The position numbers and the translations under genes are program-made. Source: Dokdonella fugitiva (GTDB lineage: Bacteria; Pseudomonadota; Gammaproteobacteria; Xanthomonadales; Rhodanobacteraceae). Taken from it: a stretch of DNA of 64,000 bases. The notes under the pieces were generated by a model. It was given only the letters and a program-made list of their open reading frames with translations, was not told where the DNA came from and ran no database searches. Numbering within the stretch: position 1 is the first letter of the stretch; each line of letters starts with the position of its first letter. The stretch is taken from NCBI RefSeq assembly GCF_014138265.1, contig NZ_JACGXL010000002.1:744001-808000 (forward strand), written 5' to 3'. Of this stretch, positions 1 to 64,000 are shown in pieces.

Positions 1-1
1 G

Positions 2-214
2 CGCTACGACGAGATCGCGTACGCCGACGGCGACGCATTCCTGTTCGGACCGGAAACGCGCGGCCTGCCGCAGGACGTGCTCGACGCGATCGAGCCGGAC
101 CGGTGCCTGCGCCTGCCGATGCGGCCGGGCAACCGCAGCCTCAACCTGTCGAATGCAGTAGCGGTCGTCGTCTACGAGGCATGGCGGCAGCTCGGCTTCG
201 CCGGCAGCGCATGA
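2..214 (+). CDS. trmL: tRNA (cytidine(34)-2'-O)-methyltransferase, C-terminal part
   Basis: The 5' end lies outside the window; 70 residues plus a TGA stop at 212-214 remain. The fragment carries the SPOUT-family motif 3 region, with FGPETRGLP, a conserved LRLPM and then [15 protein letters not shown], which forms the knotted SAM-binding site. TrmL methylates the ribose of the wobble nucleotide of tRNA-Leu isoacceptors. The family is about 155 residues, so roughly half is present. It converges on gpsA, as expected for the gpsA/trmL neighbourhood of gammaproteobacteria. A TrmJ-like paralogue is possible, but the short end right after the motif favours TrmL. Confidence 0.85.
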
Positions 215-251
215 TCGTGCAGGAGCAATCCCGCATCGCCGGCACGCCAAT

Positions 252-308
252 GTAGGTGGGCCTGGCCCACCGATCGCACCGAAAAACGGCGGGCCGTGCC
301 CGCCCTAC
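252..308. repeat. Inverted pair of GTAG-headed REP-like units
   Basis: Two imperfect palindromes face each other: a unit starting GTAGGTGGGCC at 252 and the reverse complement of a unit starting GTAGGGCGGGC at 308. Each can form a GC-rich hairpin. They lie between convergent trmL and gpsA and may also end transcription from both sides. The TAG of the right-hand unit is the gpsA stop codon. Similar GTAG elements are known from Stenotrophomonas (SMAG) and other xanthomonads. Confidence 0.65.
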
Positions 309-1300
309 GGATACTCGGGCTTCTGCTCGCGCGCGAGCAGCGCGCGCATGCCTTCCGCCGGCGTGAGTTCCTCGTGCAGCACTTTCTGCACGAGCGCGGT
401 GATCGGCAGTTCGACGCCGTGTGCGTCGGCGAGCTTCATCACGGTGTCGACCGTCTGCACGCTCTCGACGACCTGGCCGATCTCGGCGATCGCCTGCGCG
501 AGCGGCGTGCCGCGGCCGAGCGCGAGGCCGAGGCGGCGGTTGCGCGAGAGGTCGCCGGTGCAGGTGAGCACGAGGTCGCCGAGGCCGGCGAGGCCCATGA
601 GCGTTTCCGCGCGCGTGCCGAGCGCGCCGCCGAGGCGCAGCATCTCGGCGAGGCCGCGCGTGATCAGGCCCGCGCGCGCGTTGAGCCCCATCTGCATGCC
701 GTCGGCGACGCCGGTCGCGACCGCCAGCACGTTCTTCATCGCGCCGCCGAGCTCGGCGCCGAGCACGTCGTTGCCGGTGTAGGCGCGAAAGCGCGGCGAG
801 TGCAACGCGCGCGCGACGTCCTGCGCGAACGCGGCATCGGCGGAATGCACGGTGAGCGCGGTCGGCAGGCCGAGCGCGACTTCGCGCGCGAACGACGGGC
901 CGGTGACGACCGCGGCCGCGTGGCCGGGCAGGCGCTCGGCGACGAGTTCGTGCAGGAAGCGGCCCGAGGCGGGATCGAAGCCCTTCGTCGCCCAGGCGAC
1001 GCCGACGCCGGGTGCGACCCACGGCGCGATCGCGAGCAGCAGGTCGTCGAACGCGTGGCTCGGCACCGCGAGCAGCAAGGTGCGGGCGTCGCGCACGCAC
1101 GGTTCGAGCGCGGCGGACAGCTGCAGCGCGTCGGGCAATTCGAGATCGGGGAGGTAGCGTGCGTTGCGGCGCGTCGTCGCCATGTCGACGACGGCCTGGG
1201 GCGTGCGTCCCCACAACGTGGTCGGCACGCCGTTGCGCGCGAGCTGCACCGCGAGCGCGGTGCCCCACGAGCCCGCGCCGAGCACGGCGAACGTGTTCAT
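305..1300 (-). CDS. gpsA: Glycerol-3-phosphate dehydrogenase [NAD(P)+]
   Basis: This 331-residue cytosolic enzyme reduces dihydroxyacetone phosphate to sn-glycerol-3-phosphate for phospholipid synthesis. The N-terminal Rossmann motif [10 protein letters not shown] is at residues 8-17. The WATKGFD segment holds the substrate-binding lysine, and [14 protein letters not shown] and [11 protein letters not shown] are the hallmark C-terminal helical-domain motifs. Length is typical. The ATG at 1300 begins immediately before the Rossmann strand, so the start is secure. It follows secB on the same strand after 81 bases, as in E. coli, and probably shares its transcript. Its TAG stop lies inside a REP-like element. 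Confidence 0.97.
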
Positions 1301-1381
1301 CGCGGCGTGACCGCGGCCCGGCGTCGGCCGGGCGCGGCATGCGGCATGGAACGGACGGCCATCATCCGCGGCCGTGCGGGA

Positions 1382-1870
1382 TCAGGCGTTCGCGCCCTGC
1401 GGGGCGCCGGATTCGGCGCGGCGGCGCATCTGCTCGGCGTACAGCGCGTCGAAGTTGATCGGCTGCAGGAAGAACGGCGGGAAGCCGCCGTTCTGCACGA
1501 GCTCGGAGATCACCTGGCGCGCATACGGGAACAGCACGTTCGGGCAGTACGTCGCGAGCACGGCGTCGCGGCCCTGCGCGTCGAAGCCGCTGAGGCCGAA
1601 GATGCCGGCCTGCTGCACTTCGGCGAGGTAGGCGGTCTTGTCCTCGACGCGGCAGGTCGCAGTGACGCTGAGCACGACTTCGTAGACGTCGGTGCCGATC
1701 GGCGCGACGCGCTGCGCGAGGTTCAGCTCGACGTTCGGCTGGCCCTGCTGCTGGAAGATCTGCGGGGCGCCCGGTGCCTCGAACGAGACGTCCTTGACGT
1801 AGATGCGCTGCAGGTTCAGCTGCGCCTGGTTCTGCTCGGGGGCGGCCGCGCCATTGGTGTTGTCTGCCAT
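1382..1870 (-). CDS. secB: Protein-export chaperone SecB
   Basis: SecB is a cytosolic tetrameric chaperone that keeps preproteins unfolded and hands them to SecA. The 162-residue protein has the family core LNLQRIYVKDVSFEAP, then VELNLAQ and the VLFPYARQVISELVQNGGFPP segment (given here only as the conserved LFPYAR and GGFPPFFLQPINF blocks). The N-terminal Q/N-rich and C-terminal acidic-poor tails are ordinary. An AGG-containing leader precedes the ATG at 1870. It lies between a PNGase A-like gene and gpsA, all on the minus strand. A GATAAT box upstream suggests its own promoter. The many exported proteins in this window are plausible clients. Confidence 0.97.
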   Translation of the reverse strand: MADNTNGAAAPEQNQAQLNLQRIYVKDVSFEAPGAPQIFQQQGQPNVELNLAQRVAPIGTDVYEVVLSVTATCRVEDKTAYLAEVQQAGIFGLSGFDAQGRDAVLATYCPNVLFPYARQVISELVQNGGFPPFFLQPINFDALYAEQMRRRAESGAPQGANA

Positions 1871-1902
1871 GGGAGTGCTCGATTCGGAGGTAAAGGCTTT
1901 CG

Positions 1903-1908
1903 ATTATC
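1903..1908 (-). promoter_or_regulatory. Putative -10 box of secB
   Basis: On the minus strand GATAAT lies 33 bases before the secB ATG in an otherwise very GC-rich gap. No convincing -35 hexamer is visible, so this is a candidate based on the -10 only. Confidence 0.4.
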
Positions 1909-1923
1909 CCACGGACGCGCCGG

Positions 1924-1955
1924 CCGCGCACCCGGCGCCACGGCCGGGCGCGCGG
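1924..1955 (-). terminator. Hairpin after the PNGase A-like gene
   Basis: CCGCGC and CCCGG pair with CCGGG and GCGCGG around a short loop, with one mismatch in the stem. It lies directly downstream of the stop codon at 1962-1964 on the minus strand. No T-tract follows, so it is either a weak intrinsic terminator or an mRNA 3'-end stabiliser. Confidence 0.45.
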
Positions 1956-1961
1956 TGCGGA

Positions 1962-3779
1962 TCACGGCAGCAGCTGCAGGGTCGCGCCGGTCACCGACGA
2001 TGCGTAGTTGTAGTAGATGTCGAACCACGACAGCGGCAGGGTCGACGCGCTGCAGTCGGCGCCGTCGTCGACCGCGGTGAGCGCGCCCGGCAGGGTCAGG
2101 CCGCGTCGGCTCGCGGTGAGCGTGCGCGACCAGCAGGCGCCGAACGGGTCGCGGTAGGTGTAGCTCTGCGTCGCGTCCGCCTGCAGGTCGGTGTTGTTGC
2201 CGGCGTCGTCGTAGAGGCGGCGTGCGCTCGTGACGACGTGGTTCGTGCGCTGCGCACCGCGCGCCACGTAGCCGTCGTAGCCGACGTCGACCTGCTGCTG
2301 CAGGGCCTGGTCGACGTGGCTCGCGAGCACTTCGTTGCCGTCGGCGCCCGGCCCGTCCTCGTAGGTGAACGTGAGCGGGTAGCTGCGTTGTTCGTGCACG
2401 ACGCTCGTCGCGGCGCCGTCGGTGCGCGTGGTGGTCGAGTCGATCGTCGTCGTCTGCACCGTGTCCTGCTTGTACGGGTAGAAGTCGGCGTTGGTGGCGA
2501 GTTGCTGCACGCTCGAGAACGCGATCGCCTGGCGGACCTCGGTCGTCACCGGGCCGTGCGACGTGGCGAGCGTGCCGGCGATCGTGAACGTTCGGTTCGA
2601 GGTCACCGTGACCGTGCCGTGGCTGCCGGCGTCGTCGTCGACGACGTCTTCGCCCACCGACGGCGACGGATCGGCGGTGAGCGTGTTGGTGGTCACCGCG
2701 CCGGTCACGTGCGTCGCGCCGTGGTCGAGGTAGAGCATGAGGTTGGCCGCGGTCGAGAAGTGGTCGATCGCGTTGAACACGCGCAGCGACACCGTGTGCG
2801 GCGCGCCGTCGCTGAGCGTCGCCGCGAACGGCGTGAGGTCGACGCGGTACGGTTCGAACGCGAGCGTCTGCACGCCGGGAATCGGCCGCCACAGCAGCGG
2901 ATCGGCGCCGCCGGTGAAGATCCACGGGAAGATCGGCACGACGCCCGCCGGGATGTCGTCGATCGCGACCTCGCCTTCGCGGAACGCGGTGTTGCCGTAG
3001 TCGGCGAACGTGCCGGCCACGTCGTCGGGCAGGTTGAAGTACCAGAACTCGTCCGTCCCCTGGCTCTGTGCGTAGACGTCGAGGAAGGCGCGCTCGATGT
3101 TCGTCGGCAACGCGTCGAAGGTGATCGCGAGCGCGTCGGACGAGCTCGCGAGGTCGGCGGTGCTTCCGTCGGCGCTGCCGGCGAGCGGCAGCAGCAGGTC
3201 GGGCCGCGGCGGGTGGTCGGGCACGCTCGCGACAGTGGGATAGAACACCAGCGACGCGTTGCCGTGGATGATGCCGGTGTAATCGACGCCGCCGGAATTG
3301 CCGACGAAGTTGCCGAGGATCGCGCGCCCCGCGTGCGCCGCGGAGAACAGCGGCGCGTAGTCGGTAAGGTCGCGCTCGACGTGCCACGACGGCGCGACCG
3401 TCGCCGACGGCTCCTGCGTCGTGCCGAAATAGAGGATCGCGCCGCCGAGCCAGATCGTCGCGGTGCGGTCGAACTGGCGCCCCGCGGTGACCGAATAGTC
3501 GAGGTCGAGCACGACCTTCTGCCACGGACCCGGGCAGTCCGCCGGCGGCGCGTAGGTGAACGGCTTCGCGTCGAAATCGGCGAACGCCTGGTCCTGGTAG
3601 AGGCTCACCGTGCACGGCGTGCCGGGCGGGCGCGGCACGACCGGATCGGCGACGGCGACGTTGGGCGAACCGACGGTCGGCGGATCGGCCGCGGCGGCGA
3701 GGGCGAACAGGGACAGCGACGACGCGAGCAGTGCCTTCAGGCCGCGCAACCCGCGCGGCGTACCGTTGCAGTACGACAT
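1962..3779 (-). CDS. Secreted peptide-N-glycosidase A-like protein (PNGase A family)
   Basis: The 605-residue preprotein has a signal peptide (basic start, hydrophobic LLASSLSLFALAAAA at about residues 16-31). The next 200 residues match the PNGase A family (peptide-N4-(N-acetyl-beta-glucosaminyl)asparagine amidase): WQKVVLDLDYSVTAGRQFDR, TIWLGGAILYFGTTQEP, WHVERDLTDYAPLF and GNFVGNSGGVDYTG. Known members cleave N-glycans from glycoproteins or glycopeptides. The C-terminal half is a Thr/Val-rich beta region. I chose ATG 3779 because a GGAGGT ribosome site lies 7 bases upstream; an in-frame start 39 bases earlier lacks one. It sits between yibN and secB, where grxC is found in E. coli. Export to periplasm or medium and action on environmental glycoproteins are inferences. 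Confidence 0.8.
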   Translation of the reverse strand: MSYCNGTPRGLRGLKALLASSLSLFALAAAADPPTVGSPNVAVADPVVPRPPGTPCTVSLYQDQAFADFDAKPFTYAPPADCPGPWQKVVLDLDYSVTAGRQFDRTATIWLGGAILYFGTTQEPSATVAPSWHVERDLTDYAPLFSAAHAGRAILGNFVGNSGGVDYTGIIHGNASLVFYPTVASVPDHPPRPDLLLPLAGSADGSTADLASSSDALAITFDALPTNIERAFLDVYAQSQGTDEFWYFNLPDDVAGTFADYGNTAFREGEVAIDDIPAGVVPIFPWIFTGGADPLLWRPIPGVQTLAFEPYRVDLTPFAATLSDGAPHTVSLRVFNAIDHFSTAANLMLYLDHGATHVTGAVTTNTLTADPSPSVGEDVVDDDAGSHGTVTVTSNRTFTIAGTLATSHGPVTTEVRQAIAFSSVQQLATNADFYPYKQDTVQTTTIDSTTTRTDGAATSVVHEQRSYPLTFTYEDGPGADGNEVLASHVDQALQQQVDVGYDGYVARGAQRTNHVVTSARRLYDDAGNNTDLQADATQSYTYRDPFGACWSRTLTASRRGLTLPGALTAVDDGADCSASTLPLSWFDIYYNYASSVTGATLQLLP

Positions 3780-3836
3780 GACCGACCTCCGTGCCTGGTG
3801 GGGCACGCAGGGTAGCATCCTGCGCCGGATGCGGAC

Positions 3837-3862
3837 GTCCGGATGGCCAAAACCATCCGGAC
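3837..3862 (-). terminator. Perfect 10-bp hairpin after the rhodanese gene
   Basis: GTCCGGATGG (3837-3846) pairs with CCATCCGGAC (3853-3862) around a CCAAAA loop. It lies 14 bases past the rhodanese stop on the minus strand and before the PNGase A start. No U-tract follows. It probably separates the two transcripts. Confidence 0.5.
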
Positions 3863-3876
3863 GCGGCGTGTCCCGC

Positions 3877-4320
3877 CTAGGCGCGACCCTTGGCCAGCGG
3901 CATCTGCGCCTCGCTCCACGCGGTGAGGCCGCCTTCGAGCCAGAACACCTTCGAGAAGCCGGCCTTCTTCAGGCGCTGGGCGGCCTGCGCCGAGGTCTGG
4001 CCGTTGCGGCAGACGACCGCGACCGGCAGGTCGCGCGCCTTGGCGAGGTCCTTGTGTTCGGGATCGAGCGCGCTCATCGCGACGTGCTTCGCGCCGGGGA
4101 TGTGCCCCTTCTCGAACTCGGCCTGCGCCGACACGTCGATCAGCAGCGCGTTCTCGCGGTTGATGAGCTGGGTCAGCCCGGCCGGGGTCAGCGCCGCGTA
4201 GCCGCGCGTGAAGCGCTGTGCCTCGGTGACGAGCAGCGCGACGAACACGCCGACGAAGCCGAGGGTGAGGTAGAAGTGGTTGCCGAGGAACTCGGGCAGG
4301 CGGTGCAGGACGTCGGACAT
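3877..4320 (-). CDS. yibN: Membrane-anchored rhodanese-like protein, YibN type
   Basis: This 147-residue protein has one N-terminal membrane helix (FYLTLGFVGVFVALLVT, about residues 16-32) followed by a single rhodanese domain. The active loop is CRNGQTSA, with the candidate catalytic Cys after VAVV, and the domain ends WLEGGLTAW. It probably handles sulfane sulfur at the membrane; the physiological substrate is not known. I preferred ATG 4320 (MSDVLHRLPEFLG) over an in-frame start at 4371 because it gives the usual YibN length. In E. coli yibN heads the yibN-grxC-secB-gpsA operon. The order is kept here except that grxC is replaced by a PNGase A-like gene. Confidence 0.85.
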   Translation of the reverse strand: MSDVLHRLPEFLGNHFYLTLGFVGVFVALLVTEAQRFTRGYAALTPAGLTQLINRENALLIDVSAQAEFEKGHIPGAKHVAMSALDPEHKDLAKARDLPVAVVCRNGQTSAQAAQRLKKAGFSKVFWLEGGLTAWSEAQMPLAKGRA

Positions 4321-4411
4321 CGGTTTCGCTGGCGGGAGCACGGATGTGTGCAGCCGCCGATTATCCGGCACGCGGTGCGGCGAGGAAAGCGCCGACCGCC
4401 CCGCCGCGGCC

Positions 4412-4843
4412 TCAGTCGTGCCGCGAGATGTCCGGCAGGCCGGTCGTCAGCCACCAGCGCTTGCCTGCCTCGTCGTACTTCCATACCTGGCGGTCGACGA
4501 CCGAGCGCGCGCTCTGCGTGTTCACGTTGACGAGTTCGATCTGCACGGTCTGGTGCATCTCGTTCTCGCTGACCGGCACGACCGGCTGTTCGTTGTAGCC
4601 GGTGACGCGCACCTGGCGGAAGCGGTCGAGTTCGAGCTGGGTCGGCGGATGTTCGGCCAGTGTCTTCGGCTCGACGAAGTTCAGCGCCTGCGCGACCTCG
4701 CCCCAGCGGATCGTCGCCGCGTAGCTGCGCAGCGTCTCGTCGAGCAGCGTGGTCTTCGAGCGCATCTTGTCCGTCGCGCAGCCGCCGAGCACGGCGACGG
4801 TGGCGAGGGTTGCGGTGAACAGCATGGACGGCAGGCGATGCAT
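4412..4843 (-). CDS. Predicted outer-membrane lipoprotein of unknown function
   Basis: The 143-residue protein begins with a lipoprotein signal ending in the lipobox LGGC, with the lipidated Cys at about residue 22. The mature part is a small alpha/beta domain (SYAATIRWGEVAQALNF; then VTGYNEQPVVPV and a C-terminal RQVWKYDEAGKRWWLTTGLP). This resembles xanthomonad lipoproteins of about 140 residues without known function. Residue 24 is Thr, so +2 Asp avoidance does not apply and sorting to the outer membrane by Lol is expected. A GGAGG ribosome site precedes ATG 4843. It lies alone between a thioesterase gene and yibN on the same strand. Confidence 0.75.
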   Translation of the reverse strand: MHRLPSMLFTATLATVAVLGGCATDKMRSKTTLLDETLRSYAATIRWGEVAQALNFVEPKTLAEHPPTQLELDRFRQVRVTGYNEQPVVPVSENEMHQTVQIELVNVNTQSARSVVDRQVWKYDEAGKRWWLTTGLPDISRHD

Positions 4844-4869
4844 GGGGGTCCTCCGCGGCGGATGCGCCG

Positions 4870-4875
4870 ATTGTA
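4870..4875 (-). promoter_or_regulatory. Putative -10 box of the lipoprotein gene
   Basis: On the minus strand the sequence reads GCTATACAATCG; TACAAT lies 26 bases before the lipoprotein ATG. The preceding GCTA is shared with several other putative promoters in this window. No clear -35 was found. Confidence 0.45.
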
Positions 4876-4908
4876 TAGCGCCGATCGCGCAGCGAGTGCG
4901 GCGCCGCG

Positions 4909-5370
4909 TCAGCGTGCGGCGAGCGCGACGAAGCGCGCGTCGAGCGTCGCCGCGTCGCCGCCGTCCGGCAGCGGCACGCGGCAATGCACGCGCAGTCGCG
5001 CCTTGCCGCGCTCGGCGAGCGCCGCGGCGAACGCGTCGAGCGATTCGCCCGGCGCGGCCGCGGCGATCGCGCGGAAGTCGTGCCACACGGGCGCGATGTA
5101 ACGGATGCTGCTGTCCTGGACGTAGATGTCCGCGTGCAGGGCGCGCGCCTCGAGCGCGAGTTCGAGCAGGCCCCAGCCGGCGAGCGTCATCAGGCTCGCG
5201 AGGCTGCCGCCGAACGCGCAGCCCTTGTCGTTCACGTTCGGCGCGAGCGGCGCGGCGAGCGTGAGCGCGTCGCCGTCGAAGCCTTCGACGGCGAGACCCA
5301 TCGCGCGGGTGAGCGGGATGCGGTCGATCTCGGCGCGCAGGGTGGCGAGGGCGGCGGGCGGTGCGTGCAT
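4909..5370 (-). CDS. Hotdog-fold thioesterase, YiiD C-terminal-like
   Basis: This 153-residue protein looks like the thioesterase domain found at the C-terminus of YiiD (PF09500 type). Blocks are PLAPNVNDKGCAFGGSLASL, then a central helix ending MTLAGWGLLELALEARAL, and IYVQDSSIRYIAPV. The family hydrolyses acyl-thioesters, but the substrate is unknown. NVNDKG...FGGS is the typical active-site region at the start of the hot-dog helix. ATG 5370 is preferred; an in-frame TTG at 5385 is the alternative. It is transcribed divergently from hemD with only about 75 bases between them, so their promoters must overlap. Confidence 0.75.
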   Translation of the reverse strand: MHAPPAALATLRAEIDRIPLTRAMGLAVEGFDGDALTLAAPLAPNVNDKGCAFGGSLASLMTLAGWGLLELALEARALHADIYVQDSSIRYIAPVWHDFRAIAAAAPGESLDAFAAALAERGKARLRVHCRVPLPDGGDAATLDARFVALAAR

Positions 5371-5431
5371 CGGCGTGTCCGGCAAAGTCGCACAGTGTGC
5401 GTATCCGGTGCGCGGGCCTCAAGCGGCGCCG

Positions 5432-5437
5432 TATGAT
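5432..5437 (+). promoter_or_regulatory. Putative -10 box of hemD
   Basis: TATGAT lies 7 bases before the ATG at 5445, which would put the transcription start at or next to the start codon and give a leaderless message. The -35 region is not recognisable. Confidence 0.4.
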
Positions 5438-5444
5438 CAGGGTC

Positions 5445-6224
5445 ATGCCGAGCCCCGCCCGCCCGTCGCGCACCGACGCACGCCACGCCGCGCTCGCGGG
5501 CGCGAGCGTCATCGTGACGCGCCCCGGCGGCGCCTCGCTGCTGCGCAGCGCTCGGCGGCTCGGTGCACGCGCGTTCCCCCTGCCCGGCCTGTCGCTGCTC
5601 GCGATCGCGCAGCCGCGTCCGCGCGCCGCGTTCGATGCCTGGCTCTTCACGAGCCCGGCGGCGGTGCGCTTCGCGCTGCGCCACGCTCCGCGCGTGCGCG
5701 TGCCGAAACGCGCGCCCGTCTTCGCGATCGGCGGCGGTACGCGCGCGGCGCTCGCGCGGCACGGCATCGCCGCGACCGCGCCCGAGCGAAGCGACAGCGA
5801 AGGCCTGCTCGCCGTGCCGGGGCTCGCCGAGGTGCGCGGCCGTCGCATCGCCCTCGTCGGCGCGCCCGGCGGCCGCGACCTCATCGCGCCGGCGCTGCGC
5901 GCGCGCGGTGCGGTGGTCGAAGCGATCCACGTCTACCGGCGTGAACCGCCGCGCCTGACCCGCCGCCATTTCGACGCGCTCGCCGCCGCGGACGATCCGC
6001 TGATCACCCTGCTGTCGAGCGGCGAAGCGCTCGCGAACCTCGTCGCCGCATTGCCGCCGCCGCTGCTCGCCCGCCTGCGCGCGCAGACGATCGTCGTGAG
6101 CAGCGCGCGGCTGGCCGGCGCCGCGCGCGCGGCTGGGTTCGGCTCGATCGTGACGGCGACCTCCGCGGCGCCGCGCGACCTGCTCGCGGCAGCTGCGCAC
6201 GCGCTCGCCCGGCATCGTTTGTGA
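5445..6224 (+). CDS. hemD: Uroporphyrinogen-III synthase
   Basis: HemD closes and inverts ring D of hydroxymethylbilane to give uroporphyrinogen III, the branch point to heme and siroheme. The 259-residue product has the two-domain pattern of the family: VIVTRPGG at the N-terminus, AWLFTSPAAVRFAL, FAIGGGTRAALARHG, then the second-domain blocks IALVGAPGGRDLIAPALRARG and VYRRE, and ITLLSSGEALANL near the end. Sequence identity in this family is always low. ATG 5445 is chosen because an earlier ATG (5433) falls inside the putative -10 box. It heads a hemD-hemX-hemY cluster; hemC is not adjacent. Confidence 0.9.
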   Translation: MPSPARPSRTDARHAALAGASVIVTRPGGASLLRSARRLGARAFPLPGLSLLAIAQPRPRAAFDAWLFTSPAAVRFALRHAPRVRVPKRAPVFAIGGGTRAALARHGIAATAPERSDSEGLLAVPGLAEVRGRRIALVGAPGGRDLIAPALRARGAVVEAIHVYRREPPRLTRRHFDALAAADDPLITLLSSGEALANLVAALPPPLLARLRAQTIVVSSARLAGAARAAGFGSIVTATSAAPRDLLAAAAHALARHRL

Positions 6225-6259
6225 CACGGCGCCGCACTGCCGGCGCTGGCGCTTTCGGC

Positions 6260-6265
6260 TAGCAT
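6260..6265 (+). promoter_or_regulatory. Putative -10 box of hemX
   Basis: GCTAGCATGG contains TAGCAT six bases before the hemX ATG. If active, the hemX message would be nearly leaderless. The CTAG tetranucleotide is rare in this GC-rich sequence and recurs at similar sites near 16795, 19702 and 26003. Confidence 0.4.
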
Positions 6266-6271
6266 GGCGGC

Positions 6272-7369
6272 ATGAGCGAAGACATCGGAAGTACCTCGCC
6301 CGCGGGCAGCAGCGAACTCGCGCCGCGCACGCCGCCGCGCACCGAGCGTCGCGGCGGCGGCATCGCCTGGCTCGTCGCCGCGGCTGCGCTCGTGATCGCG
6401 CTCGTCGCGCTGTGGCGCGTGTACGTGCTCGAGCACGGTCGCGCGGCGACGCAGGCCGCCGCGATCGACGACCTCGGCGCGCGGCTCGAGGCGCTCTCTC
6501 GCAGCGTCGAGCAGCGCAAGCGCGATCTCGACGGCGTGCGCGCGCGCGTCGCCGACGCCGACGAGGTGAACAAGAGCGTGCGCGAGGAACTGCTCGCGCT
6601 CGGCGAGCGCTCGCGCCATCTCGAGGATGCGGTCGCGAACCTGTCCGAGCAGCGCCTCAGCGGGCGCGACGCGCTTGCGCTCAACGAAGCCGAATTCCTG
6701 CTGCAGCAGGCGCAGGAACGACTCGCGCTGTTCCAGGACGCGCCCGCGGCGATCTCCGCCTACCGGCTCGCCGACTCGGCGCTCGCCGCGGCGGAGGATC
6801 CGGTGTTCGCATCGGTGCGGCAGACGATCGGCGCGGAACGCCAGGCGCTCGAGGCGAGCCGGCCGGCCGACGCGCCGGTGACGCTCGCCGCACTCGCGCA
6901 CCTGCGCGAGGCGGTCGCCGCGTTGCCCGCGCGCCGCGCCGCGACCGCGGAGGCGGCCGCAGCGCCGTCGCGCTGGTCCGGCTTCATCGAGCAATTCGTG
7001 AAGATCAGCCACGACGACGGCCGCGGCGTGCCGACGCATGATCCCGGCCTCGCGCGCTCGCTCGTCGTGCTCGACCTGCGCGGCGCCGAGGCGGCGCTGC
7101 TCGTGCGCGATGCCGACGGCTACAAGGCCGCGCTCGCGAATGCGCGCGCGGGCATCGCGGCGACGTTCGACGACGGTGCCGCAGCGACGCACGCCGCGCT
7201 CGCCGAGATCGACCGCCTCGCGGTCGAACCGCTCGCGCCGAAGCTGCCCGAACTCGGCAGTGCGCTCAAGGAATTGCGCAACCTGCGTGCGACGCGCGCG
7301 CTCGCGCATCCGCCGGGAACCGCCGTGCCGATCACGCCCGCGGCGAAGCCGGACGGGGCAGGCACATGA
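6272..7369 (+). CDS. hemX: HemX-like membrane protein of the heme cluster
   Basis: The 365-residue protein has a short cytoplasmic tail, one membrane helix (GGGIAWLVAAAALVIALVAL, about residues 28-47) and a long periplasmic region. It starts with a coiled coil (about residues 55-125), followed by a helical HemX domain including LALNEAEFLLQQAQERLALF. Some databases call the family uroporphyrinogen-III C-methyltransferase, but there is no SAM-binding methyltransferase domain. A scaffolding or regulatory role in tetrapyrrole synthesis is only suspected. Its stop overlaps the hemY start by 4 bases, so the two are translationally coupled. Start ATG 6272 lies directly after a putative -10 box. Confidence 0.88.
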   Translation: MSEDIGSTSPAGSSELAPRTPPRTERRGGGIAWLVAAAALVIALVALWRVYVLEHGRAATQAAAIDDLGARLEALSRSVEQRKRDLDGVRARVADADEVNKSVREELLALGERSRHLEDAVANLSEQRLSGRDALALNEAEFLLQQAQERLALFQDAPAAISAYRLADSALAAAEDPVFASVRQTIGAERQALEASRPADAPVTLAALAHLREAVAALPARRAATAEAAAAPSRWSGFIEQFVKISHDDGRGVPTHDPGLARSLVVLDLRGAEAALLVRDADGYKAALANARAGIAATFDDGAAATHAALAEIDRLAVEPLAPKLPELGSALKELRNLRATRALAHPPGTAVPITPAAKPDGAGT

Positions 7370-8625
7370 GGCTCTGGCGCACCGTACTGATGTTCCTCGT
7401 CGTCGCGTTCGTCGCGGCGCTCGCCTGGCACTGGCTCGCGGCCGATCCCGGCTACGTGCAGGTGCGCCTGCGCGGCACGACGATCGAATCGAGCCTCGTC
7501 GTCGCGATCGCGCTGCTGCTGCTGGCATGGGCCGCGCTCACGCTCGCCTGGGGCCTCGCGCGCTGGCCGTTCCGCGCCTGGGGCCGCTCGGTCAAGCGGC
7601 GCGGGCGCGAGCGCCTCGCCGCCGGCCTCACCGCGTTCGCCGAAGGCGAATACGCGCAGGCCGAGCGCGATCTCGCGCGCGCGGCGCAGAACGCGGCCTT
7701 CCGTACGCCGGCGCTGCTCGTGTCGGCGCGCGCCGCCTACGAGCGCGGTGCGCCGGAGCGCGCGTCGCAGGCACTCGACGAGGTCGGTGCGAGCGGCGCG
7801 CGCGCCGCCGACGCGACGCGTGCACGCTTCCTCGTCGAAAGCGGCCGCCACGCCGATGCGCTCGCGCTGCTCAAGCCGAAGGCCGCGACGGGGGAACTGT
7901 CGTTGCGCGGATGGCGCCTGCTCGCCGAGGCCGCGCTCGCGCAGGGCGACGTGCAGGCCGCGCTCGATGCGCTGCCCGCGCTCGCGCGCAGCCAGTCGCT
8001 GACCGCCGACGCCCAGGCCGCGCTCGAGACGCGCGTACTCGCCGCCGCGCTCGCCGCCGCACCCGATGCGGCGCACCTCAACGCGGCGTGGAGCGGCGCG
8101 ACGCGCGCGCAGCGGCGCCGTGCCGAACTCGTCGCCGCGTTCGCGCGCCGTTCCGCCGCGCTCGGCCAGGTTCTCGCGGCGATGGACGAAATCGAATCGG
8201 CGCAGCGGCGCGAATGGAGCGACCTGCTCGCGACCGTCTACGGTGAGCTCGGTGGCGCCGAGGCCGGCGCGCGCCTGCGCAAGGCCGAAACCTGGCTCGC
8301 GCTCGCGCCGAACAGCGCGCCGCTGCTGACCGCGCTCGGTCGCCTGTACGTGTTGCAGGGCCAGTACGGCAAGGCCGAGGAGTCGCTCGAGCGCGCGCTC
8401 GCGCTGACGCCGTCGGTGTCCGCGTGGGAAGCGCTCGGCGATTGCCGCAAGGGCGAGAACGACCTCGCGGGCGCGAACACCGCTTACGCGAACGCGTTGC
8501 GCTGCGCGCGCGGCGAGGCGACCGTCGCGCTCGCGCCGCTGCTTGCGCGCGGCCCGCTCGACACGCGGCCGATCGCGTTCGAGGAACGCAGCGAACACGG
8601 CGTGCCGCGTCTGCCGCTCACGTAG
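7366..8625 (+). CDS. hemY: HemY-like membrane TPR protein
   Basis: The 419-residue protein has two N-terminal membrane helices (about residues 5-24 and 43-63) flanking a short loop with the HemY_N block DPGYVQVRLRGTTIESSL, then a basic patch and a long TPR-rich cytoplasmic part ending at about residue 400. E. coli HemY has the same layout and lies downstream of hemX; its biochemical role in heme formation is unsettled. This is not the protoporphyrinogen oxidase that shares the name in Bacillus. The TAG stop is formed by the GTAG head of a REP-like element at 8622. Confidence 0.9.
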   Translation: MRLWRTVLMFLVVAFVAALAWHWLAADPGYVQVRLRGTTIESSLVVAIALLLLAWAALTLAWGLARWPFRAWGRSVKRRGRERLAAGLTAFAEGEYAQAERDLARAAQNAAFRTPALLVSARAAYERGAPERASQALDEVGASGARAADATRARFLVESGRHADALALLKPKAATGELSLRGWRLLAEAALAQGDVQAALDALPALARSQSLTADAQAALETRVLAAALAAAPDAAHLNAAWSGATRAQRRRAELVAAFARRSAALGQVLAAMDEIESAQRREWSDLLATVYGELGGAEAGARLRKAETWLALAPNSAPLLTALGRLYVLQGQYGKAEESLERALALTPSVSAWEALGDCRKGENDLAGANTAYANALRCARGEATVALAPLLARGPLDTRPIAFEERSEHGVPRLPLT

Positions 8626-8643
8626 GGTGAGCCCAGGCCCACC
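8622..8643. repeat. Single GTAG-headed REP-like unit
   Basis: GTAGGGTGAGCCCAGG begins at 8622 and continues as an imperfect palindrome. It resembles the two units at 252-308. It lies between convergent hemY and the DUF2845 gene and supplies the hemY stop codon. It could act as a bidirectional terminator. Confidence 0.55.
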
Positions 8644-8661
8644 GCTTCCGGACGCTGCGCG

Positions 8662-9234
8662 TCAGCGCGCGAGCGAATCGACCGCGTCGACGCGACCGTC
8701 GACGAGGCGCACGACGCGGACGTAGCGGCGGTCGCCGAAATCGTAGACCCAGTCCTCGCGGCGTTCGTCGCGCCAGCGCTCGATGCCCGGCGCGGCCCGA
8801 CGCACGATCGTGTCGTTGCGGCTGCGTCGCGACGCGGGTTCGCCGCAGCGCGCGACGAGTTCGCCCGCGCTGAGCCCGCCGAGCAGGCGGTTCGGGTCGC
8901 AATCCTCGCCGATGCGGTCGACGCCGTAGCCGAGCGTGTCCTCCTGCGCGAGCAGGCCGTCGCGGAACACGAGCCGGCGCATGAGCTGGCGCGGACCGAA
9001 GTTGTAGTACCAGACGTCGTACTGCACTTCGCGCTGGCGCTCCACCGGCCCGTCGCGCCCGATCACCACGACGTCCGTGTAGCGGTCGGTCCAGAACGGA
9101 TCGCCGCAGCGCTCGCGCACCTGGAAGTCCTGCGCGCCGTCGGTGACGAGGCGGTTGCCGCAGCGCATCGCCGCGGCGGGGGCGCTCGCGAACAGGGCGA
9201 GCAGGGCGAGCGGGAGCAGGATCAGGCGATGCAT
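8662..9234 (-). CDS. Exported DUF2845 protein
   Basis: This 190-residue protein has a cleavable signal peptide (LILLPLALLALFASAPAAA, about residues 4-22). The mature part holds two DUF2845-like repeats, each with a cysteine pair context: MRCGNRLVTDGA...RCGDPFWTD and CDPNRLLGGLSAGELVARCG. Each is followed by a beta segment, DVWYYNFGPRQLMRRLVF and DWVYDFGDRRYVRVVRLVDG. The repeats resemble outer-membrane SmpA/BamE-like domains. Function is unknown; the conserved cysteines suggest disulfides in the periplasm. ATG 9234 gives a complete signal peptide. It lies upstream of nothing on its strand and converges on hemY. Confidence 0.8.
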   Translation of the reverse strand: MHRLILLPLALLALFASAPAAAMRCGNRLVTDGAQDFQVRERCGDPFWTDRYTDVVVIGRDGPVERQREVQYDVWYYNFGPRQLMRRLVFRDGLLAQEDTLGYGVDRIGEDCDPNRLLGGLSAGELVARCGEPASRRSRNDTIVRRAAPGIERWRDERREDWVYDFGDRRYVRVVRLVDGRVDAVDSLAR

Positions 9235-9289
9235 GGAGGTTCTCGCGGGTCGGGTCGCGGCATCGACCGCGAAGTGTCGGACAAGTTTC

Positions 9290-10345
9290 TCAGAGGCCGT
9301 CGATGCCCGCGCGGCCGCGCAGGATCTGTGCGATGACGTCGGGCGCGTAGTCGAACGAATCGTAGTACAGCCGTTCCTCGGGCAGGCCCGCGTCGGCGAA
9401 CGCGCGGCGGCCGGCGTCGATCATCGCCGGCGGCCCGCTCATGTAGACGTCGAACATGGACAGGTCCGGCTCGTCCTCGAGCAGCACCTCGTGCACGAGG
9501 CCGCCGCGCGTCGCGTCGCCGCGCTTGGCGTCGCCCACCACCGGGACGAAGCGGAATGCCGCGACGTCGCGCGCCCAGCGTTCGGGCAGTTCGCGCAGGT
9601 ACAGGTCGGCCATGTCGCGCGCGCCCCAGTACAACGCGATCGGTCGCCGCGTGCCGAGCGCGAGGAAGTGCTCGATCAGCGCCTTGATCGGCGCGAAGCC
9701 GGTGCCACCGGCCATGAACAGCATCGGCCGCTCGCTGTCCTCGCGCGGCACGAAGGTGCCGAGCGGCCCCTCGACGTCGAGCGTGGCGCCGGGCTGCAAC
9801 ACGTCGAACACCGTGTTGGTGAAGCCGCCGCCGGCGACGCGGCGCACATGCAGCTCGATCGCGTCGTCGTCGCGCGTGGGCGCGTTGGCGATCGAGAACG
9901 CACGCCTGCGGCCGCCGTCGAGCAGCACGTCGAGGTACTGTCCGGCCAGCCGGCGCAGCGGCTCGCCCGGCGCGGTCGCCAGGTGCAGGCGCGCGACGTC
10001 GTGGCCGAGCAGGGTCTTTTCGGCGACGCGCACGCGGAAGCGGCGACGCGGGATGTCGGCGACCGAGGCGACCTCGCGCGCGGCGATCGTGATGTCGCTG
10101 GTCGGCACGGCCTGGCACAGCAGCACCTGGTGGCGCATCTGCTCGGCCGCGTTCAGTGCGCTGGGCGGATTGCGCGGATAGGTGCAGGCGCCGTCGATGA
10201 GGGTCGCCTTGCAGCTGCCGCAGACGCCGGCGAGGCACGAATACGGCAGCGCCAGGCCGGCGCGGCGCGCGGCCTCGAGCACGGTCTCGCCGGGCAGGAC
10301 CTCGAAGCGCTTGCCGCTGGCTTGCAGGGTGACGGTGTGGGACAC
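9290..10345 (-). CDS. Ferredoxin-NAD(P) reductase-type flavoprotein (AscD/phenol hydroxylase reductase family)
   Basis: The 351-residue protein joins an N-terminal plant-type 2Fe-2S ferredoxin domain (cluster ligands in CLAGVCGSC at about residues 37-45, last Cys in LLCQA) to a ferredoxin reductase module. The FAD motif RRRAFSIANAP is at about 168-178 and the NAD(P) motif MAGGTGFAPIKALI at about 221. Such proteins pass electrons from NAD(P)H through FAD to the cluster and then to a partner. Xanthomonad genomes often label it CDP-6-deoxy-delta-3,4-glucoseen reductase, but no 3,6-dideoxysugar genes lie nearby, so the partner is unknown. The GTG start at 10345 gives the family's normal beginning; no strong ribosome site is visible. 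Confidence 0.82.
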   Translation of the reverse strand: MSHTVTLQASGKRFEVLPGETVLEAARRAGLALPYSCLAGVCGSCKATLIDGACTYPRNPPSALNAAEQMRHQVLLCQAVPTSDITIAAREVASVADIPRRRFRVRVAEKTLLGHDVARLHLATAPGEPLRRLAGQYLDVLLDGGRRRAFSIANAPTRDDDAIELHVRRVAGGGFTNTVFDVLQPGATLDVEGPLGTFVPREDSERPMLFMAGGTGFAPIKALIEHFLALGTRRPIALYWGARDMADLYLRELPERWARDVAAFRFVPVVGDAKRGDATRGGLVHEVLLEDEPDLSMFDVYMSGPPAMIDAGRRAFADAGLPEERLYYDSFDYAPDVIAQILRGRAGIDGL

Positions 10346-10475
10346 GCGATCGGCGATCGTGGAATGGGGCGATTGTCGCCGAATTCGACTCGCGCAGGCG
10401 AAAAGCCAGCCGCGTGCCCGCATTCGGCCATCCGTCGGCGGCGATGCTCGCAGCGGGCGAAACGGCGGAGGCGCG

Positions 10476-11306
10476 ATGGGCGACGAGCAGATCGACACGG
10501 CGGCCGACGCCGGTGCGGACGGGTTCGACGCGTCGCGCCGCCGCTTCCTGCAGGGCGCCGCCGCGGGCGCCGTGCTGCTCGCCGCGCTCGCGGGCTCGCG
10601 CGCATGGGGGCGGGGTCGGCCCGAGCCGCTCGTGCGCTGGACGCGCGAACTCGTCGACCTCAACGAACGCGTCGCCCGCGGCGAACTCGCGGTCACCGAC
10701 TGGCAGGCGCGCATCGAGCGGCTCAACACGTCGGTCGCCGTCGACGACCTCGTCGCCTGGCTCGACATCGACCGCCTCGTGCGCGCGTTCCGCTATCCGA
10801 CGCGCCTCGCCGACGTCGCCGATCCGCTGCTGCCGGCCGACCTCGTCTCGCCCGGCGCGCACCGTGCCTGGTTCGTGCGCGTGTTCGGCATGCGCCGCGA
10901 CGGCGTGATCATCCCGCACGTGCACAACCACATGGTGTCGGCGCACCTCGTCGTGTCGGGCGCGTTCCGTGCGCGCACGCACGATCGCCTGCGCGACCTC
11001 GACGACGCGGTCGTTCTCAGGCCGTCGATCGACCGCCGCCTCGCGCGCGGCGACATCATCAGCATGTCCGACCGGCGCGACAACCAGCACTGGCTGGTCG
11101 CGCTCGAGGATCGATCGCTCACGTTCGACGTCGGCGTGGTCGACCTCGCGGCGTCATGGCGATACCGGCTCGCGGCGAACCGCTACAACATGATCTTCGT
11201 CGACGCCGACGCGAAGCCGCAGGCGGACGGCCTCGTCGTCGCGCCGGTGATGAGCTTCGAGGCGTGCGCGGCGAAGTACGCCGGTGTCGGAGGCGCGCAG
11301 GTATAG
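10476..11306 (+). CDS. Tat-exported cupin-like protein of unknown function
   Basis: The 276-residue protein has a twin-arginine signal: SRRRFLQGAAAGAVLLAALA at about residues 21-40, suggesting export in folded form, perhaps with a bound cofactor. The mature part contains GVIIPHVHNHMVSAHLVVSG at about residue 147, a histidine-rich strand pair that looks like a cupin metal site, and a second strand set with SMSDRRDNQHWLVALEDRSL. No enzymatic family was recognised with certainty. A GGAG ribosome site lies 5 bases before ATG 10476. It diverges from the reductase gene, and a thioesterase gene starts 25 bases after it, so a redox or metal-linked role is conceivable but only inferred. Confidence 0.7.
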   Translation: MGDEQIDTAADAGADGFDASRRRFLQGAAAGAVLLAALAGSRAWGRGRPEPLVRWTRELVDLNERVARGELAVTDWQARIERLNTSVAVDDLVAWLDIDRLVRAFRYPTRLADVADPLLPADLVSPGAHRAWFVRVFGMRRDGVIIPHVHNHMVSAHLVVSGAFRARTHDRLRDLDDAVVLRPSIDRRLARGDIISMSDRRDNQHWLVALEDRSLTFDVGVVDLAASWRYRLAANRYNMIFVDADAKPQADGLVVAPVMSFEACAAKYAGVGGAQV

Positions 11307-11331
11307 TCGTCGTCCCCGGCAGGAGACGGCG

Positions 11332-11769
11332 ATGGCGATCTGGAAGCAGACGACCGACCTCGAACGCATCAATGCGTGGAATCGCGGCTGCCTGGTCGAG
11401 CACCTCGGCATGCGCGTGACCGCGATCGGCGACGACTGGGTGCAAGGCACGATGCCGGTCGACGCGCGCACGAAGCAGCCGTTCGGCCTGCTCCACGGCG
11501 GTGCGTCGGTCGCGCTCGCCGAATCGCTCGGCAGCCTCGCCGGCAACCTGTGCATCGAGTCGAGCGAGATGGCGGTCGGGCTCGACATCAACGCCAACCA
11601 CGTGCGCGCGGCGACCGAAGGCGAGGTCACCGGCACGGCCCGCGCGGTGCACGTCGGCCGCACGACGCAGGTGTGGGAGATCCGCATCGTCGACGCGCAC
11701 GCGCGCCTCGTCTGCATCTCGCGCCTCACGCTCGCGGTGGTGCCGCGGCCGACGCCGAAGGCGCTCTGA
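11332..11769 (+). CDS. Hotdog acyl-CoA thioesterase, YdiI/MenI-like
   Basis: The 145-residue protein has the PaaI/YdiI pattern: the N-terminal NRGCLVEHLGMRVT, the active-site helix FGLLHGGASVALAESLGSLA with a catalytic Glu in ALAESLG, and the strand VGLDINANHVRAATEGEVTG. E. coli YdiI hydrolyses 1,4-dihydroxy-2-naphthoyl-CoA and other aromatic acyl-CoAs. This organism shows no menaquinone genes here, so a general proofreading role is as likely. An AGGAGA ribosome site decides ATG 11332 against an earlier in-frame codon inside the previous gene. The stop is 2 bases before srkA, indicating one transcript. Confidence 0.85.
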   Translation: MAIWKQTTDLERINAWNRGCLVEHLGMRVTAIGDDWVQGTMPVDARTKQPFGLLHGGASVALAESLGSLAGNLCIESSEMAVGLDINANHVRAATEGEVTGTARAVHVGRTTQVWEIRIVDAHARLVCISRLTLAVVPRPTPKAL

Positions 11770-11771
11770 AG

Positions 11772-12725
11772 ATGATGACGGCGGCCGCGCCGTACGACGC
11801 GCTCACGCCCGACACCGTGCTCGACGCGATCGAGGCGGCCGGTTACGCGACCGACGGCCGCCTGCTCGCGCTGCCGAGCTACGAGAACCGCGTCTACCAG
11901 GTCGGCATCGAGGACGGCACGCCGCTCGTCGCAAAGTTCTACCGGCCTGCGCGCTGGAGCGACGCGGCGATCGCCGAGGAGCACGCGTTCGCGCTCGAAC
12001 TCGCCGCAGCGGAGCTGCCGGTGGTCGCGCCGCTGGTGATCGACGGCGCGACCCTGCTCGTGCACGGCGGCTTCCGCTACGCGCTGTATCCGCGCCGCGG
12101 TGGCCGCGCGCCCGAACTCGAATCGGCCGACCATCTCGCCTGGATGGGGCGCCTGCTCGCGCGCCTGCACGCGGTCGGCGCGCGCGCGCGCTTTCGTGCA
12201 CGCGGCGCGATCGATGCCGACACGTTCGTGCGCGAAGGCGCACGCGCGGTGCTCGCCTCGGGCCTGCTGCCGGACAACCTCGAGGAACGTTACCGCGCGC
12301 GCACGGCGGCGATCGCCGACCTCGTCGAGCAGCGTTTCGCGAGCGTCGCGCCGGCGGTCCTGCGCCTGCACGGCGACTGCCACGGCGGCAACGTGCTGTG
12401 GACCGACGGTGGCCCGCACTTCGTCGACCTCGACGATGCGCGCACGGGGCCGGCAGTGCAGGACCTGTGGATGCTCGCGCCGTCACCGCGCGCGCTCGAC
12501 GCGCTGCTCGAAGGCTATGCCGAGTTCCGTGATTTCGACCCGCGCGAACTCGACCTCGTCGAGCCGCTGCGCCTCATGCGGCAGATCCACTGGGGCGGCT
12601 GGGTCGCTGCGCGCTGGCACGATCCGGCGTTCCCGCGCGGATTCCCGCAGGTCGGCGAGCCGCGCTGGTGGGAGCAGCACCTGAACGACCTCGCCGAAGC
12701 GATCCTGCAGCTGCAGGACGCCTGA
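11772..12725 (+). CDS. srkA: Stress response kinase A (YihE/RdoA)
   Basis: SrkA is a cytosolic Ser/Thr protein kinase with a choline-kinase-like fold that protects E. coli from stress-induced death. The 317-residue product has the family start LTPDTVLDAIEAAGY, the N-lobe LPSYENRVYQVG with the ATP-site lysine in LVAKFYRP, the catalytic loop RLHGDCHGGNVLW (HGD at about residue 199) and the metal-binding VDLDDARTG. The end, IHWGGWVAARWHDPAFPRGFP, is typical of SrkA. Two adjacent ATG codons (11772, 11775) are possible starts. It is tightly linked to the upstream thioesterase gene. Confidence 0.93.
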   Translation: MMTAAAPYDALTPDTVLDAIEAAGYATDGRLLALPSYENRVYQVGIEDGTPLVAKFYRPARWSDAAIAEEHAFALELAAAELPVVAPLVIDGATLLVHGGFRYALYPRRGGRAPELESADHLAWMGRLLARLHAVGARARFRARGAIDADTFVREGARAVLASGLLPDNLEERYRARTAAIADLVEQRFASVAPAVLRLHGDCHGGNVLWTDGGPHFVDLDDARTGPAVQDLWMLAPSPRALDALLEGYAEFRDFDPRELDLVEPLRLMRQIHWGGWVAARWHDPAFPRGFPQVGEPRWWEQHLNDLAEAILQLQDA

Positions 12726-12768
12726 ACGTCGCCCGCCCGCCGGCGTGCGGCGGCGCACCAAACTCCGC

Positions 12769-12774
12769 TACTAT
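12769..12774 (+). promoter_or_regulatory. Putative -10 box before the plsC-like gene
   Basis: GCTACTATCG contains TACTAT 24 bases before the ATG at 12798. It is preceded by GC as at several other sites in this window. No clear -35 is present. Confidence 0.35.
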
Positions 12775-12797
12775 CGCGCCCATACCGTCACGCCACG

Positions 12798-13607
12798 ATG
12801 AACCGACTCGTCGAATCTCCCGTCGCCGCCGCACCGCCGAGCGATCGCCTGCGTTCCTGGCGCTACGCCTGGCGCGTGCCGCAGCTGCTGCTGCACGCGA
12901 TCATCGCGGTGCCGCTCGCGCTGCTCGCGCTCAATCCGCTCGCGGCGCGCATCCGCGTCGGCCGCGCGACGTTCGAGAAGGCGATGATCCGCTGGTGGTC
13001 GGGCCGCCTCGTGCGCATCTTCGGCCTGCGCATCCGCCGCTTCGGCGAGCCGCTGCCGGGCGCGGTGCTGTACGTCGCCAACCACATCTCGTGGCTCGAC
13101 ATCGAACTCATGCACAGCCAGCGACCGGTCAGTTTCGTCGCCAAGAGCGAGATCGCCGGCTGGCCGTTCGTCGGCTGGCTCGCCTCGCGCGCGGGCACGA
13201 TCTTCCATCGCCGCGGCAATACCGATTCGCTCAACGTCGTCATGGGCCGGGTGGTCGAACGCCTGCGCGCAGGCGAACCGGTCGGCGTGTTCCCGGAAGG
13301 CGGCAGCGGCCACGGTGATCGCGTCGGCACGTTCCACGCGCGCATCTTCCAGACCGCGCTCGACGCCGACGTCGCGGTGCAGCCGGTCGCGCTGCGCTAC
13401 GGTCGCGACGGCCGCCAGGACGCGCGCGTGCCGTTCGGCCGCAAGGAAAGTTTCTTCACCAATTTCCTGCGCGTGCTCGGCAACCCGGCGATGGACGCGG
13501 AGATCCACTTCCTCGAGCCGGTGCCGGCGACGCCCGAGGCACGCCGGCGCATGGCGGAAACCAGCCGCGCGCGCATCGTGCAGACGCTCGGCTATGGCGA
13601 CGAGTGA
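12798..13607 (+). CDS. 1-acyl-sn-glycerol-3-phosphate acyltransferase family protein
   Basis: The 269-residue inner-membrane protein has a hydrophobic segment (LLLHAIIAVPLALLALNPL, about residues 30-48) and a PlsC-type acyltransferase domain. Motif I is NHISWLD (H-x4-D, about residue 96), motif II GTIFHRRGN and motif III VFPEGGSGHGD, with the glycerophosphate-binding region following. Members acylate lysophosphatidic acid or lyso-ornithine lipids using acyl-ACP or acyl-CoA. Size and PEGGSGHG resemble the NlaA/OlsA-like subgroup rather than the main PlsC, so the exact acceptor is uncertain. The coding end overlaps the next gene by 14 bases, so both are co-translated. Confidence 0.85.
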   Translation: MNRLVESPVAAAPPSDRLRSWRYAWRVPQLLLHAIIAVPLALLALNPLAARIRVGRATFEKAMIRWWSGRLVRIFGLRIRRFGEPLPGAVLYVANHISWLDIELMHSQRPVSFVAKSEIAGWPFVGWLASRAGTIFHRRGNTDSLNVVMGRVVERLRAGEPVGVFPEGGSGHGDRVGTFHARIFQTALDADVAVQPVALRYGRDGRQDARVPFGRKESFFTNFLRVLGNPAMDAEIHFLEPVPATPEARRRMAETSRARIVQTLGYGDE

Positions 13608-14658
13608 AGGCGTACTGATCGGCGTCGCGGCGGACGCGCCCGATCGGCGCGACGAACTGTTGCGCGGCGCCGATTTCACGCCGTCGCGCTGGCTCGCCAA
13701 TCCGCACCTGCAATCGATCCTCGCCTCGAGCGCGCTGCGCCGCTTCGCGCTGCGGCGCGCACGGCAGGCGATCGACCGGCGCAGCGCCGAACACGTGCTC
13801 GAGTGCGGTCCCGGCGTGCGCCTGCAGGGCTTCCTCGCGCGCCAGGACCGGCGCGAGCACGCGCTCGGCCTCGTCGTGCTGCTGCACGGCTGGGAAGGCA
13901 GCGCGCAGTCGTCCTACGTCGTTGGCACCGGCGCACGCCTGCTCGACGACGGCTTCGACGTGTTCCGCCTCAACTTCCGCGACCACGGCGACACCCATCA
14001 CCTCAATCGCGAGCTGTTCCATTCGTGCCGCATCGACGAGGTCGTCGGCGCGGTGCGGGCGGTGCGCGGCGCGTTCGCCGCGGCGCCGGTCGCCGTCGCG
14101 GGCTTCTCGCTCGGCGGCAACTTCGCGCTGCGCGTGGCGCTGCGCGCGCCCGATGCCGTGCGCTACGCGCTCGCGGTGTGCCCGGTCGTGAGCCCCGCCG
14201 CGGGCCTGTTCGGCCTCGAAGAGGGGCCGTGGATCTACCAGCGCTACTTCCTGCACAAGTGGCGCGAATCGCTGCGGCGCAAGCGCGCGCTGTTTCCCGA
14301 GGTCGACTGGTTCAGCGCTGACGATCTCTCCTCGGACCTGCGCGGACTCACGCGCGCGCTCGTGCTGCGCCACACGGATTTCGGTTCGCTCGAGGCCTAC
14401 CTCGACGGCTACTCGATCGCCGGCGACCGCCTGCGCGCGCTCGCGATGCCGGCGACGATCCTCACCGCGGCCGACGACCCGGTCATCCCGGTCGCCGACT
14501 TCCGCGCGCTGCAGTTGCCGCCGCAGGTCGAACTCGACATCGCCGCGCACGGCGGCCATTGCGGCTTCATCCTCGACGCGAGCTTGCGCAGTTTCACCGC
14601 CGACTACATCGCGCAGCGCATGCAGCGGCATCTCGCGCACGACGCGTCGGGCACATAG
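13594..14658 (+). CDS. YheT-like alpha/beta hydrolase
   Basis: The 354-residue protein belongs to the AB-hydrolase-4 (YheT) family of esterases. It shows FTPSRWLANPHLQSILAS at about residue 20, LVVLLHGWEGSAQSSYV with the oxyanion HGWEG, the nucleophile elbow GFSLGGNFALR, the acid in TAADDPVIP and the catalytic His in HGGHCGF near the end. The natural substrate of YheT is unknown; short-chain esters are hydrolysed by homologues. ATG 13594 lies inside the end of the plsC-like gene (14-base overlap), suggesting a lipid-related partner role. A REP pair follows the stop. Confidence 0.88.
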   Translation: MATSEGVLIGVAADAPDRRDELLRGADFTPSRWLANPHLQSILASSALRRFALRRARQAIDRRSAEHVLECGPGVRLQGFLARQDRREHALGLVVLLHGWEGSAQSSYVVGTGARLLDDGFDVFRLNFRDHGDTHHLNRELFHSCRIDEVVGAVRAVRGAFAAAPVAVAGFSLGGNFALRVALRAPDAVRYALAVCPVVSPAAGLFGLEEGPWIYQRYFLHKWRESLRRKRALFPEVDWFSADDLSSDLRGLTRALVLRHTDFGSLEAYLDGYSIAGDRLRALAMPATILTAADDPVIPVADFRALQLPPQVELDIAAHGGHCGFILDASLRSFTADYIAQRMQRHLAHDASGT

Positions 14659-14667
14659 CCACTTCTC

Positions 14668-14741
14668 CTGTGGGAGCGGCGGAAGCCGCGATGCCTTCGT
14701 TCGGGACTGCGGGAGCATCGCGGCTTCGGTCGCTCGCACAG
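14668..14741. repeat. Inverted pair of REP units (BIME-like)
   Basis: A 26-base unit at 14668-14693 (begins CTGTGGGAGCGGCGG) recurs in reverse complement at 14716-14741; 23 of 26 positions agree. Each unit contains a GCCGC palindrome, like the REP sequences of Pseudomonas and xanthomonads. It sits between two convergent genes (stops at 14658 and 14753), the usual place for REP elements, and may end transcription. Confidence 0.8.
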
Positions 14742-14752
14742 CGAGGTGTCGC

Positions 14753-15247
14753 TCAGTCGCGCAGCCAGCGCAGCATGTGCGGATACGGCTCGACGCCGCG
14801 GCGGCGAGCGTCGTCGCCGGCTGCGCAGAGGCCGAGCGCGACGAGGCCGGCGACGCCGACGTAGACGCCGAGCGAGAACGACAGCGCGAGGCCGGGCGAC
14901 TGGCCGCGATAGCCGCCGTCGTGGAACAGGTCGGTGGCCGGCAGCGCGAGTCGCACGCTCGCCGCGTACGACCAGGCGATCGACTCGACTTCGCCGCCGT
15001 GCTCGAAGTGCTGCTCGGACGTCAGCGCGTCGTCGAGCGCGGCGCGATGCGCGGCCGGCACGAGCGCGATGTGGCCGGCCTCGTGCAGCAGGTCGGCGGG
15101 CCAGGCGATGCGTGCCGGGTCGTAGAGGAGCTCGCCGCGCGTGATGCGGATGCCGGGCAGGAACGTGTCGCCGCCCAGCGTCGCCGCGCGCGGTGGCAGG
15201 CCGATGCCGGCGAGGAACGCGACGATGCGATCGAGCGTGTCGTGCAT
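14753..15247 (-). CDS. Small HExxH protein, partner gene of an AAA ATPase
   Basis: The 164-residue protein has an HEAGH motif at about residue 55 (LLHEAGHIALVP), the zincin-like signature, followed by HRAALDDAL and EQHFEHGGEVESIAW, where a downstream Glu could be a third ligand. A hydrophobic stretch (LSFSLGVYVGVAGLVALGLC, about 122-141) may be a membrane segment. The N-terminus resembles a domain that reads a planar start (RIVAFLAGIGLPPRAATL). No named family was recognised. It starts 16 bases after the AAA ATPase stop on the same strand, so the two are surely co-transcribed. A protease or chaperone-client relation is inference. Confidence 0.7.
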   Translation of the reverse strand: MHDTLDRIVAFLAGIGLPPRAATLGGDTFLPGIRITRGELLYDPARIAWPADLLHEAGHIALVPAAHRAALDDALTSEQHFEHGGEVESIAWSYAASVRLALPATDLFHDGGYRGQSPGLALSFSLGVYVGVAGLVALGLCAAGDDARRRGVEPYPHMLRWLRD

Positions 15248-15263
15248 CGTCGTGTCGGCGCGC

Positions 15264-16760
15264 TCAGTCCGCCGGCACCGTGCGGCCGCGCGCCCACGCG
15301 CGCAACGCGGCGACCTTCTCCGCCATGAGCACCGACAGCGGTCGCGTCGCCGCGCATTCGGCGAGCAGCTGCGCCTGCGTCGGCGCGTCCTGCTTCGCCG
15401 CGGCCGCCGCGTACAGCGCGGCGACGACGATCTGCTCGATCTCGGCGCCCGAGTAGCCGTCGCTCGCGCCGGCGAGCGCGGCGAGGTCGAAAGTGGCCGG
15501 GTCGAGGCCGCGCTGCACCAGGTGCAGGCGGAAGACCTCCGCGCGCGTGGGCCCATCGGGCAGGTCGACGAAGAACGTCTCGTCGAAGCGGCCCTTGCGC
15601 AACAACTCGGCCGGCAGCTGTTGCACCTCGTTCGCGGTCGCGACGAGGAACACCGGCGACTTGCGTTCGGCCATCCAGGTGAGCAGGTAGCCGAGCACGC
15701 GGCGCGACACGCCGTCGTCGTCGCCCGAGGTCGACAGCGCCTTCTCGATCTCGTCGATCCACAGCACGCACGGCGCGAGCAGCTCGGCGCTCTTCAGCGC
15801 CTCGCGCAGGTTGCGCTCCGTCTCGCCGTGATACTTGTTGTAGAGCGAACCGAAATCGAGGCGCACGAGCGGCACGCCGAAACCGCCCGCCGTCGCCTTC
15901 GCCGCGAGGCTCTTGCCGCAGCCCTGCACGCCGAGCAGCAGCACGCCCTTCGGCGGGTCGAGCTTGACCGTCTGCTTCTCGCCGAGGAACGCCGCTCGCC
16001 GCTGGGTGATCCACTGCTTGAGGCGCGCGAGCCCGCCGATGCGCGCGAACTGCGCGGTGTCGTATTCGAAGTGCAGCAGGCCGTCGCGGTCGAGCAGCGC
16101 ATGCTTCGCGCGCGCGAGTTCCGGCAGGTCGGCAGCGGTGATCGCGCCGTCGTCGTAGATGAGCTTGCGCGCGATGCGCCGCGCGTCGTCGAGCGCGAGG
16201 CCGACGAGGTTGCGCACGATCGCGCGCGCGGCGTCGGCGTCGACCGTGACGCGGCGACCGTCGTGGTCGCGCGAATAGCGGAACGCTTCCTCGCGCAGCA
16301 TCGCGGCGAGCGCCTCCTTGTCCGGCAAGGCGAACTCGAAGCGCGTCGCCACCGCGGCGAGTTCCTCGGGCAGTTCGATGCCGGCGCCGACGAGCACGAG
16401 CGTGTGCTCGGCCGAGTCCTGCCGTTGCAGGATCTCGCGCAGCAGGCGCAGGGTCATCGGGTAGCGCAGATACGGCTGGAAATCGAGCAGCAGGTAGACG
16501 CCGGCGACGGGCGTGCGCTTGATCGCCTGCAGGCTCAGGCTCGCGTCCGGCGCCTCGCGCGTCGCATCGTCGTCGTCCTCGTCGAGGTCGAGATCGAGCC
16601 GTTCCAGGCCGCCGGTGATGCTCCAGCGCCAGAACGGGCGCAACGACTGCGCGATCGCATGGCGGAAGCCCTCGATCACGCCGTTTTCATCGGCGGAATC
16701 GACCAGCAGCAGCGGGGTGCGTGCCCTGAGCAGGGTGGTGAGGTCCTGGTTGCGGCTCAC
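15264..16760 (-). CDS. AAA family ATPase, Ycf46-like
   Basis: The 498-residue protein has an N-terminal region (1-230) of the Ycf46 type, starting DLTTLLRARTPLLLVDSADE. A single AAA module follows: Walker A GVQGCGKSLAAKA (about 269), the pore-like GSLYNKYHGETERNLREAL, Walker B CVLWIDEIEKAL, sensor 1 VFLVATANEVQQLP, the arginine-finger region LLRKGRFDETFFVDLP and sensor 2 GYSGAEIEQI. Such ATPases form hexamers that remodel proteins; clients are not known. GTG 16760 is taken as start because translation from it gives the family's VSRNQDL beginning; no in-frame ATG fits. It diverges from the TPR-sulfotransferase gene. Confidence 0.85.
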   Translation of the reverse strand: MSRNQDLTTLLRARTPLLLVDSADENGVIEGFRHAIAQSLRPFWRWSITGGLERLDLDLDEDDDDATREAPDASLSLQAIKRTPVAGVYLLLDFQPYLRYPMTLRLLREILQRQDSAEHTLVLVGAGIELPEELAAVATRFEFALPDKEALAAMLREEAFRYSRDHDGRRVTVDADAARAIVRNLVGLALDDARRIARKLIYDDGAITAADLPELARAKHALLDRDGLLHFEYDTAQFARIGGLARLKQWITQRRAAFLGEKQTVKLDPPKGVLLLGVQGCGKSLAAKATAGGFGVPLVRLDFGSLYNKYHGETERNLREALKSAELLAPCVLWIDEIEKALSTSGDDDGVSRRVLGYLLTWMAERKSPVFLVATANEVQQLPAELLRKGRFDETFFVDLPDGPTRAEVFRLHLVQRGLDPATFDLAALAGASDGYSGAEIEQIVVAALYAAAAAKQDAPTQAQLLAECAATRPLSVLMAEKVAALRAWARGRTVPAD

Positions 16761-16813
16761 GATCGGCGGCGTGCGAGGCTCGAAACGCGAAAGCCTAGCA
16801 TGGCCGGATGCGG

Positions 16814-16819
16814 CATAAT
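16814..16819 (+). promoter_or_regulatory. Putative -10 box of the TPR-sulfotransferase gene
   Basis: CATAAT in GGCATAATCGG lies 55 bases before ATG 16875. A TAGCAT element (16795-16800) lies just upstream and could be an alternative -10. Both are AT-rich islands in the divergent gap after the AAA ATPase start. Confidence 0.4.
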
Positions 16820-16874
16820 CGGCGGTCCGGCGCGCCCGCAGGCGCGCCTTCCGCAACTGCACGACGACGCACGC

Positions 16875-18953
16875 ATGCTCAAAGACGCCATCGACCAGCA
16901 TCGCCAGGGCCGTTTCGACGAGGCCGAGAAGGGGTATCGCGAGCGGCTCGCCGAGCAACCCGACGACGTCGAGGCGTTGCACCTGCTCGGCATGCTGCGC
17001 TACCAGCTCGGCGACACGCCCGAAGGCAGCACGCTGCTGCGTCGTGCCCACGAACTCGCCCCCGAAGACGCCGGCATCGAGCTCACGCTCGCCTCGCTGA
17101 ACTTCCGCGAGGGCGACCACGAGGCGGCGCGACGCGGCTTCCACGCGGCGCTCGCGCTCGATCCGAACCTCGCCGGCGCGCACGCGGGCCTCGGCCAGCT
17201 CGCGCTCATGCGCGGCGAGCAGGCGGTCGCCGAGCAGCACTTCCGCACCGCGCTGCGCAACGGCGAAGAGCCGCACGCGCTGGCCGGCCTCGGTGGACTG
17301 CTGCTCGAACGCGGCGACCTCGAGGCGGCGCTGCGCCACCTCGGTCGGGCCGCCGACCTCGCGCCGAACGACGCGATGATCCAGTTCATGCTCGGCCAGG
17401 CGTTCGCGCGGCGCGACACGCCCGCGTTCGCCGAACAGGCGTTCCGCAACGCGCTGCGCATCAAGCCGGACCTGCACCAGGCGCGGCCTTGGCTCGGCGC
17501 GCTGCTGCTCAAGGCCGGTCGCCGCGCCGATGCCGATGCGCAATACCGCGAACTGCTCGGCGTCCCCGGCTTCGAGATCGCCGCGCAGGTCGGCATGGCC
17601 GACGTCGCTCGTGCGGACGGCCGCTACGACGACGCCGTCGCCTCGTACCGCGCCGCGCTCGCTGCGGATCCGGCGCAGCCGATGCCCGCGCGCGCGCTCG
17701 CCTGGTCGCTCGCGCGGCTCGGCCGCGTCGACGAGGCGATCGCCGCCTACGACGCCTGCCTGGCGATCTCGCCCGACGACGACGTGCGTGCCGCGCGCGC
17801 CGACCTGCTCAGCCTCGCCGGGCGCCTGCCGCAGGCGGCGGCGGTGTGGAAGGAACGGCTCGACCGCAACCCGGCCGACCTGCTCGCGCGCAACCGCCTC
17901 GCGCTGCTCGCCGAATACCTCGGCGAACTCGAAGCCGCCGAGGCGCACGCGGGCATCGTGCTCGCCGCGCGCGAGGATGCCGAGATGCGCCTCGTGCGCG
18001 CCCGCGCACGCCTGCGCGAAGGCGACCCGGACGGCGCGCGCGCGATGCTCGACGCGCTCGACCGGCAGGACCTCACCGAAGGGCAGGCGCGCCTGCGCTG
18101 GAACTATCTGGGCCGCCTGCACGATCGCGCCGGCGAAGCCGCCGAAGCGGTGCGCTGCTTCGCCGAGGCGCAGCGCGGCGCACCGCTCGCGGTGCCCGCG
18201 CTCGCCGATCCGCACCCGCAGCTCGACGTCGCCCTCGCCGAACCGGCACAGGCGCCGTGGGCGCACGCGCCCGTGCTGCTGCTCGGCGCGCCCGGGAGTG
18301 GCGTCGAGCGCGTCGCCGCGCTGCTCGCCGACCAGCCCGGCCTCACCGTGCTGCGCGATCGCATCGGTCCGGCCACCCGCGCCGACGACTTCAGCCAGCC
18401 GCGCTTCCAGCACTATTGCGGCGATCTCGACGCCGCCGCGCGCGAAGCCTTGCGGGAACGTTGGCTCGCGCCGTTGCGCGCCGCCGACATCGCCCTCGAT
18501 CGGCCGATCGTCGACTGGCTGCCGCGCTGGGACGCGCACCTGCTCGCGCTCGTTCATCGCGCGATGCCCGGTGCGCGCATCGTCGTGGTCGAGCGCGATC
18601 CGCGCGACGCGCTGCTCAACTGGCTCGCATTCGGCTGGGCGCGCGGCTTCCCGTGCAGCGACGTCGACGGCGCCGCCGAATGGCTCGTGCGCGCGCGCCG
18701 CCACCTGCATCACGGCGCGGCGCTCGCCGCGCCGCGTCGCCTCGTCGTCGCCGCGGATGCGTTGCTCGAGGATCCGGCCGGCGCGGGTGACGCGCTCGCG
18801 CGCTTCCTCGGCCTCGACGTGCTCGAGCCGGGCGCGCAGTTCGCCGCGATGACGCGCAGCCTCGGTGGCTTGCCGGTGCGTTTCGCCGCAGGGCACTGGC
18901 AGGGTTACCGCGACGCGCTCGCCGGACCGTTCGGCAAGCTCGTCGCCAGCTGA
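16875..18953 (+). CDS. TPR-repeat protein with C-terminal sulfotransferase-like domain
   Basis: The 692-residue protein has about a dozen TPR units from residue 1 to about 440 (for example QGRFDEAEKGYRERLAEQPD and ALHLLGMLRYQLGD), then a sulfotransferase-fold domain. The PAPS 5'-phosphosulfate loop, normally PRSGTT, reads GAPGSGVERV and has lost the usual arginine. The 3'-phosphate motif RIVVVERDPRDALLNW is intact. Sulfotransferases move sulfate from PAPS to sugars, peptides or lipids; with the changed loop activity is uncertain. No signal peptide or membrane segment is seen. ATG 16875 begins at the first TPR. Two other TPR-fused modification enzymes lie at 19736 and 26047. Confidence 0.8.
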   Translation: MLKDAIDQHRQGRFDEAEKGYRERLAEQPDDVEALHLLGMLRYQLGDTPEGSTLLRRAHELAPEDAGIELTLASLNFREGDHEAARRGFHAALALDPNLAGAHAGLGQLALMRGEQAVAEQHFRTALRNGEEPHALAGLGGLLLERGDLEAALRHLGRAADLAPNDAMIQFMLGQAFARRDTPAFAEQAFRNALRIKPDLHQARPWLGALLLKAGRRADADAQYRELLGVPGFEIAAQVGMADVARADGRYDDAVASYRAALAADPAQPMPARALAWSLARLGRVDEAIAAYDACLAISPDDDVRAARADLLSLAGRLPQAAAVWKERLDRNPADLLARNRLALLAEYLGELEAAEAHAGIVLAAREDAEMRLVRARARLREGDPDGARAMLDALDRQDLTEGQARLRWNYLGRLHDRAGEAAEAVRCFAEAQRGAPLAVPALADPHPQLDVALAEPAQAPWAHAPVLLLGAPGSGVERVAALLADQPGLTVLRDRIGPATRADDFSQPRFQHYCGDLDAAAREALRERWLAPLRAADIALDRPIVDWLPRWDAHLLALVHRAMPGARIVVVERDPRDALLNWLAFGWARGFPCSDVDGAAEWLVRARRHLHHGAALAAPRRLVVAADALLEDPAGAGDALARFLGLDVLEPGAQFAAMTRSLGGLPVRFAAGHWQGYRDALAGPFGKLVAS

Positions 18954-19031
18954 ACGCCGCGTCCATACGTGCGCGCACGACTGTCGCGTGCGCGCCGGCG
19001 TGCGCGATACTGCGGGCAGGAGGTGCCGCCC

Positions 19032-19664
19032 GTGCGTATCCACAGCGACGATTTCCGCGACATGCAGCCGATTCCCGACGATTGCGCGTTCGGGCGCCCC
19101 GGTTCCGCCGACACGCCGTGCGTACCGTCGGCGAACCGCAATCCGCACCTCGCGTGGGACCAGGTCCCCGAAGGCACGCGATCGTTCGCGATCACCTGCA
19201 TCGACAGCGACGTGCCCACGCGTGGCGACGACGTCAACCAGCCCGGACGCCGCGTGCCGGCGTCGCTGCCGCGCACGGACTTCGTGCACTGGCTCATCGC
19301 CGACATCCCGGCCGATTGCCGCGAACTCGCGCGGGCGAGCTGCGGCGACGGTGTCGTCGCGCACGGCAAGCGCACGCCGCCGGGTCCGGCCGGCGCGTGC
19401 CAGGGGCTCAACGACTACACCGGCTGGTTCGCCGGCGATGCCACGATGGCCGGCGACTATCTCGGCTACGACGGGCCGTGCCCGCCGTGGAACGACGAGC
19501 GCGTGCACCACTACCATTTCCGCATCCACGCGCTCGACGTCGCCGGGCTCGGCCTGCGCAGCGGCTACTCGCTCGCGCAACTGCGCGAGGCGATGGCTGG
19601 CCACGTGCTCGCCGAAGCGGAGCTGACCGGCACGTACACGCTGAGCGTCGCCCTGCGGCGCTGA
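19032..19664 (+). CDS. PEBP-family protein (YbhB/YbcL type)
   Basis: The 210-residue protein belongs to the phosphatidylethanolamine-binding protein family. It shows the N-terminal NPHLAWDQVPEGTRSFAITC, then DSDVPTR and FVHWLIADIP, the ligand-site region GYDGPCPPWNDERVHHYHFR, and a C-terminal AMAGHVLAEAELTGTY. Bacterial members are cytosolic or periplasmic beta-sandwich proteins with no settled function; this one lacks a signal peptide. It is somewhat longer than E. coli YbhB because of an insertion with a DVNQPGRRVP loop. GTG 19032 is chosen because AGGAGG lies 8 bases before it. Confidence 0.87.
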   Translation: MRIHSDDFRDMQPIPDDCAFGRPGSADTPCVPSANRNPHLAWDQVPEGTRSFAITCIDSDVPTRGDDVNQPGRRVPASLPRTDFVHWLIADIPADCRELARASCGDGVVAHGKRTPPGPAGACQGLNDYTGWFAGDATMAGDYLGYDGPCPPWNDERVHHYHFRIHALDVAGLGLRSGYSLAQLREAMAGHVLAEAELTGTYTLSVALRR

Positions 19665-19701
19665 TCGGCGGCGTGCGGCGACGTGCGGCGACGTGCGCTG
19701 C

Positions 19702-19707
19702 TAGCAT
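19702..19707 (+). promoter_or_regulatory. Putative -10 box of the TPR-hydroxylase gene
   Basis: TAGCAT within GCTAGCATGTG lies 28 bases before ATG 19736. Directly upstream, 19672-19699 holds two and a half tandem copies of CGTGCGGCGA, where a -35 element would be expected. Confidence 0.4.
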
Positions 19708-19735
19708 GTGCGGTTTCCGCGCAGGGCACCACGAC

Positions 19736-21049
19736 ATGACCACGACTTCGGGAACCACGGCCGCCGACGAGCGGCGCGCCACCGCGCTCGCGTTCGTCGC
19801 GCAGGGGCGCGTCGCCGAGGCCGAGCGCGCGTTCGGCGAGTTGCTGCGCGAACACGCCGACGACGTGGATGCGCTGAACTTCCTCGCGATCTGCGCGCAC
19901 GGCCGCGGCCAGGCCGACGCCGCGCTCGAACTGCTCGGCCGCGCGCACGCGGCGCATCCCGGCGACACGACCACGCTGACCAACCTCGGCGTGCTGCAGC
20001 GCGAACTCGGCCACCTCGACGAAGCGCACGCTGCGCTCGCCGAAGCCGTGCGCCTCGCGCCGGCGTTGTACGTCGCGCGCCTGCGCCTGGGTGAAGTGCT
20101 CGAGGCACGCGGCCGGTTGGGCCAGGCGCTGCCGGCGTACTTCGGCGCGATCCTGCACGCGCAGGAACACGGCCTGTGGCTCAGCGACGCGACCACCGAC
20201 GCGCCGCTGCGTCCGCTCGTCAAGCACGCGATGCGCGCGGTCGCGTCCGGACGGCGCATGCTGTTCGCCTCGCTGCTGACGCCGCTGCGCGAGAAGCACG
20301 GCGATGCCGCGCTCGCGCGCGTCGGGCGCGGCCTCGCGATCTACCTGGGTGAACTCGAGCCCGACTATCCTGATCCGCGCCAGCGCCCGAAATTCTTCTA
20401 CGTGCCCGGGCTGCCGGCGACGCCGGTGTTCGCGCGCGAGTTGTTCCCGTGGTTCGAGACGCTCGAGACGCACACCGCGACGATCCGCGAGGAAATGCGC
20501 GCGGTGCTCGCCGCGGACAGCGGCTTCGAGCCGTTCCTCGGCCATTTCGACGACACCGCGCCGCTCGCCTCGCACCTGCGCAACGAACGCGACACGCCGG
20601 TGTGGGACGCGTTCTTCTTCTTCCGCCACGGCGTGCGCAACGACGCCAACGCGGCACGCTGCCCGCGCACGTCGGCCGTGCTCGACACGCTGCCGTTGTG
20701 CCGCATCCGCGAGCATTCGCCGGAGGTGTGCTTCTCGGTGCTCACGCCGGGCTCGCACATCCTGCCGCACCACGGCGTGACCAACACGCGCGTCGTCACG
20801 CACCTGCCGCTGGTCGTGCCGGACGGCGACCTCGCGCTCGCCGTCGGCGGCCAGTCGCTGCGCTGGCAGGAAGGCCGCTGCTTCAGCTTCGACGACACGT
20901 TCGAGCACGAAGCCTGGAACCGCAGCGACGCGACGCGCGTCGTGATGCTGCTCGACGCGTGGAACCCGCACCTGACCGAGATCGAGCGCGAGGCGGTCAC
21001 TTCGCTGATCAGCGGCATCGGCGACTTCAATCGGGCCGCCGGCCTGTAA
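19736..21049 (+). CDS. TPR protein with aspartyl/asparaginyl beta-hydroxylase domain
   Basis: The 437-residue protein has three or four TPR units (residues 10-125), a helical linker, and a C-terminal Asp/Asn beta-hydroxylase domain (PF05118) from about residue 215. Iron and 2-oxoglutarate residues are visible in LTPGSHILPHHGVTNTRVV (first His), LPLVVPDGDLALAVGG and FDDTFEHEAWNRSD (second His). The family hydroxylates Asp/Asn side chains or, as LpxO, lipid A acyl chains. The fused TPRs suggest a protein substrate, as in eukaryotic AspH, but this is inference. No signal peptide is seen. ATG 19736 follows a putative -10 box. Confidence 0.87.
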   Translation: MTTTSGTTAADERRATALAFVAQGRVAEAERAFGELLREHADDVDALNFLAICAHGRGQADAALELLGRAHAAHPGDTTTLTNLGVLQRELGHLDEAHAALAEAVRLAPALYVARLRLGEVLEARGRLGQALPAYFGAILHAQEHGLWLSDATTDAPLRPLVKHAMRAVASGRRMLFASLLTPLREKHGDAALARVGRGLAIYLGELEPDYPDPRQRPKFFYVPGLPATPVFARELFPWFETLETHTATIREEMRAVLAADSGFEPFLGHFDDTAPLASHLRNERDTPVWDAFFFFRHGVRNDANAARCPRTSAVLDTLPLCRIREHSPEVCFSVLTPGSHILPHHGVTNTRVVTHLPLVVPDGDLALAVGGQSLRWQEGRCFSFDDTFEHEAWNRSDATRVVMLLDAWNPHLTEIEREAVTSLISGIGDFNRAAGL

Positions 21050-21055
21050 GCGTCG

Positions 21056-21075
21056 CGATCGAGCGCGATCGAGCG
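21056..21075. repeat. Tandem 10-bp repeat CGATCGAGCG
   Basis: Two exact adjacent copies of CGATCGAGCG lie in the 27-base gap between the stop codons of the convergent TPR-hydroxylase gene and uppP. The copies contain the palindrome CGATCG. A role in termination is possible but unsupported. Confidence 0.6.
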
Positions 21076-21076
21076 C

Positions 21077-21859
21077 TCAGGCGAACGCGAGCAGCGCGAG
21101 CCCGAGCGCGATGCGGTAGACCGCGAACGGCGTGAAGCGGTGCGTGCGGATGTAGCCGAGCAGCCAGCGCACGGCGACGAACGCGGTGACCGCGGAGACG
21201 ACGAACGCGAGTGCGAGCGCGCTCCAGTCCTCGTGCACTTCGCCGCCGCCCTTGAGCGTCTTCAGCAGCTCATAGCCGCTCGCCGCGAACATCGTCGGGA
21301 TGCCGACGAGGAACGCGAACTCGGTCGCCGCGGCGCGGTTGCCGGTGCCGGCGAGCATCGCGACGAAGATCGTCGCGGCCGAACGCGACGTGCCCGGGAA
21401 CACGCCGGCGACGACCTGGGCGAGGCCGACGAGGATCGCGACGGTCCAGGTGATCGTGCTGCGCTCCGGGCGGCGCGCGGCGACCGCTTCCGCGCCGAGC
21501 ATCCAGACGCCGCCGAGCACGAGCGCCCATGCGACCGGCGTGATCGATTCGGGCAGCTTGAAGCCGAGCCGCGTCGCGGCGAAGCCGAGCACCGCGGTGA
21601 CGAGGAATGCGGCGGCGAGCTTGAACGCGTAGTCGCGCTGCAGCGGATCGCCGAGACCGCAGGCGAGGCGCCAGAGGCGTTCGCGGTAGATGAGCACGAC
21701 CGCGAGGATCGCGCCGGCCTGGATCACGACGTTGAACAGGTCCGATCGCGCGCCGAGCCAGTGCTCGGCGACGAGCAGGTGGCCGGTGCTGGAGACGGGC
21801 AGGAATTCGGTGATGCCTTCGATGAGGCCGAGCAGGACGGGGCTGGCGAGGTCGCTCAC
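21077..21859 (-). CDS. uppP: Undecaprenyl-diphosphatase
   Basis: UppP (BacA) is an inner-membrane phosphatase that dephosphorylates undecaprenyl diphosphate, recycling the lipid carrier for peptidoglycan and other polymers; overproduction confers bacitracin resistance. The 260-residue product has the active-site motifs [19 protein letters not shown] (Glu-rich loop, residues 9-27) and [12 protein letters not shown] (phosphate-binding loop). At least seven hydrophobic helices are evident. GTG 21859 gives the standard [11 protein letters not shown] start; upstream in-frame codons add a proline-rich tail without similarity. It diverges from glnA, and a putative NtrC box overlaps its probable -35 region. 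Confidence 0.95.
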
Positions 21860-21889
21860 GGGACGGGGCGGGCGGGGAAGGGAGCGTGG

Positions 21890-21895
21890 ATTGTA
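21890..21895 (-). promoter_or_regulatory. Putative -10 box of uppP
   Basis: On the minus strand TACAAT lies 30 bases before the uppP GTG. With a 17-base spacer the -35 would fall at 21913-21918, inside the weaker NtrC box at 21908-21924. Confidence 0.5.
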
Positions 21896-21907
21896 CGGGC
21901 TGGACGC

Positions 21908-21924
21908 TGCGCCATCGTGGGGCA
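21908..21924. promoter_or_regulatory. Weaker NtrC-binding site of the glnA enhancer
   Basis: TGCGCCATCGTGGGGCA matches the downstream box at 21940 in 15 of 17 positions. Its centre lies 32 bases upstream of that box, about three helical turns, as between the paired NtrC sites of enteric glnA. It also overlaps the likely uppP -35 region. Confidence 0.75.
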
Positions 21925-21939
21925 ATGGCCGTCGGGTTT

Positions 21940-21956
21940 TGCACCATCGTGGTGCA
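21940..21956. promoter_or_regulatory. Strong NtrC-binding site of the glnA enhancer
   Basis: TGCACCATCGTGGTGCA fits the NtrC consensus TGCACCA-N3-TGGTGCA exactly. It lies about 86 bases before the predicted sigma-54 start site of glnA. The ntrC gene itself is 7 kb downstream. Confidence 0.9.
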
Positions 21957-22007
21957 TTCGGCGATGCCGTGCCCTCGGGATTGGCGCCGTGGCGGCCCCT
22001 CGGGAGC

Positions 22008-22023
22008 TGGCACGACCGTTGCT
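22008..22023 (+). promoter_or_regulatory. Sigma-54 promoter of glnA
   Basis: TGGCACGACCGTTGCT matches the -24/-12 consensus TGGCACG-N4-TTGCW completely. Transcription should start near 22034, 25 bases before the glnA ATG. Together with the two NtrC boxes upstream it is a full nitrogen-regulated promoter. Confidence 0.93.
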
Positions 22024-22058
22024 ATGACTCGTCGTCCATTCCTTGCCGAGGCTTCGCC

Positions 22059-23468
22059 ATGCCCGCCCAGAACGTGTTCAAGATGATCAAGGACCACGAG
22101 GTCGAGTTCGTCGACCTGCGCTTCGCCGACATGCTCGGCAAGCAGCACCACGCGACCTTCCCCGCGCACGCGGTCGACGAATCGCTGTTCGAGGACGGCA
22201 AGATGTTCGACGGCTCGTCGATCGCCGGCTGGAAGGGCATCAACGAGTCGGACATGGTGCTGCTGCCCGACGCCGACGCCGCGTTCATCGATCCGTTCAT
22301 GGCCGACAAGACGCTCGTCCTGCAGTGCGACGTGCTCGAGCCGAGCACGATGCAGGCGTACTCGCGCGACCCGCGCTCGGTCGCCAAGCGCGCCGAGGCG
22401 TTCCTCAAGTCGACCGGCATCGCCGACACGGCGTTCTTCGGCCCCGAGCCCGAGTTCTTCATCTTCGACGGCGTGCGCTGGCAGAACGACATGCAGAAGA
22501 CCTTCTTCGAGATCGAATCGGAGGAAGGCCACTGGTCGTCGTCGGCGAAGTTCGAGGGCGGCAATTCCGGCTACCGCCCGGGCGTCAAGGGCGGCTACTT
22601 CCCGGTGCCGCCGGGCGACTCGTTCCAGGACCTGCGCAGCGAGATGTGCAAGGTGCTCGAGCAGGTCGGCATGACCGTCGAGGTGCACCACCACGAAGTC
22701 GCCACCGCGGGCCAGTGCGAGATCGGCACGCGCTTCAACACGCTCGTGCGCAAGGCCGACGAGCTGATGGCGATGAAGTACGTGATCAAGAACGTCGCGC
22801 ACCAGAACGGCAAGACGGTGACGTTCATGCCCAAGCCCCTGGTCGGTGACAACGGTTCGGGCATGCACGTGCACCAGTCGCTGTCGAAGGGCGGCCAGAA
22901 CCTGTTCGCCGGCGACCTCTACGGCGGCCTGTCGCAGACCGCGCTGTACTACATCGGCGGCATCTTCAAGCACGCGCGCGCGATCAACGCGTTCGCCAAC
23001 GCGACCACCAACAGCTACAAGCGCCTCGTGCCGCACTTCGAGGCGCCGGTCATGCTCGCGTACTCCGCGCGCAACCGCTCGGCGAGCTGCCGTATCCCGT
23101 TCGTGCACAGCCCGAAGGCGCGCCGCATCGAGGTGCGCTTCCCGGATCCGATGCAGTCGGGCTACCTCACGTTCACCGCGCTGATGATGGCCGGCCTCGA
23201 CGGCATCATCAACAAGATCGATCCGGGCGCGCCGGCCGACAAGGACCTGTACGACCTGCCGCCGGAAGAAGAGAAGAACATCCCGACCGTGTGCCATTCG
23301 CTCGACATGGCGCTCGAGGCGCTCGACAAGGATCGCGGCTTCCTCAAGGCCGGCGGCGTGTTCAGCGACGACCTCATCGACGCCTACATCGACCTCAAGA
23401 TGCAGGAAGTCACGCGCTTCCGCGCGGCGACGCATCCGCTCGAGTACCAGATGTACTACGCGATCTGA
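22059..23468 (+). CDS. glnA: Type I glutamine synthetase
   Basis: GlnA makes glutamine from glutamate, ammonia and ATP and is the main entry of ammonia under nitrogen limitation. The 469-residue product has the usual length and motifs: [42 protein letters not shown] (metal-binding Glu), [11 protein letters not shown] with the catalytic-loop His, and the adenylylation site DLYDLPPEE with Tyr at about residue 398. It is therefore of the GlnE-regulated dodecameric class. A GAGG element lies before ATG 22059. A strong sigma-54/NtrC promoter drives it. PII and amtB genes follow on the same strand. Confidence 0.98.
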
Positions 23469-23474
23469 GGCTCC

Positions 23475-23501
23475 GCGCCGGCGGTGCGATGCCGCCGGCG
23501 C
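23475..23501 (+). terminator. Strong hairpin between glnA and the PII gene
   Basis: GCGCCGGCGG (23475-23484) pairs perfectly with CCGCCGGCGC (23492-23501) around a 7-base loop. It begins 7 bases after the glnA stop. No U-tract follows, so it may be a partial terminator or an mRNA stabiliser that lowers PII/amtB expression relative to glnA. Confidence 0.55.
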
Positions 23502-23551
23502 ATCGCTCGAACGCCGTGGGCGCCGGCCCGCGGCGCGGCAGGAGGGCGGGC

Positions 23552-23890
23552 ATGAAACTGGTCACCGCGATCATCCAGCCGTTCAAGCTCGACGACGTGC
23601 GCGAGGCGCTCGCGCGCGCCGGCGCCGGTGGCGTCACCGTGACCGAACTGCGCGGCTATGGCCGCGCGCGCGGCCACACCGAGATCTACCGCGGCGCCGA
23701 GTACGTGGTCGACTTCGCGGCGGAGCTGCGCGTCGAGACGGTCGTCGTCGACGAGCGCGTCGACGCGGTCGTCGACGCGCTGCTCGAAGCGGCGCGCACC
23801 GGGCGCGAACATGACGGCCAGCTGTTCGTCGTGCCGCTCGAACAGGCGACGCGCGTGCGCACGGGCGAGGCAGGCGACGATGCGCTCTAG
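23552..23890 (+). CDS. Divergent P-II family nitrogen regulator
   Basis: PII trimers sense 2-oxoglutarate, ATP and ADP and control NtrB, the glutamine synthetase adenylyltransferase and AmtB. The 112-residue product aligns without gaps to E. coli GlnB. The T-loop YRGAEY with the uridylylation Tyr51 is kept, as are R38, R101 and R103. However Gln39 is Ala, Lys58 is Glu and Lys90 is Gln; these normally bind Mg-ATP, 2-oxoglutarate and ATP phosphates. Lys40 is Arg. Ligand sensing is likely altered. GGAGG precedes ATG 23552 and the end overlaps amtB by 11 bases, so a GlnK-like role at AmtB is inferred. I give no symbol because glnB and glnK cannot be told apart here. Confidence 0.9.
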   Translation: MKLVTAIIQPFKLDDVREALARAGAGGVTVTELRGYGRARGHTEIYRGAEYVVDFAAELRVETVVVDERVDAVVDALLEAARTGREHDGQLFVVPLEQATRVRTGEAGDDAL

Positions 23891-25277
23891 CGCGGCGCGC
23901 GCCGGTGTCGTCGCGCTCGCGCTCGTGCCGGCGCTCGCATCCGCCGCCTCCGTGCCCGACAAGGGCGACACCGCGTGGATGCTCGTCTCGACCGCGCTCG
24001 TGCTGCTGATGGCAGTTCCCGCGCTCGCGCTGTTCTACGGCGGGCTCGTGCGCAGCAAGAACATGCTGTCGGTGCTGATGCAAGTATTCGTCGTGTTCTC
24101 GCTGGTCAGCGTGCTCTGGTTCGCGTACGGCTACAGCCTCGCGTTCAGCGCGGGCAACGCCGTGATCGGTGGCACCGATCGCGTGTTCCTCGCCGGCATC
24201 GCCGATCCCGCGAACGGCACGTGGGCGCTCGCCTCGACGTTCTCCAAGGGCGTGCCGATGTACGAGATCGTGTTCGCGGTGTTCCAGGCGACGTTCGCCG
24301 CGATCACCTGCTGCCTCGTCGTCGGCTCGCTGGTCGAGCGCATCCGTTTCTCCGCGCTGCTCGTGTTCGTCGTGATCTGGTTCAGCGCGAGCTACCTGCC
24401 GATCGCGCACATGGTCTGGTACTGGCCCGGGCCGGATGCCTACGTCGTCGGCGCCGACGCCGCCGCGCTCGATGCCCGGGCGGGTTTCATTTGGCGCCTC
24501 GGCGCGCTCGATTTCGCCGGCGGCACCGTCGTGCACGTCAACGCGGGCATCGCCGGCCTCGTCGGCGCGTGGCTCGTCGGCAAGCGCATCGGCTACGGCC
24601 GCGAGGCATTGAGGCCGCACAGCCTGACGATGACGATGATCGGCGCGTCACTGCTCTGGTTCGGCTGGTTCGGGTTCAACGCGGGCTCCGCGCTCGAGGC
24701 GAACGGCACCGCGGCGCTCGCGTTCCTCAACACCTACCTCGCGACCGCGTGCGCGGTGCTGTCTTGGACCGCGGCCGAGTGGCTGCTCAAAGGCAAGCCG
24801 TCGATGCTCGGCGCCGCCTCCGGCGCGGTCGCGGGCCTCGTCGCGATCACGCCCGCGGCGGGCAACGTCGGCGTCGCCGGCGCGTTCGCGATCGGCGCGA
24901 TCGCGGGCCTCGTCTGCCTGTGGGGCGTGACCGGGCTCAAGCGCCTGCTCGCGGCCGACGATGCACTCGACGTGTTCGGCGTGCACGCGCTCGGCGGCAT
25001 CACGGGTGCGCTGCTCACCGGCGTGTTCAACGCGCCCGTGCTCGGTGGCCCCGGACTCGTGACCGACTGGGTCAGTGGTGCGACCGGCTACCCCGGCATC
25101 GCGGTGCAACTGTTCGCGCAGGCGAAGGCGGTCGCGATCACCCTGCTCTGGAGCGGCACGGTCGCGTTCGTCGCCTACAAGGCCGCCGATCGGCTGGTCG
25201 GCTTGCGCGTCGACGAAGAGCACGAGCGCGAAGGGCTCGACATCCGCTCGCACGGCGAATCGGCATACGACCACTGA
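23880..25277 (+). CDS. amtB: Ammonium transporter
   Basis: The 465-residue protein has a cleavable signal (VVALALVPALASAA, about residues 9-22) and eleven membrane helices. AmtB trimers conduct ammonium/ammonia inward. The signature DFAGGTVVHVNAGIAGLVGA holds the first pore His, and DVFGVHALGGITGALLTG the second. WFGWFGFNAGSALEANG and FQATFAAITCCLVVGSLVER are also diagnostic. The short C-terminal tail (HEREGLDIRSHGESAYDH) is the usual PII-contact element. It starts inside the end of the PII gene (11-base overlap), so expression is coupled and PII blocking of the pore is expected, subject to the odd ligand residues of this PII. Confidence 0.97.
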   Translation: MRSSAARAGVVALALVPALASAASVPDKGDTAWMLVSTALVLLMAVPALALFYGGLVRSKNMLSVLMQVFVVFSLVSVLWFAYGYSLAFSAGNAVIGGTDRVFLAGIADPANGTWALASTFSKGVPMYEIVFAVFQATFAAITCCLVVGSLVERIRFSALLVFVVIWFSASYLPIAHMVWYWPGPDAYVVGADAAALDARAGFIWRLGALDFAGGTVVHVNAGIAGLVGAWLVGKRIGYGREALRPHSLTMTMIGASLLWFGWFGFNAGSALEANGTAALAFLNTYLATACAVLSWTAAEWLLKGKPSMLGAASGAVAGLVAITPAAGNVGVAGAFAIGAIAGLVCLWGVTGLKRLLAADDALDVFGVHALGGITGALLTGVFNAPVLGGPGLVTDWVSGATGYPGIAVQLFAQAKAVAITLLWSGTVAFVAYKAADRLVGLRVDEEHEREGLDIRSHGESAYDH

Positions 25278-25301
25278 CGCGCATGCGCCGAACGGAATCC
25301 G

Positions 25302-25934
25302 ATGACCACGCAGACCTGGCTCGCCTTCTTCGTCACCGAAACCGCGCTGTCGCTCGTGCCCGGCCCGGCGGTTCTGTACGTAGTGGGCCAGGCGATGCGC
25401 CACGGCGCGCCGCGGGCATTCGCGGCGAACCTCGGCATCCTGTCCGGCAACACGCTCTACTTCCTGTTGTCGGCGTTCGGCCTCGCCGCAGTCGTCGCGG
25501 CGGCGGCGCCGCTTTTCGTCGCGATCAAATGGCTCGGCGTCGCCTATCTCGCCTGGCTCGGCATCGCCGAATGGCGCGAAGCTCTGCGAGGGGCGGGCTT
25601 GCGCACGAGCGCCGTGCGCGGCACTCCCGCGCCGTTCGCGATGTGGCGGCAAGGCGTGCTGCTGCAGCTCGCGAACCCGAAGGCGATCCTGTTCTTCACC
25701 GCGCTGCTGCCGCAATTCGTCGATCCCGCGCAGGCGGTCGCGCCACAGATCGCCGTGCTCGCGCTGACGAGCGTCGCTTCCGAATTCGCCGTGCTCGCCG
25801 GTTACGCCTGGGTCGCCGCGCGCGGAAGCCGCGCGCTGCACGCGAATCCGCGCTACGCGCGCTGCACGGGCGCGGCGGCGGGAACGTGCCTGATCGGCGC
25901 CGGCATCGGCCTCGCGCTCGCGCAGCGGCATTGA
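25302..25934 (+). CDS. LysE/RhtB-family amino-acid exporter
   Basis: The 210-residue membrane protein has about six hydrophobic helices and the LysE signature near the start: FFVTETALSLVPGPAVLYVV, then GILSGNTLYFLLSAFGL. QGVLLQLANPKAILFFTALLPQFV in the middle is also typical. RhtB-type members export homoserine, threonine, leucine or similar amino acids; the substrate cannot be told from sequence. It begins 24 bases after amtB on the same strand and could be part of the nitrogen operon, relieving amino-acid overflow, but a separate promoter cannot be excluded. Confidence 0.88.
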   Translation: MTTQTWLAFFVTETALSLVPGPAVLYVVGQAMRHGAPRAFAANLGILSGNTLYFLLSAFGLAAVVAAAAPLFVAIKWLGVAYLAWLGIAEWREALRGAGLRTSAVRGTPAPFAMWRQGVLLQLANPKAILFFTALLPQFVDPAQAVAPQIAVLALTSVASEFAVLAGYAWVAARGSRALHANPRYARCTGAAAGTCLIGAGIGLALAQRH

Positions 25935-26046
25935 CGACGGACGACGCGGAGTTGCTTCGAAGGCGCGGCGAAACGTGCGGGCGGCCCCGCGTTTCGACCT
26001 GCTAGCCTAGGCCGCTCGCAACAGGCTTCGTTGCGCCTTGCCGGCC

Positions 26047-27357
26047 ATGCCGATGACCTCATCCGATCCCGCCTCCGACGACGCACTCGCGCAGCTGCGC
26101 GCGGCCTGCGTCCGGAACCCGCGCGACGTCGACGCGTGGCTGCGGCTCGGCACGCAGGCGGACCAGCTCGGCCTGCACGCGGACGCGATCGCGGCGGGCG
26201 AGCGCCTGCTCGCGCTGCAACCCGGCCACGACGTCGCGCGCCTGCTGCTCGGACGCAACCTGCAGGCGCTCGGTCGCATCGACGATGCCGCCGCACACTA
26301 CCGCGCGCTCGCCCGCGCCGGTGGCGCGCGCGCGTACCAAGGCTGGTTCAGCCTGGTCGACCTCAAGACCGTGCGGCTCGCCGACGACGAGGTCGTCGCA
26401 CTCGAGCGGCTCGCGGGCGACGCGCGCATCGGTGCGGAAGCACGCATGGTGTTGCAGTTCGCGCTCGGCAAGGTGCTCGAGGACGCGGGTCGCCTCGACG
26501 ACGCGTTTGCCGCGTTCGCCGCGGCGAACGCGCAGCGGCGCAGCCAGGCGAACTGGAGCGCATCGAACTACGCACTGCAGGTCGCCAATCTGCGCGCGGC
26601 GTTCGCGACCCCGCCCGTGGCCGCGCCGGCGAACCTCGGCGCGGAAATCGTCTTCGTGGTCGGCTTGCCGCGTTCGAGCACGACGCTCGTCGAGCAGATC
26701 CTCGCCGCGCATCCCGCGGTCGAGGGCGCGAGCGAGCTGCACGACCTGCCGGCGGTCATCGCCGCGGAAGGGCAGCGGCGCGGCCTCGGCTTTCCGCGCT
26801 GGAGCGCGGACGCGACGCCCGTCGACTGGGAACGCCTCGGTCGCGACTACCTCGCGCGCACGCGCCGCTGGCGCACGCGCAAGCCGCGTTCGACCGACAA
26901 GCTGCCCGCCAACTGGATGCTCGTCGGCGCGATTCGCGCGATGCTCCCCGCGGCGACGATCATCGACTGCCGGCGCGATCCGCTCGAAACGTGCTGGTCC
27001 TGCTACAAGCAGCTGTTCGCGCCGCGGCTCGCCGACTACAGCTACGACCTCGCCGACCTCGGCGCGTACTGGCGCGGCTACGACGCGCTCATGCGCGAGT
27101 GGGCGGCGCTGCACCCGCGCCATATCCGCTTGCAGGACTACGGCCGCCTGCTGCTCGAACCCGAGGCGGAGATTCGCGCATTGCTCGCCTTCTGCGGACT
27201 CGACTTCGACCCCGCCTGCCTCGCGTTCCACACCGCCGAACGCGGCGTGCGCACGCCGAGCACGGCGCAGGTGCGCCAGCCGTTGCGGCGCGACACCGCG
27301 CGCGCCGCCGCCTACGGTGATCGCCTCGCCGCGTTGCGCGACGCCTTGCGCGGCTGA
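26047..27357 (+). CDS. TPR-repeat sulfotransferase
   Basis: The 436-residue protein has three TPR units (residues 10-115), a helical linker and a sulfotransferase domain from about residue 198. The PAPS loop VVGLPRSSTTLVEQILAAHP is intact, and the 3'-phosphate motif ATIIDCRRDPLETCWSCYKQ is conserved, so catalysis is likely. The ending RTPSTAQVRQPL fits this bacterial TPR-sulfotransferase family, whose acceptors are mostly unknown. No signal peptide is seen, so the reaction is cytoplasmic. ATG 26047 and 26053 are both possible; a TTG at 26038 is less likely. A TAGCCT element at 26003 may be the -10 box. It is related in plan to the gene at 16875. Confidence 0.88.
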   Translation: MPMTSSDPASDDALAQLRAACVRNPRDVDAWLRLGTQADQLGLHADAIAAGERLLALQPGHDVARLLLGRNLQALGRIDDAAAHYRALARAGGARAYQGWFSLVDLKTVRLADDEVVALERLAGDARIGAEARMVLQFALGKVLEDAGRLDDAFAAFAAANAQRRSQANWSASNYALQVANLRAAFATPPVAAPANLGAEIVFVVGLPRSSTTLVEQILAAHPAVEGASELHDLPAVIAAEGQRRGLGFPRWSADATPVDWERLGRDYLARTRRWRTRKPRSTDKLPANWMLVGAIRAMLPAATIIDCRRDPLETCWSCYKQLFAPRLADYSYDLADLGAYWRGYDALMREWAALHPRHIRLQDYGRLLLEPEAEIRALLAFCGLDFDPACLAFHTAERGVRTPSTAQVRQPLRRDTARAAAYGDRLAALRDALRG

Positions 27358-27419
27358 GGTCGCGTTCCGCGAAGGGCATGGAGCGGCTGGAACCGCGCTG
27401 CGTGAGAGGACTTCCGCGG

Positions 27420-27451
27420 AAAAAAAAGAGGGCGGCCCGAGCGCCGCCCTC
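27420..27451 (-). terminator. Rho-independent terminator of csbD
   Basis: GAGGGCGGC and GCCGCCCTC (27428-27436 and 27443-27451) form a perfect 9-bp stem. On the minus strand eight T residues follow (27420-27427). It lies 22 bases after the csbD stop and is the most classical intrinsic terminator in the window. Confidence 0.92.
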
Positions 27452-27473
27452 CACGTTGCATCCGGCGTCGACG

Positions 27474-27671
27474 TTACAGCGTGCGATCGAACTCGCGGAT
27501 CTGCTTCTGCGCCTCGTCCTTGGCGATGCCGTAACGCTCCTGGATGCGGCCGGCGAGGTATTCGCTGTTGCCTTCGGCGACCTTGAGGTCGTCGTCGGTC
27601 AGCTTGCCCCACTTCGCCTTGAGCTTACCGGCGAGCTGCTTCCACTGTCCCTTGATCTTGTCTTCGTTCAT
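27474..27671 (-). CDS. CsbD-family stress protein
   Basis: This 65-residue hydrophilic protein starts [18 protein letters not shown], followed by [16 protein letters not shown], the CsbD/YjbJ signature. The rest is a charged helix ([17 protein letters not shown]). CsbD proteins are abundant under general stress or stationary phase in several bacteria; the molecular role is unknown. It is the second gene of a likely pair with the BON-domain gene upstream on the same strand (46-base gap) and ends in a strong intrinsic terminator. Confidence 0.93.
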
Positions 27672-27717
27672 TGCGTATCTCCCGTGCTGCTTGCGGTAGT
27701 CCGGAGCTGCTCGCGCG

Positions 27718-28068
27718 TCAGTTGCGCGACTTCAGGCCGCTCGAATCGACGTTCTTCACGCCCTTGACGCTCTTCGCGGCCGCGACCGCCTTCTGCACCG
27801 CGATGTCGTTCGCGAGCACGCCGGTCAGCGTGACGGAGCCGTCGACCGTCTTGACGTCGATGTCCATGCTCTTCACGCCGTCGGTGGTCGCCAGTTCCGA
27901 CTTGACCTTGGTCGTGATCCAGGTGTCGGTGATCGGCTGGTCGGACTTCGTCGCGGTTTCACTGTTCGGCGCCGCCGCCGCTTCGGCCGCGGCAGCCAGG
28001 CTGGCGCCGCCGAAGCTGAGCAGCGTCGCGAGCGCGAGGGTCGACAAACGGAAAGTCTGCGTGTTCAT
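27718..28068 (-). CDS. Periplasmic BON-domain protein (OsmY-like)
   Basis: The 116-residue preprotein has a signal peptide ([19 protein letters not shown], about residues 9-27) and one BON domain: [20 protein letters not shown], then the central Gly-containing strand [19 protein letters not shown] and [14 protein letters not shown] domains bind membranes or phospholipids, and OsmY with two of them is a periplasmic osmotic-shock chaperone. With only one domain this is a shorter relative. A near-ideal GGAGG precedes ATG 28068. It diverges from ntrB and precedes csbD, so both look like a stress-induced pair. Confidence 0.9.
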
Positions 28069-28214
28069 GGGTACCTCCTCTCGATAGCGCGCCATGCTGC
28101 GGCGCGACGATCCCGGCGGGTCGTGCGGAAGACCCTAGGTCGTGCCGACTAACCCTCGAGTGAATAACGAAAATTTCAGTGTGGCTACGATTCAGGCTGG
28201 CACCACCGAAGCGA

Positions 28215-28231
28215 TGCACTACAATGGTGCA
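28215..28231. promoter_or_regulatory. NtrC-binding site against the ntrB start codon
   Basis: TGCACTACAATGGTGCA fits the NtrC consensus perfectly at both half-sites. Its last base touches the ATG at 28232. A possible -10 (TACGAT, 28186-28191) lies upstream, so bound NtrC would sit over the initially transcribed region and most likely repress ntrBC, as NtrC does at enteric glnL. Confidence 0.88.
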
Positions 28232-29260
28232 ATGAGCCTCGCCGACCCTGCCGCATCAGCGATTCCGCCTTCCGGCTGGACGCTGTCCGAGCAGTCGGCG
28301 ACGCCGATGGCGCTCGTCGATCGCGGCCATGCGTTGCTTGCCGCGAACCCCGCGTTGCACGACTGGTTCGGTGGCGCCGCGCGCGGTTGGCGCGGCGAGC
28401 CGTTGGCCCTGCTCGATGCACGCCCGCCGCTGCTCAGTGAAGCGACCGAGCGCGCATTCGTCGAACAGCGGCGCGTCTGGCTGCGCGAGGCGCGCGTGCG
28501 CACCGCGATCGGCGACCGCGGTGCCGACCTCGCGCTGACACCCCTGGATGCGGACGCCTTGCTGCTCGAAGTGCTGCCGATCGCGGCCGAGCCGTCGACG
28601 ACCACGCGCCTGTCCGAGTCCCTGCGCGGCTTCGCCCACGAGGTACGCGGTCCGCTCGCCGGCATGCGCGGTGCGGCGCAGCTGCTGCAGCGGCGCCTCG
28701 ACGCCGACGACCGCGAGCTGGCCGGCCTCATCGTCGCCGAGGTCGACCGCCTCGCGAGCCTGTCCGAGCGCCTGCTGCACGCGGGCGCGAAGCCGCGCCT
28801 CGCGCGCGTGAACGTGCACGAGATCGTCGAGCGCGTGGCGGCGCTCGCGACGACCGGTGCCGACGCGCCGCTGCGCCTGCGGCGCGACTACGACCCGAGC
28901 CTGCCCGCCGTGCGCGTCGACGCCGACCGGCTGTTGCAGGCACTGCTCAACCTCGTGCGCAACGCGCTCGAGGCCGGCGCGCAGGAGCTCGTGCTGCGCA
29001 CGCGCGCCGAGCACGCCGCGCGCATCGGCGAGCGCGCGGTGCGCCTCGCCGCGCGCATCGACGTCGTCGACGACGGCCGCGGCGTACCGGCCGAACTCGC
29101 CGACACGCTGTACGAACCGCTCGTCTCCGGACGTCCCGACGGCAGCGGGCTCGGCCTCGCGCTCGCGCGCGAGATCGCGCGCGAGCACGGCGGCGAACTC
29201 GGCCATGCGAGCCGGCCCGGCGCGACCGTGTTCAGCCTGCTGCTGCCGGTGAGCGAATGA
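28232..29260 (+). CDS. glnL: Nitrogen-regulation sensor kinase NtrB
   Basis: NtrB is a cytosolic histidine kinase/phosphatase that, under PII control, sets NtrC phosphorylation. The 342-residue product has an N-terminal PAS-like region (residues 15-120), the H-box GFAHEVRGPLAGMRGAAQLL with the phospho-His at about 136, the N-box LNLVRNALEAGA, and the G boxes VDDGRGVPAELADTLYEP and GSGLGLALAREIAREHGG. Enteric NtrB has HEIKNPL where this has HEVRGPL, a modest change. ATG 28232 is chosen because an NtrC box ends just before it. The ntrC gene follows after 13 bases. Confidence 0.95.
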   Translation: MSLADPAASAIPPSGWTLSEQSATPMALVDRGHALLAANPALHDWFGGAARGWRGEPLALLDARPPLLSEATERAFVEQRRVWLREARVRTAIGDRGADLALTPLDADALLLEVLPIAAEPSTTTRLSESLRGFAHEVRGPLAGMRGAAQLLQRRLDADDRELAGLIVAEVDRLASLSERLLHAGAKPRLARVNVHEIVERVAALATTGADAPLRLRRDYDPSLPAVRVDADRLLQALLNLVRNALEAGAQELVLRTRAEHAARIGERAVRLAARIDVVDDGRGVPAELADTLYEPLVSGRPDGSGLGLALAREIAREHGGELGHASRPGATVFSLLLPVSE

Positions 29261-29273
29261 AGGCGCGCGCGGG

Positions 29274-30674
29274 ATGAGCGCGGCACCGCTCGCCTGGATC
29301 GTCGACGACGATCGCGCCGTGCGCCTCGTGCTCGCCGCCGCGCTGCGCGAGGCCGGCTTCGACGCGCGCGAGTTCGGCGATGCCGAGTCGGCGCTCGCGG
29401 CGTTCGCCGAGGCGAGCCCGGACCTGCTGTTCACCGACGTGCGCATGGCCGGCGCGAGCGGCCTCAAGCTGCTCGAACGCGTCGTCGCGCAATGGCCGCG
29501 GCTGCCGGTGATCGTGATGAGCGCGTTCACCGACGTCGCGACGACCGCGTCGGCGTATCGCCTCGGCGCGTTCGACTACCTGCCCAAGCCGTTCGACCTC
29601 GACCAGGCCGTCGCGTCCGCGCGGCGCGCGCTCGCGCAGCACCCGGCGGGTGCGCCGGCGCCGGTCGCCGCCGATTACGCCGAGCACGAACTGATCGGCC
29701 GCAGCGCGGCGATGCGCGAGCTGTTCCGCGCGATCGGCCGCGTCGCCGCGAGCGGGCTCGGCGCGCTCGTGACCGGCGAGACCGGCACCGGCAAGGAACT
29801 CGTCGCACGCGCGTTGCACCGCGAGAGCGCGCGCGCCGGGCAGCCGTTCGTCGCGCTCAACACGGCGGCGATCCCGAGCGAGCTGCTCGAATCGGAGCTG
29901 TTCGGCCACGAAGCGGGCGCGTTCACCGGGGCGGCACGTCGCCACGCCGGCCGCTTCGAGCAGGCCGAGCGCGGCACGTTGTTCCTCGACGAGGTCGGCG
30001 ACATGCCGCTCGCGCTGCAGACGCGCCTGCTGCGCGTGCTCGCCGCCGGTGAGTTCTATCGCGTCGGCGGGCGCGAGCTGATCCGCGCCGACGTGCGCGT
30101 GATCGCCGCGACCCACCAGGACCTCGACGCGAAGGTCGCGCGCGGCGAGTTCCGCGCCGACCTGCTGCACCGGCTCGACGTCGTGCGCCTAGAAGTGCCC
30201 GCGCTGCGCGCGCGCGCCGACGACGTGCCGCTGCTGGCCGAGCATTTCCTCGCGCGCGCGGTCGCGCTCGCCGGCGGTGAAGCGAAGCACTTCACGCCGG
30301 CCGCGCTCGGCGCGCTGCGCGGCTACGCCTGGCCCGGCAACGTGCGCCAGCTCGAGAACCTGTGCCGTCGCCTCGCCGTGCTCGCGCCCGGGCGCGAGGT
30401 CGGCGTCGGCGACCTGCCGCCGGCGATCGTCCATGAAACCGTCGCGGCCGAGCCGGACGGCTGGGAGGCGGCATTGCGCCGCTGGGCCGAGGCGCGCCTC
30501 GGCGCGGGCGCGAGCGACCTGCACCGCGAGGCGAGCGCCGTGCTCGAGCGCGTGCTGCTCGACGCCGCGCTCGCCGCGCACGACGGCCACCGGCAGAACG
30601 CCGCGCGCTCGCTCGGGCTCGGCCGCAACACGATGACGCGCAAGCTCGGCAGCTCGCGCCGGCGGCCGCGCTGA
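29274..30674 (+). CDS. glnG: Nitrogen regulation response regulator NtrC
   Basis: NtrC activates sigma-54 RNA polymerase from enhancer sites. The 466-residue product has a receiver domain (phospho-Asp55 in LLFTDVRMAG; DDD acidic pocket at 11-13; K in YLPKPFD). The AAA+ domain carries Walker A GETGTGKE, the sigma-54 contact loop GAFTGA and Walker B GTLFLDEVGDMP. A Fis-type DNA-binding helix-turn-helix ends the protein (GHRQNAARSLGLGRNTMTRK). All functional motifs are intact. Its likely targets in this window are the boxes at 21908, 21940 and 28215. It shares a transcript with ntrB. Confidence 0.97.
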   Translation: MSAAPLAWIVDDDRAVRLVLAAALREAGFDAREFGDAESALAAFAEASPDLLFTDVRMAGASGLKLLERVVAQWPRLPVIVMSAFTDVATTASAYRLGAFDYLPKPFDLDQAVASARRALAQHPAGAPAPVAADYAEHELIGRSAAMRELFRAIGRVAASGLGALVTGETGTGKELVARALHRESARAGQPFVALNTAAIPSELLESELFGHEAGAFTGAARRHAGRFEQAERGTLFLDEVGDMPLALQTRLLRVLAAGEFYRVGGRELIRADVRVIAATHQDLDAKVARGEFRADLLHRLDVVRLEVPALRARADDVPLLAEHFLARAVALAGGEAKHFTPAALGALRGYAWPGNVRQLENLCRRLAVLAPGREVGVGDLPPAIVHETVAAEPDGWEAALRRWAEARLGAGASDLHREASAVLERVLLDAALAAHDGHRQNAARSLGLGRNTMTRKLGSSRRRPR

Positions 30675-30715
30675 GCGGCTGCTACCATGCACCGGTTTCG
30701 TACCCCCGGTTGCGC

Positions 30716-31942
30716 ATGCCCGAGCTTGCCCTGATCCATGCGGCGCTGAACGCGCCGACACCCGATGCGCCCGTCGCGTTCGTGATCCGCTTCGAGGTCG
30801 ACGCGGACGTGTCGTTCGACGTCGACGTGTCGCTCGACATCGAAGACGCGTCGACGTCGGCGTTGCGCCTGCACGCCCAGCTCGCGGCCGCGGGCTGGGA
30901 CGTGAGCTGGCTGCCGCGCGGGCGCTACGAAGTGCATGCGCTCGCGCCACGCATGCCGTTGCCCGCGGGCCGCTACGTCGCGCACGTCGCGCTGTGGCAC
31001 CGCGAGGCCGGCACGCCGGTGAAAGCCGCGGCGGCACGCATCGAGTTCGAGGTCGCGACCTCGGCCTCGACCACGAGCGGCGCACCTTCGACGACGTTCT
31101 CGTGGCAGCTCGACAGCCTGCCGGGCACGCCCGCGCTCGACAGCCTGTCGTGGCGGCGCGGCGGCGGCGACTGGTTCTACAAGCATTTCGACCACGCCGC
31201 GCGCACGACCGCAAGCTACCTGCTCGGCGATTCGCCGCTGCTGCGCGGGCGCATCCTCGACGTCGGTTGCGGCGACGGCATCACCGATCTCGGCATCGCG
31301 CTGCGCTGGCGCCCGCAGGAACTGGTCGGCATCGATCCGTTCCGCGGCTACGAGCGGCTCGGCGAGGTCCTCGCGGGCACCGCGCTGCCCGCGCACGTGG
31401 TTCCCGACAACCTGCGTTTCCTGCCGGCGAGCGCGAACGAGATCCCGTTCGACGACGACAGCTTCGACGTCGTGCTCTCGTGGGGATCGCTGGAGCACAT
31501 CGTCGGCGGCTATGCGCAGGCGCTGGGCGAGATCCGCCGCGTGCTGCGCCCGGGTGGCCTGCTGATGGCGCACCCGGGTCTGTTCTATTCCGACGTCGGC
31601 AACCATCTCGGCGAGTTCCGCTTCGCGCGCGAGGAGCCGTACGTCCACCTCAAGCGCCCGCGAGAATGGCTGCGCGAGCGCATCCTCGCCACCGAACCGG
31701 ATCGCATGGACCGCAGCGGCGACGTCGCCACGCCGGCACAGTATTGGCAATGGTTCACGGAGCTCAATCCGATCACCGTCGATCGCTTCGAGCGCGAGTT
31801 GCGCGAACTCGATTTCGAGCCGTGGCGCGTCGCGCTGCGCACGCACGACCGCGTCGACTACACCGCGGAATTGCAGGCGTATTCGTTCGTCGACCTCGCG
31901 GTCGGCGAGCTCTACGTGTCGGCGTGGAACCGCAAGCGATGA
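30716..31942 (+). CDS. SAM methyltransferase with N-terminal Wzt-like domain
   Basis: The 408-residue protein has an N-terminal beta-sandwich (residues 15-115; PVAFVIRFEVDADVSFDVDV, and PLPAGRYVAHVALW) resembling the carbohydrate-binding C-terminal domain of the O-antigen ABC transporter Wzt. A class I methyltransferase follows: motif I ILDVGCGDGITDLGIALRW at about 180, motif post-II FDVVLSWGSLEHIVGG and motif III RVLRPGGLLMAHPG. It may methylate a glycan or lipid-linked acceptor, but no polysaccharide genes are adjacent. ATG 30716 is preferred to a TTG six bases earlier; GCTACCATGC at 30681 may hold its -10 box. It overlaps the next gene by 4 bases. Confidence 0.8.
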   Translation: MPELALIHAALNAPTPDAPVAFVIRFEVDADVSFDVDVSLDIEDASTSALRLHAQLAAAGWDVSWLPRGRYEVHALAPRMPLPAGRYVAHVALWHREAGTPVKAAAARIEFEVATSASTTSGAPSTTFSWQLDSLPGTPALDSLSWRRGGGDWFYKHFDHAARTTASYLLGDSPLLRGRILDVGCGDGITDLGIALRWRPQELVGIDPFRGYERLGEVLAGTALPAHVVPDNLRFLPASANEIPFDDDSFDVVLSWGSLEHIVGGYAQALGEIRRVLRPGGLLMAHPGLFYSDVGNHLGEFRFAREEPYVHLKRPREWLRERILATEPDRMDRSGDVATPAQYWQWFTELNPITVDRFERELRELDFEPWRVALRTHDRVDYTAELQAYSFVDLAVGELYVSAWNRKR

Positions 31943-32415
31943 ACGGCGACGGCGTGCGCATCCGCGACGCGGCCCGCGCCGACCTCGCGTTCATCGTCGA
32001 GGCGAACCTCGCGATGGCGCGCGAGACCGAGGGCAAGCCGCTCGCGCGCGACGTGCTCGAACGCGGCGTCGCCGCGGTGCTCGACCTGCCTGCGCGCGGC
32101 TTCTACCTCGTCGCCGAGCGCGCTGGCGAGGCGGTCGGCTGCCTGCTCGTCACGCGCGAGTGGAGCGACTGGCGCGACGGCGACTGGTGGTGGCTGCAGA
32201 GCGTGTACGTGGCGTCGCACGCGCGGCGCGGCGGCGTGTTCCGCGCGCTCTACGCCGAGGTCGAGCGGCGCGCCCGCAGCGCCGAGCGCGTGGTCGGCCT
32301 GCGCCTGTACGTCGAGCGCGAGAACCGCCCGGCGCAGGCGACCTATGCCACGCTCGGGATGGCGCAGACACACTACCTGCTGCTCGAAAAGGAAGGGTTG
32401 GGCGGCGAACCGTGA
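31939..32415 (+). CDS. GNAT-family N-acetyltransferase
   Basis: The 158-residue protein starts with VRIRDAARADLAFIVEANL, the first strand and helix of the GNAT fold. The central strand DWWWLQSVYVASHARRGGVF holds the acetyl-CoA pyrophosphate loop (RRGGVF, in place of the usual RGxGIG), and the end VERENRPAQATYATLGM is the typical GNAT C-terminal helix. It transfers an acyl group from acyl-CoA to an amine of unknown identity. ATG overlaps the methyltransferase stop (ATGA) and the GTG of the next gene overlaps its stop (GTGA), so it is one unit of a coupled four-gene operon. Confidence 0.88.
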   Translation: MNGDGVRIRDAARADLAFIVEANLAMARETEGKPLARDVLERGVAAVLDLPARGFYLVAERAGEAVGCLLVTREWSDWRDGDWWWLQSVYVASHARRGGVFRALYAEVERRARSAERVVGLRLYVERENRPAQATYATLGMAQTHYLLLEKEGLGGEP

Positions 32416-33383
32416 ACTCCGCACGCGCATTGCGCAGGCATCTGCACGACTTCTGGATCCTCTACCTGGCGCCATGGCTGCCGTCGTGGCTGCCGTGGCC
32501 GATCGCCTACCGCTGCTACCGTTTCCTCGCGCGTTTCGCCCACGTCTATCCGGAGCCGACGAGCGCCGCCGTCGCCGTCGCGCCCGACTACCTGGCGATT
32601 CCCGATCGCGCCGCGTTCGCGCGCGACGTGCGCACCGTCTGGCTCGTCGACGCGGCCGACCTGCAGTTGTCGCTGCGCCATCGCGCCGACTGGCTGCCGT
32701 CGCACGTCGAGGTGCGCGGCGAGTGGCCGCAGGGTGCGTTCGTGGCGGTGAGCTTCCACTACAGCACCGGCCTGTGGGTGTTCCGCGACCTGCGCCGGCG
32801 CGGCCGCGACGCAGTGCTCGTCGCGGCGCGTTTCGAACGCGACGACTTCGGCCCGCATCCGGTGCGCTACCGCTACGGTTCGGCGCGCTTCGCCGAGATC
32901 GAGCGCCTGAGCGGCCAGCCGAACGCCTACCGCCCGGGCATCCGTGAACGCCTCATGGGCGCGCTCGCGAAGGGCGTGCCGGTGGTCAGCGTGATGGACA
33001 TGCCACCGCGGCTCGCGCCACGCGGGCAGCGACCGGTGCACCTGCTCGGCCGGCCCGCGTGCCTGCCGGACGGCTCGATCGAGCTCGCGCGCGAGGCGGG
33101 CGTGCCGATCGTGCCGTACTGGGTCGAGTTCGACCTCGCCCGCGGGCAGCGCACGCTCGTGATCGGCGAGGCGATGTCGCCGCAGCCGGCGGATGCCGTG
33201 CTCGCGCGCCTCGCCGGCATGCTCGACGGCCTGATCCGCTCCGTCCCCGCGGCGTGGCTGTTCTGGAACGAATGGCCGGGCTGGCAGCGCGATGCGGAGG
33301 GATTGCATGCGGCGGCGTTCTCAAACGAAGCCGCAGAAGGTAGGCTCTCCGACAGCGCGCCCGTCGCACGGAACCAGCCATGA
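32412..33383 (+). CDS. Predicted membrane acyltransferase, LpxL/HtrB-like
   Basis: The 323-residue protein has an N-terminal hydrophobic segment (WILYLAPWLPSWLPWPIAYR, about residues 15-34) and the general plan of late lipid A acyltransferases: ALRRHLHDF start, FVAVSFHYSTGLWVFRDLRR in the position of the catalytic H-x4-[DE] motif, VPVVSVMDMPPR and AREAGVPIVPYWVEFD later. The motif reads HYSTGL, without the usual acidic residue. It may be a remote or inactive relative, so the assignment is tentative. GTG 32412 overlaps the GNAT stop, and its stop overlaps the thiolase ATG. Confidence 0.6.
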   Translation: MNSARALRRHLHDFWILYLAPWLPSWLPWPIAYRCYRFLARFAHVYPEPTSAAVAVAPDYLAIPDRAAFARDVRTVWLVDAADLQLSLRHRADWLPSHVEVRGEWPQGAFVAVSFHYSTGLWVFRDLRRRGRDAVLVAARFERDDFGPHPVRYRYGSARFAEIERLSGQPNAYRPGIRERLMGALAKGVPVVSVMDMPPRLAPRGQRPVHLLGRPACLPDGSIELAREAGVPIVPYWVEFDLARGQRTLVIGEAMSPQPADAVLARLAGMLDGLIRSVPAAWLFWNEWPGWQRDAEGLHAAAFSNEAAEGRLSDSAPVARNQP

Positions 33384-34666
33384 ATCGAAGTCCAATCCGC
33401 GCAGGCATCATCGGCGGCGTACGCATCCCGTTCTGCCGCAACAACACCGCCTATGCCGAGGTCGGCAACTTCGGCATGGCGGTCAAGACGCTCGGTGCGC
33501 TGGTCGAGAAGTTCGGCCTGCACGGCCTCGAGCTCGGCGAGGTCGCGTACGGCTCGGTCATCAAGCATGCGTCCGACTGGAACATCGCGCGCGAGGCGAC
33601 GCTGTCGTCCGGCCTCGCGCCGACGACCCCCGGCCTCACCACCGCGCGCGCGTGCGGCACCTCGCTAGACAACGCGATCCTGGTCGCGCAGAAGATCGCG
33701 AGCGGCCAGATCGAGGCCGGCATCGCCGGCGGCGCGGACACCACCAGCGACGTGCCGATCGTCTACTCGCGCGCGCTGCAGCAGCGCCTGCTCGCGGTGA
33801 ACCGCGCGAAGACGCCCGCGGACAAGGCGAAGGCGGCGCTCAAGGGGTTTTCGTTCGGCGACCTCAAGCCGTCGTTCCCGGGCGTGGCCGAGCCGCGCAC
33901 GGGCAAGTCGATGGGTGACCACTGCGAGCTCATGGCGCGTGAGTGGAACATCGGCCGCGAGGAACAGGACCGACTCACGCTCGCGAGCCACCAGAAGCTC
34001 GCCGCGGCCTACGAGCGCGGCTTCTTCAAGGACCTGGTCGTGCCATTCCGCGGCGTCGAGCGCGACAACATCCTGCGGCCGGACACGTCGCTCGAGAAGC
34101 TCGCCGCACTCAAGCCCGCGTTCGACCGGACGTCCGGCCACGGCACCCTGACCGCCGGCAACTCGACCGCGCTGTCGGACGGCAGCGCCGCGGTGCTCAT
34201 CGCGAGCGACGAATGGGCCGCCGCGCGCGGCCTCGCGGTGCAGGCCTACCTCACCCATGCGCAGGTCGCCGCGGTCGATTTCGTGCGCGGTGAAGGCCTG
34301 CTCATGGCGCCGACCGTGGCCGTGCCGCGCATGCTCGCGGCAGCCGGCCTCGGCCTGCAGGACTTCGACTTCTACGAGATCCACGAGGCGTTCGCTGCCC
34401 AGGTGCTGTGCACGCTGCGCGCGTGGGAGTCGCCCGAGTACTGCCGCAACCGCCTCGGCCTGGAGCGCCCGCTCGGCACGATCGATCCGGCGAAGCTGAA
34501 CGTGAACGGCTCGAGCCTCGCCGCGGGCCACCCGTTCGCGGCGACCGGCGCGCGCATCGTCGCGACGCTCGCCAAGCTGCTCGAGCAGAAGGGACGCGGC
34601 CGCGGGCTCATCTCGATCTGTACGGCCGGGGGCATGGGCGTCACGGCGATCCTCGAACGGCCTTAG
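33380..34666 (+). CDS. Acetyl-CoA C-acyltransferase (thiolase, FadI-like)
   Basis: The 428-residue cytosolic enzyme cleaves 3-ketoacyl-CoA or condenses two acyl-CoA molecules. Thiolase residues are present: nucleophilic Cys92 in ARACGTSLDNAI, NGSSLAAGHPFAATGAR with the active His, EIHEAFAAQVL and the second Cys in SICTAGGMGV. The insertion between 150 and 200 and length fit the FadI/mitochondrial trifunctional-beta subgroup more than FadA. No fadJ partner is adjacent. It is the last gene of the four-gene overlapping operon, so acyl-CoA use by the GNAT and acyltransferase may link them; this is inference. Confidence 0.92.
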   Translation: MNRSPIRAGIIGGVRIPFCRNNTAYAEVGNFGMAVKTLGALVEKFGLHGLELGEVAYGSVIKHASDWNIAREATLSSGLAPTTPGLTTARACGTSLDNAILVAQKIASGQIEAGIAGGADTTSDVPIVYSRALQQRLLAVNRAKTPADKAKAALKGFSFGDLKPSFPGVAEPRTGKSMGDHCELMAREWNIGREEQDRLTLASHQKLAAAYERGFFKDLVVPFRGVERDNILRPDTSLEKLAALKPAFDRTSGHGTLTAGNSTALSDGSAAVLIASDEWAAARGLAVQAYLTHAQVAAVDFVRGEGLLMAPTVAVPRMLAAAGLGLQDFDFYEIHEAFAAQVLCTLRAWESPEYCRNRLGLERPLGTIDPAKLNVNGSSLAAGHPFAATGARIVATLAKLLEQKGRGRGLISICTAGGMGVTAILERP

Positions 34667-34726
34667 ACTGGAGGCCGGCGTGATCGTCGGCGGACGACTC
34701 GCGCCGAGCCGCAAGCGAGGAACTCG

Positions 34727-35899
34727 ATGGAAAACAGCACCTACGCGCTGGTCCTGACCGGCGACGTCCTACCCGGCCACGCGGAAGAAGCCGTCTGGCC
34801 CGCGCTCGCCGCGTATTTCCGCATGGATCTGGACAAGCTGCGCTCGCAGCTCGTCGCGCGCGCACCGCTCGCGATCAAGCAGGGCGACGACCTCGGCAAG
34901 CTGCAGACGCTGCAGGCCGGCATCGCCGCGCTCGGCGCGGAAGCCGAAGTCTGCGCGCCCGACGAACGCGCGAGCCTGTTCGTCGTGCTCGCCAACACGC
35001 CGCGCGGGCCGATGCCGCGCGTGTTCGTCGACGACCGCATCGAACGCGGCCTGTGGGCGACGCGCCTGTCGGTGGCGGAAGTCGGCTCCTCGGCATGGCG
35101 CCCGTACGCCGATCTCGCCGCGCCCGCACCGGCGCCCGCTGCGCCGGTCGACCCGCCGGCAGCCGCGTTCGACGCGAATGCATTCACCTCGCGCGACACC
35201 ACGCGCGCGCACAAGCCGACCTCGAAGGCGGACTACGGCCACAGCCTCGCCGCGGTCGCGACACCGACCGCCGCAGCGCCGCAGCGTCTGCCCCCAGGCG
35301 ACGCGATCCATGCAGGATTCTGGCGGCGCGTCACGGCGACGCTCATCGACGGCCTGCTGATCGGCCTCGTGATGGGCGTGCTGCAGGTCGTCCTCGGCGT
35401 CGGCGCGATCGGCGGCTTCGCGGCCGCCGGGGACCCGGGTGCGGCGCTGTCGGCCGTGATCGGGTCGATGCTGCTGTTCTTCGCGCTCGCGTTCGTCGGC
35501 CAGTGGTTGTATTTCGCGCTGTTCGAAAGCAGCGCGATGCAGGCGACGCCGGGCAAGCGCGCGCTCGGCCTCAAGGTCGTCGACGAGCTCGGTGCACGCA
35601 TCGGCTTCGGCCGCGCGACGGGCCGCTACTTCGGCAAGATCATCTCCGGCGCGATCTTCTACGTCGGCTTCCTGATGGCGGGCTTCACCGAGCGCAAGCA
35701 GGCGTTGCACGACCTCATGGCCTCGACGCTCGTCGTGTTCGGCGAGGTGCAGCCGGGCCAGACGGTTCCGTCGGCGCGACCGCCGATGCCGTGGTGGGCA
35801 TGGCTCATCAACATCGTCCTGCTCGGCCTGCCGGTCGCGGCCATCGTGCTCGCGTTCGCGATGTTCCCGGGCGTGCTCGCCTCGCTGCAGCAGGGTTGA
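34727..35899 (+). CDS. RDD-family membrane protein
   Basis: The 390-residue protein has a soluble N-terminal half. Residues 1-80 form a small alpha/beta domain starting YALVLTGDVLPG, then a Pro/Ala-rich linker lies at about 128-200. An RDD domain follows from about 202 to 350: FWRRVTATLIDGLLIGLVMG, QATPGKRALGLKVVDELG and AGFTERKQALHDLMASTLVV, with four membrane helices including a last one near 360-385. RDD proteins are poorly understood; some act in Na+ or solute transport. GAGG precedes ATG 34727. It stands alone and converges on the DUF1232 gene over a hairpin. Confidence 0.85.
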   Translation: MENSTYALVLTGDVLPGHAEEAVWPALAAYFRMDLDKLRSQLVARAPLAIKQGDDLGKLQTLQAGIAALGAEAEVCAPDERASLFVVLANTPRGPMPRVFVDDRIERGLWATRLSVAEVGSSAWRPYADLAAPAPAPAAPVDPPAAAFDANAFTSRDTTRAHKPTSKADYGHSLAAVATPTAAAPQRLPPGDAIHAGFWRRVTATLIDGLLIGLVMGVLQVVLGVGAIGGFAAAGDPGAALSAVIGSMLLFFALAFVGQWLYFALFESSAMQATPGKRALGLKVVDELGARIGFGRATGRYFGKIISGAIFYVGFLMAGFTERKQALHDLMASTLVVFGEVQPGQTVPSARPPMPWWAWLINIVLLGLPVAAIVLAFAMFPGVLASLQQG

Positions 35900-35964
35900 A
35901 GGAGTCGCGAGGGCGGTTCGCCCGGAGCGCGCCGGGGAAGTGCCTTCAGCCTCCCCATGAACGC

Positions 35965-35989
35965 GAAGGGCCGCGCGAGGCGGCCCTTC
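35965..35989. terminator. Bidirectional hairpin between RDD and DUF1232 genes
   Basis: GAAGGGCCGC and GCGGCCCTTC form a perfect 10-bp stem with a 5-base loop, between two convergent genes. The A/T ends of the stem are short, so terminator strength is uncertain. Confidence 0.7.
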
Positions 35990-36011
35990 GGGAGGCAGGA
36001 CGCGGCGCGCT

Positions 36012-36590
36012 TCAGCCGCGGAACGAGAACAGCACCGGCCTCCAGCCGCCCGAGCTCTGGTAGCTCTGGCCGCGGCGCTTGCGCATGCGGTCGATCAGTT
36101 CGAGGCGGCGCGCCTCGGCCCATTCGACGCGCTGCGTCTTCAGCGAGGCCGGGTCCACGCCGTGCGCGGCGGCTTCCTGCTTGCGGTAGGCGACGAAGTC
36201 CTCGTACGCATCGACTTCGTGCTGCAGTTCCTTCACGCACAACTCGATCATGATCGCGTCGTCGAGGAAGCCGAGTACCGGCACGTTGTCCGGGATGATG
36301 TCCTGCGGGTTCGCGAAGTAGGTCAGGCAGGCGAGCACGCGCTGGCGGTCTTCGTCGGGAAGCGCGAAGCCTTCGTCGTTGACCATCGCGATCATGCTGT
36401 CGAGCTTCTGCAGGCGATCGGCGATGAACTGCGGCAGCTTGTTCGCGTGACCGTCGACGAGCAGGCGCGAAGCGGCCTCGGTGACCTGCTTGGCGGACAG
36501 GTTCTTCGACTCCTGCTGCGAACGCTGCATGGCGTCGATGAAGTGCTGGAGGTCGGCATCGCCGAGCTCGATGGTGATGGCCAGCGACAT
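36012..36590 (-). CDS. DUF1232 (YkvA-like) protein
   Basis: The 192-residue protein has the DUF1232 core CLTYFANPQDIIPDNVPVLG, continuing with FLDDAIMIELCVKEL (about residues 88-122). N-terminal charged helices (ADLQHFIDAMQRSQQES) and a basic C-terminal tail flank it. Many DUF1232 proteins are membrane associated, but here the core is not very hydrophobic, so a soluble protein is likely. Function is unknown. A GGAG site precedes ATG 36590. It stands alone; the next gene on this strand is the PLD gene upstream at 36698. Confidence 0.85.
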   Translation of the reverse strand: MSLAITIELGDADLQHFIDAMQRSQQESKNLSAKQVTEAASRLLVDGHANKLPQFIADRLQKLDSMIAMVNDEGFALPDEDRQRVLACLTYFANPQDIIPDNVPVLGFLDDAIMIELCVKELQHEVDAYEDFVAYRKQEAAAHGVDPASLKTQRVEWAEARRLELIDRMRKRRGQSYQSSGGWRPVLFSFRG

Positions 36591-36697
36591 GGATCAGCTC
36601 CAACCGAAAAGCGGACGGGAAGACTAGCCACCCCGGCGGGGGGCGTCAATCGCCGGGCTTGCGGGATCGACGTGCCGGCGCGGGGCGTCGCGGATGC

Positions 36698-38533
36698 CTA
36701 CAGGATGCCGACGAGGCCGGCGCCGAAGGCGGTCACGATGCGCGTGTAGATGGTCTTCAGCGGCAGGTCGACCTCGGGGAAATCGCCGACGTCGACGTGG
36801 CAGGCGTAGAACTCGGGCGTGCCCGGCCGCGATGGCGCGCAGCCGGGCGCGAGCTCGAAGCTGCTCGCGTAGCGGAACGGCCACAGGTCGAACAGCGGCA
36901 GCGAGGTCGACAGGTCGGCGATCGCGTTGTTGATGCGCCCGAGCAGGCCGGCGCGGCGGCGCTTAGCGATCGTCCATGCGTTGCCCGGCGCGGTGTTGCG
37001 CTCGATCGCCGCGCCGACGCGCGCGGCGACCGCGGCGTCGTAGATGATGAAACCCGATTCGGTGTTGTAGTCGTCCGAGCGCGGGTCGAAGTTGTGCGAG
37101 CCGATCACGCTGATGCGGTCGTCGATGACGATCGATTTCGCGTGCAGGCCGAGGCGCACGCCGCCGCGCACCAGCGGCGCGCGTTCGTAGCGGTGGTAGC
37201 GGCCGGTATTGCCTCCGCCGGAGAGGCGCTCGTAGTCGGCGACGAACACGGGCGCGTCGTCCGGGAACGGCTTGAATTCGTGGATCTCGAAGCCGTAACG
37301 CTTGAGGTAGCGCTTCTTGTACTTGTACGACAACGCGTAGACGTAGAACGCGTCGGTCGCGGCGAGCGAGTTGGTCGAAACGAGCACCTCGACCGGCGGC
37401 TTGCGCCGGTGCAACTCCTGGAACACCTCGCGCGCGCGGCGGCTGAGCACGAGGTACGGCGTCTCGAACACGATGCGCTGCTGCGCGCCGCGCAGCAGGC
37501 CGCTGATGCGCGTGGTGAGCTCGAGCAGGGCGGCGTCGTTCGGCCGCGCCGCCTTGTCCGGCGCGTCGGAGAAGTAGTCGACGCGACCGACGCGCAGCGC
37601 GCGCGCGGCGAACTGCGCCTGCACGTAGGCGGGATCGCCGGCGCGTGAGCGCAGAGAGTCGATGCGCTCGCGGTCGACGCTGCTGCGCGGTTGCAGCGGC
37701 GCGTCCATGCCCGCATCGGCGACGAGGCGGCGGTTGACGTCGTTGAGCCGGGTCAGCGGCACCGCGCGCGGGTGCGCCCAGAAGCGATCGAACGACGCCT
37801 GCATCTCGGCACCCGCGGCGGGGCCGAGCACGAGCACGTCGCGGTCGCGGTAGTCGAATTCCTGGTCCCAGTCGAAGTAGCGGTTCTCGTAGTTGCGCCC
37901 GCCGGCGATGCCGATCTCGCCATCGACGAGCAGCAGCTTGTTGTGCATGCGCTGGTTGAAGCGCGAGAAGCAGCAGAGCAGGCCGGCGGCGAACTCGAGC
38001 GGTTGCGTGACGGCCTCGTCGAAGGTCGGGTTGTACAGGCGGAACTCGAGGTTCGCGTGGGCGCGCGCGATGTGCGCGAGCCATTCGACGTCGTCGAGCG
38101 AGAACAACTGGTCGGCGAGCACGCGCACGCGCACGCCGCGGCGCGCCGCGGCGGCAAGCTCGTCGAGCACGAGCCAGCCGGCGTCGTCGTCGGCCCAGAT
38201 GAAAGTCTGGATGTCGATGCTGCGCCGCGCGGCGCGGATCAGGTGCACGCGCAGCAGCAGCGAATCCTCGCCGCGCTCGAGCACGTCGACGTAGTGGACC
38301 GGCACCGCGCCCGTGCTGTCGGCGCGCGCCCGCGCGGCGAGCTCGTGGTACGGCGATGCGATCGCGCAGTGGTCCTCGCGCGTGCAGTCGGTCGCCTGCG
38401 GCCGCGTCGCCGCGACGATCGCGTCCGCGCGGCGCGCGAGCGGCCGGTTCACGCCGCAGCCGGCGAGCAGCACGGTGGCGACCAACGCCACCCAGGCGAC
38501 GAGGCGCGCGCGGCGGCGCGGCGGAGGACTCAT
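36698..38533 (-). CDS. Phospholipase D-family lipoprotein, cardiolipin synthase C-like
   Basis: The 611-residue protein starts with a lipoprotein signal (VAWVALVATVLLAGC, lipid Cys at about 26). It contains two HKD motifs typical of phosphatidyl transfer: HNKLLLVDGEIGIAGGRN (about 202) and HAKSIVIDDRISVIGSHN (about 468). ETPYLVLSRRAREVFQEL and the intervening AATDAFYVYALSYKYKKR resemble ClsC/YmdC. ClsC uses phosphatidylethanolamine and phosphatidylglycerol to make cardiolipin; the same reaction is likely here at the envelope. ATG 38533 overlaps the YceI stop by 4 bases, so it is translated with the YceI gene. Confidence 0.9.
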   Translation of the reverse strand: MSPPPRRRARLVAWVALVATVLLAGCGVNRPLARRADAIVAATRPQATDCTREDHCAIASPYHELAARARADSTGAVPVHYVDVLERGEDSLLLRVHLIRAARRSIDIQTFIWADDDAGWLVLDELAAAARRGVRVRVLADQLFSLDDVEWLAHIARAHANLEFRLYNPTFDEAVTQPLEFAAGLLCCFSRFNQRMHNKLLLVDGEIGIAGGRNYENRYFDWDQEFDYRDRDVLVLGPAAGAEMQASFDRFWAHPRAVPLTRLNDVNRRLVADAGMDAPLQPRSSVDRERIDSLRSRAGDPAYVQAQFAARALRVGRVDYFSDAPDKAARPNDAALLELTTRISGLLRGAQQRIVFETPYLVLSRRAREVFQELHRRKPPVEVLVSTNSLAATDAFYVYALSYKYKKRYLKRYGFEIHEFKPFPDDAPVFVADYERLSGGGNTGRYHRYERAPLVRGGVRLGLHAKSIVIDDRISVIGSHNFDPRSDDYNTESGFIIYDAAVAARVGAAIERNTAPGNAWTIAKRRRAGLLGRINNAIADLSTSLPLFDLWPFRYASSFELAPGCAPSRPGTPEFYACHVDVGDFPEVDLPLKTIYTRIVTAFGAGLVGIL

Positions 38534-39141
38534 CCCGGCGTCGGTGCGGGCGCGGTGTCGTGCTGCGGCGGTATCGCGTACACCGTGAAGTCGAGTTCGA
38601 CCTTGTCCGAGAGCGTGCCGCGGTGCGAACCCATGCCGAACATCGAGCGGCGGATCGTGCCGGCGACGCGGATCGGGCAGTCGTAGGCGGGTCGTTCGCA
38701 TTCGGCCGGCTGCAGGTCGAACTGCACGGGCTGGCGCACGCCGCGCACGGTCAGTTCACCGGGCAGTTCGCCGCCCGCGCGCAACCGCGCGCGCGGGAAC
38801 GCGTCGGAGGTGAATTCGATCCGCGGGTGCGCCGCGACGTCGAAGAACTCGGGCGACTTCACCCATTCCTCGTAGGACGAACTGCTCATGTGCACGCTGG
38901 CGACGGCGATGCGTGCATCGACGCGCAACTCGTTGCGGAACGGGTCGAGCCGCACGGTGCCGTCGACCTTGCCGAAATGGCCGCGCACGCCGAGCAGCCA
39001 CATCACCTTCACGCGGAAACCGACGTCCGAACGGCTCGCGTCGAGGCGGATGATCCCGTCGGGGGCGGGATCGCTCGCGCATGCGGAGCCGGCGCCGCCG
39101 AGCAGGCCGCAGGCCAACAGCAAGGCGCGTGCGCCGCCCAT
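38530..39141 (-). CDS. YceI-family periplasmic protein
   Basis: The 203-residue preprotein has a signal peptide (ALLLACGLLGGAGSACA, about 6-22) and a YceI lipocalin-like barrel: IIRLDASRSDVGFRVKVMWL, VRGHFGKVDGTVRLDP, HPRIEFTSDAFPR, GELTVRGVRQPVQFDL and an ending MGSHRGTLSDKVELDFTVYA. YceI proteins bind polyisoprenoids such as ubiquinone-type lipids. A cysteine pair in CERPAYDCPIRV is unusual and may form a disulfide. It is translationally coupled to the downstream phospholipase D gene and starts 10 bases after sixA, suggesting an envelope-lipid operon. Confidence 0.9.
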   Translation of the reverse strand: MGGARALLLACGLLGGAGSACASDPAPDGIIRLDASRSDVGFRVKVMWLLGVRGHFGKVDGTVRLDPFRNELRVDARIAVASVHMSSSSYEEWVKSPEFFDVAAHPRIEFTSDAFPRARLRAGGELPGELTVRGVRQPVQFDLQPAECERPAYDCPIRVAGTIRRSMFGMGSHRGTLSDKVELDFTVYAIPPQHDTAPAPTPG

Positions 39142-39151
39142 CGCGCGGACG

Positions 39152-39631
39152 TCAAGGCCACCAGAAATGGCGCACGCGCGCCGTGCCCGGTTCGATCGAA
39201 CCGGCGGGCAGGGCCAGCCAGGCGACCGCGCCCGGCGGCATGCCGCGGCCCGAATCGGACGCGCCTTCGGTGAGCAGCGCGACGAGCGTCTCGAGGCCGG
39301 GATTGTGGCCGACGAGGAGGACGGTGTCGGCGTCGGCGTGGTCGTCGAGCACGCGGATCAGCGTGGCCGGCGTCGCGTCGTAGACGCGCGGTTCGAAGCG
39401 CAGGTCGGCGTAGCCGAGCGCAGCGAGCACGCGCTCGCAGGTCACGCGCGTGCGCGCGGCCGGCGAACAGAGCACGCGAACCGGCGCAGCCGCATGCTGT
39501 TTGAGCCACACGCCGGCGGCATCGGCCTCGGCCTCTCCCTGCGCGCTCAGCGGGCGGCTGGCGTCATCCTGGCCCGGCGTCGCGGCCTCCGCGTGCGCGT
39601 GGCGCAGCAGAATGATCTCGCGCATCGTCAT
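39152..39631 (-). CDS. sixA: Phosphohistidine phosphatase SixA
   Basis: SixA removes phosphate from histidine phosphotransfer domains (for example ArcB or the nitrogen PTS). The 159-residue product begins MTMREIILLRHAHAEAATPG with the RH(A/G) catalytic signature at about residues 10-12, has the second arginine in SPAARTRVTCE and the second His in LLVGHNPGLETLV. Length fits SixA rather than larger histidine phosphatases. GGAGG lies before ATG 39631. It is the first gene of a sixA-yceI-pld operon on the minus strand. Confidence 0.9.
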   Translation of the reverse strand: MTMREIILLRHAHAEAATPGQDDASRPLSAQGEAEADAAGVWLKQHAAAPVRVLCSPAARTRVTCERVLAALGYADLRFEPRVYDATPATLIRVLDDHADADTVLLVGHNPGLETLVALLTEGASDSGRGMPPGAVAWLALPAGSIEPGTARVRHFWWP

Positions 39632-39749
39632 CGGCGACTCCCTCCGTAAGTGCGATGAGCGATCATGCCGCATTCGTGCCCGCGGCGGTCAAGCGAAAGC
39701 GACGGCCGGCCGGCCATTGCTCGACCGGCCAGCCGTCGGGGGTGCCCGC

Positions 39750-40232
39750 TCAGCCTTTGTCGTCCGGCGTGGCGGTGGCGTCGTGGTGGCGGCCGAACGC
39801 GCCGCGGCGAGGCAGCAGCTGGTCGGCATCGAGCGTGCCCGAACCGCCGCTGAGGCGGTCGAAACGCGCCATCTCCTTCGCTTCGAAGTCGGCCTTGCTG
39901 ACGTTGCCCGAGCCGCTCGTGTCGTAGCGGTTCACGAAGCGCTCGGCGCGCTTCTGCACGCGTTGTGCAACCTGCGGCGAGGCGGCGATCTCGTTGGCGT
40001 CGACGCGTCCGTCGCCGTTGGTGTCGAGCTTGGCGAAGCGGGCGTCGACCCAGGCCTGGTACTCGGCGCGGCTGACCACGCCGTCGTGGTTGGTGTCGAT
40101 CTGGTCGAGGAAGCGTTGCTGGAACTCGGCGCGCCGCGCGGCGCGCGAGGTGGTGTCGCTCGAGGTGTCGGCGGCGCCGGCGCTGCCGGCGACGAAGGCG
40201 AGGGCGAGCAGGAGGGGAATGGTCGTGCGCAT
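39750..40232 (-). CDS. Exported EF-hand calcium-binding protein
   Basis: The 160-residue preprotein has a signal peptide (TIPLLLALAFVAGSAGAA, about residues 4-21). Three canonical EF-hand loops follow: DTNHDGVVSRAE, DTNGDGRVDANE and DTSGSGNVSKAD. A fourth, GGSGTLDADQ, is degenerate. They should bind calcium in the periplasm or outside the cell. The C-terminus is His/Asp-rich (GRHHDATATPDD). Such small calmodulin-like proteins are common in xanthomonads and have no set role. A possible small hairpin at 40305-40324 lies upstream, after the parA-like gene. Confidence 0.87.
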   Translation of the reverse strand: MRTTIPLLLALAFVAGSAGAADTSSDTTSRAARRAEFQQRFLDQIDTNHDGVVSRAEYQAWVDARFAKLDTNGDGRVDANEIAASPQVAQRVQKRAERFVNRYDTSGSGNVSKADFEAKEMARFDRLSGGSGTLDADQLLPRRGAFGRHHDATATPDDKG

Positions 40233-40376
40233 GGGAGGTACTCTTCGCTGCGGCCAGGGCGGCCGCACTCCCCCACAACGCACGGCGCCGCGGCGCGCCG
40301 ACCGGCGCCTTGCAAAGAAGGCGCAAAGGCGCGTTAACGCGGGCGCGCGCGCGCACCGCCCCGCCGGAAGCGGCGG

Positions 40377-41009
40377 TCAGGCGTGCTTCTTCAGCCAGCG
40401 CAGCAGCTTCGCCCAGTCCTCCTGGTGCGAACGCACGTTCTCGGAGTGGTAGTCGAAGATGCTCTTGCCGAGCGCGTTGGCGAGCACGTAACCCTGCGTG
40501 TCGCGCAGCTCGGCGACGAGCGGAAAGGGGAAGCCCTTGATCTCCTCGACCGCGAGCTGCGACGCGTTCGTCCATGGCTTGAGCCGGTTCGCGACGAGGC
40601 CGACCGCGACCTTGCCCTTCTTCACGCGCGGCAATGCGGCGACTTCGGCGAGGAACGGTTGGGTCGCCTCGAGGTCGATCGCCGACGGCAGCACCGGCAC
40701 GATCAGCACGTCGGCGTTCTCGAGCCAGTCGCCGACCTCGCCCGGGCGGATGCCGGCGGCGCTGTCGATGACGACGCGTTGCGCGTCCTCGGGAACCTGC
40801 TTTTCCCAGTCGCGGCGCAGGCCGGAGATGCCGAGCACCGCGTTCGGGTGCACCGAGCGCTTCTCGCTCCAGCGCAGCGACGAGCCCTGTCGGTCGGCGT
40901 CGACCAGCACGGTGTTCTTGCCGTCGACCGCGTAGTACGCGGCCAGGTTGGTCGCCAGCGTGCTCTTGCCCGCGCCGCCCTTCGAACTCGCCACCAGGAC
41001 CTTCAGCAT
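40377..41009 (-). CDS. Orphan ParA/MinD-family ATPase
   Basis: The 210-residue protein has the deviant Walker A KGGAGKSTLATNLAAYYAV at about residues 9-27, the DRQGSS switch region and a Walker B-like RVVIDSAAGI, as in ParA-type ATPases. The aspartate of VLVDADRQGS is conserved. It lacks the N-terminal DNA-binding domain of plasmid ParA, and no ParB gene lies nearby, so it is likely an orphan positioning or regulatory ATPase rather than a plasmid partition protein. A GGAGG site precedes ATG 41009. It follows the gamma-glutamyltransferase gene on the minus strand. Confidence 0.9.
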   Translation of the reverse strand: MLKVLVASSKGGAGKSTLATNLAAYYAVDGKNTVLVDADRQGSSLRWSEKRSVHPNAVLGISGLRRDWEKQVPEDAQRVVIDSAAGIRPGEVGDWLENADVLIVPVLPSAIDLEATQPFLAEVAALPRVKKGKVAVGLVANRLKPWTNASQLAVEEIKGFPFPLVAELRDTQGYVLANALGKSIFDYHSENVRSHQEDWAKLLRWLKKHA

Positions 41010-41090
41010 GAACGCCTCCGCCGGTACGCAAAGTGGCGGGAAGGTTACACCGCGGTCCGGCAACGGCCAAACACCAGCCTGCCCGGCTCC

Positions 41091-42794
41091 CTAGTAGCCA
41101 GCAGCCTGGCCGTCCTTGCGACCTTCCGAGGCGCCGACGTAGACGCGGTTCTTCGCGTCCCAGCCGATCGCCTGGTAGCCGCCGTACGGCCCGTTCGCGT
41201 AGCGCACACTGTGGCCCTTCTGCATGAGGCCGCGCACGGTCTCGTACGGGAAGCCGGACTCGAGGTCGACGAAGCCGCCGTCCTGCATCGGTTCGGCCTG
41301 GCCTTCGGGCGAGGTCGAGCCCTCGTGCTGGATGCGCGGCGCGTCGCCCGCCTCCTGCAGGTTCATGTGGAAGTCGATCAGGTTCTGCACGATCTCGACG
41401 TGGCCCTGCGGCTGCATGTCGCCGCCCATCACGCCGAAGCTCAACCACGGCGTGCCGTCCTTCGTGATGAACGCGGGGATGATCGTGTGGAACGGGCGCT
41501 TGCCGGGCGCGTAGGTGTTCGCGTGGCCGTCCTTGAGCACGAACAGCTCGCCGCGATCCTGCAGGATGAAGCCGAGGCCCGGCGGCGACATGCCCGAGCC
41601 CATGCCGCGGTAGTTCGACTGGATCAGCGAGACCATGTTGCCCCAGCGGTCCGCGGTGGTCATGTAGATCGTGTCGCCGTCGAGCTTGTGCGTGCCGGGT
41701 TCGACCGCCTTCATCGCACGGTCCGGCGAGATCAGCTTGCGCCGCTCGGCCGCGTACTCCTTCGACACGAGCCAGTCGATCGGCGCCTTGGCGAAGTCGG
41801 GATCGGCATAGAACTTCGCGCGGTCCTCGAACGCGAGCTTCTTCGCCTCGACGAACAGGTGCACGTGCTCGGTGCTGCCGAACGGGATTTTCGAGAAGTC
41901 GTAGCCTTCGAGGACGTTGAGCATCTGCAGCGCGGCGAGGCCCTGGCCGTTCGGCGGCAGTTCCCAAACGTCGTAGCCGCGATAGTTGGTCGACACCGGC
42001 TCGACCCATTCGCCCTTGTGCGCAGCGAGGTCGTCGTAGGCGAGGAATCCGCCCTGTGCCTTCATGTAGTCGGCGATCACGTGCGCGATGGCGCCCTTGT
42101 AGAACGCGTCGCGACCGCCTTTCGCGATCGCTTCGAGCGTGTGCGCGAGGTTCGGGTTCTTCCAGATCTCGCCCTTCGCGGGCGCGTTGCCTTGATGCGT
42201 GAACTGCTCGGTGAAGCCCGGGAACTTCGCCAGGCGCGGCACCGACGCCTTCCAGTAGTAGGCGATGAGTTCGGTCACCGGGAAACCGTCGCGCGCGTAC
42301 GCGGTCGCCGGCGCGAGCACGTCCTTCATCGGCAGCTTGCCGAAGCGGTCGTGCAGCGCGAACCACGCGTCGACGCAGCCGGGCACGTTGACCGGCAGCG
42401 GGCCGAGCGAGGGGATCGCCGTGTAGTCGTGTTCCTGGAACCACTTCAGCGTGAGCGCCTTGGGCGAACGGCCCGAACCGTTGTAGCCGTAGAGCTTCTT
42501 CGTCTTCGCGTCCCAGACGATCGCGAACAGGTCGCCGCCGACGCCGTTCGACACCGGCTCCATGAGGCCGAGCGCGGCGTTCGCCGCGATCGCCGCATCG
42601 ATCGCGGTGCCGCCCTGCTTGAGCACGTCGAGGCCGACCTGCGTCGCGAGCGGATGCGAAGTCGCGACCATGCCGTGCGTGGCGATCACCTCCGAACGCG
42701 TCGCGAACGAGGCGCCGGTGATGCGGTCGCCGGCATGGGCGGCGGAAGCGGCGGTGCAGGCGGCGACGGCGAGCGCGAGGGCGATGCGACGCAT
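41091..42794 (-). CDS. Gamma-glutamyltransferase family protein, YwrD-like
   Basis: The 567-residue periplasmic Ntn-hydrolase has a signal peptide (ALALAVAACTAASAAHA, about 5-21). MVATSHPLATQVGLDVLKQG, GTAIDAAIAANAALGLMEP and SNGVGGDLFAIVW open the large subunit. The autocleavage/catalytic Thr375 is in DGDTIYMTTADRWGNMVSL, and SGMSPPGLGFILQDRGELF follows in the small subunit. The YIQSNY-like segment marks the YwrD/gamma-glutamyltransferase-2 branch rather than the classical glutathione-degrading enzyme. It should hydrolyse gamma-glutamyl compounds. A TATGCT sequence (42822-42827, minus) may be its -10 box. Confidence 0.92.
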   Translation of the reverse strand: MRRIALALAVAACTAASAAHAGDRITGASFATRSEVIATHGMVATSHPLATQVGLDVLKQGGTAIDAAIAANAALGLMEPVSNGVGGDLFAIVWDAKTKKLYGYNGSGRSPKALTLKWFQEHDYTAIPSLGPLPVNVPGCVDAWFALHDRFGKLPMKDVLAPATAYARDGFPVTELIAYYWKASVPRLAKFPGFTEQFTHQGNAPAKGEIWKNPNLAHTLEAIAKGGRDAFYKGAIAHVIADYMKAQGGFLAYDDLAAHKGEWVEPVSTNYRGYDVWELPPNGQGLAALQMLNVLEGYDFSKIPFGSTEHVHLFVEAKKLAFEDRAKFYADPDFAKAPIDWLVSKEYAAERRKLISPDRAMKAVEPGTHKLDGDTIYMTTADRWGNMVSLIQSNYRGMGSGMSPPGLGFILQDRGELFVLKDGHANTYAPGKRPFHTIIPAFITKDGTPWLSFGVMGGDMQPQGHVEIVQNLIDFHMNLQEAGDAPRIQHEGSTSPEGQAEPMQDGGFVDLESGFPYETVRGLMQKGHSVRYANGPYGGYQAIGWDAKNRVYVGASEGRKDGQAAGY

Positions 42795-42905
42795 GGGGGT
42801 TCCCCTGGCCGGAAAGCGCCGAGCATACGCCGCGCCCCGCCGCGTGGATGTAAAGAAGCGTAGGTGTGCGCGCGCCGTCGCAGCGCGGCGGATCGGGTCG
42901 CGTTG

Positions 42906-43820
42906 CTACGCGACGTGCGCGAGCGCGAAGTGCCAGAGCGGCAACGTCGCCATCGACAGCACGATGCCGAAGCCGACCAGCGCCGCGGCGAGTTCGGGTG
43001 CGAGGCCGGCGAGCGACAGCAGCGCGCCGGCGGTGATCATCGGCGGCATCGCCGTTTCGTAGACGGCAGCCGCGCGCATCGCGCCGTCGAGGCCGAGCAG
43101 TACGCACAGCCCGAGCGCGAGCAGCGGCATCAGCAGCAGTTTCGCGACGAGGCCGTACGCGAACGCGCCGAGGTGGTGGCGCGGCATGCGCAGGCGCAGC
43201 TGCATGCCGCTCGCGAGCGCGACGAGCGGCAGCAGGCTGTCGGCGAGCAGGCGCAGCGGCTTCGTGACGACGTCCGGGCTCTCTTTCGGCATCAGCACGA
43301 GCGCGACGACGAGCGCGATGAACGGCGGGAACGTGGCGATGCGCCGCGCGATCGAGCGCAAGGTAGGTCGCTCGCCGCCGTACAGTCCGAGCACGATCAG
43401 GCCGAACGTGGAGAGGATCAGGAAGCTGCCGAACTGGTCGTAGACGACCGCGTAGCGCAGCGCGTCGACGCCGGCGAGCGCGGGGATCAGCGCGAAGCCG
43501 AGGAACGAGGTGTTGCCGAGCGCGACGAGCAACAGCAGCGCCGCGGTCGCGGCGCGGTCGAAGCGCAGCACGCGTGCGAGCAGCAGCGTCACGCCCGCGC
43601 TCGCGCCGAGGATCAGCCACGGCAGCGCGATCAGGCCGAGCAACTCGCGCTCGAACGCCAGGCGCGGCGCGTACAGCAGCACCGCGGCCGGCAGGCACAC
43701 GTACAGCACGACGAGATTGAGCGCGGCGGGCGCGTCGGCCGGCACGATGCGCCGCCAGGCGAGCAGGCGGCCGGCCGCGAGCATCGCGAGGATGAAGGCG
43801 AACGCGGGCAGGATCGACAC
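42906..43820 (-). CDS. AEC-family transporter
   Basis: The 304-residue membrane protein has about ten hydrophobic helices in two halves. It starts LPAFAFILAMLAAGRLLAWR and has NLVVLYVCLPAAVLLYAPRL, LGNTSFLGFALIPALAGVDA and AAVYETAMPPMITAGALLSL, motifs of the auxin efflux carrier/malonate permease family. Bacterial members move organic acids or other small molecules; the substrate cannot be predicted. It starts 19 bases after the speE stop on the same strand and is likely co-transcribed with it. Confidence 0.88.
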   Translation of the reverse strand: MSILPAFAFILAMLAAGRLLAWRRIVPADAPAALNLVVLYVCLPAAVLLYAPRLAFERELLGLIALPWLILGASAGVTLLLARVLRFDRAATAALLLLVALGNTSFLGFALIPALAGVDALRYAVVYDQFGSFLILSTFGLIVLGLYGGERPTLRSIARRIATFPPFIALVVALVLMPKESPDVVTKPLRLLADSLLPLVALASGMQLRLRMPRHHLGAFAYGLVAKLLLMPLLALGLCVLLGLDGAMRAAAVYETAMPPMITAGALLSLAGLAPELAAALVGFGIVLSMATLPLWHFALAHVA

Positions 43821-43839
43821 GTCGCCCCGCCCGCAGCAG

Positions 43840-44712
43840 TTACTCGCCGAACGCCTCGCGCATGAACTCCGGCAGCGCGAGCGCGGCCTTGTGCATGTCG
43901 ACGTTGTAATACCGCGTGGCGAACTGCTTGGTCGCCGCGCCTCGCTCGCGGAAGCCGCTGAGATCGGCGCCCTTGCGCGCCATCGTGCAGCTCCACCAGC
44001 CGGTCGGGTAGAGCGGCTGCGGGAAGAGGAGCGTCTTCACCGCCTGGAAGTCGGCGACGCGCATCGCCGTGCGCATCGACTTGATCAGGTCGAGGTGCAC
44101 CAGCGGCGACTCGCTCTGCTGCACGAGGATGCCGCTCGGTCGCAGCGCGCGATGGCAGCTCGCGTAGAAATCCGCGTTGAACAGGCCTTCGGCGGGGCCG
44201 ACCGGATCGGTCGAGTCGACGATGACGACGTCGATCGATTCGGGTTCCTGCTCGGCCATGTACTTGATGCCGTCGATGAACAGCAGTTCCGCGCGCGGAT
44301 CTGCGTTCGATTCGCACAGCTCGGGGAAGTACTGCTCGGCGAGGCGCGTTACGCGCTCGTCGATCTCGACCTGCACGGCATGCTCGACTTCTTCGTGGCG
44401 CAGCACCTCGCGCAGCGTGCCGCAGTCGCCGCCACCGATGATGACGACGCGCTTGGCGCGTGCGTGGGTGAACAGCACCGGGTGCGACATCATCTCGTGG
44501 TAGAGGAAGTTGTCGCGCGTGGACACCATCGTGCAGCCGTCGATGACCATGAGCTTACCCCAGTCGGTCGTGTCGTAGATCTCGATCGACTGGTAAGGCG
44601 TCTGCTCCGCGTGCAGGCGTTCCTTGATGCGCAGGCCGAACGAGGAACCGGAGCGCGCGTGCTGCTCGGTGAACCAGTTCTGGGCGGTGGCGTTCTGCTG
44701 GGGCGCGGACAT
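43840..44712 (-). CDS. speE: Spermidine synthase
   Basis: SpeE transfers the aminopropyl group of decarboxylated SAM to putrescine. The 290-residue product has the family start WFTEQHARSGSSFGLRIKER, then LMVIDGCTMVSTRDNFLYHE, the nucleotide-binding VVIIGGGDCGTLREVLRH, the catalytic DVVIVDSTDPVGPAEGLFNA and a LYPTGWWSCTMA near the end. All aminopropyltransferase motifs are intact. AGGAAG precedes ATG 44712. It is divergent from speA, which makes agmatine, so both steps of the putrescine-spermidine route from arginine are adjacent; speB or a substitute is not in view. Confidence 0.96.
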   Translation of the reverse strand: MSAPQQNATAQNWFTEQHARSGSSFGLRIKERLHAEQTPYQSIEIYDTTDWGKLMVIDGCTMVSTRDNFLYHEMMSHPVLFTHARAKRVVIIGGGDCGTLREVLRHEEVEHAVQVEIDERVTRLAEQYFPELCESNADPRAELLFIDGIKYMAEQEPESIDVVIVDSTDPVGPAEGLFNADFYASCHRALRPSGILVQQSESPLVHLDLIKSMRTAMRVADFQAVKTLLFPQPLYPTGWWSCTMARKGADLSGFRERGAATKQFATRYYNVDMHKAALALPEFMREAFGE

Positions 44713-44755
44713 GGTGCTTCCTGCGGAAAGGAAAGGACGGGGATCCGGCGCGGCG

Positions 44756-44787
44756 CCGGGGGCGCGATCGTCCGGGGGCGCGATTGT
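44756..44787. repeat. Tandem 16-bp repeat in the speE/speA gap
   Basis: CCGGGGGCGCGATCGT at 44756 is followed at once by CCGGGGGCGCGATTGT, 15 of 16 bases identical. The pair lies between the putative speE -10 box and its ATG, so it would be transcribed in the speE leader. Confidence 0.75.
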
Positions 44788-44788
44788 A
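44783..44788 (-). promoter_or_regulatory. Putative -10 box of speE
   Basis: On the minus strand GCTACAATCG contains TACAAT 71 bases before the speE ATG. The leader would include the 16-bp tandem repeat. No clear -35 is seen. Confidence 0.45.
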
Positions 44789-44870
44789 GCGGTTCCGGCG
44801 CGCCCCGACATACGAACTTCGCGACAGCTCGTTACACTACGCCGCTACCCCGAGCGGATGGAGCACCGAG

Positions 44871-46754
44871 GTGAGCAAGCAGCGCTGGACCGCCGACGAG
44901 GCACGCCATACCTGGGCGGTGCCGCACTGGAGCGAGGGCTACTTCGACGTCGGCGACGACGGCGACCTGCTCGTGCGACCGCGTCGCGGCGACGGCCCGG
45001 CGCTGTCGCTGCCGGCGATCGTCGACGCCGCCTGCGCGCAGGGATCGCGGCTGCCGCTGCTCGTGCGCTTCGCCGACATCCTGCAGGACCGCCGCGCGCG
45101 CCTGCAGCGCGCGTTCGCGAAGGCGATGACCGACTGGGACTACGGCGGCGGTTACACGCTGATCTATCCGATCAAGGTGAACCAGCAGAACAACGTCGCC
45201 GGCGAACTCGCCGGCAACGCGGCGCCGGGTTTCGGCCTCGAAGCGGGTTCCAAGCCGGAACTCATGGCCGTGCTCGCGCTCGCCAAGCGCGGCAGCACGG
45301 TCATCTGCAACGGCTACAAGGATCGCGAATACATCCGCCTCGCGCTGATCGGGCGCAAGCTCGGCCTCGACATCTTCATCGTGATCGAGAAACCGTCCGA
45401 GCTGCGCTACGTCGTCGAGGAAGCGCGCGTGCTCGGCGTCGAGCCGCTGCTCGGCGTGCGCATGCGCCTGAAGAGCCTCGGCGCGGGCAAGTGGCAGAAC
45501 TCCGGCGGCGACAAGGCGAAGTTCGGCCTCACGCCGCGCCAGCTGCTGACCCTGCTCGACGAACTCGCCGCGGCGAAGCTCTCGCACACGCTCAAGCTGC
45601 TGCATTTCCACATGGGTTCGCAGATGTCGAACGTGCGCGACATCGCCAACGGCATGCGCGAGGCGGTGCGCTACTTCGTCGAGCTCTCGCGCATGGGTTT
45701 GCCGATCACCCACATGGACGTCGGCGGCGGACTCGGCGTCGACTACGAAGGCACGCGCTCGCGGTCGGAATGCTCGATCAACTACGGCCTCGACGAGTAC
45801 GCCTCGGCGATCGTCGGCGCGCTCGCCGAGGCGTGCAGGGAGAACGCGCTCGCGCCGCCGCACGTGCTGACCGAATCCGGTCGCGCGCTGACCGCGCACC
45901 ACGCGGTGCTCGTCGTCAACGTCAGCGAGATCGAGGAGGCGCCACGCGGCGCGATCCCGCCGCCGCGCGCGGACGAGCCGAGCGTGCTGCGCCGCCTGCG
46001 CGAGGTGGCGAGCGAGATCGACCAGACGCCGCCCACCGAGCTCTACCACGAGGCGCAGTACCAGCTCGCCGAAGGCTATTCGCTGTACGGCCTAGGCCAG
46101 CTCTCGCTCGCGGATCGTGCCCGCCTCGACGACCTCTACTACGCGATCGTCAACGCGGTGCGCGCGCGCCTCAAACCCGACGAGCGCGCGCACCGGCAGG
46201 TGCTCGACGAGCTCAACGCGATGCTCGTCGACAAGTACTTCGTCAATTTCTCGGTGTTCGAGTCGGCGCCCGACATCTGGGCGATCGACCAGGTGTTCCC
46301 GATCGTGCCGATCGCGCGCCTCGGCGAAGCGCCGGACCGCCGCGGCGTGATCGCCGACCTCACCTGCGACTCCGACGGCCGCATCGACCACTACGTCGAA
46401 GCGGACGGCGTCGACGTGAGCCTGCCGTTGCACGCGCCACGCGAGGGCGAACCGTACCGGCTCGGCCTGTTCATGGTCGGCGCCTACCAGGAGACGCTCG
46501 GCGACATCCACAACCTGTTCGGCGACACCGACGCGGTCAATGTGAAGCTCGACGGCGACGGGTACGCGTTCAGCCATCGCCGCCGCGGCGACACGACCGA
46601 CCTCATGCTCGACTACGTCGGCTACGACCTCGCCGCGCTGCGCGCCGCCTACCGCGACAAGATCGCCGCGTCCGGCGTCGGCGCCGACGAAGCGGCGCGC
46701 CTCGAGGCGGTGCTGGAGCATGGCCTCACGGGCTACACCTATCTTGCCGAGTGA
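44871..46754 (+). CDS. speA: Biosynthetic arginine decarboxylase
   Basis: SpeA converts arginine to agmatine with pyridoxal phosphate, feeding polyamine synthesis. The 627-residue product has the long SpeA plan: PLP-binding Lys102 in LIYPIKVNQQNNVAGELA, GFGLEAGSKPELMAVLALA, the HFHMGSQMSNVRDI segment, DVGGGLGVDYEGTRS for the phosphate group, and an ending that includes GDTDAVNVKLDGDGYAF. The GTG start at 44871 gives the family's WTADEARHTWAV beginning. TACACT at 44833-44838 may be its -10 box. It diverges from speE. Confidence 0.96.
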   Translation: MSKQRWTADEARHTWAVPHWSEGYFDVGDDGDLLVRPRRGDGPALSLPAIVDAACAQGSRLPLLVRFADILQDRRARLQRAFAKAMTDWDYGGGYTLIYPIKVNQQNNVAGELAGNAAPGFGLEAGSKPELMAVLALAKRGSTVICNGYKDREYIRLALIGRKLGLDIFIVIEKPSELRYVVEEARVLGVEPLLGVRMRLKSLGAGKWQNSGGDKAKFGLTPRQLLTLLDELAAAKLSHTLKLLHFHMGSQMSNVRDIANGMREAVRYFVELSRMGLPITHMDVGGGLGVDYEGTRSRSECSINYGLDEYASAIVGALAEACRENALAPPHVLTESGRALTAHHAVLVVNVSEIEEAPRGAIPPPRADEPSVLRRLREVASEIDQTPPTELYHEAQYQLAEGYSLYGLGQLSLADRARLDDLYYAIVNAVRARLKPDERAHRQVLDELNAMLVDKYFVNFSVFESAPDIWAIDQVFPIVPIARLGEAPDRRGVIADLTCDSDGRIDHYVEADGVDVSLPLHAPREGEPYRLGLFMVGAYQETLGDIHNLFGDTDAVNVKLDGDGYAFSHRRRGDTTDLMLDYVGYDLAALRAAYRDKIAASGVGADEAARLEAVLEHGLTGYTYLAE

Positions 46755-46776
46755 GCGGATCGAGCGAAGGCAAGAC

Positions 46777-46958
46777 TGAAACACGAAGGACACGAAGGAA
46801 AAGCGGAAGAAGAGATTGAAGCACGGAGCACATTGAGGAAAGGCTCTTCGATCAAAGCTCTCGGTCCTGCTCGCCATTGCTCTCTCCGTGTGCTGCGTGT
46901 GCTCCGTGTTTCAATTGCCTTCTTCGTCCTTGCCTTTGCTTCGTGTCCTTCGTGTCCA
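46777..46958. repeat. Imperfect long inverted repeat, purine-rich/pyrimidine-rich arms
   Basis: The left arm (about 46777-46848) carries ACACGAAGGACACGAAGG and later ATTGAAGCACGGAGCACA. The right arm (about 46880-46958) carries the reverse complements of the same two modules in the same relative order. The arms are separated by about 30 bases. The region is clearly poorer in GC than its neighbours. It could fold into a long imperfect hairpin and could end speA transcription. It fills the gap between speA and the next gene. Confidence 0.8.
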
Positions 46959-46991
46959 ATCGTTGAGCTTTTCACCCTGGAGAAGCATTCC

Positions 46992-47858
46992 ATGAACGAA
47001 ATCAGGGCCGGTTTCGTCGGTCTCGGCGCGATGGGCTTGCCGATGGCCGGTCATCTCGCGCGCGCAGGGCTGCTCGCGGCGGTATGGAACCGCTCGCACG
47101 ACAAGGCGCTCGCGGCCGCGCAGGAATACGGTGTCGCCGCGCCGCGGGATCTCGTCGAGCTCGTGCGCGCCTGCAACGTGATCGCGTTGTGCGTGCCGGC
47201 CGACGCCGACGTGATCGAACTCGCACGCACGATCGCCGCGCACGCGCGACCGGGCACGTTCGTCGTCGACCATTCGACGGTGTCGTCGGTGACCGCGAAG
47301 CAGGCGCACGCGATCCTCGCCGCGCACGACTGCGCGTTCCTCGATGCGCCGGTATCGGGTGGCGTCGAGGGCGCGAAGAACGGCAAGCTGTCGGTGATGG
47401 TCGGCGGCGACGCCGTCGCGCTCGAGCGCGTGCGACCGGTGCTGACGTGCTACGCGGCGAAGATCAGCCACATGGGCGACGTCGGCGCGGGGCAGAACAC
47501 CAAGGCGGTGAACCAGGTGCTCGTCGCCGGCATCGCGCAGGCGGTTTGCGAAGGACTCGCGCTGTCGGAACGGCTCGGCCTCGATCCCGAACGGTTGTTG
47601 CCGACGCTCGGTGCGGGCGCCGCCGGCAACTGGTTCCTCGACAAGCGTGGCGCGACGATGCTCGAGGACGAGTTCAAGGTCGGCTTCAAGCTCGCGCTGC
47701 TGCACAAGGACCTGAAGATCGTGCGCGAGCTCGCGCTCGACGCCGGCACCGACCGTTCGGTCATCGAGAAGTCGCTCGCCGACTACGCGGTGCTGCTCGC
47801 GCAGGGCCATGGCGACGAGGACATCTCGGCGCTGATTCGCCTCAAGCGTCCGCGCTGA
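46992..47858 (+). CDS. 3-hydroxyisobutyrate dehydrogenase-like NAD(P) oxidoreductase
   Basis: The 288-residue protein belongs to the beta-hydroxyacid dehydrogenase family. It has the Rossmann start RAGFVGLGAMGLPMAGHLAR, the substrate motif DAPVSGGVEGAKNGKLSVMV with conserved GGxxGA, the catalytic Lys region GAGQNTKAVNQVLVAG and a KDLKIVRELALDAG helix. It oxidises a 3-hydroxy acid such as 3-hydroxyisobutyrate, tartronate semialdehyde or a relative; the Arg/Met subgroup cannot be fixed. GGAG precedes ATG 46992. Its leader directly follows the inverted repeat. It is a single gene ending at a strong hairpin. Confidence 0.88.
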   Translation: MNEIRAGFVGLGAMGLPMAGHLARAGLLAAVWNRSHDKALAAAQEYGVAAPRDLVELVRACNVIALCVPADADVIELARTIAAHARPGTFVVDHSTVSSVTAKQAHAILAAHDCAFLDAPVSGGVEGAKNGKLSVMVGGDAVALERVRPVLTCYAAKISHMGDVGAGQNTKAVNQVLVAGIAQAVCEGLALSERLGLDPERLLPTLGAGAAGNWFLDKRGATMLEDEFKVGFKLALLHKDLKIVRELALDAGTDRSVIEKSLADYAVLLAQGHGDEDISALIRLKRPR

Positions 47859-47863
47859 GCGCA

Positions 47864-47888
47864 CGGGCGGCGCACACCGCGCCGCCCG
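47864..47888. terminator. Bidirectional hairpin terminator
   Basis: CGGGCGGCGC (47864-47873) pairs perfectly with GCGCCGCCCG (47879-47888) around ACACC. It lies between the convergent dehydrogenase and beta-propeller genes. No T-tracts are present. Confidence 0.7.
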
Positions 47889-47903
47889 GTGGCGCGACGG
47901 CTG

Positions 47904-49427
47904 TCAGCCATCGAAGCCGTTCGCGAAGATGATGTCGACCGGAGCCGGCAGGGCGAACTTGTACAGCTTGGCGCTGCTCGCGTAGTTGATCATGTAGAGC
48001 GCGCCATCGACGAGGATCGGGCTGCCCCACTTGAGCGAGCCGATCGCGGGCGATGTCCACAGCACCGCGCCGGTCTTCGGGTTGCGCGCGAGCATGCAGG
48101 TACCCGACGCGCACGAGCCCGCGTGATAGAGCACGTCGTTGGCAACGATCGCCGACGTCGAATCTGAGTTCTGCTGCCAGGTCGGCTGCAGGTGCGGTAC
48201 GTTCGATGCGGTGAGCGTGAGCTTGAGGCCGGAGATGCCGTTGCCGTTGCCGACGTAGACCCACGCCGCGCCGTCGCCGTGCGTGTCGACCCAGACGATC
48301 GACTGCGTTTTCATCCAGAACTCGCTGATCGGTACGTCGATGACTTCGATCTCGCCGCCGACACCGCCCGGCGCGCCGGTGCCGCTCATGTCGTCGAGGT
48401 CGATCAGGTGCAGCATCGAGTCCTTGCCGGTCTGCACGCCGATGTGCGCGACGGTGCTGCCCGCGGGCGCGGGCAGGATCGACAGCGACGCCGAACCGAG
48501 ATCGATGTCGCTGCCGTCGAGCTGGTCGTAATTCGTCGGCGTGTGGCTGTCGAGCGGCAGGCCCGCGCCTGCGCCGGTGCCGTCCGGATGCAGCGCGAGC
48601 ACGCTGTCGCCCCAGTTGTGGCCGCCCGTGTTCGCATTGAACTCGCCGTTCGCGGTGGTGATGTAGACGCGATCGGTGCCGGCGTCGTAGACCGCGCCCG
48701 GACGACCCCAGATGCCGCTCTGCGGGCTGTTGCAGCCGTTCGAAGGGATCAGGGTCGTGGTCGTGCTGCACATCGAATTGAACACGCGCGACGTGCCGGT
48801 CGCGAGGTCGATCGTGACGAGGTGGCCCTGGTAGTCGCCACCGTCGCCGACGTAGCCGTTGGTGACCGCGTACAGGCGCGCGACGCCGCCCGACACCGCG
48901 GTCGCGAGCGCGGAAGCGCCTTTCTCGACGCCGGGCTTCAGCGTGATCGTCTGCGGCCACCCGCCGCTCGTGACTTCGGTGCCGCTGCCGATCGCGTACT
49001 TGTGCACCTTGCCGTCGGCGCCATAGCTGTAGACGTACTGGCGATCCGGGTCGATCGCCGGCGAACTCTCGATCGGGGTGTGGCCGCCGGTCGTCGTCAT
49101 CGACCAGACCACGCTGCCGTCGGCGGCGTCGAGCGCACTGATGCGGCCGGTCTGCGCCGTGACGAACAGCAGGTCTTTCGCGCCGCCCGCCGTCGAGATG
49201 CCTTGTGCGAAGACCGGCGCGGCATTGACGCGGCCGGTCAGGGTGACGGCGTACTTCTGTTCGAGCTGCGCGACGTTCGCCGCGGACACCGCGGTCTCCG
49301 CCGTATTGTTCGCGCTGTGCGCAGGTTCGAAGCCCCATTGCGGCCAGTCGGTGGCGAACACGTCGGCGGCGAGGAGCCCGCCGGAAGCGAGCAGGGCGGT
49401 GCGGAGCAGGGCGTGCGAGCGCGTCAT
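47904..49427 (-). CDS. Secreted PQQ-like beta-propeller protein with C-terminal GFD motif (copy 1)
   Basis: The 507-residue preprotein has a signal peptide (ALLRTALLASGGLLAADVFA, about 6-25). It begins WPQWGFEPAHSANN and has repeated propeller strands such as DLLFVTAQTGRISALDAADG, DRQYVYSYGADGKVHKYA and RVYITTANGEFNANTGGHNW, as in quinoprotein-type eight-bladed propellers. Calcium or PQQ-site residues were not identified, so no enzymatic role is claimed. Four Cys in CASGTCMLA and CSTTTTLIPSNGC suggest disulfides outside the cytosol. The extreme C-terminus is VDIIFANGFDG. It is a tandem paralogue of the gene at 49550. Confidence 0.85.
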   Translation of the reverse strand: MTRSHALLRTALLASGGLLAADVFATDWPQWGFEPAHSANNTAETAVSAANVAQLEQKYAVTLTGRVNAAPVFAQGISTAGGAKDLLFVTAQTGRISALDAADGSVVWSMTTTGGHTPIESSPAIDPDRQYVYSYGADGKVHKYAIGSGTEVTSGGWPQTITLKPGVEKGASALATAVSGGVARLYAVTNGYVGDGGDYQGHLVTIDLATGTSRVFNSMCSTTTTLIPSNGCNSPQSGIWGRPGAVYDAGTDRVYITTANGEFNANTGGHNWGDSVLALHPDGTGAGAGLPLDSHTPTNYDQLDGSDIDLGSASLSILPAPAGSTVAHIGVQTGKDSMLHLIDLDDMSGTGAPGGVGGEIEVIDVPISEFWMKTQSIVWVDTHGDGAAWVYVGNGNGISGLKLTLTASNVPHLQPTWQQNSDSTSAIVANDVLYHAGSCASGTCMLARNPKTGAVLWTSPAIGSLKWGSPILVDGALYMINYASSAKLYKFALPAPVDIIFANGFDG

Positions 49428-49549
49428 GGCGGTACTCCGTGGCGCCGCGGGGCGCCTTCAGGGAACCCGCATCCTACGCCGGAAGCGTCGACGAGACGAC
49501 GCGCGGCGTGTCGAAGCTGTGGAGCGGATCACGCCTGCGACGGCGTGCC

Positions 49550-51115
49550 TCAGCGCACCGCGCCGTCGAAGCCGTTGCGGAAGATCACGTCGCCCGCGGG
49601 TAGTGCGAACTTCCACAGCTTGCCGTTGTTGTCGGTGACGTAGAGCGCGCCGTCGACGAGGATCGGGCTCTGCCAGTGCACGTTGCCGATGTGCGGCGAA
49701 CTCCACAGCACGTCGCCGCTGAGCGGATCGTGCGCGGTGACGCAGATGCCGCCGTCCGCGCACGGACCGGCGTGGTAGAGCACACCGTTCGCGACGATCG
49801 GCGAGGTCGACGCGTTCGACGAGCCCGTGCGGCTCCAGCGCATCGTCAACGCGGGATGGTTGCTGCCGTCGAGCCCGAGCTGCAGGCCGGACAGGCCGCT
49901 GCCGTTGCCCGCGAACACCCAGGTCGAGTGGTCCGACGGATTCACCCAGACCGCCGGCTGCTCGCGCATGCGATCGCCCGGAAAACCGTTGCCGCCCTGC
50001 GGCACGTCGATGAGCTGGATCTCGCCGCCGACGTGCGCGGGGCCGCCCTGGCCGCTCATGTCGTCGAGGTCGATCAGGCGCAGCTTGCCGTCCTTGCCCG
50101 CCTGCATGCCGAGGTGCGCGACCGTGCTGCCCACGGGCACGGGCAGGATCGCCATCGACACCGAGCCGAGGTCGGTGTCGCCGTTCTGCAGGCTCTGGAA
50201 GTTCGACGGCGTGTAGCTGTCGAGCGGCAGGCCGTTGCCGGCACCGGTGCCGTCCGCGGCGAGCGCGAGCACGCTGTCGCCCCAGTCGAAGCCGCCCGTG
50301 TTCGCGTTGAACGTGCCGTTGCCGGTCGCGATGTAGACGCGGTTCGTCGCCGCCGACCAGGTCGCGCCGCCGCGGCCCCAGATGCCACTCTGGCGGCCGG
50401 CGCAGTCGTCGGTGCCGGGCGTGCCGTTCAACACGAAGTGGATCGTCTTGTCGCTGCACATCACGTTGAACACGTGCTGCGTGCCGCTGGCGAGGTCGAT
50501 CGAGACGAGATGTCCCTGGTAATCGCCGCCGTCGCCGATGTAGCCGTCGGTGACGACGACGAGATGGTGCGTGTTGCCCGAGCTGGCGATCGTGAGCCCG
50601 GAGGCGCCCTTCTCGACGCTCGTCTTCAAGCTGATCGTCTGCGGCCAGCCGCCGCTCGTGACTTCGCTGCCGTCGCCGATCGCGTACTTGTGCACCTTGC
50701 CGTCGACGCCGTAGCTGTAGACGTACTGCAGGTTGGGATCGATCGCTGGCGATGCAGTCGTCGGTTGCGGCCCGCTCGTCGACTGGTGCCACACCTCGCT
50801 GCCGTTGGCCGCGTCGATCGCCATCAGGCGTCCGTTCTTGCTGAGCAGGAACAACAGGTTCTTGACGCCGTTCGCGGTCGCGACGCCGCCCTGGTAGACG
50901 GGCGCGCTGTCGACTGACGATGCGAGCGCGGCGCCATTCGCGTACACGGAGGCGAGCTGTGCGAGATTGGCGGCGCCGAGCGTCGCCTCGGCGGGATTGA
51001 AGCCGCTGTGCGCGGCGTCGTAGCCGAACTGCGGCCAGCTCGCGGCGTGCGCGTCGGCGATGCCGAGCGCGATCGCGGCGACAAGCGTGGAACGAAGCAG
51101 GGAGGTGCGGGTCAT
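49550..51115 (-). CDS. Secreted PQQ-like beta-propeller protein with C-terminal GFD motif (copy 2)
   Basis: The 521-residue preprotein has a signal peptide (LLRSTLVAAIALGIADAHA, about 5-23) and the same propeller plan as its neighbour at 47904: WPQFGYDAAHSGFNPAEATL, NLLFLLSKNGRLMAIDAANG, LQYVYSYGVDGKVHKYAIGD and YIATGNGTFNANTGGFDWGD. The paralogues share many blocks, so they arose by duplication. The C-terminus is AGDVIFRNGFDGAVR, three residues longer. Cysteines are again paired (CSDKT...DDCAG; CADGGICVT). ATG 51115 lies 155 bases from the divergent sugar-dehydrogenase-like gene. Function is unknown. Confidence 0.85.
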   Translation of the reverse strand: MTRTSLLRSTLVAAIALGIADAHAASWPQFGYDAAHSGFNPAEATLGAANLAQLASVYANGAALASSVDSAPVYQGGVATANGVKNLLFLLSKNGRLMAIDAANGSEVWHQSTSGPQPTTASPAIDPNLQYVYSYGVDGKVHKYAIGDGSEVTSGGWPQTISLKTSVEKGASGLTIASSGNTHHLVVVTDGYIGDGGDYQGHLVSIDLASGTQHVFNVMCSDKTIHFVLNGTPGTDDCAGRQSGIWGRGGATWSAATNRVYIATGNGTFNANTGGFDWGDSVLALAADGTGAGNGLPLDSYTPSNFQSLQNGDTDLGSVSMAILPVPVGSTVAHLGMQAGKDGKLRLIDLDDMSGQGGPAHVGGEIQLIDVPQGGNGFPGDRMREQPAVWVNPSDHSTWVFAGNGSGLSGLQLGLDGSNHPALTMRWSRTGSSNASTSPIVANGVLYHAGPCADGGICVTAHDPLSGDVLWSSPHIGNVHWQSPILVDGALYVTDNNGKLWKFALPAGDVIFRNGFDGAVR

Positions 51116-51270
51116 CGGCAGGCTCCAGGCGCGCGGCGGCGCGCCCCATCGCGGCATCGTACGCCGCCGTGCTGCGCCGGAAGATGACGCACGCCACGGA
51201 TGCGGCCTTCACGTTCGCGGACGCGGCGGCATGGTACAAGGCGCACTCCAGTCCCCTGCGGAGGTCGTCC

Positions 51271-52617
51271 ATGCTGCGTCGGATCGGAACCTGTCTCACG
51301 GCGCTGGTCGCGAGCGCATCGCTGCACGCGGCGATCGACCCCGCCGACCTCGAGCTCGTGCGCTGGCCGGATGCATCCACGACGTTCTCCGAACCGGTCG
51401 CCGTGCGCGCCCCCAACGACGGCAGCGGCCGCACCTTCGTGGTCGAGCGCTGCGACAATCCCGGCAGTTCGAACACGACCGGCCACCTGCGCATCGTCAG
51501 GAACGGCGCCGTGCTGCCGACCGCGTTCCTTTCCGTGAGCGTGAGCTGCACGAGCGAACAGGGTCTGCTCGGCCTCGCATTCGATCCGCAGTTCGCGAGC
51601 AACCGCACGTTCTACGTGACCTACACCGCGACCGGCGGCGGCCTGGGCGACAGCGAAGACCAGGTGCTCGCGCGCTACACGGTGTCCGCCGCGAACCCGG
51701 ATGTCGCCAATCCCACCGGCACGGTGATCCTGCGCGTACCCGACATCGCCGACAACCACAACGGCGGCGACCTCCATTTCGACCACCAGGGCTATCTCAA
51801 CTGGACGATGGGCGACGGCGGCGTGCAGGACGATCCGAACGGATTCGCGCAGTGCACCGGGCGCAAGAAGGCCGACGACAATCCGGCGAGCTGCCATTCG
51901 ACGTCGGGCTCGGGACCGACCTACTACCTGCTCGGCAAGATCATCCGCCTCGACGTGCACGCGGCGACCGCGGCGGCCCCCGCGAACTTCTGCGGCGCGA
52001 CCGCGGGGCAGCCGGCGCCGTACGCGATCCCGCCCGGCAATCCGTTCCGCGATGTCGGCTTGCATCCGCAGGACTGCGCCGAGATCTTCAACTGGGGCTT
52101 CCGCAATCCGTACCGTTTCAGCTTCGATCGCCAGACCGGCGACCTGCTGATCGGCGACGTCGGTCAGGACGCGTGGGAGGAAGTCGACTTCCAGGCCGCA
52201 GGCAGTGCCGGCCAGAACTTCCAGTGGAACACCTGTGAAGGCCGCCACACGTTCCCGGGCGGAACGCTCGGCTGCTCCGGGCCGGCCGGCAGCGTCGTGC
52301 CGAAGCTCGACTACGCACACAACGCGGCGCCGAACGGCTGCGCGGTCAGCGGCGGCTACGTCTACCGCGGGCCGATCGCGCCACTGCGCGGAAGGTACGT
52401 GTTCAGCGACTACTGCACCGGCGACATCTACGTCGTCGCGAACACCGCGGCGACCGTATGGACGTACGAGACGCTCGCGGGTACGCCGGGCCTCAACACC
52501 TACGGCTTCGGCGAGGACGCGCAGGGCAACCTCTACGTCGGCAGCTCGGGCGGCGAGATCTACCGGTTCCATTCGCCGAGCTACGACGACGTCATCTTCG
52601 CGAACGGGTTCGACTGA
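51271..52617 (+). CDS. Secreted glucose/sorbosone dehydrogenase-like propeller with C-terminal GFD motif (copy 1)
   Basis: The 448-residue preprotein has a signal peptide (IGTCLTALVASASLHAA, about 5-21). It then has the GSDH (six-bladed, PQQ-dependent sugar dehydrogenase-like) motifs: GRTFVVERCDNPG, EQGLLGLAFDPQFASNRTFY, HNGGDLHFDHQGYLNWTMGD, NWGFRNPYRFSFDRQTGDLL and IGDVGQDAWEEVDF. Many cysteines indicate a disulfide-rich extracytoplasmic protein. PQQ binding is not certain. The C-terminus is YDDVIFANGFD. GGAGGT lies before ATG 51271. Its stop overlaps the start of the next paralogue (TGATG). Confidence 0.86.
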   Translation: MLRRIGTCLTALVASASLHAAIDPADLELVRWPDASTTFSEPVAVRAPNDGSGRTFVVERCDNPGSSNTTGHLRIVRNGAVLPTAFLSVSVSCTSEQGLLGLAFDPQFASNRTFYVTYTATGGGLGDSEDQVLARYTVSAANPDVANPTGTVILRVPDIADNHNGGDLHFDHQGYLNWTMGDGGVQDDPNGFAQCTGRKKADDNPASCHSTSGSGPTYYLLGKIIRLDVHAATAAAPANFCGATAGQPAPYAIPPGNPFRDVGLHPQDCAEIFNWGFRNPYRFSFDRQTGDLLIGDVGQDAWEEVDFQAAGSAGQNFQWNTCEGRHTFPGGTLGCSGPAGSVVPKLDYAHNAAPNGCAVSGGYVYRGPIAPLRGRYVFSDYCTGDIYVVANTAATVWTYETLAGTPGLNTYGFGEDAQGNLYVGSSGGEIYRFHSPSYDDVIFANGFD

Positions 52618-54287
52618 TGCGCGCGCGCGCGGGAGCCGTGCCGCGTTGCAGGCGCGTCGCTGAATTAGTCGCTCTCGGCGCGGCCACATGCGCGTCCGCG
52701 CAGACCGTGCCGCCGGATCTCGCGCTCGAGATCGTCACCGATCAGGTGACCGCGCCGATCGGCGTGCGCGCGCCGCACGACGGCAGCGGGCGCCTGTTCG
52801 TGATGAGCCAGGCCGGCACGATCCGCATCGTCAAGGACGGCGTGTTGCTGCCGACGCCGTTCCTCACCGTGCCGGTCACGTATCCTGGGTCGGGAGGCAC
52901 GAGCGGCCTGCTCGGCCTCGCGTTCCATCCCAATTACGGCCACGAGGGCGCGCCGCACGGCGACGAGTTCTACGTCGTGTCGATGCGGCCGCCGGGCTGC
53001 ACGCCCGCGGGCACCTGCCTCGGCAGTGGCCCCGACGAGGTGCTCGAACGGTACACGGTGTCGGCCGCGGACCCGGATGTCGCCAACCCGACCGGCACGG
53101 TCGTCATGCGCCTCGCCGACAACGCGCCGCCGTCGTACCACAACGGCGGCGACATTCATTTCGGCCCGGACGGCTATCTCTACATGTCCTCGGGCGACGG
53201 CGGCCAGGAGAGCGGCACGCACTGGCTCGCCGAATGCCTGTGGAAGAAGCCGAACGACACGACCTCGGCGAGCTGCGGCACGAGCTCGACCACGCCGCAA
53301 TACTTCCTGCGCGGCAAGATGCTGCGCATCGACGTCGACACGCGCGGCGGCATCGCCGGCGCCGAGATGTGCGGCACCGCGACCGGCGTCGCGGCCGAGT
53401 ACGCGATCCCGCCGGACAATCCGTACGTCGGCAGCAGTCAGACCTGCGACGAGACCTGGCTGTACGGCTTCCGCAATCCGTGGCGCTGGAGCTTCGATCG
53501 CGCGACCGGCGACGTGTGGATCGGTGACGTCGGCCAGAGCCAGTACGAGGAAGTGGACTTCCGCGCGGCCGATTCGACCGAGCCGCCGTTCTACGGCTGG
53601 CACTGCATGGAAGGCACGGTCGTGTTCAATTCGAGCCAGGCGTGCACGGCGCCGATCGCGCCGAACGTGTTGCCGCTGCTCGAATACACGCATGCGGGCG
53701 GTCGCTGCGCGATCACCGGCGGCTACCGCTACCGCGGCCCGATCGTGCCGTTGCGCGGCATGTACGCCTACGCCGACTCGTGCTCGAGCGAGTTGTTCTT
53801 CGCCAAGCCTGACGAACTCGGCCAATGGAGTTCGACGGTCTGGCGCAACGACGCGAACGGCTACGGCACCTATTCGGGGTTCGGCGAGGACGAGGCCGGC
53901 AACCTCTACGTCGCCAACACCGCGACCGAAGTCGTCTACCGGTTCGTGTCCTCGCAGACGACGATCACGCACACGGTGACGCCGCACGCGGGTGCGGGCG
54001 GCGCGCTGTCGCCGGCGGCGCCACAGGTCGTCGAGGAGGGCGCCACGGTCGCATTCGACGTGCAGGCGGATCCCGGCTACGCGATCGACGCGATCGTCGG
54101 CTGCGGCGGCACGCTCGCGGGCACGCTCTACACGACTGCGGCGATCGTCGCCGACTGCACCGTCGATGCGACGTTCGCCGTGAGCGCGTCGGACATCGTG
54201 TTCCGCGACGGCTTCGACGCGGCGCCCGTGCGGGCGCCGCGGGCGGGACTCACTGCGCGGGTTGTTCCTTCAGCGCGATCGCGTTGA
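52617..54287 (+). CDS. Secreted glucose/sorbosone dehydrogenase-like propeller with beta-repeat domain (copy 2)
   Basis: The 556-residue preprotein has a weak signal (ELVALGAATCASAQ, about 14-27), then the GSDH plan: GRLFVMSQAGTIRIVKDGVL, TSGLLGLAFHPNYGHEGAPH, YHNGGDIHFGPDGYLYMSSG, YGFRNPWRWSFDRATGDVW and IGDVGQSQYEEVDF. From about 448 an InlB B-repeat-like module follows (HAGAGGALSPAAPQVVEEGA, then YAIDAIVGCGGTLAGTLYTT). It has the motif SDIVFRDGFD at about 522-531, but 25 more residues follow, partly encoded by a hairpin and antisense to the SPOR gene. The start at 52617 overlaps the stop of the upstream paralogue. Confidence 0.82.
   Translation: MRARAGAVPRCRRVAELVALGAATCASAQTVPPDLALEIVTDQVTAPIGVRAPHDGSGRLFVMSQAGTIRIVKDGVLLPTPFLTVPVTYPGSGGTSGLLGLAFHPNYGHEGAPHGDEFYVVSMRPPGCTPAGTCLGSGPDEVLERYTVSAADPDVANPTGTVVMRLADNAPPSYHNGGDIHFGPDGYLYMSSGDGGQESGTHWLAECLWKKPNDTTSASCGTSSTTPQYFLRGKMLRIDVDTRGGIAGAEMCGTATGVAAEYAIPPDNPYVGSSQTCDETWLYGFRNPWRWSFDRATGDVWIGDVGQSQYEEVDFRAADSTEPPFYGWHCMEGTVVFNSSQACTAPIAPNVLPLLEYTHAGGRCAITGGYRYRGPIVPLRGMYAYADSCSSELFFAKPDELGQWSSTVWRNDANGYGTYSGFGEDEAGNLYVANTATEVVYRFVSSQTTITHTVTPHAGAGGALSPAAPQVVEEGATVAFDVQADPGYAIDAIVGCGGTLAGTLYTTAAIVADCTVDATFAVSASDIVFRDGFDAAPVRAPRAGLTARVVPSARSR
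54219..54240. terminator. Perfect hairpin inside the 3' end of the second propeller gene
   Basis: GCGGCGCCCG (54219-54228) pairs with CGGGCGCCGC (54231-54240). Such hairpins normally follow a stop codon; here the open frame runs through it to 54287. It lies just outside the stop of the convergent SPOR gene (54250) and may act on both transcripts. Confidence 0.7.
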
Positions 54288-54867
54288 TGCCGTTGTCGGC
54301 GAGCGAACGCTTCGCCGCTTCGAGTTCGCTCGCGCTCGGGTACGGGCCGAGGCGCACGCGGTGCCAGGTCTTGCCGTTGATCGTGACCGGCTGGACCTGC
54401 GCGACGAAGCCGGCGAGCGCGAGCTTCGCCTTCGCCTCGTCGGCCGCCTTCGGTTCCGGATACGAGCCCGTCTGCAGGATGTAGCGGCCGGAGGCCGCGG
54501 TGGCCGGCGTCGTGCCGGTCGTCGCCGGCGCCGTCGTCGCGTTCGCGCGCGCCTGCTGCTCGGCTTTCGCCTTCGCCGACAATTCGGCGTCGGGGATCAC
54601 GACTTCCGCTTCCGGCAGCACCTGGTAGAAGTCGTAGTTCTTCTTCGGCTTCGCCTCGGCGACCGGCGGTTCGCTTTCCTTTGGCGCGGTGGCCTGAGGA
54701 TTCGGTTGCGGCAGGTCCTTGCGGCGCAGCAGCGGCGCCCAGTCCTTGACCAGCACGAGCGCCATCAGGCCGATGCCGAGCAGCATGCCGACCAGTACCC
54801 ACAGCCACGCCGGCTTCTGCTCACCATTGCCGCCACGCGTCGCCTGGCGTCCCTTCTTCGCTGCCAT
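54250..54867 (-). CDS. Membrane-anchored SPOR-domain protein
   Basis: The 205-residue protein has a cytoplasmic start with basic residues, one membrane helix (PAWLWVLVGMLLGIGLMALV, about 19-38), a periplasmic linker rich in Pro, Ala and Lys, and a C-terminal SPOR domain (RYILQTGSYPEPKAADEAKA, then VTINGKTWHRVRLGPYPSAS). SPOR domains bind denuded peptidoglycan at division sites, as in FtsN or DedD, so a divisome-related role is likely. Its ATG overlaps the argS stop by one base, so it is co-translated with argS. Confidence 0.92.
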   Translation of the reverse strand: MAAKKGRQATRGGNGEQKPAWLWVLVGMLLGIGLMALVLVKDWAPLLRRKDLPQPNPQATAPKESEPPVAEAKPKKNYDFYQVLPEAEVVIPDAELSAKAKAEQQARANATTAPATTGTTPATAASGRYILQTGSYPEPKAADEAKAKLALAGFVAQVQPVTINGKTWHRVRLGPYPSASELEAAKRSLADNGINAIALKEQPAQ

Positions 54868-56552
54868 CACATGCTCTCCGGGGCGGACACGCCCAGCAGG
54901 TCGAGGCCGTTCGCCAGCACCTGGCGCACGGCGTTCGCGAGCGCGAGCCGCGCATCGCGCAGGCCGGCATCGTCGACGATGAACTGGCTGGTGTTGTACC
55001 AGCCGTGGAACGCGGCCGCGAGCTCGCGCAGGTAGGTCGCGACGAGGTGCGGCTCGAGGTTCGTGCCCGCGTTCTCGACCGTTTCGGCGTAGCGCGAGAG
55101 CTCGGCCAGCACGAGCTGCTCGGCGTCGCCGTCGAGGCGTGCGAGGTGAGCGAGGCCGTTCGCGCGGTCCCAGGCGAGGCCGCGCTCGGCGAGCTGGCGC
55201 ATCACGCTGGCGACGCGCGCGTGCGCGTACTGCACGTAGTAGACCGGGTTGTCGTTGGTCTGCGCGCGCGCGAGGTCGATGTCGAACACGAGCTGAGAAT
55301 CGGACTTGCGCGCGATCAGGAACCAGCGCGTCGCGTCGCGGCCGACCTCGTCGATGAGGTCGCGCAGGGTCACGTAGCTGCCCGCGCGCTTGGACAGCTT
55401 CACTTCCTCGCCGCCGCGCATGACCGTGACCATCTGGTGCAGCACGTACTCGGGCCAGCCCTGCGGGATGCCGCAGTCGAGCGCCTGCAGGCCGGCCTTC
55501 ACGCGCATGAGCGAGCCGTGGTGGTCGGAGCCGAGCTCGGTGATCGCGCGCTCGTAGCCGCGCAACCACTTGCTGCGGTGGTAGGCGACGTCCGGCACGA
55601 AGTAGGTGTAGCTGCCGTCGGACTTGCGCATGACGCGGTCCTTGTCGTCGCCGAAGTCGGTCGTGCGCAACCACAGCGCGCCGCCTTCCTCGTAGGTGTG
55701 GCCGTGCGCGACGAGCTCGCGCACGGTCTCGTCGACCTTGCCGTCGCCGTACAGCGAGCTTTCGAGGAAGTAGACGTCGAAGCCGACGCCGAATGCAGCG
55801 AGGTCGCCGTTCTGCTCGCGGCGCAGGTAGGCGACGGCGAACTGGCGGATCGCGTCGAGGTCGGCCGGATCCTTCGCGCCGGCCACCGTGTGGCCTTCGA
55901 CGTCGACGCTGTCGCCACGCAGGTACGCGGCGGCGACGTCCTTGATGTAGTCGCCGCGATAGCCGTCCTCGGGCCAGCCCTCGTCGTCGGGCCCCTTGCC
56001 GAGCGCGCGCGCCTGCACCGAGATCGCGAGGTTGTTGATCTGCGCGCCGGCGTCGTTGTAGTAGAACTCGCGCATGACCTTCCAGCCGTTCGCGTCGAGC
56101 ACGCGCGCGATGCAGTCACCGATCGCGGCGGCGCGGCCGTGGCCGACGTGCAGCGGGCCGGTCGGGTTGGCGGAGACGAACTCGACGCCCGCGGTGCGAC
56201 CGTCGCCGGCATGGCCGCGGCCATAGGCGGCGCCCTGCGCGAGGGCCGTGCGCACTTCGCCCTGGTACGCGGCCGGGCTCAGGAAGAAGTTGATGAAGCC
56301 CGGGCCGGCGATCTCGACCTTGGCGATCGCGTCCTGCGCAGGCAGGGCGGCGACCAGCGCGGCCGCGAGGTCGCGCGGCTTCCGGCCCGCGGCCTTGGCC
56401 AGCAGCAGCGCCGCGTTGGTGGCGAAATCGCCGTGGTCGCGGTTCTTGGTGCGTTCGACGACGAACACGGCAGTGGTGTCCGCAGGGAGTTCGCCGCCGG
56501 CCTGCAGGGCGGCGATCGCGGCGAGGACGAGGTCGCGGAGCTGTTCTTTCAC
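54867..56552 (-). CDS. argS: Arginyl-tRNA synthetase
   Basis: ArgS charges tRNA-Arg. The 561-residue class I synthetase has an N-terminal additional domain (Add1, residues 1-110), [20 protein letters not shown] with the HVGH signature, the catalytic domain including [17 protein letters not shown], a KMSKS-like loop [17 protein letters not shown] (KLSKR) and an anticodon-binding DALR domain containing [20 protein letters not shown]. Length is normal. GTG 56552 is the start. TACAAT at 56581 (minus) is the likely -10 box. The SPOR gene follows directly. Confidence 0.97.
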
Positions 56553-56580
56553 GGGGTCGGCCAGCGTGGAAAAGCCGCGT

Positions 56581-56586
56581 ATTGTA
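56581..56586 (-). promoter_or_regulatory. Putative -10 box of argS
   Basis: On the minus strand GCTACAATACG contains TACAAT 28 bases before the argS GTG. It has the same GC-TA start as the putative boxes of uppP, speE and the lipoprotein gene. Confidence 0.5.
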
Positions 56587-56739
56587 GCGACCCGGCCACC
56601 GTTCGGCGCGCCGGTCGCGCGTTGTCATCGTAGCGTCGCCGGCAGCGGGTAGGCTCGTCGCCTCGACCGGACGGAGCAGGCGGCGTGCGGGATGCGCACG
56701 GCGCCGAGGGTGCAGGGTCGCACCGAACCTCCGCGCCGC

Positions 56740-57801
56740 TCAGACCGTGAGGTCGGCGAGGGTCGCGCGGTAGGCTTCGATGACCTGGTTGCCGGTCTGC
56801 GGCGCGCCCTGCACCGCGATGCGTGCGCGCACACCCATGCACAGCGCCTTGAGCTTGGGTGCATTCGCCTCCTTGCCCGGCCCGAACGCGGCCACGCCGG
56901 CATCGGACTGGAAACGGTGCAGCTCGAAGAAGAAGCGATCCTGTCCGTCGGTGAGGAAGCCGAGCACCGGCAGCGCGCTTTCGCCCGCGGCGAGCGATCG
57001 CCCGCTGAGCATTTCGCGTTCGCGGCACAGGTTTTCCGCGGTGCTCGCGAAGCGCGTGAATGGTTCGGCTACGTTCGCCGTGTCGAGGTCGGCGGCGACG
57101 AGCGCAAGGCGTTGCGCCGCGACGAGCAGCGGATCCTGGCGCCAGCCGGGACTGCGCCGGTCGAGCACCTGGTCGAGGCGCGAAGCGAGCGCGCCGCCGC
57201 TCTGCACGAGATCGGCGGCGTTGTAGTGGTAGCCGCCCGGCACGGGCCGCGCGTCGAACGTGCTGCCCGCGATCATGAGCTCGAGCGCCGCATGCAGGTC
57301 CGCATCGTGTTCGCGCGAGAAGCCGCAGGCGTCGAGGATGCGTTGCGCCTCGTCGATGCTCGCGCGCTCGTTCGCGCCGATGCCGTCGACCAGTTGCGGC
57401 GCCTCGCGCTGGCGCAGGTCGTGGCAGGCGCCGAACAGCATCAGCGCGCACCAGTCGCGCAACGCCAGCGCGCGCAGCCCGAGCGTGTCGCGCAGCCGGT
57501 CGATGCGGCTGCCGCAGATTTCCAGCACGTGCCCTTCGTTGTGGTAGGCGTGGAAATCGCTGCCGAGGTTGCCGTGGCGGACCGCGAGCCGCGCATGGCC
57601 GAGGCGCACCGCATCCTCGGTGTGCGCGAGCAGCGTCGCGTCGCCCGGTTCGAGCAGGGCGGTCCATTCCGCGCGCCGTCGCGCGAGCAGGGCTTCGATC
57701 GGCGCCGCGGCCGCGCCGGCCAGCGTGCGCGCCGCCGCGACGTCGGGAATCCGGCGCTCCGTTTCATCGGCTGGATAGCGACTCGGGAACGGCAGGATCA
57801 C
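56740..57801 (-). CDS. HD-superfamily phosphohydrolase-like protein
   Basis: The 353-residue protein carries FHAYHNEGHVLEICGSRIDR at about residue 85 and LMLFGACHDLRQ about 30 residues later. This YHN-x2-H ... HD pattern fits the predicted metal-dependent HD phosphohydrolases. A later DLVQ and AADLDTANVAEPFTRFA region may complete the metal site. Substrate is unknown; nucleotides are typical for HD enzymes. The GTG at 57801 (VILPFPSRYP) is my best start; there is no clear ribosome site. TATACT at about 57835 on this strand may be the -10 box. It follows radC on the same strand. Confidence 0.7.
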   Translation of the reverse strand: MILPFPSRYPADETERRIPDVAAARTLAGAAAAPIEALLARRRAEWTALLEPGDATLLAHTEDAVRLGHARLAVRHGNLGSDFHAYHNEGHVLEICGSRIDRLRDTLGLRALALRDWCALMLFGACHDLRQREAPQLVDGIGANERASIDEAQRILDACGFSREHDADLHAALELMIAGSTFDARPVPGGYHYNAADLVQSGGALASRLDQVLDRRSPGWRQDPLLVAAQRLALVAADLDTANVAEPFTRFASTAENLCREREMLSGRSLAAGESALPVLGFLTDGQDRFFFELHRFQSDAGVAAFGPGKEANAPKLKALCMGVRARIAVQGAPQTGNQVIEAYRATLADLTV

Positions 57802-57866
57802 GGCGGTCGAATGGGGTGCGGTGACGTTGGGCGCGAGTATAAAGGGGGAAATCGCCGTGGCGCGGC

Positions 57867-58529
57867 CTACAGCCAGCCGCGCTGCGCGAGCGAGGTCGGC
57901 GCGCCGTGGCCGACCACGAAATGGTCGAGCAGGCGCACGTCGACGAGGTCGAGCGCCTCGCGCAGCCGCAGCGTGATCGCGCGGTCGGCCGCGCTCGGTT
58001 CGGCGACCCCGGATGGGTGGTTGTGCGCGAAGATCACCGCGGCCGCATTGTGCACAAGGCAGCGCCGCACGACCTCGCGCGGATGCACGCTCGCGCCGTC
58101 GATCGAGCCGCGGAACAGCTCCTCGAACACGATCACGCGATGGCGGTTGTCGAGGAACAGACACGCGAATACCTCGTACGGATAGCCGGCCAGGCGCGCC
58201 TTGAGGTAGCGCGCGCTCGCCGCGGGGTCGGTCAGGGTCTCGCCGCGGCGAAGCTCCGCGTCGAGGTAGCGCCGGCCGGTCTCCAGTGCGGCGGCGAGGC
58301 GGCACCAGGCGACCTCGCCGAGGCCGGCCTGCGCGTGTGGCGCGTCGAGCAGCGGCTTGAGGCCGCCGGCCTCGGCGAGCAGGTGACGGGCGAGGTCGAC
58401 CGCCGTCAGTCCGCGCCGCCCCGAGCCGAGGAATACCGCCAGCAGCTCCGCGTCGGACAGCACGCCGGCGCCGTGGGCGAGCAGCTTCTCGCGCGGACGT
58501 TCGCCGTCCGGCCAGTCGCGGATGCTCAT
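57867..58529 (-). CDS. radC: RadC/YicR JAB-domain protein
   Basis: The 220-residue protein begins with a helix-hairpin-helix-type region ([20 protein letters not shown]) and ends with a JAB/MPN domain holding the zinc-binding JAMM motif [18 protein letters not shown] at about residues 167-184. RadC was once linked to recombination repair; later work made that doubtful, and its biochemical role is unsettled. Length fits the family. ATG 58529 is the start. It is divergent from coaBC, just as radC is next to dfp in E. coli. Confidence 0.94.
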
Positions 58530-58788
58530 GCCGGCGCCCCCGCCGCGAACGGCATGCATGCGGGCGCGGCGGTTGCGGCGACAGGATCGGCGGATCCAGG
58601 GCGGGGAACTTGATCCATCCCGCCAATCTAGGGCGGGCTGCGAGTCGTTCGCAGCGGCGCGCGCCCCGATTTTCAGTAAGCTAGCGTTCCCCTGTCCTGT
58701 CGGTGGTTTCCTACATGACTTCCCGGTTCGACCTCGGCGGACGTTCGCTCGCGCCGGCGCGGCGTGCTCCGCGCACGGGCGCCGGCCG

Positions 58789-60051
58789 GTGACACGGCGC
58801 GACGTCCACGTGCCGGAGCGTTTCGCGCCGTCGCGCGAAGCGCTCGCCGGCGTGCACGTGCTGCTCGGCGTGTCCGGCGGCATCGCCGCCTATAAAGGCG
58901 CCGAACTCGTGCGGCGGCTGCGTGACGCCGGCGCCGAAGTCCGCGTCGTGCTGACCGAGAACGCGGCGCGCTTCGTCACGCCGCTCACGTTCCAGGCGCT
59001 GTCCGGCCACCCGGTGCGCACGAGCCTGTGGGACGAGTCGGCCGAAGCCGCGATGGGTCATATCGAGCTCGCGCGCTGGGCCGACGAGGTGGTCGTCGCA
59101 CCGGCGTCGGCCGACCTGCTCGCGCGTCTCGCGCACGGCTTCGCCGACGACCTGCTGGCGACGCTCTGCCTCGCCACGACGGCGCCGATGTCGGTGGCGC
59201 CGGCGATGAACCAGCAGATGTGGGCGAACGCCGCGACGCAGGCGAACCTCGCCGTGCTGCGCGAGCGCGGCGTGCGCGTACTCGGCCCCGGCTCGGGCAG
59301 CCAGGCCTGCGGCGAATTCGGTGCCGGGCGCCTGCTCGAAGCCGACGAGATCGTCGCGCGCCTGGTCGAGCGACGCCGGCCGCGCGACCTCGAGGGCGTG
59401 CGCTTCCTCGTCAGCGCGGGCCCTACCTACGAAGACATCGACCCGGTGCGCTTCATCGGCAACCGCAGCTCCGGCCGCATGGGCTTCGCGGTCGCCGCGG
59501 CGGCAGCCGAGGCAGGCGCCACCGTCACGCTCGTCGCCGGACCGGTGCACCTGCCGACGCCGCGCGACGTCGACCGCGTCGACGTGCGCAGCGCGCGCCA
59601 GATGCACGACGCCGTGCTTGCGCGGGCCGGCGCGAGCGACGTGTTCGTCGCCGCCGCGGCAGTCGGCGACTTCCGGCCGCGCGACATCGCGCCGCACAAG
59701 CTCAAGAAGGCGACCCGAGACAGCGGGCTCGAACTCAGCCTCGTGCAGAATCCCGACATCCTCGCCGAGGTCGCCGCGCTCGACCCACGCCCGTTCGTGG
59801 TCGGTTTCGCCGCGGAGACCGAACGCGTCGAGGAATACGCGCGCGCCAAGCTCGAGCGCAAGCGCCTCGATCTCATTGCCGCCAACGAAGTCGGCGCGGA
59901 ACTCGGTTTCGAGCGTGACGACAATGCCTTGCTCCTGCTCTGGCCCGGTGGCCGCGAAGCGCTCGAGCGTGGCGACAAGGCCGACCTGGCGCGCGCGCTC
60001 GTCGCGCGCATCGCGCGCCTGCGCGCGACGAGCGGCGGGGTGAACGCATGA
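58789..60051 (+). CDS. coaBC: Phosphopantothenoylcysteine decarboxylase/synthetase
   Basis: This bifunctional enzyme (Dfp) joins cysteine to 4'-phosphopantothenate and decarboxylates the product in CoA synthesis. The 420-residue product has the flavin CoaC domain: [47 protein letters not shown] and the catalytic Cys in [13 protein letters not shown]. The CoaB domain follows: [20 protein letters not shown], the NRSSGRMG motif and [23 protein letters not shown] 58789 is taken as start; no in-frame ATG precedes the domain. It overlaps dut by 4 bases. TAGCGT at 58682 may be a promoter box. Confidence 0.96.
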
Positions 60052-60527
60052 GTCCGGCCGACGGCCTCGCCGCGCGCCCGATCGAGCTCAAAGTGCTCGA
60101 CGCGCGACTGGGACGCGAGTTCCCGTTGCCGGCGCCGGCAACGGCCGCGTCGGCCGGTGTCGACCTGCGCGCGATGGTCGACGCGCCACTCGTGCTGGAG
60201 CCCGGCGCGAGCGTGCTGATCCCGAGCGGCATCGCGGTCCACATCGGCGATCCCGCCCTGTGCGCGCTCGTGTTGCCGCGCTCGGGCCTCGGCCACAAGC
60301 ACGGCATCGTGCTCGGCAACCTCGTCGGCCTCATCGACGCGGACTACCAGGGGCCGCTGATGATTTCGTGCTGGAACCGTTCCGACGCGGCCTTTACCAT
60401 CGCACCCGGGGAACGCATCGCCCAGCTCGTGATCGTGCCGATCGTGCGCGCGGTGTTCCGCGTCGTCGACGAGTTCGCGCCGAGCGAGCGCGGCGAAGGT
60501 GGATTCGGCAGTTCAGGCAGGCACTGA
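60048..60527 (+). CDS. dut: dUTP pyrophosphatase
   Basis: Dut hydrolyses dUTP to dUMP and diphosphate, protecting DNA from uracil. The 159-residue trimeric enzyme shows all five motifs: AGVDLRAM (1), [18 protein letters not shown] (2), [11 protein letters not shown] (3, with the catalytic Asp), GERIAQLV (4) and GEGGFGSSG (5). Length is standard. ATG overlaps the coaBC stop (ATGA), so the two are translationally coupled; the same pair occurs in E. coli (dfp-dut). Confidence 0.98.
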
Positions 60528-60573
60528 AGGCGCACGCGCCGCGGTTGAGGCGGGTCGGATCACGAGGAAGGGC

Positions 60574-62964
60574 ATGGCCGCAACAGGCAATACATCCCCG
60601 AAGGAATTGGGCGCGCGGGTGCTGCGGCGCCTGGCACCGGCGTTGCGCACGCTCGGGCCGTTCGCGCTCGGCACGTTCCTGCTCGTGTTCGGCTCGTTCA
60701 TGTCATGGCAGACCTGGCTGCTCTGGCTTTCCCATCGCGGTACCGAGAACGCGGACGGTGCGCGCGCCGAAGCGATCGCAGCCATCGCGGGCGAGGTGCG
60801 CGAACGACAGCAGAACGTGCAGCAGGCGCTGGCCGACCCGAGCGTGCAGCAGGCGCTGCAGCTCGGCAGCGAGGGGCGTGTTCCGGCGGCGGCGGCGCTG
60901 CGGCAATTGCTGCCGAAGGCGACCGACGTCGAGTTCTTCAGCGCCGACCTCGACGAGGTGCTTTCAGGCGACCTCAAGGCGATCGGTTACGCCAAGGCCG
61001 CGGCGCTGATGCAGGCGAAGATCAATCCGAAGCAACCGCTCGCCGAGATGCGCACGGAGGCCGAGGGCCAGCAGTTGATGATCGCGATGCCCGCGCGGGT
61101 GGGCGAGCGCGTCGTCGCCTTCGCGGTGGTCGAACTCCCGTTCAAGCCGTTGCTCGCGGCATTCGCACGCACGTCGATCAGTGGCGCGCGGCTCGAATTG
61201 CGCCAGGGCGATGGCCGTGGCGATCTCATGATCGCGAGCGTGGGCGAGCACAGCGGTTCGTCGATCGGTGACGTCGGCGAGCCGATCCCCGGTACGCGCC
61301 TGCGCATCGGCAAGGCCGATCCCGGCTACTTCATCATGTTCACCGAAAACCTGGCCGTCTCGCTGCTGTTGAGCCTGGCCTGCCTCGCCGGAGGCTTCTT
61401 CGCGTTGTGGGCGCGCAGTGTCGGACGCGAGCGCGCGGTCGCCGTGTTGCAACGCAAGCCGAAGGAGGTCCAACCGGAAATGACCCTCGCACAGGCACTC
61501 AAGGTGCAGCCGGAAGCCGTCGCCACGCCCGCGGCCAGAACCGCGCCGGCAGCACCCGTACGCAGCGAGAAGAAGGAAGAAGTCGTCACGGTCGATCCGA
61601 GCATCTTCCGCGCCTACGACATCCGCGGCGTGGTCGGCGACACGCTGACGACCGGGGTGACGCGGATGATCGGTCGCGCGATCGGCAGCGAGGCCCGTGA
61701 CCGCGGCCTGACCGAGATCGTCGTCGGTCGCGACGGACGCCTGTCGGGTCCGGACCTCGTGTACGCGCTGATCACCGGTTTGCGTTCGACCGGTATCGAC
61801 GTGATCGACATCGGCACCGCGCCTACGCCGGTCACCTACTTCGCCTGCTACCACCTGCGCACGGGTTCGGGCATTTCGGTCACCGGCAGCCACAACCCGC
61901 CCGACTACAACGGCTTCAAGATCGTGCTGGGCGGCGAGACGTTGTCGGAGGACGCGATCCAGAACCTGTATCGGCGCATCGAGGCCGAGCGCTTCGTCGA
62001 CGGCGCGGGTGGCCTGCAGACGCTCGACGTCAGCGACGACTACATCCGCCGCATCACCGATGACATCCAGATCGAGCGCAAGCTCAAGGTGGTCGTCGAC
62101 TGCGGCAACGGCATCCCCGGGGCGATCGCACCGGCGGTGCTCGAAGGCATCGGTTGCGAAGTGATTCCGCTCTACTGCGACGTCGACGGAACGTTCCCGA
62201 ACCATCACCCTGATCCGTCGGACCTGCACAACCTGCAGGATCTGATCGTGTCGGTGAAGAACGTCGGTGCGGACATCGGCCTCGCCTTCGACGGCGACGG
62301 CGACCGCCTCGGCGTGGTCACCGCGAGTGGCGAGGTGATCTTCCCCGACCGCTTGCTCATGCTGTATGCGAGCGACATCCTGCTGCGCAATCCGGGCGCG
62401 ACGATCATCTACGACGTCAAGTGCACCGGCCACCTGCAGCCGCTGATCCTGCAGCAGGGCGGCAGCCCGCTGATGTGGCGCACCGGGCACTCGCTGATCA
62501 AGGCGAAGATGCGCGAGACCCATGCTGCGCTCGCCGGCGAGATGAGCGGCCACTTCTTCTTCGCCGAACGCTGGTACGGCTTCGACGACGGCATCTATGC
62601 GGCAGCGCGCCTGATGGAAATCCTCGCCGCGGATGTCGACGGGCGCACGCCGGAGCAGGTCTTCGCCACGCTGCCGAAAGGAGTGTCGACGCCGGAACTC
62701 AAGATTCCGATGCGCGAGGGCGAGCACTACCGGTTCATCGAGGCGTTTCGCGCGCGCGCCAAGTTCGACGGCGCGCGTCTCACCACGATCGATGGCTTGC
62801 GCGCGGATTGGTCGGACGGCTGGGGCCTCGTTCGTGCGTCGAACACGACGCCCGTGCTCGTCCTGCGTTTCGACGCGGACAACGCGCCCGCGCTGCGACG
62901 CATCCAGGAGGTGTTCCGCAGCCAGCTGCTCGCACTCGACTCTTCGTTGCCGCTGCCGTTCTGA
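60574..62964 (+). CDS. Phosphomannomutase/phosphoglucomutase with N-terminal membrane region
   Basis: The 796-residue protein interconverts the 1- and 6-phosphates of mannose and glucose for lipopolysaccharide and exopolysaccharide precursors (AlgC/XanA role). Two N-terminal membrane helices (about 30-52 and 252-275) enclose an extracytoplasmic region. A full mutase follows from about 345: SIFRAYDIRGVVGDTLTTG, the phosphoserine loop GISVTGSHNPPDYNGFK, metal loop DGDGDR, sugar loop GEMSGHFFF and phosphate loop RASNTTPVLVLRF. Xanthomonad enzymes share this extension. ATG 60574 has a good AGGAAGG site; a GTG at 60499 within dut is less likely. Confidence 0.93.
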   Translation: MAATGNTSPKELGARVLRRLAPALRTLGPFALGTFLLVFGSFMSWQTWLLWLSHRGTENADGARAEAIAAIAGEVRERQQNVQQALADPSVQQALQLGSEGRVPAAAALRQLLPKATDVEFFSADLDEVLSGDLKAIGYAKAAALMQAKINPKQPLAEMRTEAEGQQLMIAMPARVGERVVAFAVVELPFKPLLAAFARTSISGARLELRQGDGRGDLMIASVGEHSGSSIGDVGEPIPGTRLRIGKADPGYFIMFTENLAVSLLLSLACLAGGFFALWARSVGRERAVAVLQRKPKEVQPEMTLAQALKVQPEAVATPAARTAPAAPVRSEKKEEVVTVDPSIFRAYDIRGVVGDTLTTGVTRMIGRAIGSEARDRGLTEIVVGRDGRLSGPDLVYALITGLRSTGIDVIDIGTAPTPVTYFACYHLRTGSGISVTGSHNPPDYNGFKIVLGGETLSEDAIQNLYRRIEAERFVDGAGGLQTLDVSDDYIRRITDDIQIERKLKVVVDCGNGIPGAIAPAVLEGIGCEVIPLYCDVDGTFPNHHPDPSDLHNLQDLIVSVKNVGADIGLAFDGDGDRLGVVTASGEVIFPDRLLMLYASDILLRNPGATIIYDVKCTGHLQPLILQQGGSPLMWRTGHSLIKAKMRETHAALAGEMSGHFFFAERWYGFDDGIYAAARLMEILAADVDGRTPEQVFATLPKGVSTPELKIPMREGEHYRFIEAFRARAKFDGARLTTIDGLRADWSDGWGLVRASNTTPVLVLRFDADNAPALRRIQEVFRSQLLALDSSLPLPF

Positions 62965-62965
62965 T

Positions 62966-62987
62966 CCTCGCCGCCGCGGCGGCGAGG
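62966..62987. terminator. Perfect palindromic terminator
   Basis: CCTCGCCGCCG is followed directly by its reverse complement (62966-62987). It begins 2 bases after the phosphomannomutase stop and precedes the stop of the convergent zinc-ribbon gene, so it can serve both. No T-tract is present. Confidence 0.7.
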
Positions 62988-62997
62988 GGCGGGCGCG

Positions 62998-63231
62998 TCA
63001 GCGGAACCATTCCTCGATGCCGTCGGCCTCGTCCGGTGCGTCGCCGTCGGTGTCGCGCAGTTCGATCGCCTCGACATCAGCGTCCGGGTCCGGGACGGCA
63101 GCGACCACGGGCACCATCCACTGCTCGCCGCAGACGTTGCATTCGCGCCGATCGGCGGCATGGCCGTCTTCGAATCGGACGCGCTCGATCATCGAGCTTT
63201 CGCTGGATTCGCAAGAGGGGCAACGATTCAT
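62998..63231 (-). CDS. Small zinc-ribbon protein
   Basis: The 77-residue protein has CPSC at residues 4-7 and CNVC at about 31-34, separated by a charged beta region (MIERVRFEDGHAADRREC). This is a four-cysteine zinc ribbon. The C-terminal half is acidic (ADVEAIELRDTDGDAPDEAD) and ends EEWFR. No known family was recognised; small zinc ribbons often bind nucleic acids or proteins. GAGG precedes ATG 63231. It follows the DUF4124 gene on the same strand after 30 bases and may share its promoter. Confidence 0.75.
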   Translation of the reverse strand: MNRCPSCESSESSMIERVRFEDGHAADRRECNVCGEQWMVPVVAAVPDPDADVEAIELRDTDGDAPDEADGIEEWFR

Positions 63232-63261
63232 CGGGCAATCCTCGACGAGGTACTCGCGTGC

Positions 63262-63927
63262 CTACTTCCTCGTTTCGGCGATGCGTGCCTTCAGTTCGCG
63301 GTAGTGCGCGACTTCATCGTCGAAATGACTGCTCGCCTCGGTGCGATCGGCTTCCTGCTTGGCCACGGCGGCCTTCTGCACGTCCACCTTCTTGCGCATC
63401 ACCGCCAGCTGCTTGGCTTGCTCGGGAGGAAATTCCTTGCCGGTGCGTTCGGCTTCGGCCGCGCGATCGAGCAGCTCGGCGAGCGACTGCTCCTGGTTGC
63501 GCAGGCTGACCTCCGAGGACTTGATCTGCTGGTTGAGCATGTCCATCTGCTGTTGCTGGGCACGCTTGAGATCGTCTTCCTGCGGGTAATTGCTCAGCAA
63601 CTGCTCGTCGTCGCGTGCGCGCTGCTCGGCGACCCTGCGGTCGGCCGCTGCCTTGTTCGCCGCGACCTTCGCGGCGGCCAGCTCGTCGGCCGTCTTCTCC
63701 CGCTCGACGTGCTTAACGACGATGCCCTGCGAATTGACGATGTCGTAACCGAGCTTCGTCGCCTCCACGGGCACGGAGTCGCTGTAGTGCAGGTTTCCCT
63801 GTGCGTCCCGCCACTTGTAACGGTTGTGGTCGGTCGGCGTTCCGGCCGCGAAGGTCGCGCTGGACGCGGTCGCCCCGATGCAGGAAGCGACGACGAGGAC
63901 GAGCAGGCGGGACGAGGGAATATGCAT
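63262..63927 (-). CDS. Exported DUF4124 protein with coiled coil
   Basis: The 221-residue preprotein has a signal peptide (LLVLVVASCIGATASSATFA, about 8-27). A DUF4124 domain follows immediately (RYKWRDAQGNLHYSDSVPVE), then a long Lys/Gln/Glu-rich coiled coil from about 75 to 215, including ARDDEQLLSNYPQEDDLKRA. DUF4124 is a short periplasmic module of unknown function common in xanthomonads. The coiled coil suggests oligomerisation or a bridging role. GGAGG precedes ATG 63927, and TATACT at 63946 is a likely -10 box. Confidence 0.88.
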   Translation of the reverse strand: MHIPSSRLLVLVVASCIGATASSATFAAGTPTDHNRYKWRDAQGNLHYSDSVPVEATKLGYDIVNSQGIVVKHVEREKTADELAAAKVAANKAAADRRVAEQRARDDEQLLSNYPQEDDLKRAQQQQMDMLNQQIKSSEVSLRNQEQSLAELLDRAAEAERTGKEFPPEQAKQLAVMRKKVDVQKAAVAKQEADRTEASSHFDDEVAHYRELKARIAETRK

Positions 63928-63945
63928 GGGGAGCCTCCGGGCGCG

Positions 63946-63951
63946 AGTATA
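63946..63951 (-). promoter_or_regulatory. Putative -10 box of the DUF4124 gene
   Basis: TATACT on the minus strand lies 18 bases before ATG 63927 and just before its GGAGG site. It may also serve the zinc-ribbon gene downstream. Confidence 0.45.
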
Positions 63952-63977
63952 GCCAGCCGGGCGCGCCGGAGCGGTGT

Positions 63978-64000
63978 TCAGCTCGCCACCCCGTAGCGCT
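63978..64000 (-). CDS. C-terminal end of a gene, probably orotate phosphoribosyltransferase
   Basis: The minus strand reads in frame to RYGVAS and a TGA at 63978-63980. PyrE proteins commonly end in a Y-R-x-x-Y-G-V/I sequence, and pyrE lies near dfp-dut in E. coli. Only seven codons are inside the window, so this rests on a short match and gene order; another gene is possible. Confidence 0.45.

Follow-up and report, generated by a model that had tools for sequence, protein, structure and literature searches.

In Bacteroidota, the C-terminal domains of T9SS substrates, which are folded and comprise approximately 80 residues, act as a C-terminal address for one secretion machine, and type I secretion substrates carry a C-terminal signal and have no N-terminal signal peptide. 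In the GlyGly-CTERM/rhombosortase system a short recurring tail is found on many unrelated exported proteins, and in the MYXO-CTERM/myxosortase system a tag found throughout a clade marks dozens of proteins in each genome. According to parts of one account, GlyGly-CTERM proteins use the type II secretion system (T2SS), and MYXO-CTERM proteins reach the cell surface via the same system (PMC11980579). How the T2SS selects its cargo is an open question, and in the prevailing view, as set out in sections of PMC7949064, its signals are structural, since no common linear sequence is apparent. The same sections describe PelI, where an exposed 9-residue loop serves as the signal (PMC7949064), and in excerpts of a further study the PDZ domain of EpsC was required for VesB secretion (PMC12369372).

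Here we describe a tail shared by four adjacent genes of the window (the whole analysed stretch of 64,000 nucleotides), which corresponds to the nine-residue motif D-x-[ILV]-F-x-[DN]-G-F-[DE] and is hereafter called the tag. It resembles GlyGly-CTERM in being short and recurring on many unrelated exported proteins, with related M36 peptidases among the carriers, but has no Gly-Gly, membrane helix or basic end. Like MYXO-CTERM it occurs across a clade and on dozens of proteins in a genome, but it lacks the invariant cysteine, the helix and the arginine-rich end. The likeness to T9SS C-terminal domains would lie in a C-terminal address for one secretion machine, although the present tag has only nine residues and no folded domain. 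Differently from PEP-CTERM and LPXTG/sortase substrates, the tails carry neither a PEP motif nor an LPXTG-like motif, nor the membrane helix and basic end of both. Finally, as in the OutC-PelI and EpsC-VesB pairs, a T2SS with a GspC PDZ domain is present; however, the signals of those substrates lie in folded domains and vary by substrate, whereas here one linear motif occurs on unrelated proteins. Neither the T9SS tail models (NCBIfam, Pfam) nor the PEP-CTERM models matched any of ten tails scanned, and a T9SS tail guessed by look on a relative from Fibrobacteria (L250) was not confirmed by NCBIfam.

Tagged Proteins of the Window

The four genes and their tags are listed in Table 1. An earlier note on this DNA had reported four adjacent genes of two propeller families, all with N-terminal export signals and a common tail without membrane helix or basic end; all four open reading frames and tails are present, Pfam separates the two families, signal-peptide-like starts were obtained for 4/4 with a home-made scorer (used throughout this work), and the absence of helix and basic end is seen directly in the tails. 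The first protein is 63% identical to a named Dokdonella fugitiva relative, and the true start of the second is probably at 51115 (MTRTSLLRS...). The two tandem pairs had also been proposed as a test set. The pairs are real, but since each is a tandem duplication, the four proteins amount to two independent cases only.

Table 1. Tagged genes and tag positions in the window (ORF, open reading frame).
Feature	Position	Strand	Basis
Exported PQQ-type beta-propeller protein, 507 aa, tagged	47904..49427	-	ORF; Pfam PQQ_2 3.3e-10
Tag DIIFANGFD, 1 residue from C-terminus (protein ends DIIFANGFDG)	47910..47936	-	ORF translation, motif search
Exported PQQ-type beta-propeller protein, other member of the tandem pair (60% identity)	49550..51157	-	ORF; Pfam PQQ_2/PQQ
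Tag DVIFRNGFD, 4 residues from C-terminus (protein ends DVIFRNGFDGAVR)	49565..49591	-	ORF translation, motif search
Exported GSDH-type beta-propeller protein, 448 aa, tagged	51271..52617	+	ORF; Pfam GSDH 1.5e-21
Tag DVIFANGFD, last residues of protein (end DDVIFANGFD)	52588..52614	+	ORF translation, motif search
Exported GSDH-type protein, other member of the tandem pair (50% identity), with additional residues separating propeller from tag	52617..54287	+	ORF; Pfam GSDH
Tag DIVFRDGFD (SDIVFRDGFD), then 22 residues to C-terminus	54192..54218	+	ORF translation, motif search

The Tag Motif and Its Carriers

At the DNA level the motif has 162 matches in the 4.77-Mb genome G000, compared with 1 for the reversed pattern. 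An 864-kb sample with 690 called genes contains 29 matches, 26 of which lie at most 25 residues from the C-terminus, versus 0 for the reversed motif and a mean of 0.15 for 400 permuted motifs; the highest-scoring of these, with 22 matches, presumably picks up the same residues in a shifted register. Chance origin is ruled out by these controls. A nucleotide-level element was likewise rejected, as synonymous codons differ between copies and the AT-rich genome G201 encodes the same peptide with other codons. The aspartate two places before [ILV]F, although left out of the motif used for the protein-level search, was nonetheless found in 92 of 111 matches. Strict motif counts leave out tag variants: in the 864-kb sample a looser pattern recovered 10 further C-termini where 0.8 were expected, one of them on a protein without a signal-peptide-like start as judged by eye. 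In the genome census, up to 194 matches were counted in a single genome, and the tag was essentially limited to the order of the window. No model for the tag was found in Pfam and NCBIfam, and no paper matched longer motif words; a literature search with the motif words themselves says little, with herb and personal names among the matches listed.

The matches that were read (30 loci at first, then 71 protein-level matches) are only part of the 162. In 61 of these 71 the tag lies within 25 residues of the C-terminus; it is followed there by 0–22 residues with no transmembrane helix and no basic end, and most carriers are exported proteins with nothing else in common. Among 111 matches, 13 are located more than 25 residues from the protein end, four of them immediately behind the signal peptide, and some tags sit between domains. 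After incomplete proteins, those outside 120–1300 residues, those crossing a piece border and duplicates had been dropped, 90 of the 111 matches were kept, and 78 were used for family profiling. These 78 proteins spread across 73 Pfam and 56 NCBIfam families, the largest family match comprising 14/78. In the 864-kb sample, the home-made scorer assigned signal-peptide-like starts to 23/29 tagged and 222/626 untagged genes, a pattern that does not fit type I secretion substrates; RR-type N-termini occur on two tagged proteins (L105 and L106). Most tagged genes, but not all, thus carry the N-terminal Sec or Tat signal of a type II substrate.

That the tail could be the last strand of a propeller is ruled out by sequence inserted between fold and tag, present in one copy of the GSDH pair and absent in the other; three PQQ relatives from other genomes also have long additional sequence ahead of the final tag. 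Phospholipase C orthologs were compared at 18 of 30 loci, those above the family cut-off. The strict tag is found in 3/5 orthologs from tag-rich genomes, with one variant in addition, versus 0/13 from tag-poor ones, most of which stop near the point where the tag of the tag-rich orthologs starts; the enzyme of tag-rich G088 is without tag. Neither finding by which the earlier note had proposed to refute itself was made, namely a tail confined to propellers as their last strand or a lack of enrichment at the C-termini of exported proteins. Its suggestion of a new sorting-type signal is therefore supported, with the correction that the position is mostly, but not strictly, C-terminal.

Co-occurrence With a Second Type II Secretion System

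Genome G000 carries two T2SS, namely B (xps-like, at L142) and A, whose genes gspC-D-E-F lie at L141 and gspG-N at L241. The core set of T2SS-A is complete, with GspD to GspL above curated cut-offs; GspN was found, GspM is weak (27 bits), and GspC scores 99.1 bits against a cut-off of 101.6. Its PDZ_2 match reaches 27.4 (cut-off 27), and GspC-A matches the solved PDZ domain structures of PulC and EpsC.

In the family of the window, T2SS-A is present in 26/28 tag-rich and 0/89 tag-poor genomes, counting a GspD of 900 bits or more, or a GspD fragment at a contig end; six of these 89 (genus g26) have a divergent T2SS-A'. The contrast is also seen inside genus g9, where T2SS-A occurs in 3/3 tag-rich and 0/4 tag-poor genomes. 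In a second family (f2, probably Xanthomonadaceae; the names of order and families were deduced from relatives), among genomes at least 90% complete, only the two with at least 5 tags have T2SS-A, compared with 0/51 others, one of which has a single motif match. GspE-A sequences cluster by family in f1, f2 and f9, consistent with vertical descent and joint losses.

For the order as a whole, completeness was available for 250 genomes, and T2SS-A was scored at a threshold of E 1e-180. Among the 200 genomes at least 90% complete, 49 have both tag and T2SS-A, 119 neither, 6 tags only and 26 T2SS-A only; this table scores G217, G225, G245, G265 and G293 as T2SS-A-less, though they have partial T2SS-A genes at contig ends. 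Fifteen of the 26 genomes with T2SS-A but fewer than 5 tags belong to genus g35, several with zero tags; 400 kb of one such tag-less genome (G168) revealed no common tail, and a variant tag was rejected there. A T2SS thus accompanies the tag, specifically T2SS-A, with exceptions: no T2SS-A GspD, not even a fragment, was found in G172 (7 tags, 97% complete), G221 (50 tags, 96% complete, approximately 530 contigs) or G159 (19 tags, 90% complete), nor in the less complete G169, G266 and G269 with at least 5 tags, and no T2SS-A GspD was found in G200 and G220 (3 tags each). The association is a correlation among genomes that, being related, are not independent, and other genes with the same distribution as T2SS-A could be responsible instead. 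The earlier note had expected one co-occurring processing protein: there is indeed a single best-supported partner, but it is a second T2SS and not a processing enzyme.

Proposed Mechanism and Alternative Explanations

The pairing of tag and T2SS-A across related bacteria suggests that the tag simply addresses proteins to this machine, and we consider it probable, at roughly 60%, that it serves as a short linear signal targeting them to this second, dedicated T2SS. Tagged proteins, to judge from their N-termini, would be exported by Sec or Tat to the periplasm and would fold there while displaying the tag, mostly at a free end; T2SS-A would then recognise the tag and take its folded carrier through the outer membrane. 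The most likely reader appears to be the PDZ domain of GspC-A, since domains of this type bind short terminal peptides as well as hairpins inside a chain, and tight turns favour sequences of the form x-[DN]-G-x. A more specific version, to which we give somewhat less than even odds, has the tag as a portable nine-residue address that is read by this PDZ domain and works at either end of the mature protein or between domains, so that the T2SS would have a linear signal in this order. Against the targeting-tag reading count the T2SS-A genomes without the tag, the tagged genomes without T2SS-A, the untagged phospholipase C of G088 and the prevailing structural view of T2SS signals.

Alternatively, T2SS-A might be merely the outer-membrane route, as for GlyGly-CTERM and MYXO-CTERM proteins, and the tag a surface-retention or processing signal for a separate receptor or protease, which we regard as rather unlikely. 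Relatives of the 78 tagged proteins carry sorting names (choice-of-anchor Q, 14; M36 peptidases dependent on rhombosortase, 5, on myxosortase, 2, and on T9SS, 2; LPXTG-anchored peptidase, 2), and because these relatives use GlyGly-CTERM, MYXO-CTERM, T9SS or LPXTG, the tag looks like a further option among such sorting tags. Rhombosortase is above cut-off in 5/38 tag-poor versus 0/42 tag-rich panel genomes and adjoins gspC in tag-less G025, and the tag-less T2SS-A of g35 fits a separate reader missing there. However, no candidate enzyme was found, the tag lacks a transmembrane helix and a basic end, and 0–22 trailing residues together with sites behind the signal peptide and between domains are ill-suited to one C-terminal cut. 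Sorting of the exosortase or rhombosortase type with an unusual substrate tail is very improbable and largely refuted by the census: although exosortase is somewhat commoner in the tag-rich panel (22/42 versus 9/38 tag-poor, E up to 0.001) and a rhomboid lies just under the 84-bit rhombosortase cut-off in tag-rich G142 (82.7) and G016 (80.1), exosortase is absent from 20/42 tag-rich panel genomes, including 4/4 tested of the genus of the window, and rhombosortase at cut-off from all 42. Both were rejected as partners, since their distribution does not follow the tag.

It is improbable that the tag docks finished proteins onto an NpdA-like surface layer or a different polymer of the cell surface. 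Both T2SS loci of G000 hold an exported-looking protein without Pfam match, the pair being 36% identical, and npdA surface-layer genes lie near gsp clusters in carriers that include Dokdonella, Rudaea and Tahibacter, according to parts of PMC10765051. In tag-poor G008, however, a relative of these proteins likewise adjoins the T2SS, and the T2SS-A loci inspected in other tag-rich genomes yielded none. The identity of the two G000 proteins as NpdA is putative. Common descent, or a tail that forms the final strand of one fold, would suit the two tandem pairs of the window, but can be regarded as refuted by a tag on more than 50 families and by the inserted sequence described above.

Implications

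If the targeting-tag reading is true, with a short tag paired to one of the two T2SS of a cell, cargo choice could be tested directly by adding the tag to reporters or removing it. Some of the proteins secreted by a bacterial order would then become predictable from sequence, and biotechnology would gain a small export tag.

Distribution of the tag among exported proteins

When the ORFs were read, the four tagged genes of the window (G000:C2:744001-808000; genome of 4.77 Mb) and their tails proved to be as the earlier note had described them. They count as two independent cases, because the PQQ-type propellers are 60% identical to each other and the GSDH-type propellers 50%. The tag consensus is D-x-[ILV]-F-x-[DN]-G-F-[DE]; its DNA form matches 162 times in the whole genome, and the backwards pattern once. 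At the protein level, 690 called genes (864 kb of contig C2) contain 29 matches, 26 of them at most 25 residues from the C-terminus, and no match to the reversed motif. Among 111 pooled matches (71 from stretches of the window genome and 40 from ten other tag-rich genomes), 98 are no farther than 25 residues from the protein end (61 and 37, respectively), 34 exactly at it, and 92 have a D at position -2, which is outside the search pattern used. Looser forms, with Y or W replacing the last F or without the G, likewise occur at the C-termini of exported proteins. The tail is mostly but not strictly C-terminal: 13 of the 111 matches are farther from the end, four of them immediately behind a signal peptide (L104, L111, L115, L129) and the others deeper inside proteins, some ahead of Gly- or Pro-rich linkers. 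Such positions are explained by a binding motif and not by a single C-terminal cut. One protein of the AT-rich G201 ends in a double tag (Table), and one tail of G206 (L095) carries an extended form, IFTDGFESGDTSAWTTTVP, perhaps an earlier or longer version of the tag.

A joint alignment of 78 tagged proteins has only the tag block in common (mean column identity 6%). Their matches extend over 73 Pfam and 56 NCBIfam families, and the families listed (25 of each) include beta-helices, FG-GAP and other propellers, subtilases, M12/M36-like peptidases and phospholipase C, so the tag is not confined to propellers. In the C2 sample, a signal-peptide-like start without later membrane helices was found in 21/29 tagged and 137/626 untagged genes (Fisher 2.5e-8), which bears out an enrichment at the C-termini of exported proteins. 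Some carriers have twin-arginine-type N-termini (L105, L106), and the tag is thus bound to no single inner-membrane route. Ten tails compared with NCBIfam and Pfam at E up to 10 yielded no model for the tag, the two weak matches both lying off it. Several of the 78 belong to families named for other sorting tags: choice-of-anchor Q (14), rhombosortase-dependent M36 (5), myxosortase-dependent M36 (2), T9SS-dependent M36 (2) and LPXTG-anchored peptidase (2). Following the argument commonly made for choice-of-anchor families, this tag would substitute for those known tags on related proteins.

The possibility that the tail is merely the last strand of the propeller fold is not borne out. One window GSDH protein has additional sequence between propeller and tag. 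Relatives of a window PQQ protein are encoded at 11 loci; the best-matching named isolate is Dokdonella fugitiva (63% identical), which makes Dokdonella the probable genus (g1) and Rhodanobacteraceae the probable family of the window. Ten of these loci were read: all five from the window's order end in the tag, three after long additional sequence, and the strict motif is absent from the loci of the five labelled Chloroflexi, Anaerolineae, Acidobacteria (ORF end uncertain), Fibrobacteria and Gemmatimonadetes. In tag-poor genomes, phospholipase C orthologs mostly terminate no more than about 25 residues past an SDPAxG-type end, and none of 13 has the tag; in G000, G044 and G014 the tag comes after this end, G050 has the variant LFVGDFE, and G088 lacks it. 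The tag is a separate module.

Co-occurrence with a second type II secretion system

Within the window's family (117 genomes), 28 genomes have 12-194 tag matches and 89 have 0-5. Across the order, 107/250 genomes contain at least one strict match, and each of the 12 families drawn includes such a genome; elsewhere in the phylum, 17/292 genomes have one or two (18 in total; reversed control 13). At 30 loci read in genomes with only one to three matches, the motif was C-terminal in many and not in some. The complete genome G134 (genus g41), from the otherwise tag-rich family f9, has neither a GspD match nor tags.

A census of the secretin GspD in 80 genomes suggested that those rich in tags possess another, distinct GspD, which in G000 is 25% identical to that of the xps-like system (T2SS-B). 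For this second system (T2SS-A), NCBIfam models of GspD, E, F, G, H, I, J, K and L score above cut-off, GspC just under it and GspM weakly; Pfam recognizes GspN, and it matches GspC to T2SSC and, at the borderline, to PDZ. Among solved structures, the PDZ domains of PulC (5hj1) and EpsC (2i4s, 2i6v) are matched by a profile of GspC-A. A second GspG (170-193 bits) is present in 15/16 genomes checked that have T2SS-A (missing in G075, 93% complete) and in 0/6 without it. Degenerate tags end two proteins adjoining gspC-A, and three related exported-looking proteins without Pfam match, possibly surface-layer (NpdA-like) proteins, are encoded at T2SS loci (Table).

Secretion loci and other genes
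Feature	Locus and coordinates	Strand	Remarks
T2SS-B of G000	L142		xps-like cluster
T2SS-A of G000	L141		gspC-D-E-F
T2SS-A of G000	L241 (other place)		gspG-H-I-J-K-L-M-N
Protein adjoining gspC-A	L141:7090-8631	-	ends in DDTIFRYGAE
Protein adjoining gspC-A	L143:6592-8052	+	ends in DLIFANDLE
Exported-looking protein, G000	L141:13485-14903	-	at T2SS locus
Exported-looking protein, G000	L142:6631-8136	-	at T2SS locus
Exported-looking protein, G008	L160:11563-13131	+	at T2SS locus
Double-tagged protein, G201	L134:9222-10178	-	IFRDGFD then IFFNGFE
Rhombosortase gene of G025	L155:11822-12427	-	131 bits; directly adjoins gspC of T2SS-A'

Scored by the GspD-A profile (A3) at 900 bits or more, or by a contig-end fragment (G079), T2SS-A occurs in 26/28 tag-rich and 0/89 tag-poor genomes of the window's family (Fisher 5e-24, kinship ignored; 4e-18 if one counts the divergent A', 634-671 bits, of six tag-poor genomes of genus g26). 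The two tag-rich genomes missing it (G037, G114) have a completeness of 85-87% and are split into about 800 contigs. Genus g9 is itself divided, with T2SS-A in tag-rich G075, G088 and G100 and absent from tag-poor G008, G032, G061 and G111. Among 53 genomes of family f2, probably Xanthomonadaceae, only G195 (10) and G314 (12) have at least five tags, one other having a single match, and only these two have T2SS-A; the secretins of the others score lower, up to 559 bits. In the GspE-A tree the rows of f1 (the window's family), f2 and f9 each cluster by family, which fits vertical descent with joint loss; the A' of G025 stands apart from f1, and deeper forks are unresolved.

Of 200 genomes of the order at least 90% complete, 49 have both, 119 neither, six only tags and 26 only T2SS-A. 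Three of the tags-only genomes (G217, G225, G245) have a partial T2SS-A GspD at contig ends; tags were found without T2SS-A in G172 (seven), G221 (fifty) and G159 (nineteen), and likewise in the less complete G169, G266 and G269. Conversely, genus g35 has T2SS-A above threshold in 26/30 genomes and 0-2 tags in all, no common tail being seen in 400 kb of one that has the system, and eleven further genomes of the 200 combine T2SS-A with fewer than five tags. Hence the tag mostly implies T2SS-A, and not the reverse.

Possible mechanism and other sorting machinery

We consider it probable (about 0.6) that the tag is a targeting signal of T2SS-A: a tagged protein would be exported by Sec or Tat and then directed through its tag to this system. 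The PDZ domain of GspC would be the favoured reader, since PDZ domains bind short end peptides. It is also favoured because the EpsC PDZ is required for one cargo, VesB (PMC12369372). A 9-residue loop of Dickeya PelI serves as a signal, its interaction with GspC and GspD being essential (PMC7949064). The earlier note had proposed a sorting, anchoring or processing signal, to be checked against one candidate processing protein; the tag does look like a sorting tag, but its best-supported partner is T2SS-A. The main rival, which seems rather unlikely to us, is that T2SS-A is only the road, the tag being read by a putative surface receptor or processing enzyme; internal tags speak against a single C-terminal cut. 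Given the systems without tags in g35 and elsewhere, T2SS-A probably predates the tag or can run without it, or else a further reader is needed. As a machine, T2SS-A is of a familiar type; a common linear address for type II secretion is not known. In the literature searched, which covers few subscription papers, longer motif words found no match, and neither a tag of this kind nor a linear T2SS signal was among the matches listed.

Exosortase (E up to 0.001) was found in 22/42 tag-rich and 9/38 tag-poor panel genomes, and in 0/4 genomes of the window's genus. Rhombosortase scores above cut-off in 0/42 tag-rich versus 5/38 tag-poor panel genomes (p = 0.02), only a hint of mutual exclusion with the tag, because tag-rich G142 (82.7) and G016 (80.1) fall slightly below the cut-off of 84 bits. 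The rhombosortase encoded beside A' in tag-less G025, from a tag-poor genus of the window's family, is another sorting solution on a related machine.
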